A stretch of 30,448 bases of DNA from a virus, in the IMG/VR virus record IMGVR_UViG_3300029951_000412, positions 1 to 30,448 of that record; one strand, written 5' to 3'. The notes under the pieces are model-generated. The model had not been told where the DNA came from. It did no database searches and saw only the letters and a list, made by a program, of their open reading frames with translations. How positions within the stretch are numbered: the stretch's first letter is position 1; every line of letters begins with the position of its first letter. Below, one piece after another: positions 1 through 30,448 of the stretch. A program made the translations under genes and the position numbers.

Positions 1-90
1 CAATTGATTTCCCACATACCGACCGAGGACAGAAACGAGCGGATGAAGAAATGGACGGGTTCCCGTCCATCCCAGCCAAGGAGAAGGAAC

Positions 91-279
91 ATGAGTGAAA
101 TGATCCCATTGGGTGAGGGTATCGTCCCATTTACAGGGTACAAGTGCGTTCGTTGTCCAGACTGGATCGGCGAGGACGCTGAGGATGTCGTCAACCATCT
201 TGCGACTGAGTACCACCAAAAGCCACACACGCCAGATGCGTTCTGGGATGACATCTCTGGACAATGGGTCGAGCCATGA
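91..279 (+). CDS. Small zinc-finger-like protein
   Basis: Protein of 62 aa, family not recognised. It has CVRC near residue 19 followed by HLATEYH about 14 residues later. This C-x2-C...H-x5-H spacing resembles a C2H2 zinc finger. The frame is open from position 4, but ATG at 91 is preferred because an AAGGAG-type ribosome binding site lies at 79-84, about 6 bases upstream, and the extra N-terminal residues are low complexity and basic. The stop overlaps the next start as ATGA, implying translational coupling. A role in nucleic-acid binding is inference from the finger spacing only. Confidence 0.6.
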   Translation: MSEMIPLGEGIVPFTGYKCVRCPDWIGEDAEDVVNHLATEYHQKPHTPDAFWDDISGQWVEP

Positions 280-551
280 AACAACCAGACGCATCAGTGT
301 TGTATGAAGCGATCCGGCTGTTGAGACAACATCTCAACGATAACGGATTCTTCGCAGGCGCTCGATGGGATTTCAAACCGAAGGGCACTGAGACGCATCC
401 CGACTGTATGAGACTCACCATCAAGGTTGATATAGAGCCTCTCGAAGATCGGCGAAGCATGGGACGAAGGCTACCTTCTGTTCCGAGGCAACAACGCACC
501 CAGCCTGCAAAGTCTGGTGGGCAAACTGGTATTGCAGAACGACGACGGTGA
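276..551 (+). CDS. Small hypothetical protein, probably frameshifted
   Basis: Starts in an ATGA overlap with the previous gene and encodes an N-terminal part that looks genuine, ending near the sequence RLTIKVDIEP. After about position 440 this frame turns into a Arg/Pro/Gln-rich string typical of an out-of-frame read. The +1 frame, open from 436, instead reads KIGEAWDEGYLLFRG and continues with normal composition to a stop at 607-609. The likely intact product is therefore a fusion of the two frames of about 110 aa. No start codon is available for the second frame near its beginning. Either a single-base error or mutation, or less likely a programmed shift, explains this. No known family recognised. 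Confidence 0.5.
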   Translation: MKQPDASVLYEAIRLLRQHLNDNGFFAGARWDFKPKGTETHPDCMRLTIKVDIEPLEDRRSMGRRLPSVPRQQRTQPAKSGGQTGIAERRR

Positions 552-609
552 CGTGACAGATCAAATGCGACTGTGGTATAATGGACGTGGAGACGTTTAT
601 GGTTTATGA
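436..609 (+). other. Downstream frame of the frameshifted gene
   Basis: This +1 frame is open from just after a TAG at 433-435 to TGA at 607-609. It encodes about 57 residues including EAWDEGYLLFRGNNAPSL and ends DQMRLWYNGRGDVYGL. Its composition is mixed acidic and hydrophobic, as expected for coding sequence, unlike the overlapping frame. It has no ATG and no usable GTG/TTG near its start, so it is best read as the displaced C-terminal half of the gene starting at 276. Confidence 0.45.
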
Positions 610-856
610 GAAGTACAATCCGAAGGCATCGCCCAAAGAGAAAGCAGCACGCCGATTGCGTGTCGCCGCTGCGATCAAAGCCGACCATGATCGCACGACT
701 CAAGCCGCCCGTGCCGCAGCAGCCAACTCTCCTTATGAGCCACAATCACTCGGAGATTTCATGGCTGGTAAACCAATGGTCGCACTCCCTTTGGACTGCC
801 GACCGAGGAGCAGAAGTGATCTATCTACCATCAGACCCGAAGCCGCAAGGCTATAA
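599..856 (+). CDS. Small hypothetical protein
   Basis: Protein of up to 85 aa. The first 60 residues are basic and alanine-rich (KASPKEKAARRLRVAAAI), likely helical, of unknown function. ATG at 599 is chosen over 581 because GGAG lies about 6 bases upstream. From about 760 onward the reading (LPLDCRPRSRSDLS) looks out of frame, while the overlapping frame starting at 735 looks real. So either the two genes overlap by 120 bases or they are one gene split by a second +1 shift. Confidence 0.4.
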   Translation: MVYEKYNPKASPKEKAARRLRVAAAIKADHDRTTQAARAAAANSPYEPQSLGDFMAGKPMVALPLDCRPRSRSDLSTIRPEAARL

Positions 857-1004
857 CGGTTGGCGGTATCTCGCCATAAATCACGATGCGTGCGGCTGTG
901 GTCGTGCCGAAGGCATTGATCGCTATGGCAACAAAGTCTACGACGATTGGCTGTGCGAGTCACACCAAGCGTGCGATGGACATCCTGAAGGAGCGGAACA
1001 ATGA
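735..1004 (+). CDS. Small Cys/His-rich protein
   Basis: Protein of 89 aa. It contains CGCGRAEG followed about 20 residues later by WLCESHQ, then CDGH. This C-x-C...C-x2-H pattern suggests a zinc knuckle of the type seen beside HNH proteins. No good ribosome binding site precedes ATG 735, so the true N-terminus may come from the overlapping upstream frame. The stop is shared as ATGA with a 21-codon gene downstream. Function unknown; nucleic-acid binding is a guess. Confidence 0.5.
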   Translation: MSHNHSEISWLVNQWSHSLWTADRGAEVIYLPSDPKPQGYNGWRYLAINHDACGCGRAEGIDRYGNKVYDDWLCESHQACDGHPEGAEQ

Positions 1005-1066
1005 ACGAGTTTTTCTGCAATCACGGACAGGTTGTATCGAGCAAATGCACTGCCTGCACGATCTGA
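1001..1066 (+). CDS. Tiny 21-aa Cys/His peptide
   Basis: A 21-codon ORF beginning MNEFFCNHGQ with a later KCTAC, giving C-x-H and C-x2-C pairs compatible with one zinc site. It overlaps the previous stop as ATGA and is preceded by an excellent ribosome binding site (AAGGAG at about 989-994, spacing 6-7). That site is stronger than those of most neighbours, which argues for translation despite the size. Function unknown. Confidence 0.45.
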   Translation: MNEFFCNHGQVVSSKCTACTI

Positions 1067-1078
1067 GTATTAGGCTCT

Positions 1079-1594
1079 ATGAGCCGCAATCCAACTCCCA
1101 CAAATCTTGAAGAGTTCCGCACACAGCTTGAAGCCTTGCTTCGGCTGAACTTACCTTCCGCTGAGGTGAATGTGCGGATGGATATGGGCCCGGCGCGGTT
1201 CTACAAGCTCATCAAAGAGGCATACCCAAACTGCATAGGTCTCGAAGACGTTGCTAAGTTCCTCGGGATCGCATGGCGAACTCCGCGTAAGAACCTTTCA
1301 AAGCAATGCACCATTGGCGACTGCACGCGCAAATACGCGGCCCGTGGCATGTGCGGTCGTCATTACCAGAAGTGGAGAACGTATGGCGATGCGAACCACG
1401 CAGGCAAGGGCAAGGGGCATAGAACCGACCTTGATGAGAGCGACAACACCCCACCCATCACATCAGAGCAAGTAGAGGCACTTAAACGGGACATTGAGAC
1501 CACCTTTACAGGCATTCATGACAAGTCTTTGCCCAAGTACGCCGCCCCAATTGTGATCTGGACGAAGGAGGAATTGGCTAAAAGACGGTATTAG
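1079..1594 (+). CDS. Zinc-motif DNA-binding protein, HNH-associated type
   Basis: Protein of 171 aa. The central block CTIGDCTRKYAARGMC-GRHYQKWRTYGD (about residues 76-103) is the C-x4-C-x8-C-x2-H zinc motif with the trailing HYxxWxxYGD signature. This block commonly accompanies phage HNH endonucleases and their relatives. The N-terminal half is helical. The C-terminal half is acidic and lacks an HNH catalytic core, so it may be a DNA-binding relative that has lost nuclease function or a standalone regulator. Its ATG is preceded by TGAGTATTAG with a 5-base gap, the same arrangement as at the HNH gene at 4451. Confidence 0.65.
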   Translation: MSRNPTPTNLEEFRTQLEALLRLNLPSAEVNVRMDMGPARFYKLIKEAYPNCIGLEDVAKFLGIAWRTPRKNLSKQCTIGDCTRKYAARGMCGRHYQKWRTYGDANHAGKGKGHRTDLDESDNTPPITSEQVEALKRDIETTFTGIHDKSLPKYAAPIVIWTKEELAKRRY

Positions 1595-1599
1595 GGAGT

Positions 1600-2031
1600 A
1601 TGGACTATTCCGCCTCTGGCCTGAAACTCACTGAGCAATTTGAATCCTGCTCTCTAACTGCGTACCAAGACATCAAGGGTGTTTGGACTCAGGGCTGGGG
1701 TCATACCTTCGGTATCAACGCAGCTTCGCCCCCCATCACCCAACAACAGGCCGACGATTGGCTGCTCGAAGATGTGCAAGCCGCCTGCATCGCTGTAAAC
1801 CGCTATGTGACTGTCTCCCTTACTCAAGGTCAGTTCGACGCAATGGTCGATTGGGTCTTTAACCTCGGCGTCGGCAACTTCCTATCCAGCACAATGCTCA
1901 AGCTACTCAACGCTGGTGATTTCGCAGGTGCGGCAGTCGAGATAGACAAGTGGGATCACTCAAGCGGTCAAGTCATCGCCGGGCTACTCAGACGCAGACA
2001 AAGCGAGACCGATGAGTTTAACGGTGTGTAA
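1600..2031 (+). CDS. Endolysin, GH24 lysozyme (T4/P22 type)
   Basis: Muramidase that cleaves the N-acetylmuramic acid-N-acetylglucosamine bond of peptidoglycan for host lysis. At 143 aa it has normal family length. The catalytic triad is visible with T4 lysozyme spacing: Glu15 in QFES, Asp24 in AYQD and Thr30 in VWTQGWGHT (T4: 11, 20, 26). The conserved DAMVDWVFNLGVGNF helix and the C-terminal GLLRRRQSE are also present. No signal peptide or SAR segment is seen, so a separate holin would be needed for export; none is obvious next to it. It sits in the accessory block rather than beside tail genes. Confidence 0.93.
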   Translation: MDYSASGLKLTEQFESCSLTAYQDIKGVWTQGWGHTFGINAASPPITQQQADDWLLEDVQAACIAVNRYVTVSLTQGQFDAMVDWVFNLGVGNFLSSTMLKLLNAGDFAGAAVEIDKWDHSSGQVIAGLLRRRQSETDEFNGV

Positions 2032-2034
2032 TTC

Positions 2035-2202
2035 ATGACTATCAAAAGCTTCAGCATGTGCAAGTACGAGTTGGTTGTGGGCGACGTTGCTGTGACATGT
2101 GATCGACCCTGCCAAGGCGATTACTGCCACGAGCATGAAGCAAAGATCGAGGAAATCGAGGACATGGAGCGCGAGGTACAGCGCATCGTGAACGGTAGTT
2201 GA
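2035..2202 (+). CDS. Small Cys/His zinc-knuckle protein
   Basis: A 55-aa ORF three bases after the endolysin stop. Cysteines at 9, 22, 26 and 31 with His32 and His34 (CDRPC then YCHEH) suggest a zinc-binding knuckle. An acidic coiled-coil-like helix follows (KIEEIEDMEREVQR). Its stop codon overlaps TTGAG at 2199-2203, the proposed insertion site of the adjacent tnpB element, so the element landed at the very end of this gene. Family not recognised. Confidence 0.6.
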   Translation: MTIKSFSMCKYELVVGDVAVTCDRPCQGDYCHEHEAKIEEIEDMEREVQRIVNGS

Positions 2203-2212
2203 GGAGCGCAAT

Positions 2213-2231
2213 CCCAGATTTTTAATCTGGG
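2213..2231 (+). repeat. Left-end hairpin of tnpB element
   Basis: Perfect 8-bp stem CCCAGATT/AATCTGGG with a TTT loop, about 10 bases inside the proposed left boundary. It has the same stem core as the right-end hairpin. Confidence 0.65.
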
Positions 2232-2265
2232 TAAGCGACGACTTTGATGGAGAAAGGAGGATACC

Positions 2266-3312
2266 GTGATTCAGACACAACTAAAACTTCGGATGTGCAA
2301 GACACAAGAAAGAATTGCTGAGTCATGGCTTCCTATTCTCGGCTCTGTGTTCAACTTTGCAGTCAGAAAGATAGAACTCAACGCCAAGGACAAAATCTAT
2401 TTCTCCAAGAACGATTTCCAGAACCTACTGGCGAACCACGGAGAGCGGCTGGAGATTCCTAGCCACACGTTGCAGGGAGTTCTCTGCACTGTGCACGATG
2501 CGTGGAAGCGTTGCTTCAAGAAGATTGCTGGCAAGCCACGTCTTAAAGGAATGCGGAACAAACTCACCAGCATTCCGTTTCCTGACCCCATCAAGGCTCC
2601 GAAAGGTAATCGCATCACTCTGCCGAGTCTGGGTAGTGTCCGCTTCTACAAGATGGACATTCCAGATGGCAAAATCAAGTGCGGTCGCATGGTCAAACGT
2701 GCATCGGGTTGGTATCTCTGCCTGTTCATAGATGCAGAGCCAAAGAAGATTGAGCGGACTGGGTATGGAGAAATTGGAATAGACTCAGGCTTCTCGAATC
2801 TACTGACAACTTCGGACGGAGAAATCATCGAACACCCACGGGAGTTGGAAGCCAGTGCAGAACGATTGGCACAAGCACAACGTGGCCACGACAAGCATTT
2901 GGCTGCACGCATTCAGGAACGGGTTGCCAACCGCAAGAAAGATAGAAATCACAAGTTAACGACACGATTAGTTTCAGAAAACGTGCTCATCGTGTGGAGC
3001 AAGGATAACCACAAAGGAATAGCCAAGAAGTTTGGGAAGAGCGTGAGCAGTTCAGCCCACGCACAGATTCGAGGGATGCTGTCGTACAAGTCGCCCACAA
3101 GCGGTACGACATTCATCGAGGCTGCTTCCAAAGATTCCACCAAGACCTGTAACGAATGTGGGAGACCCTCTGGTCCTACAGGACTTGCGGGATTGTCGGT
3201 AAGAAGTTGGGTGTGTAGAGACTGTGGAGCCTCGCACGATAGAGACGTAAACGCCGCTATCAACACCCTCAACATCGGGGCAGGATGTGCCCACGAGGTT
3301 GCCTATGTCTAA
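2266..3312 (+). CDS. tnpB: TnpB-family RNA-guided nuclease, RuvC-II Glu apparently lost
   Basis: TnpB proteins use an omega/reRNA from their own 3' end to cut DNA and are ancestors of Cas12. This 348-aa protein has RuvC-I GIDSG (Asp173), a CNEC...CRDC zinc ribbon (295-320) and RuvC-III HDRDVNAA (Asp327). The RuvC-II block, normally IVxEDLNxKGM, reads LIVWSKDNHKGI, which puts Ser245 where the catalytic Glu belongs. It may be nuclease-dead, or may use a relocated acid such as Glu285 in TTFIEAASKD; rearranged sites are known in the family. Start is GTG with a strong AAAGGAGG site 5 bases upstream. The length is slightly short but within the family range. Confidence 0.88.
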   Translation: MIQTQLKLRMCKTQERIAESWLPILGSVFNFAVRKIELNAKDKIYFSKNDFQNLLANHGERLEIPSHTLQGVLCTVHDAWKRCFKKIAGKPRLKGMRNKLTSIPFPDPIKAPKGNRITLPSLGSVRFYKMDIPDGKIKCGRMVKRASGWYLCLFIDAEPKKIERTGYGEIGIDSGFSNLLTTSDGEIIEHPRELEASAERLAQAQRGHDKHLAARIQERVANRKKDRNHKLTTRLVSENVLIVWSKDNHKGIAKKFGKSVSSSAHAQIRGMLSYKSPTSGTTFIEAASKDSTKTCNECGRPSGPTGLAGLSVRSWVCRDCGASHDRDVNAAINTLNIGAGCAHEVAYV

Positions 3313-3329
3313 CATCGGCAAGTCAGGAA

Positions 3330-3350
3330 TCCCAGAGTTTTACTCTGGGA
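3330..3350 (+). repeat. Right-end hairpin of tnpB element / reRNA 3' region
   Basis: Stem TCCCAGAG/CTCTGGGA with a TTTTA loop, 17 bases after the tnpB stop and followed by GCA and TCAA. In this family the guide RNA scaffold spans the end of tnpB and the right end, and the guide is the flanking DNA. Here that would be the first bases of the sigma-like gene region. Confidence 0.6.
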
Positions 3351-3381
3351 GCATCAAATGGCCCGACAAGGACGGACAGTA

Positions 3382-4059
3382 ATGGCTACCGCAACGATGC
3401 CCCGACTTAAACCTTTCAATCCACAAGCAAACAAACCACCCACAGCCCTCGGTAACATGGACAAGTTCATCTGGGGCTTGGTGAACAAGCTCATCCGAAC
3501 CTACTCGATCTCCGACTTCATCTTCGAGGGACGTGGCTCAGACTATCGTGATGACATGTACCAGACGGCTTACTGCGCTGTGTTGAGCGCCCAAAGACGG
3601 CACTCCAAGAAAGCCAAGAATCCCGCGTATCTCAAGACCTGCATCGTCAATAGCCTGCTCAAGGATGAGCAAGGACAACGTAAGCGCAGACAACAGACAG
3701 AGAACAGCGTAGACGAACTGGTGGGGGACAGCGATTGCTTAGCTCACACCACAGCAGCACTGACAGCAGACGACACATCGGCGCAACTCGAAGCACAGCA
3801 AGACGTTGAGAAGCTATTCAACCGAGCCAACCTCACAGATAGTGAACGCACAGTAGTCGAGTTGAGCTACGGCTTCGGTCGAGGCGCTGACATCGGGCCG
3901 CAGAACGTAGAGCAGACCATGAGGCTTGTTGGTAAGAGCAACAGTTGGGTATCGAGTCGGCTGCAAGCCGCTCACATCAAGCTCAGTGTAGCCAGTGAGC
4001 CAGACAACCAACCTACCTCACCCCGGACTGATGAGACGCTACTCATCGACAAGCGTTAA
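3382..4059 (+). CDS. Sigma-70-like RNA polymerase sigma factor
   Basis: Protein of 225 aa. A region-2-like helical segment (DDMYQTAYCAVLSAQRR...AYLKTCIVNSLL, roughly 58-95) is followed by a region-4-like helix-turn-helix. That second part (LTDSERTVVELSYGFG...RLVGKSNSWVSSRLQAAHIKL, roughly 145-195) would contact the -35 element. Phage sigma factors redirect host polymerase to phage promoters. ATG 3382 has AAGGA 10 bases upstream and is preferred over in-frame ATG 3358, which abuts the mobile element end. Its likely targets are the repeated intergenic motif sites described here (inference). Divergent, so a sigma-like regulator without full promoter activity is possible. Confidence 0.7.
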   Translation: MATATMPRLKPFNPQANKPPTALGNMDKFIWGLVNKLIRTYSISDFIFEGRGSDYRDDMYQTAYCAVLSAQRRHSKKAKNPAYLKTCIVNSLLKDEQGQRKRRQQTENSVDELVGDSDCLAHTTAALTADDTSAQLEAQQDVEKLFNRANLTDSERTVVELSYGFGRGADIGPQNVEQTMRLVGKSNSWVSSRLQAAHIKLSVASEPDNQPTSPRTDETLLIDKR

Positions 4060-4090
4060 CACATGCTCAACACAAGGACACTCAAGAATC

Positions 4091-4210
4091 ATGAGCGACA
4101 GACAAGCAACTCCAATCGAAATTGTGATGGCTAAAGGCATCGACCTGCTGGATCAGGTTGATGACGTTCTGTCTGGCAAGACCAAGTGGACGTATGACCA
4201 TCCGTGCTAA
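4091..4210 (+). CDS. 39-aa hypothetical protein
   Basis: Small acidic protein with one predicted helix (EIVMAKGIDLLDQVDDVLSG). The frame is open further upstream, but the longer read overlaps the sigma-like gene and looks non-coding. ATG 4091 has a weak AAGGA about 11 bases upstream. It is the last gene of the left block before a non-coding stretch. No family recognised. Confidence 0.4.
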   Translation: MSDRQATPIEIVMAKGIDLLDQVDDVLSGKTKWTYDHPC

Positions 4211-4233
4211 GTCCTGTGTTATCAACAATGGCT

Positions 4234-4403
4234 GGGAAGTGGAACTTCCCCACCACCCTCCTTTCGCCCGTTTCTGGGCAGGAGGGGGCACTTTCGAAGG
4301 GGAGTACATCCCTAATAGGCAGAATGCTTTAGAACGGGGGTGCGGTACACGAACATGTTGAATCGACCTGAATTCGTGGGGAAGTATCCCTAAAAATTTT
4401 GGG
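4234..4403 (+). ncRNA. Hairpin-rich non-coding stretch, possible structured RNA
   Basis: Within the 240-base gap 4211-4450 no gene is seen, but several perfect inverted repeats occur. GGGAAGT/ACTTCCC (4234-4250) has a GGA loop. CCCTCCT/AGGAGGG (4256-4286) encloses GCCC/GGGC. Two related short hairpins GGGA/TCCC lie at 4300-4312 and 4379-4390, each followed by TAA. CACGAA/TTCGTG spans 4348-4377. No T-run follows the strong hairpins, so they are not typical terminators. They could be a structured leader RNA for the HNH gene or repeated protein-binding sites. Confidence 0.35.
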
Positions 4404-4450
4404 AGCCAAAAACAAATTAGGAGGGGGCGAAATGTTGAGTATTAGATTTC

Positions 4451-4852
4451 ATGCCCGGCCAACATCGTCACCGCACCCGCTTTGCCCGAGAGTACAACTC
4501 GTATAAGTCCGCCCAGCATCGCTGCCGTAATCCCCGTGACAAGGCGTGGAAATATTACGGCGGTCGAGGAATAGAGTTCCGCTTTACCAGCTTCGTCCAA
4601 TTCATCGCCGAGTTAGGCCCACGTCCCGAAGGTACGACCCTTGATCGCAAAGACAACGATGGTCATTACGAGCCCGGTAACGTGAAGTGGTCAACTCGGT
4701 CGGAACAGCGACTCAACAGTCGTTACTTAGGACGGTCAAAGTGCTCGTACATCAAGCACAGGGACATCACGCCTTGTGAGCACGAACCCAAACGATGTCG
4801 CGGTTGCTGTAGCCGTTGTTACAACCAGCAAGTGTACCAATCCCTAAAATAA
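4451..4852 (+). CDS. HNH homing-type endonuclease
   Basis: Protein of 133 aa of the phage HNH family. The signature runs WKYYGGRGIEF, then GPRPEGTTLDRKDNDGHYEPGN and VKWSTRSEQRLNSR (about residues 34-90). This is the classic pattern in which LDRxDNDGxYEPGN forms the metal finger. A C-terminal Cys-rich tail (CEHEPKRCRGCCSRC) probably binds zinc. Only ATG 4451 is in frame. The strong GGAGGGGG site upstream is spaced for ATG 4432 in another frame, which makes only a 24-codon leader overlapping this gene, so translation may be coupled or weak. Its position next to a broken terminase gene fits the habit of homing nucleases to sit in or near terminase genes. Confidence 0.88.
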   Translation: MPGQHRHRTRFAREYNSYKSAQHRCRNPRDKAWKYYGGRGIEFRFTSFVQFIAELGPRPEGTTLDRKDNDGHYEPGNVKWSTRSEQRLNSRYLGRSKCSYIKHRDITPCEHEPKRCRGCCSRCYNQQVYQSLK

Positions 4853-4885
4853 ATCAGGAATTCCTCAAGGTCTGAGCCAAAAGCT

Positions 4886-4902
4886 GGATTACTCCTCTCT
4901 GA
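4886..4902 (+). promoter_or_regulatory. Late-promoter-like motif, copy A
   Basis: GGATTACTCCTCTCTGA, one of five copies of NNATTAYTCCWNNSTGA in gaps before gene modules. Its last base is the A of the downstream ATG, so a transcript from here would be leaderless or start upstream. Confidence 0.5.
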
Positions 4903-5966
4903 TGACCACCTACGAATATATCGAGCTTGGCTTCGACTTCGGCGACCTAAGCTCCCTCAACTCCCTGTCCTCGGTCGGCTATAAAGTCGTCCATGTTGCC
5001 AAGATTCCCTCCTCCCAGTATGAGCCCCCTTACGTCGCCCTGCTGGAGCGTCCCCTTGAGGGTAAGGCTGCCCAAGACGCGGTGGACTATTACAGCAAGC
5101 CGGTCGGCCCAGCTATCAGGTCCGTTCAAGAGGGTGCCACTGTCGCAAAGCCCGCAGGGTCAAAGTTTCAGGATGCGCTCGCCTATGCTCGGGAGCATGG
5201 TACTGATATTCCGAACTGCGTAGCGTCGTATACATGCCCCGAAACGTGCAGTGTCACTAAGCCATCAGGCCACAATCCTTACGCCGTCTGGGTAGACAAC
5301 AAACTCGCTTACGATCCGCACGAGAAACAGATAGCCTTCCACTCTAACCCCGCCATCTTCCGCCTGTACGGGGGAGCCAAGGGCGGCGGCAAGAGCCTCT
5401 GCCTGCTGTGGGAAGCTATCACCTTCTGCCAGAACATTCCGGGCTGCCACGTCCTGTTGCTTCGCCGAACCTTCCCAGACTTGAACAAAACCCTGATGGA
5501 TCACTTCAGCAAGAAGATTCCATCCGCTGTTTACGGTGGGCCTCGCAACTGGAACCGTAACGATCACGTTGTGACTTTCCCCAACGGCTCCAAGCTGTGG
5601 TTTGGTGCTTGTCAGCATGAGCATGACGTATACGACTACAACGGTGGTGAGTACGTCTTCATCGGAATCGATGAGGCGACAGAGTGGACTTACGAGATGT
5701 TCCAGTACCTCACCCTCCAGAACCGCTGCCCGATCAAGATCGACAAGAATGGCAAGCCCGTGGTTCCGTGCATGGCTCTGGCGAGTAACCCCGGAGGCAT
5801 CGGCTCGGATTGGATTGAGGCTCTGTTCATCGGCAAGAAGAACGAGAAGGGCGAACTCGTCCGCAACATGGAAATCGCCAAAAAGTACACCCACGGCAAG
5901 ATCACTAAGTACGATCCGAGCCGCTACGCCTACATCTTCTCGTCCGTCTTCGACAACCCAGTATGA
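4902..5966 (+). CDS. Truncated terminase-like ATPase with DUF4177-like N-terminus
   Basis: Protein of 354 aa. Residues 1-52 (MTTYEYIELG...YVALLERP) resemble a DUF4177-type small domain. After a linker there is a packaging ATPase with Walker A GGAKGGGKS (157-165), Walker B VFIGIDEAT (Asp257, Glu258) and the coupling motif SNPGG (295-299). The C-terminal nuclease domain of large terminases is absent: the frame stops directly after FDNPV, inside the second copy of a 29-bp repeat whose first copy lies in the N-terminal domain. A complete second large terminase is encoded at 11998-13707, so this copy is probably a chimeric remnant or an ATPase-only paralogue. An assembly join at the repeat must also be considered. 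Confidence 0.8.
   Translation: MTTYEYIELGFDFGDLSSLNSLSSVGYKVVHVAKIPSSQYEPPYVALLERPLEGKAAQDAVDYYSKPVGPAIRSVQEGATVAKPAGSKFQDALAYAREHGTDIPNCVASYTCPETCSVTKPSGHNPYAVWVDNKLAYDPHEKQIAFHSNPAIFRLYGGAKGGGKSLCLLWEAITFCQNIPGCHVLLLRRTFPDLNKTLMDHFSKKIPSAVYGGPRNWNRNDHVVTFPNGSKLWFGACQHEHDVYDYNGGEYVFIGIDEATEWTYEMFQYLTLQNRCPIKIDKNGKPVVPCMALASNPGGIGSDWIEALFIGKKNEKGELVRNMEIAKKYTHGKITKYDPSRYAYIFSSVFDNPV
5014..5042 (+). repeat. 29-bp direct repeat, copy 1
   Basis: Perfect 29-bp match to 5957-5985, offset 943 bases. It lies in the DUF4177-like segment, where it encodes part of QYEPPYVAL. Confidence 0.95.
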
Positions 5967-5985
5967 GCCCCCTTACGTCGCCCTG
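5957..5985 (+). repeat. 29-bp direct repeat, copy 2, at terminase break
   Basis: Identical to 5014-5042 but read one frame off, so it gives NPV-stop and ends the terminase-like ORF. The match is confined to these 29 bases. Confidence 0.95.
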
Positions 5986-6064
5986 GGGACCTCGCAGGCT
6001 TGATTAGCGACGAAATTATCACCAAGGAAGAAGCCCGCCGTCTGCTGGGCTTCGTGAAAGAATA
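5967..6064 (+). pseudogene. Orphan C-terminal gene tail after the repeat
   Basis: In the same frame as the terminase-like ORF, after its TGA, the DNA reads GDLAGLISDEIITKEEARRL and on to a TAA at 6062-6064 that overlaps the next ATG (TAATG). The ISDEIITKEEARRLLG type of ending is common at the C-termini of small phage proteins. There is no start codon, so this is the 3' end of a gene whose 5' part was replaced by, or fused with, the terminase fragment at the repeat. Confidence 0.55.
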
Positions 6065-6412
6065 ATGCCCAAGCTCTTCACCTTCGACGCCTTCGTAAGT
6101 GCCCCAGACGCCTTGGCAAAAGCTCAGGCCAAGCGTGAGCGCAAAGCCGCCGTGGTGCCGCAGATCACAGCGGAGCAGGTTAAGGACATGGTTGCTGACC
6201 GCAACGATGGTGAACTTGACTACTGGCTTGATTTCGACGAGCTTGCCGCCCTCATCAACGAGCCGTTCCAATCTTTCTGCCTGTGCGGTGAAGAACCTAA
6301 GCACGCTGGGCACACTATCATCATGGACGAGAACGGCGTTCCGTCCCTTGGCGAACAGGTCGATACCTTCGTCCAGTTCAATCGCCTCGTCTTCAATCAG
6401 GAGTCAAAGTAA
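6065..6412 (+). CDS. Hypothetical phage protein
   Basis: Protein of 115 aa with no recognised family. The N-terminal third is helical and basic (AKAQAKRERKAAV), and the middle has an acidic helix ending in ELAALINEPF. The segment FCLCGEEPKHAGH could bind a metal through two Cys and two His. It starts at TAATG over the previous stop and ends at TAATG with the next gene, so it is in one tightly coupled cluster with 6412-8875. Confidence 0.75.
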   Translation: MPKLFTFDAFVSAPDALAKAQAKRERKAAVVPQITAEQVKDMVADRNDGELDYWLDFDELAALINEPFQSFCLCGEEPKHAGHTIIMDENGVPSLGEQVDTFVQFNRLVFNQESK

Positions 6413-6783
6413 TGCCCGACACTAACACCGAACTCCTCCCTTTGCTTCGCCAGATCGAAGCTCATCTTGCCGTCCTGCGTGCCAAGGCCGAAGCCGAGGC
6501 GCTCCATCTCTCACCCAACGCCAAGCTGGTCTACCGCAAGGTACTCGACGACGCTATCGCCGAGACTCAGCGTGTCATCGGCTGGGCCTATCATGACGCC
6601 GCCAAAGCTGAGGCCGAAGCTGCCCGTCAGTACACCCTCGCCCAAGCTGGGATGAAGACGCTCAAGGTTGAAATCGCCGCCGAGACCGAGCGTGTGGCTC
6701 CAAAGGTTGCCGATCTCGGCAAGCTGCCCGATGGCACGTATGGCGACACGACAGTCGTGACCGAAGTCAAGAAGGAAATCTAA
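6412..6783 (+). CDS. Alpha-helical hypothetical protein
   Basis: Protein of 123 aa. It is Ala/Glu-rich and almost wholly helical (LLRQIEAHLAVLRAKAEAEA...), likely coiled coil over residues 8-95, with a short Gly/Thr C-terminal tail. Its start and stop both overlap neighbours as TAATG. The position before the possible scaffold suggests a structural or assembly role, but no family is recognised. Confidence 0.75.
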   Translation: MPDTNTELLPLLRQIEAHLAVLRAKAEAEALHLSPNAKLVYRKVLDDAIAETQRVIGWAYHDAAKAEAEAARQYTLAQAGMKTLKVEIAAETERVAPKVADLGKLPDGTYGDTTVVTEVKKEI

Positions 6784-7190
6784 TGTCCGAAATCCATTTA
6801 ACGCCCGAGCAACTCAAGACCGTGAGTCCCGAATTGAGCGACAAGTTCCCAGATGGGGCCGTCGTCACCTTTGACGAGAATAACAATGGGCGTCTTGTTG
6901 ATGCCCCGTACTTAGCAGAATTGGCGGATGCCAAGGAAGCGGGGCAACTTATCGAAGACCGCCTCGCCGTGCTGGAGAACCAACGCGAGACCGATCTGTT
7001 CGCGGAGCGGTTCCCCGGTCACCAAGACTGGATTCAAGGTTTGGCAGCCGCCGTAGCCAAGCTGGAAGACCGCCTCGCCGCCCTTGAGTCGCAGGTCGGC
7101 GACGAAGGGGAGTTGAATGATGCCGACCGTGGAGCGATCTTCGGTCGTCTCGCCGCCCGCATCAACGAGTTTTTCAAGGAGAAAAAGTAA
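6783..7190 (+). CDS. Alpha-helical hypothetical protein
   Basis: Protein of 135 aa. The N-terminal half (LTPEQLKTVSPELSDKFPDG) is followed by two coiled-coil stretches, AGQLIEDRLAVLENQRE and VAKLEDRLAALESQV, which are internally similar (xEDRLAxLExQ), suggesting a small duplication. It ends in a basic KEKK. No family recognised. Part of the coupled cluster. Confidence 0.75.
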   Translation: MSEIHLTPEQLKTVSPELSDKFPDGAVVTFDENNNGRLVDAPYLAELADAKEAGQLIEDRLAVLENQRETDLFAERFPGHQDWIQGLAAAVAKLEDRLAALESQVGDEGELNDADRGAIFGRLAARINEFFKEKK

Positions 7191-8546
7191 ATGGCAACAT
7201 CCACAGTTACACCCCCAGTAGGTAGCGTAACTCCCCCCGCAGGAACAGGTGCGGGCGCAGGTAGCGGAGCGGGTACAGGCGCAGGAGATTCCGGCGCTGG
7301 TGGTGCGGGAGACGGCAAAGGTACGCCCACGACTCCCACCAAGTTAAACATCACTTTCGGCGATGGAGAAGCCGCCGAGTCTTTTGATTTAAGCGAAGAA
7401 GCCGCTGTCAGCGAACCTGAATTTAAGTTCGAGCAACTGGACGCCATCAAGGAAAGCAACGCCGACCTGTACAAAGCAGCCAAGGCTGAGTTGAGCAAGG
7501 CTGGTCGCTTCGGCAAGGTTGGCGAAAAGATCGGCGTCAAGAGCCCCGAGGATTTCAAGTCCCACGTGGAGCGCATCGACAAGCTGGTCACCACCATCGG
7601 TCGTCAGGACGGCAAAGTGGGGCTCGATGCACTGGAAGCCACTATCGGTGAACTGGCTAACACCCTCGTCAACGCCCGCAAGGGTGAGTTCGGCAACTGG
7701 TTCGAGAAAGACCCTGCCTCCCTCGCTGGTGCTGCTGCCAAGCTGAACGAGCAATGGGAAAAGACCGACGCCGCTGGATACAACGCCCACATAGCGCAGA
7801 AGGCATGGGGTGCCCTTGCCCAAAAAGATGCCGCTGGTTTTAGTGCCGTGGACGCACTGAATGCCCTGTACGACATCCCTGCGATCAAGAATGATCCTCA
7901 GGCTCAGAAATTACTCCAGCGTGCGGCCTACACTTTGAACCAAATCTCCCAGCAGTCGGAGTACAAGCCAGACGCCACGCTTAGCCTCAAAGCCAAGGAA
8001 GAACAGATTGCCGCCCGCGAAGCCAAGGTGTGGCAAGACCAAACCGATCTGGAAGTCACGCCTATCATCCGTACCGCCGCCCGCAAAGGCTTGTCCTCGT
8101 TGGTAAGCGAATTGAAGCGGGACATCACTCCAGAAGAGCGTGCAGAGTATCTCGACACGCTCGAAACGAGTTTCTACCAGCACGCCCAGAAGGACACGAA
8201 TTTCGCAACCAAGCTCAACGAGTTGGCGCAGAAGCTCGACCGGGAGGGAATCAAGGACTTGGTGAAGACCAGCAAAAACAAGTACATGACCGCCGCCCTG
8301 AAGGACTTGTACAAGGCGAAGCTGCTCGACCGTAAGGCTATCCGTGACGAAGCCGCAGGCAAGGGCGAAGCCAACGGCGGCGGGACGGGTGGAGCAGGCA
8401 AAGTGAGTTTGCAGTACAGCGGCAAGATGAAGTACGGCGCACCCGATGTCGCCTACGACTACGCCCGCATGAAAGCTGAAGACCCGAACATGCTTGAGAA
8501 CCACGAGTTCTACATCGTCGGGAAGAAAGAACGGATGCGATGGTAA
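7191..8546 (+). CDS. Possible scaffolding / head assembly protein
   Basis: Protein of 451 aa. Residues 1-45 are a Gly/Ala/Thr/Pro low-complexity tail. A largely helical, highly charged body follows, without transmembrane segments, and a Gly-rich hinge (GEANGGGTGGAGK) precedes a basic C-terminus. The length, helical content and disordered end fit phage scaffolding or core proteins, and no other scaffold candidate lies between portal and coat. There is no sequence motif that proves it, so the call rests on composition and context. The next gene starts inside its last codons. Confidence 0.5.
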   Translation: MATSTVTPPVGSVTPPAGTGAGAGSGAGTGAGDSGAGGAGDGKGTPTTPTKLNITFGDGEAAESFDLSEEAAVSEPEFKFEQLDAIKESNADLYKAAKAELSKAGRFGKVGEKIGVKSPEDFKSHVERIDKLVTTIGRQDGKVGLDALEATIGELANTLVNARKGEFGNWFEKDPASLAGAAAKLNEQWEKTDAAGYNAHIAQKAWGALAQKDAAGFSAVDALNALYDIPAIKNDPQAQKLLQRAAYTLNQISQQSEYKPDATLSLKAKEEQIAAREAKVWQDQTDLEVTPIIRTAARKGLSSLVSELKRDITPEERAEYLDTLETSFYQHAQKDTNFATKLNELAQKLDREGIKDLVKTSKNKYMTAALKDLYKAKLLDRKAIRDEAAGKGEANGGGTGGAGKVSLQYSGKMKYGAPDVAYDYARMKAEDPNMLENHEFYIVGKKERMRW

Positions 8547-8875
8547 CTGTCAACGCAAAATTCGCAGCCCTTCACCCGAACCTCATCCTGATATTTCTAT
8601 CTCGGGTTTTTGCAGAGTACGGAAACGTTCCAGAAGGAACTTTCCTGACTTCGCCAGAACAGGCGTGCGTGTGGGACAGCCTTGCTGAGCAGGTGGAACT
8701 TGTCCTCACCACTGCCACGCCCGAGAAGGACTATCTCAAACGTCCTCAACCATCAATGGCGGGCCGTCCTTTGGATATTGAGTTCTACCTTCGCCCCGAT
8801 GTCGTCGTGTTCCGCTTGGCGGGTAAGACCCTCGGCGTGATTGAAAATCTTGCAGTACCAGTGACGGTGAGCTAA
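8540..8875 (+). CDS. Hypothetical phage protein
   Basis: Protein of 111 aa overlapping the previous stop by seven bases. It shows alternating beta and helical segments (NLILIFLSRVFAEYG; FYLRPDVVVFRLAGKTLGVI) and no recognised motif. It ends at TAATG with the GroES-like gene, so it is translated in the same operon as the chaperonin pair. Confidence 0.7.
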   Translation: MVTVNAKFAALHPNLILIFLSRVFAEYGNVPEGTFLTSPEQACVWDSLAEQVELVLTTATPEKDYLKRPQPSMAGRPLDIEFYLRPDVVVFRLAGKTLGVIENLAVPVTVS

Positions 8876-9516
8876 TGCAATACGTTCAGAGCTTTAACGA
8901 TTTCGATTTCGCCGTCAAGATGGGCGTGCCCGTCGAGGAACTGACTGAGAAGTTCAACCTCACCCTCGATGAGCTTGACCAAGCTCTTGCCTTCTATCAC
9001 GACGGCAACAACCTCGATCTTGAGAAGCTACTCGGGTCGAAGGCAGTAGCCGCAGAAGAAGTCGAGGCAGAAGCTCCAGTCGCGTTCGAAATCTCAGAGC
9101 CCGAGAAGCCAGACTTCGGCTACCTCGCTGTTCCACGTCATAGCTTCATCTTCGTCAAGCCGCTCCCCAAGGAACACAAGGGACGCCTGATGATTCCGAA
9201 AGCCTACGAGAGCGATTCCGACATGGGCTTCGTCGAGTCAGTGGGCAAGGACGTTGCGGATGTCAAGGTCGGCGACTTAGTGCTGTTCGACAAGTACGCA
9301 GAAGTAGGTGCGCGATTCAACCTCATCAACCGTGAGGGGGAGTTGGTGGATTTGATTCAGATGATGGAAGTTAACGTCACCGCTATCCTCACTCGCATCA
9401 AGCTCGGTCTACCTGACCTTGCGTGGGAAGAGAAAGAACAGGCTTGGACTCGCCCCGCCGAGGTTGAGATTAGTGAGCACATGGCGAAGTCCGAACTTTT
9501 CAGGGATGGTGAGTAA
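8875..9516 (+). CDS. GroES-like co-chaperonin with N- and C-terminal extensions
   Basis: Protein of 213 aa, twice the size of GroES (97). The GroES fold is seen at about 86-172: HSFIFVKPLPKEHKGRLMIP, then GFVESVG, VKVGDLVLFDKYAEV and a final ILTRI. These match GroES DRVLVKP, GIVLP, VVAVG, KVGDxVLF and AIL elements. The mobile-loop region is short. The extra N-terminal helical domain (1-80) and the C-terminal 40 residues have no recognised homology. It lies directly upstream of the GroEL-like gene with a TAATG overlap, so the two probably form a phage folding chamber for capsid or tail proteins. Confidence 0.85.
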   Translation: MQYVQSFNDFDFAVKMGVPVEELTEKFNLTLDELDQALAFYHDGNNLDLEKLLGSKAVAAEEVEAEAPVAFEISEPEKPDFGYLAVPRHSFIFVKPLPKEHKGRLMIPKAYESDSDMGFVESVGKDVADVKVGDLVLFDKYAEVGARFNLINREGELVDLIQMMEVNVTAILTRIKLGLPDLAWEEKEQAWTRPAEVEISEHMAKSELFRDGE

Positions 9517-11048
9517 TGGGTACACAGAATGCATTCGGTGAAGAAGCCCGCAATCACCTTCTCGAAGGTGCAGAACAACTGAGCATCGCAGTTGGCAAGA
9601 GCATGGGGCCGATGGGACGTAATACGTTCATCGACTACGCTCCGGGTCATCCGATCTGTCCGATGAGCACCCGTGACGGCGTGACCATCGCCCGCAATTT
9701 TTACCTTGAAGGCTTCCCCGACACAGGGAACCGTGCAGTCCGTGCAGCCTCAGAGAAGGCAGCCTCGGACGCTGGGGATGGCACTTCGGCTGCCGTGGTA
9801 CTCGCCTACTCCCTGTTCAAACATGGATTAGAGGCTCAGAAGATCAAAAATGTAGTTGCCGTCAAAAAAGAAATTGAGCAGGGCGTTGAATTCGCCTGTG
9901 CGGAAATCGACCGCACGAAGGTCAATGTCAGCGGCGACATGATGAAGCAAGTCGCAACTATCGCCGTGAACAACGACCCCGTGCTCGGCGGACTTATTGT
10001 TGATGCTATGCGTAAGGCGGGAGCAAGCGGCTTAGTTGCCGTAGAAGACTCCCCGTCCAACGAGACTACGATTGAGCGGCAGGAAGGGATGCAGTTCGAC
10101 GAGGGATACCTCAGCGGTGCGTTTGTAAACAATGCGGAACGCCAGATTGTGGAGTTCCAGCAACCCGTGATTCTGCTCATCGACCGCGCTATCAGTTCCT
10201 TGCAGGGTCTCGTACCGCTGTTTGAAGGAATCGCCAAGAGCAGCAATCCGCTGCTCATCATCGCCGAGAACGTTGTAGGCGAGGCGTTGGCGACTATCGT
10301 CATGAACAAGCTGAAGGGCACTTTCGCTGTCTGTGCCGTCAAGCTGCCTGAGAATCTTGGGCACCGCAAAGACCTGTTACTCGACATCGCCGCCGTAACA
10401 GGAGGACAAGCCATCCTGCAAGAGTTGGGATTGGACTTGTCGAAGCTTCCGCCACAGGCTCTCGGACGTGCTGCCAAGGTTGTAGTCACGTCGAAGAACA
10501 CTCGCATTATTGGCGGCTTCGGAAAGAAGGAAGCGATTGAAAAACGAATCGAAGAAATCAGAGGGCTCCTCACCCAAAGCCCCACGAAGCTTGAACAAGA
10601 ACGCCTACAGGAGCGTCTGGCAAAGCTTACGGGAGGAGTCACCATCCTGCGTCTTGGGGCACAGACCGGGATCGAACTCGGGGACAAGAAGGCCCGCTGC
10701 GAAGATGCGTGCCTCGCAACCCGCTGTGCGCTCGAAGACGGGATCGTTGTCGGTGGAGGAATGGCGCTTGCCCGGATAGCCCAGATGTTACCCGAAGGTA
10801 TCGTGAGCAAGGCGTTACGCCGTCCCGCTCTGCAAATTCTGGAGAATGCGGGATACGGTGAGACGGAACTCACCAAAGCCCTGACTACTTCTGCGGGTTT
10901 CAATTCCCTCACGGGCAAGTACGGCGATCTGATTGAAATGGGTGTTATCGACCCCGCCAAGGTTATCAAGAGCAGTCTCCGCAATGCAGCTTCAGTTGCC
11001 TGCCAGATGCTACTCACTGAGTTGATAACACAAACCGTGGAGAAGTAG
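9516..11048 (+). CDS. groEL-like: Phage GroEL-like chaperonin
   Basis: ATP-driven folding chamber subunit, 510 aa versus 548 in E. coli GroEL. Nucleotide-site elements are intact: MGPMGRNT (30-37), TRDGVTIAR with Asp54 (GroEL Asp52), GDGT with Asp88 (GroEL Asp87), EDACLATRCALEDG with Asp397 (GroEL Asp398) and GGG at 413-415. The apical GYLS element lies near 197. The C-terminal Gly-Gly-Met tail is absent; it ends TVEK. Chaperonins encoded by phages are known but uncommon, usually in large phages. Here it lies in the morphogenesis cluster with its own GroES-like partner, so a structural-protein client is likely (inference). Confidence 0.95.
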   Translation: MGTQNAFGEEARNHLLEGAEQLSIAVGKSMGPMGRNTFIDYAPGHPICPMSTRDGVTIARNFYLEGFPDTGNRAVRAASEKAASDAGDGTSAAVVLAYSLFKHGLEAQKIKNVVAVKKEIEQGVEFACAEIDRTKVNVSGDMMKQVATIAVNNDPVLGGLIVDAMRKAGASGLVAVEDSPSNETTIERQEGMQFDEGYLSGAFVNNAERQIVEFQQPVILLIDRAISSLQGLVPLFEGIAKSSNPLLIIAENVVGEALATIVMNKLKGTFAVCAVKLPENLGHRKDLLLDIAAVTGGQAILQELGLDLSKLPPQALGRAAKVVVTSKNTRIIGGFGKKEAIEKRIEEIRGLLTQSPTKLEQERLQERLAKLTGGVTILRLGAQTGIELGDKKARCEDACLATRCALEDGIVVGGGMALARIAQMLPEGIVSKALRRPALQILENAGYGETELTKALTTSAGFNSLTGKYGDLIEMGVIDPAKVIKSSLRNAASVACQMLLTELITQTVEK

Positions 11049-11239
11049 TGCCTCCGAAGTCCACTTACCGCAAGGTGAAAGCGGAACTCAAACGGCGAAT
11101 GCGACGACTCGCCGATGGTCTGCCTGTTGACCCAGAGCACAAACGGGTCATCGAGAAGAACCTGAGGAAAGGCAACATCACGAAGAGCAAGTTGAACGAG
11201 TTGATGGAAGAGTTTTTGTATGGCACAGAAGAAGCTTAA
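11048..11239 (+). CDS. Small basic hypothetical protein
   Basis: Protein of 63 aa starting at GTG that overlaps the chaperonin stop (TAGTG), with GGAGAAG just upstream. The N-terminal half is very basic (KVKAELKRRMRRL) and helical, the C-terminal half acidic. It may bind nucleic acid or be a small assembly factor. No family recognised. Confidence 0.6.
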   Translation: MPPKSTYRKVKAELKRRMRRLADGLPVDPEHKRVIEKNLRKGNITKSKLNELMEEFLYGTEEA

Positions 11240-11669
11240 ACCGCTGATGGCACTCCCCGAGGGGAAGGAACGGGTTCGCCCCGTCAAGGCCGTCCTCCTG
11301 CGTTGGATTGCAACAGAGACCACCGTAGACGACATCCTCGCCGAACGTTCTCTCGGTCTTGCGGAATGGACGGCGGTGCAGTTCGTGAAGAACGTGAAGG
11401 AAGCAAAAGCAGGCACTCCAGCGAGACGGTTCTGCCTTGAGGCTCTCCGCACTATGCTCGACGGTGCAGAAGATAGTGAGCTTGGAATCCGTGTCCCAGT
11501 GACACTGATTGATCGAGTAACTCAGACGGGGACAGACGAGCCTGTCCGCACACAGGAAGTACATCAGCAAGTTCAATTACGGCTCTCAGAGCCAGAGGAG
11601 TACGAAGATGACGGACAACGGGAAGACGCCGACAGCACCACCGACAGTACCGAAGAACATGTGGGATAA
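11220..11669 (+). CDS. Hypothetical protein, possible small terminase
   Basis: Protein of 149 aa. A helical N-terminal part (VKAVLLRWIATETTVDDILAERSLGLAEW...) could hold a helix-turn-helix. A second helix (ARRFCLEALRTMLDG) follows, and the C-terminal 45 residues are very acidic (EPEEYEDDGQREDAD). It lies two genes before the complete large terminase, where small terminases usually sit. The function is suggested only by position and helical pattern. Confidence 0.45.
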   Translation: MAQKKLKPLMALPEGKERVRPVKAVLLRWIATETTVDDILAERSLGLAEWTAVQFVKNVKEAKAGTPARRFCLEALRTMLDGAEDSELGIRVPVTLIDRVTQTGTDEPVRTQEVHQQVQLRLSEPEEYEDDGQREDADSTTDSTEEHVG

Positions 11670-11997
11670 CAATTTCGCGGGTCAAGCCCCCGATGGGCAG
11701 GTCAAGGAAGAGGACATGCTCGTCAGCCGCAAGGACGTGATGACCTATGTCACGAACGCCCTGCTTGTGAGCCGCACGCTTCAACAGCGGGAGGACGGCA
11801 CCTACAGCAATCCCGTTTACGACCTTGCGATGCAGACCGCTTCGATTATCGACATCATCTTCTTCTACATGGACGAGGTTGGTGCGGTCATCGGGCCTGA
11901 TGGTCGGGCGCATTTCAACGCCATGGAAGTCATGAAGTGGGCAGCGGCACGCAAGCAAGCACAAGAAGCTGCCGAAACTTCAGGTGGAAATGCATAA
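11608..11997 (+). CDS. Hypothetical protein upstream of large terminase
   Basis: Protein of 129 aa overlapping the previous gene by 62 bases, with GAGGAG about 10 bases before ATG. It has a disordered Pro/Thr-rich N-terminus, a helical core with a hydrophobic helix (TASIIDIIFFYMDEVGAVIG) and a charged end. It abuts the large terminase start (TAA directly followed by ATG). It is an alternative small-terminase candidate to the preceding gene. No motif recognised. Confidence 0.6.
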   Translation: MTDNGKTPTAPPTVPKNMWDNNFAGQAPDGQVKEEDMLVSRKDVMTYVTNALLVSRTLQQREDGTYSNPVYDLAMQTASIIDIIFFYMDEVGAVIGPDGRAHFNAMEVMKWAAARKQAQEAAETSGGNA

Positions 11998-13707
11998 ATG
12001 GCTATCGACTTAGATTCGCCTTACATACTCGACCAAGCGGGTGACCTTGGGCCGAAGTACAGGGTATACGAAAATCGAGACGGGACTGAAGCTGGGCTCC
12101 GACTTATCACGCCCAAGGGATTCCCTCACGCTCGACAGTTAGAGTATCTGGAATCCGTGAGCCCTTACACGTTCTTCGCGGGACAACGGGGCAACGGTAA
12201 AACTTTTTGCGCGGTCTTTGACAACCTATTCCGAGCGTATCGAGTTCCCGGCTGCCAACAGATCATCTTCCGCCGCACGATGGGTGAGTTACGCCGCACC
12301 ATCATCGCCGAGTTCCTGAAACTGCCTGAACGTTTGCGTGGACGTTTCACCGACAGCGCGGTCTCCCCACGGCTACAGTTCGACAACGGCAGCGTGATTC
12401 ACTTCGCCTCGGTTAACGACGAAGCCGCTGCCCGCAAATATCTGTCAGGAGAATTCCTGACGGTCACCTTCGACGAGTGGTGCGAAATCCCGTTCAAGTG
12501 GTGGTCGTTCATCACTGGTTCCGCCCGATCAACTATCACGCATGACTGGAAGGGCAGCCCAGTTATTGCTCAGATCAAGGGATTGAGTAACCCCGGTGGT
12601 GTGGGTGCCGACGTATTGCGGCACCTGTTTGGTGCGGATTGTCCGAAGGCATGTCCGAAGAACCTCGACATCCTGTACGACGCAGGTGATTACTACTTCA
12701 TCCCCGCCATCTTGGATGACAACCCAGCCTACGGCCCCACTACATCCGCAGGCAAGGCGTATCGCAAGATGCTGGACGCCCAGCCCAAGGCGATTCGCAA
12801 CGCTTGGAAATACGGCAAGTGGACGGGCTTCGAGGGCATGTATTTCGATGTCTACGACAAAGACATCACTGTCATTCCGCGTGACAAAGTTCTGACTTTG
12901 ATGGCACGCCAGTGGTGGATGCCCGTGGGTCTGGGTATCGACGTAGGTACGGTGCACCACGCTTACGTCTGCTGGAACACGCTTGTGGAACTCCCTCTGC
13001 AAAACGGAGAGAAGCACATCTTCGTTCTGACATTCAGGGAGTTGCTCAAGAAGGGGTTGAGCGAACGCGGACTCGCTGGAGCGGTTCTCGATGAGATGGA
13101 GGGCGACGATAAGCTGAAGAAGCGCATCAGCAAAATCTACCTCTCGCCAGAAACGTTTGGCGAAGGTTCTCGCACCCGAGCCCGTGTAATCGGCGATGTG
13201 TTTGTGGCTGATGGTGTGCCTCGCCCCATTCCCAGTAAGACGGAAAAGTATAGCCGTCCAAACGGACTGCGGCAGATGTTCACCCTACTGGCGGAACGTA
13301 ACGTGTTGCTCGATGGGTGGACGGAAGGCAATGTTGTTCCTGACTGGCTTATCAGCGAAGACTGCGTGGAGTTACTGGAAGCTCTTCCGTGGGCTACCTC
13401 TGACCCCGAGCATGATGGGGACATCAAGAAGGAAGGCGACGACCCAAAGCTCGATGTGCTGGACGGCACTCGGTACTTCATCTACTCGAACCACACCTCG
13501 GGAGAGAAGCCGCCGTCTGAAGTTTACAAAGAGAAGATGGAACTCATCTCGCAGGGCGGCATTACCCCGATGAAGAGTATGCGCCTGTTTGTAGAGCACT
13601 ACCGCAGGATGCAGGAATTGCGGACGTTGGGTGCCAAACAACAGAGCCAGATTGCTCAGTGGTCTCGGTCACGTCATCCCCGTACCAGAATGCCGAAGGT
13701 GGGCTAA
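11998..13707 (+). CDS. terL: Terminase large subunit (complete)
   Basis: DNA packaging motor and headful nuclease, 569 aa. ATPase: Walker A GQRGNGKT (62-69), Walker B LTVTFDEW (Asp159, Glu160), coupling motif LSNPGG (196-201). RNase-H-fold nuclease: LGIDVGT with Asp315 and a late acidic cluster KLDVLDGTRY (Asp486/Asp489). Domain order and length are normal, so this is the working terminase, unlike the fragment at 4902-5966. The two share only the general motifs, so the fragment is not a recent duplicate of it. It precedes the portal by about 2.3 kb of small genes. Confidence 0.93.
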   Translation: MAIDLDSPYILDQAGDLGPKYRVYENRDGTEAGLRLITPKGFPHARQLEYLESVSPYTFFAGQRGNGKTFCAVFDNLFRAYRVPGCQQIIFRRTMGELRRTIIAEFLKLPERLRGRFTDSAVSPRLQFDNGSVIHFASVNDEAAARKYLSGEFLTVTFDEWCEIPFKWWSFITGSARSTITHDWKGSPVIAQIKGLSNPGGVGADVLRHLFGADCPKACPKNLDILYDAGDYYFIPAILDDNPAYGPTTSAGKAYRKMLDAQPKAIRNAWKYGKWTGFEGMYFDVYDKDITVIPRDKVLTLMARQWWMPVGLGIDVGTVHHAYVCWNTLVELPLQNGEKHIFVLTFRELLKKGLSERGLAGAVLDEMEGDDKLKKRISKIYLSPETFGEGSRTRARVIGDVFVADGVPRPIPSKTEKYSRPNGLRQMFTLLAERNVLLDGWTEGNVVPDWLISEDCVELLEALPWATSDPEHDGDIKKEGDDPKLDVLDGTRYFIYSNHTSGEKPPSEVYKEKMELISQGGITPMKSMRLFVEHYRRMQELRTLGAKQQSQIAQWSRSRHPRTRMPKVG

Positions 13708-13871
13708 TGGACTGCCCAGATTGCAACCGCGATTCGCAAGGATGGTGCCAGAAGTGTTTGAGGAAGCTGAGCGAAGAGAACAGACGGGAGAAAGACAACG
13801 ACAAACGGGGAGAACGGGTAACTTACCCGCCTCTCTCGGTCGATATTTTTGAGGAGCTTGAGGAGAACTAA
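13707..13871 (+). CDS. Small zinc-ribbon protein
   Basis: A 54-aa protein starting at TAATG over the terminase stop. It begins MDCPDCNRDSQGWCQKCLRK, giving C-x2-C...C-x2-C, a clear four-cysteine zinc ribbon. A charged helix and an acidic end follow. Function unknown; its tight coupling to the terminase suggests a packaging or head accessory role. Confidence 0.6.
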   Translation: MDCPDCNRDSQGWCQKCLRKLSEENRREKDNDKRGERVTYPPLSVDIFEELEEN

Positions 13872-13872
13872 C

Positions 13873-14358
13873 ATGGGACAACTTTGGAAGAAACTACAAG
13901 ACCCGCAATGCGTGCAGCAGATCGGCGCTGAGAAGACCGCTCGTACCGCTCTGGAAACACGGTTCACCAAACTGGAGGCTGACTACAAGCTTCTGGAGGA
14001 GCGGTTCACCGAAATAGAGTCCCAACTGGGGGCTCTCAGCGGCGTCGTGGGTGAGGTTAGTGCTCAGCAGGGTGCTCACAAGGAAGAAGTCCAAGTCCGC
14101 CTCGGCGTCCTCGACGGCGACCTGAACGAGATGGAAAGCCGAGTTACCGCCCGTATCGAACCGCTGGAAGATAAGGTCTTCGCAAGTGGGGATGGGGAAA
14201 CGGATTATTCCAATACAGAGGAACCAGAGGGATATAAGCAGCCTTCGCTGCGGAAGAAAGAAGCCGCAGCCGCAGCTTCCGACTCCTCAGTTTTCCTGAA
14301 ACCTTACGTACCGAAACACAAGACCACACCAGCGGCAGAGCCCGCTACGGAGAAATAA
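13873..14358 (+). CDS. Coiled-coil structural protein
   Basis: Protein of 161 aa. Residues 20-105 are a long heptad-like coiled coil (ETRFTKLEADYKLLEERFTEIESQL...). A disordered Ala/Lys/Pro-rich C-terminus follows (KKEAAAAASDSS...). ATG 13873 with GAGGAG about 8 bases upstream is preferred over an earlier in-frame ATG at 13849 inside the previous gene. It is probably a minor head or assembly protein; no family recognised. A partial copy of the intergenic promoter motif occurs inside it at 14202. Confidence 0.65.
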   Translation: MGQLWKKLQDPQCVQQIGAEKTARTALETRFTKLEADYKLLEERFTEIESQLGALSGVVGEVSAQQGAHKEEVQVRLGVLDGDLNEMESRVTARIEPLEDKVFASGDGETDYSNTEEPEGYKQPSLRKKEAAAAASDSSVFLKPYVPKHKTTPAAEPATEK

Positions 14359-14359
14359 C

Positions 14360-14644
14360 ATGCCGATGTTCAGCGAAAAAGCAGGCGAGAAGAGCACCTT
14401 CGGGCCAACCATGGCGATTGCTGCGGGTCTACACCGTGACAAGAACAAAGAGAGCAAGGATGGCGAGGACGGCGAGAAGAAAAATCTTGTCACCGAGCAT
14501 ATCGCGAAAGCTCAGGAACACCTCAACAAGGCGAAGTCTGCTCACGAAGGCAAGCAGCATCACGAGCCTGATGAGGACGACGCCAGTACATCGGGAGCGG
14601 GTTCAGCACTCGAAGCTCTCGGTCTGCATGGCAAGGGAGAGTAA
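14360..14644 (+). CDS. Small charged hypothetical protein
   Basis: Protein of 94 aa, Lys/Glu/Asp/His-rich and mostly disordered, with one helix (VTEHIAKAQEHLNKAKSAHEG) and a short C-terminal helix (SALEALGLHGKGE). Begins one base after the previous stop. No family recognised. It is followed by two more very small genes in the same run. Confidence 0.6.
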   Translation: MPMFSEKAGEKSTFGPTMAIAAGLHRDKNKESKDGEDGEKKNLVTEHIAKAQEHLNKAKSAHEGKQHHEPDEDDASTSGAGSALEALGLHGKGE

Positions 14645-14646
14645 CC

Positions 14647-14790
14647 ATGATTTCAACAATCGTTATCGCCGCAATCGCATACGTCGGAGGCTGCTTCAGC
14701 CCCGGCATTGGTCGCAAGATCAAGGCTGCCATCTCTAAGGATAAGGCGGCTGTTGAGGCGGATGTCAAGAAGGACATCCCGAAAATCTAA
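14647..14790 (+). CDS. 47-aa single-pass membrane-type peptide
   Basis: It begins MISTIVIAAIAYVGGCFSPG, a hydrophobic segment that could be one membrane helix or a signal-type anchor. An amphipathic Lys/Ala/Glu helix (AAISKDKAAVEADVKKDI) follows. The stop overlaps the next ATG (TAATG). It could be a small membrane-associated virion or lysis accessory protein, but it lies in the head cluster and its role is unknown. Confidence 0.55.
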   Translation: MISTIVIAAIAYVGGCFSPGIGRKIKAAISKDKAAVEADVKKDIPKI

Positions 14791-14945
14791 TGCCCGCCAA
14801 GCAAATCATGGAGGAGTTCTACAAGAAGACACTCCACTCTGGTTCAAAGAACGGGCCAAAGGTCACGTCACTCGCACAAGCCAAGGCTATCGCAGCCAGT
14901 TACGGCCCGAAGGGTGACAAGAAGAAAGACAAAGACGAGGAATAA
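14790..14945 (+). CDS. Small DUF6496-like phage protein
   Basis: A 51-aa Lys-rich protein with the pattern EFYKKTLHSGSKNGPKVTS then QAKAIAASYG and a KKKDKDEE tail. This fits the small phage family in which F...LxSGSxGxKVTxxxQAIAIAxSE is conserved (DUF6496 type). The role in that family is unknown. It overlaps the previous gene at TAATG. Confidence 0.6.
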   Translation: MPAKQIMEEFYKKTLHSGSKNGPKVTSLAQAKAIAASYGPKGDKKKDKDEE

Positions 14946-14948
14946 CAC

Positions 14949-16016
14949 ATGCCAACAGTCGGCGCAGTTCGATCAATTTACCCCGGTACACGGGCACTTC
15001 TCATGGGTTACGACCAAGTGTACGGTGGGCCTATCGGCCCGTCTTCACTCGTTGACCCTTGGCTGGACACGGCGTCGTTGTTTACCCTCCTTGCCGCATC
15101 CACGATTACTAATAGCGGCTCCAGCGTCATCGCTGGTGGAAACGTCGGACTCTACCCCGGCACTTCGATCACAGGATTCCCTCCGGGCGTTGTCACTCCT
15201 CCCGCCACGATTCAGCTAACTACTCCAGCCGCAGAGCAGGCCGAAGTTGACGCCAACAACGCCTACCTCCATTTCCAAAGCCTCCCCGCTGGAACGGTTG
15301 AATCTACCCTCGACGGTCTCACTTTGACTCCCGGTACTTACACCAGCGCAAGTTCGATGGCACTGAGCGGCGGTCAAACACTGACGCTTAACGGCGCAGG
15401 ACTTTACGTATTCCAGATTGGCTCCACTCTGACAGTCGGCGTCGGTGCAACCGTTGCCTTGACTGGTGGAGCGACGGCAACAAACGTGATTTGGCAGGTC
15501 GGTAGCTCAGCCACGATTGACGGCCCCGGCACCACGATGGTTGGAACCATCATTGCGCTTGATAGCGTGACCCTCGGCGGCGGAACACTGAATGGTCGGG
15601 CTCTTGCCTTGACCGCTGCGGTGACTATCGCGACAGCCGAAGACGCCACTTCCCCACAGACAGGTCCGGGCGTTGGCCCAACGGCAGAGAATTTACCGGG
15701 CAATGCGGCTTCAGTGCCGATTGTCATCGCCCCCCGTACTCCGAATCAGAACTCACTACGCACAGTTGTGTGGCGTGCGTTCCCTGCTGGAGCAACAGTT
15801 GATCTGGCATTCCAAGTCAGCATCGACGCCAATCCTTTGAACTTCGTGACCGTGGATACCTACAGCGGCACGGGAAATAGTGGCAACAGAGAAATTCAGG
15901 CCGATCAGGTCACAGGAGCACAGTCTGCGGCCATGTCCTCAGCCCGTTTCTGCCGTGTGTTGAACCTGAGCGGCACGGCGGTGAGCAGCCTCATTGTGGA
16001 CTTCACTGCCCAATAA
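14949..16016 (+). CDS. Ice-binding-like (DUF3494) domain protein
   Basis: Protein of 355 aa. Residues about 40-232 carry the DUF3494/ice-binding-like beta-solenoid. Hallmarks are LLAASTITNSGSSVIAGGNVG, PGTSITGFPPGVV, LTLTPGTYTS, YVFQIGSTLTVG, VIWQVGSSATI and TIIALDSVTLGGGTLNGRAL. Family members include secreted ice-binding proteins and adhesins, and not all bind ice. There is no signal peptide, unlike cellular members. A beta-rich C-terminal domain (about 260-355) of unknown type follows. It sits between small head genes and the portal, so a capsid decoration or surface-attachment role is likely (inference). Confidence 0.85.
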   Translation: MPTVGAVRSIYPGTRALLMGYDQVYGGPIGPSSLVDPWLDTASLFTLLAASTITNSGSSVIAGGNVGLYPGTSITGFPPGVVTPPATIQLTTPAAEQAEVDANNAYLHFQSLPAGTVESTLDGLTLTPGTYTSASSMALSGGQTLTLNGAGLYVFQIGSTLTVGVGATVALTGGATATNVIWQVGSSATIDGPGTTMVGTIIALDSVTLGGGTLNGRALALTAAVTIATAEDATSPQTGPGVGPTAENLPGNAASVPIVIAPRTPNQNSLRTVVWRAFPAGATVDLAFQVSIDANPLNFVTVDTYSGTGNSGNREIQADQVTGAQSAAMSSARFCRVLNLSGTAVSSLIVDFTAQ

Positions 16017-16028
16017 GTAGGAGCCTAA

Positions 16029-18530
16029 ATGAGCAGCACAGCACAAGCACCCACTCAGGATGCTTACAGTGACATTGCCGAGAAGTACGCACCGGGGGAA
16101 ACCTACGGTACGTCTGCCTCTTCCATTCGGAAGGGGTCATACGGCAAGAAAAATCAACTCATCGACGACAAGTACAAGGATGCGTGGCGTGCTCTCGTCA
16201 CGAAAATCCAGCACCGAGATATGTTCGCCCGCATTGAGGAAGTCAAACGTGCGGCGGACGGCGGCTTCTACTGGCGTAACATCTTCGACGCCTTCTGGAG
16301 TGACTTGCAGTTTACGTGGATGCAAGGAGCGGGCTCGGCTGGATTGGGCAACGACTCCAACGGTAACTCCGAAACCCTGTCTTACCCCCTGAATATCTAT
16401 CAAGCCTTTGGCCGTGCGTACATGAAGATCGTGGGGCACCAGCCTGAGGTGCACATTGTCGCTTCTGGCGATAGCGCCACTGCTTTGCAAATGGCGGACG
16501 GTGCGAACCACCTTCTGGAAGAAATCCAAGCCATCAATCAGGACGCCAACCTACCGCAAGAATTCGCCGTGCAATCTTACACGGGCGGGCGCTATGGAAT
16601 TTACACCCGCTGGGTAGCTGACGGCTCTCGTTTCGGTTACTACGACGAGGATGAAGACGATGAGGGCATGGCGGAAGGCGTCGGACAAGGCTCCGAGAAC
16701 CCTCCCAAGAAAAAGCCTCGTCAGCCAAGGGGCGGCGAAGTCCAGTCCCTCTACGGCGTGCCGTGGTTAAAAGTTCCTATCAACATGAAGCACATCCACG
16801 AGTTTGCGTGGCTGATGCTTAGCGACGAAATTGACCTGAGTGCTGCCAAGTCCCTTTACCCGTGGATCGCAAAACGGATTCAAGCAGGAGAACCCGGACC
16901 AGCAGAGTTCATGTTCGACCGCACAACGCGAATCGCACTCACGCAGGGTCTTCACCTTGTAAGCCAGATGGCCGAGGCACTGGATCAGTTACCGACCATC
17001 CAAACAATCTGGGTGCGACCCTGCATGTTTGCGGAGATTGATGACGAAGAGTGCCGTGAGTGGTTCGAGGACAACTATCCCGATGGGGGATGTGTGGTGT
17101 TCTTGGGCAACGAGTATGCGGAATCCCGCAATGAGAGCATGGATGACCATTGGTCGATAGGTCACGCAGTGAAGGGACACGGCCAAGCTACGCCCGCTTA
17201 CGGGGCAAGCATGTTGGTTGCCCAAGACGCCTTCTCAGATGTGTTCGATCTGGAAATGGAAACGCACATGCGTGCAATTCCCGCCATCCACTTCGACCCC
17301 GATACATTCGACCTGTCTGCCCGCAGCAAGCAGAAGGCAAACCCCGGCGCTGCATACCCTCTGAAGCACGGATTGGAATCGAATATCAACGTCGGACAGA
17401 AAGCTTTTGCCGAGCCTGCGGTCAGCGTGAGTGCTCAGCTTCTCCAGACACGTACCGATTTAGCTACAACGCTCTCGACCGTAGTCACTGGTATTTCTCC
17501 AGCGGCAGTAGGACAGGCTGATGAAAATAACACGACTCTTGGTGGAATCTCAATCCTGCGTGCGGCTTCACGTGGCGAGGCAGGCACGGCTTTTGAAGGC
17601 TTCATCCGTTGCTATTCGAAATCCTGCGAACAGGCAATCCGCATCGGTGCCAAATATCGTCTCGCCGAGGCTGATGCAGACGGCGTGCTCACGATCAAAA
17701 AGAAGGGACACCCCGATGTCCTCGTGAATTTGATTGATCTACGGGACGGCAACATCTGGTGCGTGCCCGATACCGACCAGACTTACCCGAGCACATTCGA
17801 GGAAGAGCAACTCGCTTTGACTCAGTTGACCATGGCTGCCCAAACGGGCGACGAAAGCGCCAAAGCCGCATTGAATGACCCCGGCAACCAAGAGCGCATC
17901 TCGCAACTCCGTGGGATCAGCGGCATGAAGTCTTCTGTCGGCGACATTGGCATGAAGGTTAGTCAAACTATCGACATGCTGCTTGTCCAACCGCCAGTCC
18001 CGAACGAGCAGGCAGTGCAAGCCGCACAAATGGTCATCCTGCAAGCAGTGGCATCTGGACAACAGCCCCCGACGCCCGAAGAGTCGGACAAGTACAAGCT
18101 CTTCAAGTCGTCCATGGAACCCGGCCCGCTTGATGACGTGACAAAAGAGTTGCCGTTTATCACGGCGTGGATTTACTCGCCTACAGGACAGCGGAATCGC
18201 TTCAACAATCCTGACGGGTTCTTGAATGTCGAGCTTTATGGACTGTCACTACAGGCGAAAATCCAGCAGCAGATGGAGCAGGCACAAGCCGCTGCCGTCA
18301 AGCCGCAGCTTGCAATCGAAGCTGCCAAGAAACAGCCGACAGCGAAGGCACCGCCACATCCGAGCGAGAGCATTAACTACAAAGACGCGGGCCACGCTGT
18401 GCAAATGCAGATGGAAGCTCAAGCTGGTCTTGACGGGACTGCGGATCACGCCGCCGCCCTGACGGAAGAGCAGCTTAATCCGCCTCAACCCCCAACTCCC
18501 GCTGCCCCGCGCAAGCTCAAGAGGAAGTAA
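16029..18530 (+). CDS. Portal protein (P22-like)
   Basis: Forms the dodecameric ring at the capsid vertex through which DNA is packaged and ejected. It is 833 aa (P22 gp1 is 725). Features are an N-terminal helical wing, an acidic insertion (DEDEDDEGMAEG) and a central SIGHAVKGHGQATPAYGASMLVAQDAFSD segment. ATTLSTVVTGISPAAVGQADENNTTLGG follows, and the long C-terminal helical barrel is rich in Gln/Ala (KIQQQMEQAQAAA) and carries PSESINYKD. The start has TAGGAG 6 bases upstream. The next gene begins at the base after its stop. Confidence 0.85.
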   Translation: MSSTAQAPTQDAYSDIAEKYAPGETYGTSASSIRKGSYGKKNQLIDDKYKDAWRALVTKIQHRDMFARIEEVKRAADGGFYWRNIFDAFWSDLQFTWMQGAGSAGLGNDSNGNSETLSYPLNIYQAFGRAYMKIVGHQPEVHIVASGDSATALQMADGANHLLEEIQAINQDANLPQEFAVQSYTGGRYGIYTRWVADGSRFGYYDEDEDDEGMAEGVGQGSENPPKKKPRQPRGGEVQSLYGVPWLKVPINMKHIHEFAWLMLSDEIDLSAAKSLYPWIAKRIQAGEPGPAEFMFDRTTRIALTQGLHLVSQMAEALDQLPTIQTIWVRPCMFAEIDDEECREWFEDNYPDGGCVVFLGNEYAESRNESMDDHWSIGHAVKGHGQATPAYGASMLVAQDAFSDVFDLEMETHMRAIPAIHFDPDTFDLSARSKQKANPGAAYPLKHGLESNINVGQKAFAEPAVSVSAQLLQTRTDLATTLSTVVTGISPAAVGQADENNTTLGGISILRAASRGEAGTAFEGFIRCYSKSCEQAIRIGAKYRLAEADADGVLTIKKKGHPDVLVNLIDLRDGNIWCVPDTDQTYPSTFEEEQLALTQLTMAAQTGDESAKAALNDPGNQERISQLRGISGMKSSVGDIGMKVSQTIDMLLVQPPVPNEQAVQAAQMVILQAVASGQQPPTPEESDKYKLFKSSMEPGPLDDVTKELPFITAWIYSPTGQRNRFNNPDGFLNVELYGLSLQAKIQQQMEQAQAAAVKPQLAIEAAKKQPTAKAPPHPSESINYKDAGHAVQMQMEAQAGLDGTADHAAALTEEQLNPPQPPTPAAPRKLKRK

Positions 18531-19154
18531 ATGGACGATAAGAAGCCCATTGCCTACGTGATGCGTCATGGGGACACGGATTTGAACGACGACAATGCGT
18601 TCAGAGGGATGTTAGACCCCTGTCTCAACGATGAGGGCGTTGTGCAGGCTCACAAAGCCGCAGAATTCCTCTCCCGACAAAATATTGAGCGAGTAATCTG
18701 CTCTCCGCTGCACCGTGCGGTGCAGACTGCCGAAATTGTGAGTGGAACTCTTGGCGGACGCTGCATCGAGCAGTCGAGATGCCTTTTTCCGTGGCAGATA
18801 GCCCCACTTTACGGTAAGGACAAGGACGAATTCGCAGAAGCACTCGATCACTTCGTCGATAATCCAACTGAGACCCCCAAAAACGGAGAATCGCTCTCGG
18901 ATTTCATCGAAAGAGTCGGAGACTTCTTCGAAGACAAGCTCTGCCCGCATTGTGTGACGCTTTTCGTTTGTCATACCTCGAATATTGTCGCCTTGAACGA
19001 CATCATCAACGGCACCTCCGAAGGCAGTCCCGAAAGTGGCGAAGTTGTAGCTCCGGGCGGCATCTGTGCCATCTACTGCGACGAGGACGAAGACGGCGGG
19101 TACGAGATAGAACCCATTTTTGGTGAAACTCATGACGCCGAGTTTGGAAGTTAA
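18531..19154 (+). CDS. Histidine phosphatase superfamily protein
   Basis: Phosphoglycerate-mutase-like phosphatase of 207 aa. The catalytic RHG motif is in YVMRHGDTD (His13), SPLHRAVQTAE supplies Arg62, NGESLSDFIERV supplies the acid near Glu120, and FVCHTSN supplies the second histidine (His148). The core residues are present, so it may be active; the substrate is unknown. It is wedged between portal and coat genes, where scaffolds or proteases are usual, so a virion-assembly or host-signalling function is possible (inference). Confidence 0.85.
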   Translation: MDDKKPIAYVMRHGDTDLNDDNAFRGMLDPCLNDEGVVQAHKAAEFLSRQNIERVICSPLHRAVQTAEIVSGTLGGRCIEQSRCLFPWQIAPLYGKDKDEFAEALDHFVDNPTETPKNGESLSDFIERVGDFFEDKLCPHCVTLFVCHTSNIVALNDIINGTSEGSPESGEVVAPGGICAIYCDEDEDGGYEIEPIFGETHDAEFGS

Positions 19155-19248
19155 GGTCTTCATCCGACTGCACCTCTTATTCCTCAAACTCGCGAATCTA
19201 TGCCTCGGAGTAGCCATCCGCCTGCATCCCCTTTTTCAGAAAAAGTAG
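19132..19248 (+). CDS. 38-aa hydrophobic membrane peptide
   Basis: An ORF in another frame overlapping the end of the phosphatase gene by 23 bases. It encodes a basic N-terminus, a hydrophobic segment (LLFLKLANLCLGVAI) and a basic end (QKK). It reads like a tiny single-pass or amphipathic membrane peptide. The ribosome binding site is weak (GGTGAA). Its regular hydrophobic pattern argues it is real, but length alone could be chance. A holin-like role is possible but unsupported. Confidence 0.4.
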   Translation: MTPSLEVKVFIRLHLLFLKLANLCLGVAIRLHPLFQKK

Positions 19249-19252
19249 ATTT

Positions 19253-19269
19253 GGATTACTCCTAAGTGA
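19253..19269 (+). promoter_or_regulatory. Late-promoter-like motif, copy B
   Basis: GGATTACTCCTAAGTGA, the same 17-nt family as copies at 4886, 21669, 23304 and 29832. It lies 143 bases before the coat protein gene, giving a long leader if it is a promoter. Confidence 0.55.
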
Positions 19270-19412
19270 CAAGCAACACCCTTCCAAAGGTTCCGGGTCC
19301 GTTACCCGTGGGTTCGTCCCGAAAACGTCAGGCCAATGAGAAGAGTGAGTGACTGCCAAACAGTTAATCATTTTTCGCCCATGTCGGGGGCAAATCCGAC
19401 AGGAGAAACATC
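19270..19412 (+). promoter_or_regulatory. Structured leader of the coat protein gene
   Basis: No gene is seen in this stretch. It holds a run of small hairpins: CGGGT/ACCCG (19294-19308), GGG/CCC (19310-19320), ACTG/CAGT (19352-19364) and TGTCGG/CCGACA (19382-19401). The last hairpin ends directly on the AGGAG ribosome binding site (19401-19405) of the coat gene. Such stems may protect the mRNA or tune initiation of this highly expressed gene. Confidence 0.45.
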
Positions 19413-20786
19413 ATGGCCTCAGATACCCTTAATAGCGCATCTGCCCTGTACGTTGAGATTGAAAAGCTCAACGCTTCGGTCTATCCCCAGTTTAACCAAG
19501 ACGCCAAGTTCTACGGTCGCCTTCAGAACCAAGAGCAGTTCAAGGTCTCTGAACGTCTCGTCCGTATCCCGCTGCTTGTGCAGCCGGGTTCTACCTTCGC
19601 ACAGTTCGTCCCAGACGGCACAACCGATTCAATGGGCACGGGCGGCGGCGAACAGTACGACGCTGGTGTAGCATCCCCCGTCTTCTTCGTGCAGGCTTGC
19701 CAAGTCACGAAGGGTGCCGAGTGGAGCACAGACGGCAAGGAAAAGTCCGTCGTAGATGTCTACAAGGACAGCTTCCGCATCAACCTCAAGGCGTTCCGCA
19801 CCAACCTCGAAGCTCTCATGGCTGTCTCTGACGGCTCTGGCGCTCTGGGAACGGTCACCATCACGCCGACCACAACCTTCATGAACGTCAGCAACGCCAA
19901 TGATTTTCAGGCGGGCGCTTACTACCAAGTAGTCGCTGCTGGGTACGGCGCAAACCGTGGGTACTTCCAAGTCCTCACCGCTGACCTTATCAACAACATC
20001 CTGTATCTCGTGGATGGCGGAACCGGAACCCCCGGTCAGTATTTCCCGACTGGCACAATCGCCACGGACATCCTGATCGTTCTCGGTGCCAACGGTATGC
20101 TCACCCAGACCTACACCCCTGACCGTTACACCTCCGCGACAACGTCTGCGTCTTTGAACGGCATTCCTGCCATCAACTACCAGTCTTCCAGCGGCGACTG
20201 GTTCGGTATTCCGCGCAGCACTTGGCCCGGCGTCCTGAACTCTGCCTACGTGAACGGACAGTCCGACGCCCTTGTTCCTCAGATGTTCCAGTTGATGGAG
20301 TCGCTCTTGCAGCGTGCCAACGGCTCGGACGCTGATGAACTCACGGACTTCGTGGTTCACTGCAACGTGGATCAGGTGACGGCATGGGAAAACCTCGGCC
20401 TGTACACCTCGGGTACGTCGGCTTCAACCCACTACGCTCCTGCTGGTGTGGCAACGGCCTTCACCCCGCGTCAGGACGGCGACACTCGCAAGGATTACTT
20501 GCCTGAGCAGCGTCTCCGCTCGATGGCTGGTCACGAGTTGATTACCAACATCAAGGCAAAGCAACAGCGCATTGATGCGATCAACTTCAAATACTGGTTC
20601 AAGACCGAAGTGAAGCCGCCTTCCCTCTTCGACGTAGGTGGGATGACGACCTTCCCGCTGTACGGCTCTGACGGTGGTGTGGCTCCGACCACGGCGTTCT
20701 ACTTCGTGTTCGGTGGTCAGATCGCAAACGCCAAGCCTCGTGCAGGCGCTTACATCGACACACTCGCTCTTCCATACGGTTTCTAA
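19413..20786 (+). CDS. Major capsid protein (HK97 fold)
   Basis: 457-aa coat protein. The N-terminus ALYVEIEKLNASVYPQFNQDAKFYGRL is followed by an E-loop-like and spine-helix region (DVYKDSFRINLKAFRTNLEALMAV). A beta insertion (about 145-230) comes next, then the A-domain end (QRIDAINFKYWFKTEVKPPSLFDVGGMTTFPLYG). The C-terminus AYIDTLALPYGF is typical of an HK97-type coat. It has no obvious cleavable prodomain, which fits use of a separate scaffold. It is a single gene between a promoter-like motif and a terminator, with a good AGGAG site, so it is probably strongly and independently expressed. Confidence 0.85.
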   Translation: MASDTLNSASALYVEIEKLNASVYPQFNQDAKFYGRLQNQEQFKVSERLVRIPLLVQPGSTFAQFVPDGTTDSMGTGGGEQYDAGVASPVFFVQACQVTKGAEWSTDGKEKSVVDVYKDSFRINLKAFRTNLEALMAVSDGSGALGTVTITPTTTFMNVSNANDFQAGAYYQVVAAGYGANRGYFQVLTADLINNILYLVDGGTGTPGQYFPTGTIATDILIVLGANGMLTQTYTPDRYTSATTSASLNGIPAINYQSSSGDWFGIPRSTWPGVLNSAYVNGQSDALVPQMFQLMESLLQRANGSDADELTDFVVHCNVDQVTAWENLGLYTSGTSASTHYAPAGVATAFTPRQDGDTRKDYLPEQRLRSMAGHELITNIKAKQQRIDAINFKYWFKTEVKPPSLFDVGGMTTFPLYGSDGGVAPTTAFYFVFGGQIANAKPRAGAYIDTLALPYGF

Positions 20787-20801
20787 GCTGGTTGAGAACC
20801 G

Positions 20802-20836
20802 AAAGCCCCGATGCCGACAAAGCGTCGGGGCTTTTT
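20802..20836 (+). terminator. Rho-independent terminator after the coat gene
   Basis: Stem AAAGCCCCGA/TCGGGGCTTT (20802-20811 with 20825-20834) and T-run 20832-20836, 16 bases after the coat stop. This strong GC-rich stem would end or attenuate the coat transcript. Confidence 0.9.
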
Positions 20837-20853
20837 AACATGAGGAAACTTTA

Positions 20854-21525
20854 ATGTCACAATCCACTGAATCAATCTTCTTCCCGCTGTCGCCTCTTGA
20901 GGCGGTGGTGTACCTTCAGAACGAAATCGACGCCTTGTCAGGGACAGAGGGCGCATTAGCTCCCCTCACCTCTCCGGGGTTCTTGGGTATCCCCACTGCT
21001 CCGACTGCGGCCCCCGGCACGAACACTACCCAGCTTGCGACCACGGCCTTCGATCACGCCGCAATCCTCGTGGAGACGAATCGTGCCGAAGCTGCTGAGG
21101 CTCTTCTGGCACCGTTGGCTTCCCCTGCTCTGACTGGTTCGCCCACGGCTCCTACCAAGTCTCCGCTGACCAACAACACGGACATTGCAACTACGGCCTA
21201 CGCTGATGCTGCGGTCGCCGCCTCTGCCGCTGCTGTAGCAGCAAAGCAACAGACTTACCGTTCACCGTCGTTCACATCGTTGGCAAGCGCCACGAACAGT
21301 GGTGCGGTCGTCATCAACTGGGCAACGCCATTCGCGGACAACAATTACACGGTTGTGGCTCAGATCGAAATCGGCGAAGTGAGTTCTTACGCTGCGGTCA
21401 CCGCCATCATCGACATCGCTTCGTTGCAGAAGCAAGCGGGCGGCGTTGGAGTCATCATCAGCGTTGCGAACGCAGACAGCATCCCGCACACTTGGTCTGC
21501 AAACCTCATCGCAATCCACGACTAA
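20854..21525 (+). CDS. Fibre-like or decoration protein with two TAPT repeats
   Basis: Protein of 223 aa. Two 34-residue repeats (about 36-69 and 86-119) share the pattern APLxSPxxxGxPTAPTxxPxTNxTxxATTA. This pattern is well known from phage tail-fibre and collar proteins. The C-terminal domain (135-223) is beta-rich (ADNNYTVVAQIEIG...), like receptor-binding or fibre-tip modules. It lies between two terminators behind the coat gene, so it may be a head fibre or decoration rather than a tail fibre; which one is not decidable from sequence. Its ribosome binding site is AGGAAA near 20842. Confidence 0.7.
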   Translation: MSQSTESIFFPLSPLEAVVYLQNEIDALSGTEGALAPLTSPGFLGIPTAPTAAPGTNTTQLATTAFDHAAILVETNRAEAAEALLAPLASPALTGSPTAPTKSPLTNNTDIATTAYADAAVAASAAAVAAKQQTYRSPSFTSLASATNSGAVVINWATPFADNNYTVVAQIEIGEVSSYAAVTAIIDIASLQKQAGGVGVIISVANADSIPHTWSANLIAIHD

Positions 21526-21576
21526 ACCAGTATTAACCATTACTACACCTTCCCGTTCAATGCTTTATGAGGGCAC

Positions 21577-21606
21577 GGGGTCGCCAAAAGCGACCCCTTC
21601 ATTTTT
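21577..21606 (+). terminator. Rho-independent terminator
   Basis: Perfect 8-bp stem GGGGTCGC/GCGACCCC with loop CAAAA, followed by TTCATTTTT. It lies 51 bases after the fibre-like gene; the remaining gap to 21684 contains no gene and holds motif copy C. Confidence 0.92.
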
Positions 21607-21668
21607 CCAATAAAACTGCAAAATTCCATCCTTATTATGTAGCCAGAACGGGATTTCCCCGCCTACCC

Positions 21669-21685
21669 CTATTACTCCTCACTGA
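21669..21685 (+). promoter_or_regulatory. Late-promoter-like motif, copy C
   Basis: CTATTACTCCTCACTGA, matching copy A over ATTACTCCT and ending, like A, on the A of the downstream ATG. It follows a terminator by 62 bases. Confidence 0.5.
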
Positions 21686-22362
21686 TGGTCAACCGACGAG
21701 ACATGACAATTTCGGGGATCAATCCCCCAGAGTGGTGTGAAGACCTGCTCAAGCAGTTCGGTCAGAACCCTTGGGGAGAGAACATCTTCAGGGTTGTCTG
21801 GGCTCCTCGACGCATTGTGATGTACGGCGGCTACTGGGCGGATGACGGAATCTATCGTTACCGCTACGCCAAGAAGTACGTGCCTAAGTGTTGGATTCTT
21901 GAGCGATGGCTTCCGTGTAGACACTTCGGCTCTCCTGCTTACTGGGCATCCCAGACGTGCAACGACGAAGGATACCTAAGCTCAGGGCCGTACCCGAAGT
22001 TTGGCGTCTATGTTTGCTGCTATCTGTTCGCGAACCCAGACCACAGTTGGCTCCCGATCTTTCCCGATCTGGTCTTCCTGACAGCGCAGGGAATTTGGAC
22101 GGGGCGTATCCGCAAGACGTGGGAAATCCGAGACGCAATCCTCAGCGAGGAAGCGGCAAAGGAAGAAGCATCGAAGCGGGCGTTCGAGAAGCACTGGGAC
22201 GAGACGCATGGCGTGCGTAGAGGCGTGAGCTACTCATCGGGCGGCGAAGTCCAGAACACCGATGCAGAGATTGAGGCATACACGCGAAAGCTGATTACCT
22301 CGGGAGTCAAAATCAAGAAGGAAGAATTTCAGCCGGGATTCCGGCAAGCAGGAACTTTGTAA
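21685..22362 (+). CDS. Conserved-looking hypothetical structural protein
   Basis: Protein of 225 aa, rich in Trp/Tyr in the N-terminal half (WGENIFRVVWAPRRIVMYGGYW...YRYRYAKKYVPKCWILERWL). A long charged helix (about 150-180) and a basic C-terminus follow. This style is common to uncharacterised structural-cluster proteins of podoviruses. Start is uncertain: ATG 21685 lies directly at the promoter-like motif without a ribosome binding site, and ATG 21703 is an alternative. First gene of the adaptor/tail unit, probably co-transcribed with 22373-23248. Confidence 0.65.
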   Translation: MVNRRDMTISGINPPEWCEDLLKQFGQNPWGENIFRVVWAPRRIVMYGGYWADDGIYRYRYAKKYVPKCWILERWLPCRHFGSPAYWASQTCNDEGYLSSGPYPKFGVYVCCYLFANPDHSWLPIFPDLVFLTAQGIWTGRIRKTWEIRDAILSEEAAKEEASKRAFEKHWDETHGVRRGVSYSSGGEVQNTDAEIEAYTRKLITSGVKIKKEEFQPGFRQAGTL

Positions 22363-22372
22363 GGAGAACAGT

Positions 22373-23248
22373 ATGGCAAAAGGTGAAGTAATAATTCCCG
22401 AGGCAGGCACAGGACGCATGTTGCAGCCCGAGCAGGACACAGGGGCACAGAGCGATAAAGCACATCGTTATCTGGCAAACCGCAGCAGAACCCGCACACA
22501 GCCGTTGATTCGGTCGCAGGAGATTGCCGCCAAGGGTGGACTCGACTGCTACATCTACAACGTGAGCCGCATTTTTGAGTGGCGTCGGACGTACAAGGGA
22601 TTCGGCACTTTCACGATTCCCAAAGCGCCCTCAGTAGGCGACAACATCGTAAAGGACGGCAAGACTGTCTCCGCAACCGAGGATGACATCAAGGGAGTGT
22701 TCAAGCTCAGCACCCCGCTGCACATCCCACACTCCTACATCGCCTCTTACGACAAGGGCGACACTCGGCGAATTCCGTATGTTGAGTTCGGTGAAGAAAT
22801 CGCAGAAAGCATCGTCGGCAATTCCAAGCTATACCCCGCCGATTTGCTGCTCCCCACGAACAACCTCGAAAACTGGGGCGTGTTCATCACCTACGGCAAG
22901 AAGTACGAAGAGTTGCCGAAGGGTGAGCAGAACAAGCTCATGACCGAAGCGTTGGCTGCACACCAGAAGCGATGCTTCGAGAAAGTGCTAAGCGGCGACC
23001 GTCTGTACGAAATGAGCAAGTCCAAGGGCACAGGTGGGCCGCTCGAAATCCACCGCCTCTGTGCGCTGGAGACTGGCGAAGAGCGGGACTGGGTAACCTT
23101 CCGTGCTCCTCGTGTCAAAGCGGAGATGATCGAGTGCCCATTCTGCACCAGTGAGATGAAACCCACCGCAGTGATTTGCCCATCCTGCCGTGAAATCGTC
23201 AACCAAGAGCGTTACGAGAAGATGACTGGACGCAAGAACAAAGAGTAA
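22373..23248 (+). CDS. Hypothetical protein with C-terminal zinc ribbon
   Basis: Protein of 291 aa with an AAGGAG site 6 bases before ATG. The body (about 50-230) is mixed alpha/beta, with IFEWRRTYKGFGTFTIPKAP and LYPADLLLPTNNLENWGVFI. The C-terminus holds IECPFCTSEMKPTAVICPSC, a four-cysteine zinc ribbon near residue 260. The family is not recognised. It is the last gene before a terminator, so together with 21685 it forms a two-gene unit. Confidence 0.7.
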   Translation: MAKGEVIIPEAGTGRMLQPEQDTGAQSDKAHRYLANRSRTRTQPLIRSQEIAAKGGLDCYIYNVSRIFEWRRTYKGFGTFTIPKAPSVGDNIVKDGKTVSATEDDIKGVFKLSTPLHIPHSYIASYDKGDTRRIPYVEFGEEIAESIVGNSKLYPADLLLPTNNLENWGVFITYGKKYEELPKGEQNKLMTEALAAHQKRCFEKVLSGDRLYEMSKSKGTGGPLEIHRLCALETGEERDWVTFRAPRVKAEMIECPFCTSEMKPTAVICPSCREIVNQERYEKMTGRKNKE

Positions 23249-23272
23249 GTCTTTATGAGGGCTGTACCAGAT

Positions 23273-23303
23273 GAGCCGCTCTTCGGGGCGGCTCTTGTCT
23301 TTT
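23273..23303 (+). terminator. Rho-independent terminator
   Basis: Stem GAGCCGC/GCGGCTC (23273-23279 with 23288-23294) followed by TTGTCTTTT. Motif copy D begins at the next base, so the terminator and the presumed promoter are back to back. Confidence 0.9.
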
Positions 23304-23320
23304 GGATTATTCCATAGTGA
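23304..23320 (+). promoter_or_regulatory. Late-promoter-like motif, copy D
   Basis: GGATTATTCCATAGTGA, immediately after a terminator and 13 bases before the adaptor start codon. The following GG completes GTGAGG, which can serve as the ribosome binding site. Confidence 0.6.
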
Positions 23321-23333
23321 GGGTTTCTCCGAA

Positions 23334-24254
23334 ATGCCAACACCGACAACGCCTTACCCAACAGCCCAAGATGCCTTGAATGCAGCGATCACCTTCGCCA
23401 ACGACGGTGGGTCACCTCTGGGCATGGCGGGCAACATCCTGAATCCAAGCCGCAATCCGCAGGTTCTCCCAACCTTGCAGGAATGCTGGATTTACCTTCA
23501 GCAACGGCTGATTTCAAATGGCGTCGATACCTTCACCAAAACAGCCCCTATTTTCGGTCTTCCTGCTGCTGCTACCTCCTCGCGTCGGGCGGTGATGCTT
23601 CTAACCTACAACGGGTTCTTCGACGGCCTTACTTGGTCGGGTCCGAATATCACCGCCCCGCTTTGGTCTAACGCAGTCACTTACACACAAGGTCAGACCG
23701 TGACCTACAACAACGTCTATTACGTGGCTCTGCCGAACTCGGCGACAAACTTGAATCAGGAGCCAGATACGGCGACAACCTTCTGGGTGATCTTCACGAA
23801 CATCGGGCCGTGCCTACCGCCTGACCTTGTGAAGCCGCTGGAGATTAGCGAGTGCAACACAGGAGGGCCTGCGTGGGTGCCGATGGCACAGTGCCCAGAT
23901 GTTCTCGCGAACAATCTGATTACGGCTCGATTCCGTAAGTGGGCATTTTCGAACAACACGCTGAAGCTGCCCCCAGCCTCGCAGATGAACGACATTCTGC
24001 TGACTTACTTGGCTATGGCACCGCCCATCGCCACACTGCAAAGCCCGCTTATGGTTCCGGGCGTTGCACGAGCACTCGGTCTACAGGTTCTCTACGTACT
24101 CTCAGGCGGACGCGGCGGGCCGATGGCGGATACGTACAAGGTGTGGGCTGAGGAAGCCATCAATCAAATCCTCAACCAGACGGTGCGTAAGCAAGCGTAC
24201 TCGAATTTTGAACGTCCTCCGTATCGTGGTGGGCGACGTGGACGGAGAGGGTAA
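23334..24254 (+). CDS. Head-tail adaptor-like protein with CBM5/12-like insert
   Basis: Protein of 306 aa. The N- and C-terminal helical parts (TAQDALNAAITFAND..., TYKVWAEEAINQILNQTVRKQAYSNF) resemble podovirus adaptor/connector proteins that bind below the portal. Inserted at about 110-154 is a chitin-binding-like module (PLWSNAVTYTQGQTVTYNNVYYVAL...FWVIF) with the WxxxxxYxxGxxVxYxxxxYxA...W pattern of CBM5/12. ATG 23334 is chosen because the longer read crosses the terminator and motif D. Such glycan-binding inserts may help surface contact. Adaptor identity is inferred from order and shape. Confidence 0.6.
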   Translation: MPTPTTPYPTAQDALNAAITFANDGGSPLGMAGNILNPSRNPQVLPTLQECWIYLQQRLISNGVDTFTKTAPIFGLPAAATSSRRAVMLLTYNGFFDGLTWSGPNITAPLWSNAVTYTQGQTVTYNNVYYVALPNSATNLNQEPDTATTFWVIFTNIGPCLPPDLVKPLEISECNTGGPAWVPMAQCPDVLANNLITARFRKWAFSNNTLKLPPASQMNDILLTYLAMAPPIATLQSPLMVPGVARALGLQVLYVLSGGRGGPMADTYKVWAEEAINQILNQTVRKQAYSNFERPPYRGGRRGRRG

Positions 24255-24607
24255 TGAGCGACTCATTAGCAGTTCTTAATCGACAGGTGTTCAACGCTGT
24301 TGGACAGGCGTTGGCAAATGTTCAAGTGGCGGTTCTCATCGGCGACGTGAATGGGGCGAGTCCCGTGAACGTCACCACGCAGCCCGGTTCTCCGTTGGCA
24401 ACGATTTACGCCGACCCGCAGGGGACGCAGGAAATCCCGAATCCCACGACCACGGACGGTCTGGGAAATTTGTGTGCCACGTACAACGGCGTCACCACAA
24501 TCGGCGTGTGGGTGAACACCAGCGGGTACGACTCGTCTCACTACTTCGTGCTCCAGATTTTCGGCCCCGGAATCGCGGGTCAGCAGCTTATCCCAGTGAG
24601 TAAATAA
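24254..24607 (+). CDS. Small beta-rich tail protein
   Basis: Protein of 117 aa with the pattern LANVQVAVLIG...PLATIYADPQGTQEIPNPTTTDGLGNLCATYN...GVWVNTSGY. This matches small phage tail/collar beta-domains, where NPxxTDxxGNxxFY is conserved (transthyretin-like fold). Overlaps both neighbours as TAATG, between adaptor and nozzle genes, so it is probably a tail accessory or fibre-anchoring protein. Confidence 0.7.
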   Translation: MSDSLAVLNRQVFNAVGQALANVQVAVLIGDVNGASPVNVTTQPGSPLATIYADPQGTQEIPNPTTTDGLGNLCATYNGVTTIGVWVNTSGYDSSHYFVLQIFGPGIAGQQLIPVSK

Positions 24608-27600
24608 TGGCGATTAACGCAGAGAAAACATTCAGTCTCGACCTGAGCCTGTTCGGTGGAAAAGTTAGCGACATAGCGGCTGGGAATACCCCCGCTGGTA
24701 CGTCGCCATTCTGCCTTGACATGTTCTTCGGGGCGCAGTATGTGGCTACCCGTCCTGCATTGATTCACAGCCTCAATGCCGCACTCGCCTCTGGTGCGGA
24801 TGTGCTGAGCCATCTGGATTTCCCTCAGAGCACGGGACAGACAAACTGCATCATCCTGTACGAAAATGGCACCCTCTGGTCGAACAACGTTCAGTCGGGC
24901 ACAAGCGTCCAACTCGGCACCGCAACCCCCGGCTGCCGCTTCAAGGCCGTAGCTGCATTCAATCACTTCTTCATGGCGTTCCGTTCTCTCTCGCTTACCA
25001 CGCCCTTCACCTCAGCACAAGCGGCGGGCGGCGATATTCCTCGGTACGTCAATGCGCTGGGTCACACGTGGCGTGTAACGTCCGATGCTCCGGGCGGCGG
25101 GTACTCCGTCTCTGGTGTGAACATCGGCCCCACGAATATCATCAACACCCCCACCTACGTCGGCGGGCCTGACATCACGAGCATCACTTATTCCGACCCT
25201 ATCACGGTGAGTCTCGGTAAGTTCGGAAGCGAGACGGTGTACACCACCGCTACCGTGCTCCTGTCAAGCAGCGTGAGCTTGACCGCTGGGTTCAGCGTAC
25301 AAATCTACGGCGTCACATGGTCGCTCCCCAACGGCCCGCAGTGGGCAAACGGCGTAGCGATCCAAAGTGTCATCAGCGGCGACACGTTCAAGATTCCGAT
25401 TCAGCACACCACTGTGAACAACGTGGGAAGCGGCGGAACGTTTGCTTACGCAACTTCGATCCCGCTGACCCGTGACAACAACATCGTCACCGCGTTCTTG
25501 GCGGGTACGAGCGTCGGTAGTCCGACCAAGATTCAGGCTGGGTGGTATGTCACCCCAAGCGACACACAGGCTACCTCAAACGCCGCTGTGCCGAACTCTG
25601 GTGAAGTGCCGTTCACTCCCAACGAGTTGTTCCAAGCTATCTACCCGTCATCTGCAACAGGTGGGACAGCAGCGCAACTCATCGAAGGCGCAGTAATCAC
25701 CTTTTACACCTACCCGCACGCCAACAACGGCGCATTCAATTTTGACTATCCGGGCGATGGCTACAACGAGGTGTTACCAGCAGCTATTGCGACCGCCACG
25801 TTCCCGAAAGACATCACCATGATGATGAACCCCAACGGGACTCCCGATGGGGACTTCTTACCGGGTGCCCCGAGTGGTGCTCCGAATCCATGGCCGTTCT
25901 ACGGCGTGAATTCCTCAGGAAACTGGGACGGAAACACCTTTGTTCCTTACGCGGGGGCAGGTACGGACTCTATCGCTGTCATCAGCGGTTACATGAGCTT
26001 CCCCGTCGCTGGAAATTACACCTTCAGAATTTTGAACGATGACGGACTCCAGATCGGGTTCGCTTCGGGCATCACGTTAGTAAGTTCCTCGTCCAACAAC
26101 GGTGGGCCTGCGAATCCGTTCAATCCGCAGCCCCACACAGTCAGTGCCTTGAACGGCTACCCGCTCCTCTTCGCAATGAACGCCTCCACGGAGTACGGCG
26201 GCGTGGACATCTACGACAACAACATCACCATCAACGTAGCAGCACCCGGCACTTACGGCGTTGAGTGGAATTACGTCAACTGGGAAGGTGGTGGTCGCCT
26301 CATCATGGCAAACGTGATCGGCGGCGTGGATTACCCGATTCAGCCCACCATTGGGCCGGGCATTGCCAAGGTGCAAGGCGATGGTGTTGGCAACATCCAT
26401 GTGACGTTGCCGACCGCTGTCGAAGCGATGCCAATTGGCTCGTGGTACTACTTGTTCCTTGAGCCGCCTGTCGCATCGAACATCATCGACTGGTTGATTA
26501 GCTCCAACGGTACAGCCCTCATCACGGTGCAGAACAGTACCCTCACCGTGGGTCAAAGCATCGAGTTGAACGGCTTCACCTCTGTGAGTAACCCAGAGCC
26601 TACGGGTTGGAACGGTCAAACGGTGGTCATCACCGCAGCGACCATCAACAGCAACGGAACTGGGTCTTATCAGTTCTCGTGGAACGGGCCAACGGGTAGC
26701 GGTACAACCACAACGGGTACAGCTACGCCTTCTACTCAGTCTTATCCCTCGGGATGGGTGCAAGTCACTCAGGTCATCAGCACCACGGAGTTCGTGTACT
26801 ACGCAGTCGATAACACTGCAACCTCCGTCTCTGACGCCACGGTGTATGACTACTTCGGCTCCTTGAACACGCAGCAATCACTGACCCCGACGCCCGGACA
26901 AACGAATACCACGGTTCCGCCTACAGCCAGTGGTTCGGCTGTAAGCACACAATCTTCGGCGTCAGGAATCGTGCAAGGCTTCCAAGTCTTGAGCGTGGAC
27001 ACCAGCACGACCCCTAACAGCATCACTTGGTATCAAGCGGGATTCAACGACACCTACACGGGCACTCACACACTTCAAGTTCAGCCCAACACCCAGATTG
27101 CGGGCGGGCCGCGCAACATGTTCGTCTTCTTCATCAACGAGGATGACGGTGCGACACCCGGAGGCTACCCGATTTACGTTCAGTTGAATGGTGGAACTCA
27201 ATTCGCCGAAGTCACCCTCCCAATCGGCCCACCGGGAACCGTTGCCCGAGGTGTGGCATGGACTCCAGCCTACGGTGCGCTGTACTTTGTGACGGGCGCA
27301 GGACAAGTTCCCGCCTCCGCTGGAAACGGCCCCGTCCTCTCGCTGGGCACCATAATCAACGACAACACGACTACAAAAATTATTCAGGACTTCTCTGACG
27401 CAGCCTTGGAAGACGGCATCCTCGTCGGCCCCGGTATCGACGCCGTGGGTGAGGACTACGGCGATTTGACCAGCACAATTGTTCTGCCTCCGTGTCTCGG
27501 CGTCATCGAGTACAACCAGCAACTCGTCTGGTGGGGCGAACTCAACAATTACCCGAATCACCAATTGAACAATATGGGAATGCAGGGGGGCTCCCCTACG

Positions 27601-29826
27601 GTCTCCCTTACGGGCGTACAGCCTCCGGGCTGGAACAGTACCACCTCATACAACGGCTTCGTGCCAGATGGAAACGGTACTTTGGCTGTCGCCCCAGACA
27701 ACTTCGGTTGGACATACAACATGAGCAGCGGCTCGTCCCACACGCAGACTTGCATGTTGAGTCAGCCTGCTTACCAAGACTACTACGGTGCACCCGTCTT
27801 CCTGCCAAATCGCAATTACTACCAGCGGTTCAACGGAGCGGTGGTCAGCGGTTCCCCAACTGGTAACTTGATCTTCGAGATGTACTCCCCAACAGCGGGT
27901 CTGTTGGCTAAGGCTACGATTGCGTGCAACCTGTTCACCTCTGCGATGAGTTGGCTGGGAAATGCCTTCAACGCATCCATGCCGAACAGCATCCCCTCGG
28001 ATACAGTGTTTTTCTTCACGCTGGACGGAACCGCAACCACGAACTTCACTATCGCAATTCGTGACTTGCAGGAAATCGATGCTCAGCAGCCCGTGCTCAA
28101 CAACCAACTTCGCACCTCGTACATCGACAACGAGTTTGGCTACGACAACGAGAACGGTTACATCGTCGGTATCGACACCCCAGCGTTCATCACTGGCTGT
28201 TTCTTGCAGCGTGCCTTCCTGTACGCCATCACGGATCAAGATGGTGATCTGGCGGTCATTCAGGCCAACGGTCAAACGCCTTCGCAGTGGTCTGCAACCA
28301 TGTTCGCCAAAGAATGCTCGTGCAGCGGCCCTGATGCTGTGTGTACGGGTCAATCTATCGCATGGTGGATGGGACGCCATGGTGTGCACATCTTCGAGGG
28401 TCAGCAACCCCGCAAGATTTCACAGCCTGTCGCCCAAGATTTCGAGCAGACGAACTGGAACGCAGCCGTCAACTCCTGCATGGCTTACGACTCGATTCAG
28501 CGGCAGCTATACATGAGCTTCCCGACTGGGGTGAGCATCAACCCTTCGTTCACCCAGACGATGAACTCCCGTCTGGCGGACACGGCTTACAACGTGCCCG
28601 ATCCAGTTCACGTTTCGAGCTACACAGGGAAGGTCATTTCGACAGATTTATGCCAAAAATGGTGCGAGATGAGCATCCCCATCAACTCGATGCAGATGAG
28701 CACCCGCAGCACTCCACTCGGCTTCGCCAAGGTCATGACCTTCGGCGGCGGTGCAGTTGGTCCTGTCAGCTTTGATGCTTCGGCAAGCAATACTGGAACA
28801 GGATCGACCCAGACGTTGAGCATCACTCCAGCCTCTCCAACGGATTTGCTTATTTACGTCACGAATGCCGAGGGTGTGCCTACCACTCCAGCAGGAATGA
28901 CTGAAACGCAGGTTGGAACCTTCACCCAGTCGCTCACCAGCGATGCGACCATCGACGTGTCTTGTCCCAACATAGGCATTGGTGTGGATTTCTGGGCTAA
29001 TGTCGCCTGCACGCTTGCTACGACCACGACCCCAAACATTGTGTTCACTGGAAGCTTCGGCGGCGGTAGTATCGGCACTGGTCCGCACACCGTGAACCTG
29101 CCTTCAGTCGTTGCGGGACAAGCCATCATTGTCACCGTGTCACAGGTCGGGCCGGGCGTTACGGCTGGTCAGATCACCGTGAGTGATGACAAGGGCAACA
29201 CCTATTTCTCGGTTCTCGCCTCAAACAACAATGGCAGCTACACCGTTGGCGCTGCGATTTTCGTGGCTCTCGGTGTCAAGGGCGGAAGCACGAACGTGAC
29301 CATGACGCTGCCCGCACCTCTGGGCAACGTCATCGCTGCGACTGCGTTTCAATACAGCGGCATCAGCGGTCCTCAGGGCTTCGGACAACTGTACATTCAG
29401 GATTTCGCGAATTACCCGCCTGTGACCCCGACCGCAACGACATGGAACTGTGTGGACGCGGACTACGGCAACATTCTGTGGGCATACCAGACGTATTTCT
29501 TCTTCGCCCACGACACGGAGCAGCAGCCAATGTTGGCGCTGTACCAGAAGCTATTCTGCTACCTCAGCTTCCACGCAGTCGGGCTCGGGGAGACGATAAT
29601 CACGCCCTATGTGGACGCCTTGAACAACCCGTGGGAGCCTCTGCCTACCTTCACCCTCCAGTTGGCGGATGCGGGCGCAGACCACAATATCGGGCTGGAA
29701 GTCCACGGAAACCGTTGTTCCTTCCTGTACCAAGGAGTCGCGGCTTCGGCGATGCTGCTCACGCACATGGTTGTCAGCGCCCGCAAAGATTTGGTGTTCC
29801 CCGTGACGGGACTTTCAAACTTCTAA
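24607..29826 (+). CDS. Giant tail nozzle-like protein with PA14 and beta-sandwich inserts
   Basis: Protein of 1739 aa. The N-terminus (FSLDLSLFGGKVSD...SPFCLDMFFGAQYVATRPALIHSL) and propeller-like repeats (WWMGRHGVHIFEGQQPRKIS...YDSIQRQLYMSFPTG) resemble beta-propeller tail nozzles (T7 gp12 / P22 gp10 type). A PA14-like glycan-binding domain is inserted at about 395-578, with PVAGNYTFRILNDDGLQIGF as its signature. Two Ig-like beta-sandwich units lie at about 1380-1595 (ITVSDDKGNTYFSVLAS, FQYSGI), followed by a conserved-looking C-terminal domain. It is two to three times larger than usual nozzles. The inserts are probably surface-exposed and contact host polysaccharide (inference). Confidence 0.75.
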   Translation: MAINAEKTFSLDLSLFGGKVSDIAAGNTPAGTSPFCLDMFFGAQYVATRPALIHSLNAALASGADVLSHLDFPQSTGQTNCIILYENGTLWSNNVQSGTSVQLGTATPGCRFKAVAAFNHFFMAFRSLSLTTPFTSAQAAGGDIPRYVNALGHTWRVTSDAPGGGYSVSGVNIGPTNIINTPTYVGGPDITSITYSDPITVSLGKFGSETVYTTATVLLSSSVSLTAGFSVQIYGVTWSLPNGPQWANGVAIQSVISGDTFKIPIQHTTVNNVGSGGTFAYATSIPLTRDNNIVTAFLAGTSVGSPTKIQAGWYVTPSDTQATSNAAVPNSGEVPFTPNELFQAIYPSSATGGTAAQLIEGAVITFYTYPHANNGAFNFDYPGDGYNEVLPAAIATATFPKDITMMMNPNGTPDGDFLPGAPSGAPNPWPFYGVNSSGNWDGNTFVPYAGAGTDSIAVISGYMSFPVAGNYTFRILNDDGLQIGFASGITLVSSSSNNGGPANPFNPQPHTVSALNGYPLLFAMNASTEYGGVDIYDNNITINVAAPGTYGVEWNYVNWEGGGRLIMANVIGGVDYPIQPTIGPGIAKVQGDGVGNIHVTLPTAVEAMPIGSWYYLFLEPPVASNIIDWLISSNGTALITVQNSTLTVGQSIELNGFTSVSNPEPTGWNGQTVVITAATINSNGTGSYQFSWNGPTGSGTTTTGTATPSTQSYPSGWVQVTQVISTTEFVYYAVDNTATSVSDATVYDYFGSLNTQQSLTPTPGQTNTTVPPTASGSAVSTQSSASGIVQGFQVLSVDTSTTPNSITWYQAGFNDTYTGTHTLQVQPNTQIAGGPRNMFVFFINEDDGATPGGYPIYVQLNGGTQFAEVTLPIGPPGTVARGVAWTPAYGALYFVTGAGQVPASAGNGPVLSLGTIINDNTTTKIIQDFSDAALEDGILVGPGIDAVGEDYGDLTSTIVLPPCLGVIEYNQQLVWWGELNNYPNHQLNNMGMQGGSPTVSLTGVQPPGWNSTTSYNGFVPDGNGTLAVAPDNFGWTYNMSSGSSHTQTCMLSQPAYQDYYGAPVFLPNRNYYQRFNGAVVSGSPTGNLIFEMYSPTAGLLAKATIACNLFTSAMSWLGNAFNASMPNSIPSDTVFFFTLDGTATTNFTIAIRDLQEIDAQQPVLNNQLRTSYIDNEFGYDNENGYIVGIDTPAFITGCFLQRAFLYAITDQDGDLAVIQANGQTPSQWSATMFAKECSCSGPDAVCTGQSIAWWMGRHGVHIFEGQQPRKISQPVAQDFEQTNWNAAVNSCMAYDSIQRQLYMSFPTGVSINPSFTQTMNSRLADTAYNVPDPVHVSSYTGKVISTDLCQKWCEMSIPINSMQMSTRSTPLGFAKVMTFGGGAVGPVSFDASASNTGTGSTQTLSITPASPTDLLIYVTNAEGVPTTPAGMTETQVGTFTQSLTSDATIDVSCPNIGIGVDFWANVACTLATTTTPNIVFTGSFGGGSIGTGPHTVNLPSVVAGQAIIVTVSQVGPGVTAGQITVSDDKGNTYFSVLASNNNGSYTVGAAIFVALGVKGGSTNVTMTLPAPLGNVIAATAFQYSGISGPQGFGQLYIQDFANYPPVTPTATTWNCVDADYGNILWAYQTYFFFAHDTEQQPMLALYQKLFCYLSFHAVGLGETIITPYVDALNNPWEPLPTFTLQLADAGADHNIGLEVHGNRCSFLYQGVAASAMLLTHMVVSARKDLVFPVTGLSNF

Positions 29827-29831
29827 GCCGC

Positions 29832-29848
29832 CGATTATTCCATAGTGA
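29832..29848 (+). promoter_or_regulatory. Late-promoter-like motif, copy E
   Basis: CGATTATTCCATAGTGA, 16 of 17 identical to copy D, five bases after the nozzle stop and 9 bases before the next start codon. The adjacent GG again forms GTGAGG. Confidence 0.6.
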
Positions 29849-29857
29849 GGATTATCG

Positions 29858-30448
29858 ATGGCTCCGAAGAACACCGCATCACCGTTTTACCCGACCCTTA
29901 ACAGCATACGGTCGGCTCTGCCCAGCGAGTTGCGGGGGCAGGATGTTGCCGAAGCCTTTGATTCTATTGGCGGCACGATTGCGGAAATCAACACCAAGCT
30001 TGCGAACCTCAAGACTGGCGTCAGCACTGTAACGAACCAGTTCAACACGTTCCAGCAGACGCAGGCAAGCGGTACGCAGCCCGCAAATACGCCGAACGGT
30101 AGCTCGTTTTCTGCGATCACGTCGGGTGACAACACCCAAGCGATCATGACGGTGGACACGGGCTCGTCGCTGACATTCGTGGGCGGCGGCATCATCAGCG
30201 CCAACGAGATTTACAACGTTATGGTAAGCGCCACACCCCCGACCACGGGGCAGACGCTTGTCTACAACGGGACTGAGTACGCCCCTGCGTTCATGCCGCA
30301 GACGTTCACTCCAGTCACAAACGAATATTTGACGGGGTATGACGCCACAACAGGGTTGTTCAGTGCGGCGACCGTGATTCCGGGCATTACCTCGATTAGC
30401 GGTCTTGGCATTGCTGTCGCAACCCCAGACCCCATTACGAGCACGGGC
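29858..30448 (+). CDS. Tail fibre / tail-tip protein (partial, cut by window end)
   Basis: First 197 residues of a longer protein. A helical N-terminus (SELRGQDVAEAFDSIGGTIAEINTKLANLKTGVSTVTNQFNTF) is followed by Thr/Gly-rich beta repeats (GQTLVYNGTEYAPAFM; EYLTGYDATTGLFSAAT). The GQxLVYNGxxYAP element is typical of phage tail-fibre shafts. It is preceded by motif E and GTGAGG as ribosome binding site. No stop occurs before the window edge. Confidence 0.7.
   Translation, partial: MAPKNTASPFYPTLNSIRSALPSELRGQDVAEAFDSIGGTIAEINTKLANLKTGVSTVTNQFNTFQQTQASGTQPANTPNGSSFSAITSGDNTQAIMTVDTGSSLTFVGGGIISANEIYNVMVSATPPTTGQTLVYNGTEYAPAFMPQTFTPVTNEYLTGYDATTGLFSAATVIPGITSISGLGIAVATPDPITSTG

Follow-up and report, generated by a model that had tools for sequence, protein, structure and literature searches.

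An ice-binding-like DUF3494 domain within a small conserved protein encoded next to the presumed portal gene of a phage

What is a domain of the ice-binding family DUF3494 doing in a phage gene that lies next to a presumed portal gene, and does its product serve the infected cell or the virus particle? The question is raised by a viral record of 30,448 bases (the window, by which we mean this whole stretch), in which an open reading frame at 14949-16016 on the plus strand encodes a protein of 355 residues. A sequence-only reading had described this protein as an ice-binding-like domain of about 190 residues with a fused C-terminal beta domain and no signal peptide, and had placed its gene in a head-gene cluster with small genes on one side and the portal on the other. 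It had suggested a capsid decoration protein that could bind ice, surfaces or glycans. The label of capsid decoration derives from gene order only, and the analysis below considers what else the protein and its relatives can say about it.

The locus and its DUF3494 domain

The features of the window that are used throughout are as follows.

11998-13707, plus strand: terminase large subunit (PF03237 and phrog_979; terminases of isolate phages are about 25% identical)
14949-16016, plus strand: the 355-residue reading frame, a small beta-protein interrupted by DUF3494 (Pfam, translation)
14949-15044, plus strand: N-terminal segment of the small protein family called A2 here, residues 1 to about 32, edge approximate (phmmer match to residues 1-51 of the relative in locus L004 and 6-23 of that in L005)
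about 15045-15680, plus strand: the whole inserted stretch, about residues 33 to 244, edges approximate (comparison with A2 relatives)
15090-15635, plus strand: DUF3494 / Ice_binding (PF11999) beta-solenoid, residues 48-229 (Pfam, phmmer, AlphaFold2, fold search)
15681-16013, plus strand: C-terminal beta-segment of the A2 family, residues about 245-355 (phmmer to L005 and L004, hhalign against A2)
16029-18530, plus strand: presumed portal protein, 833 residues (position and size only)
18531-19154, plus strand: histidine phosphatase, directly 3' of the presumed portal (Pfam)
19413-20786, plus strand: presumed major capsid protein, 457 residues (position; 58-76% identity in relatives)

Several small genes sit between the terminase and the reading frame of interest, which is preceded by a Shine-Dalgarno-like GAGGAA and separated from the next frame by 12 nt. 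The placement given in the sequence-only reading therefore holds as a position, with the terminase upstream and the 833-residue gene 12 nt downstream, but the portal itself lacks a family match. This protein has relatives in at least 80 viral loci, and neither it nor they match any family in PHROGs, Pfam or the PDB, so that the name 'portal' reflects position and size only. The presumed major capsid protein likewise matches no family or PDB entry, and is followed by tail-fibre repeats and other genes.

Further features of the window are recorded here in their own right. A second frame resembling the terminase large subunit (4902-5966, plus strand) comprises the ATPase half only (phrog_979, E 2.9e-31), shares 28% identity with the full terminase (11998-13707), and has an HNH endonuclease (4451-4852) just 5' of it. 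A pair of phage chaperonins is encoded on the plus strand, GroES-like at 8875-9516 and GroEL-like at 9516-11048, and the GroEL region shows DNA similarity to the related record L004. An IS605 OrfB/TnpB-type transposase (Cas12f1-like TNB domain) lies at 2266-3312 (plus strand), and a weak match to the chitin-type module CBM_5_12 at 23271-24254 (plus strand; E 4.5e-4, below cut-off). In L005, a gene at 8413-8991 that looks similar to the window's histidine phosphatase is also found 3' of the portal. A weak hint of the host comes from a portal relative in one of 396 Acidobacteriota genomes.

The identity of the central domain is confirmed, well beyond what chance would give, by sequence and by fold. 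PF11999 is the single Pfam family in the frame, matching residues 48-229 with E 6e-39 and a score of 134 bits, where the cut-off is 28.7, and covering positions 2-204 of the 208 in the model. Within the PDB, phmmer matched 24 DUF3494 structures, with 6EIO the best (E 1.5e-32, residues 39-227). AlphaFold2 modelled the solenoid over residues ~41-230 with pLDDT 91-98, as a series of short strands with a single long helix (residues 93-110), and all 31 PDB matches of this fold at E<=0.001 were ice-binding or DUF3494 proteins, the nearest solved structure again being 6EIO (rmsd 1.4 Å, TM 0.81). The ice-binding-like domain of the sequence-only reading is thus borne out, as is the absence of a signal peptide, since the sole long hydrophobic stretch of the protein lies within the first strands of the solenoid. 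The C-terminal part was poorly modelled (pLDDT 40-60). The model was built from an alignment of 32 homologues, all of them DUF3494 homologues, because MAFFT misplaced the small A2 proteins when they were aligned to the full protein, and its C-terminal part is for that reason unreliable.

By sequence and fold, the domain belongs to the same family as type 1 ice-binding proteins (PF11999; for example, 6EIO and AnpIBP, 7BWX). It differs from them in being encoded by a virus, in having no signal peptide, which cellular members usually have although it does not define the domain, and in lying within a phage structural-type scaffold.

A small protein on both sides of the domain

The regions that flank the domain were compared with related phages, using the N-terminal and C-terminal parts separately as queries against 4458 reading frames from 79 loci that contain relatives of the presumed portal. 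With the C-terminal part as query, phmmer ranked L005 (E 5.8e-13) and L004 (E 2.6e-7) best, in both cases through a gene that lies upstream of the presumed portal. These two genes encode small proteins that are collinear with the N-terminal part too and are without DUF3494. The L004 protein aligns in the same order with residues 1-50 and then 244-345 of the whole window protein, two blocks that lie side by side in L004, and alignments in which long gaps were cheap gave shuffle z-scores of 12.2 and 6.8. The beta-protein encoded upstream of the portal in related phages has 120-160 residues, corresponding to residues 1 to ~32 plus ~245-355 of the window protein.

An iterated profile recovered this small A2 protein in 13 loci of portal relatives; a single A2 member used as the query in a collection scan recovered only itself. 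The synteny is close in nine of these loci (L004-L012), where the A2 gene is directly 5' of the presumed portal or one gene away: it ends ~9-16 nt ahead of it in L004, L006, L007, L008 and L011, and is separated from it by one extra gene in L005, L009, L010 and L012. In four more distant loci (L015, L017, L038, L058) it lies further upstream. Matching by hhalign of a 12-member A2 family, from which the window had been left out, gave P 1e-8 with the C-terminal part of the window protein and no match with its DUF3494 part.

Relatives thus encode both flanks joined, at the same place and without DUF3494, which identifies the domain, on sequence comparison, as an insert of ~210 residues in a conserved small protein, with edges near residues 33 and 244. 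This architecture, DUF3494 inserted in a small protein common to related phages, is the main new result. The C-terminal beta domain described earlier is real, and the fuller picture is one of insertion, in which residues 1 to ~32 belong to the same small protein. The other A2 members lack DUF3494 and some have an extra gene before the presumed portal instead. Three such genes (L005 5531-5956, L010 3530-5914, L012 4940-5953) are unrelated and, judged by reading their sequences, are lysozyme-like, a long beta protein and LamG-like, as if the gap between A2 and portal were a site for optional cargo.

The nature of the A2 scaffold is less sharply defined. For the member from L005, the AlphaFold2 model is beta-rich and of medium confidence (pLDDT 69), and its fold matches were weak and generic, including CBM6-like and Cry jelly-rolls, small uncharacterised phage proteins and, weakly, a capsid chain of phage Carin1 (8CJZ, E 0.036). 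Single A2 members match the 'tail protein' phrog_17517 (E 3.5e-5), and the family matched no curated functional family. These fold and PHROG matches fit a small particle protein, with its site on the particle left unspecified; it could belong to the head, neck or tail, or possibly be a non-virion protein.

DUF3494 in other viruses and the origin of the insert

When viral contigs were scanned with a profile, DUF3494 turned up at 43 loci, and a genome scan succeeded with an alignment as query, a single protein having found no relative. For the most part, the viral carriers are large fusion proteins that lack a signal peptide; among DUF3494 proteins, a crude score gave a signal-peptide-like start to one of the 47 from viruses and to 76 of the 106 from cells. 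In three records (L085, L086, L088), DUF3494 sits between two halves of Baseplate_J in one frame of ~2,580 residues. The order of matches is Baseplate_J up to model position ~132-145, DUF3494 (residues 1359-1550 in L085), then Baseplate_J ~178-253, and therefore places DUF3494 within a long insertion inside Baseplate_J. Matches to baseplate wedge families were also seen for the DUF3494 proteins of L090 and L094, and in L093 the domain shares a frame of 1139 residues with a tail-sheath match whose E of 4.5e-6 is below Pfam's cut-off. The N-terminus of the L111 protein looked sheath-like; Pfam gave no confirmation, and it was left out of the count. A group of fusions that appear FN3-like by eye includes L096, whose carrier has a weak match to a head-decoration PHROG (E 2.5e-5). 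Genes adjoining the viral DUF3494 genes (L085-L126) match baseplate and tail families.

Several phages have more than one DUF3494 domain, placed in separate structural-type genes of one contig (L085 with L091, L090 with L103, L100 with L110), and in L091, L103 and L110 the domain occurs twice within one protein. The commonest family matches among neighbours of the viral genes (L085-L126) are endonuclease VII and HNH, which might point to how DUF3494 modules move. The nesting within Baseplate_J and sheath frames and the near absence of signal-peptide-like starts make DUF3494 in phages look like a recurrent accessory module of virions rather than a secreted antifreeze gene. In this respect, the general idea of a surface module borne by the particle is supported, and strengthened by the occurrence of DUF3494 in Baseplate_J and tail-sheath proteins elsewhere.

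Within the window's own phage group the domain is rare. A PF11999 search of 50 portal-related records found it only in the one that is near-identical to the window, and in none of the 49 others. Related phages thus keep a homologue of the small protein in this conserved place, but the DUF3494 part belongs to this phage alone. In searches of 50,697 isolate-phage records, tblastn with the window protein gave no matches, and with a DUF3494 consensus none at E 1e-3.

An assembly chimera, in which a cellular DUF3494 gene was joined to a phage gene, had nothing in its favour. It is extremely unlikely, and largely refuted, because the domain stands in an open frame both in the window and in the second record, two sequences that are 99.8% identical yet separated by 26 mismatches and one gap in 16,847 bases. 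Furthermore, a quick tree placed 32 of 50 viral DUF3494 domains in one group (support 83), and the window's domain, on a long branch of unsure exact placement, falls with these mostly viral sequences and not with cellular ones, at moderate support.

An alternative with more weight, although still improbable, is a chance or recent passenger insertion, in which the scaffold would tolerate DUF3494 with no selected function. Among the 50 portal-related records the insert occurs in a single phage lineage, known from the window and its near-identical record, so a recent and non-adaptive insertion is possible; its base composition matches that of its flanks, which is in keeping with a passenger and also means that its age cannot be read from composition. 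The intact frame, a solenoid core conserved across a long branch and the recurrence of the fold in many unrelated phage structural proteins all argue against a passenger.

A proposed virion module and its possible ligands

The Ig-like accessory domains of phages occur as insertions in proteins of the capsid, tail and baseplate. The module proposed here would resemble them in being an optional, mobile surface domain found in diverse virion proteins and missing in close relatives, with the virion role of the window's scaffold being inferred. It is unlike them in its fold, a beta-solenoid with a bracing helix rather than an Ig sandwich, and in interrupting a small protein internally. They are the closest analogy: in mechanism the window's domain would sit with the Ig-like accessory domains, and in family it belongs to DUF3494.

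The best explanation overall, to which we give somewhat better than even credence, is a structural protein with an adhesion module that is borne by a scaffold and displayed on the virion. An uncultivated tailed phage would make the product of 14949-16016 as one of its late structural proteins. The scaffold is the small beta-sandwich protein whose gene is found in related phages too, directly 5' of the presumed portal, and the solenoid of ~190 residues (~210 with linkers) is inserted near the scaffold's N-terminus, in a loop past residue ~32. The scaffold would dock on the particle, in the head or the neck/portal region, with the solenoid facing outwards and serving as an optional module for adhesion, in the manner of phage Ig-like domains, so that free particles could be tethered to ice, a mineral or polysaccharide surface, or the host envelope. 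The comparisons above establish the DUF3494 fold, its insertion in a conserved scaffold, the conserved synteny, the missing secretion signal and the return of the domain in baseplate and sheath proteins of phages. Incorporation into the virion, outward display and adhesion are what we infer here; display of the window's domain on the virion is itself rather probable, without being assured.

A different role has been published for viral genes of this family. Three PF11999 genes in Arctic vOTUs were read as auxiliary genes with possible host cryoprotection (PMC11515562), and the genome of Synechococcus phage S-SKS1, a viral homologue named in that work, gave no PF11999 match. Applied to the window, the protein would be kept in or released from the infected cell and would protect the host against freezing. 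Both are virus-encoded PF11999 genes, but the anatomy of the window points to a virion module: the protein has no signal peptide, its domain lies inside a scaffold that phages lacking DUF3494 also conserve, the gene lies between the terminase and the presumed portal with a gap of 12 nt, and other phages fuse DUF3494 to baseplate and sheath proteins. We therefore consider a non-virion auxiliary gene quite unlikely for this locus. Our literature search, with subscription journals mostly outside its reach, found no paper describing DUF3494 as a virion module.

For a virion-displayed module, a narrower question is whether it truly binds ice, so that particles would adsorb to ice crystals or the walls of brine channels, or gain protection during freezing and thawing. 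The solved structures nearest to the domain bear the names of ice-binding or antifreeze proteins, and since ice binding by DUF3494 needs no conserved sequence motif (PMC7966756), the window's sequence is compatible with it. However, the nearest cellular relatives of the window's domain come from mixed taxa and from sites that are not exclusively frozen, and DUF3494 has been described in substrate-binding proteins too (PMC12337378). A specific affinity for ice is thus possible, if somewhat unlikely on what is at hand.

A wider proposal, put forward tentatively as less likely than not, is that DUF3494 may serve environmental phages quite generally as a display module of the virion that moves horizontally, occurring in portal-proximal, baseplate and sheath proteins and giving affinity for ice or other surfaces, which would make it a second accessory class beside Ig-like folds. 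The list of folds used as optional surface modules of virions would then be widened beyond Ig-like domains, and a host-protecting auxiliary role should not be the default label for viral 'ice-binding' genes. Some phages may display a domain on their particles that grips ice or other surfaces. If particles do carry domains of the ice-binding fold, this could let phages partition onto particles or ice crystals, persist through freeze-thaw, or become concentrated near their hosts in brine channels and soils.
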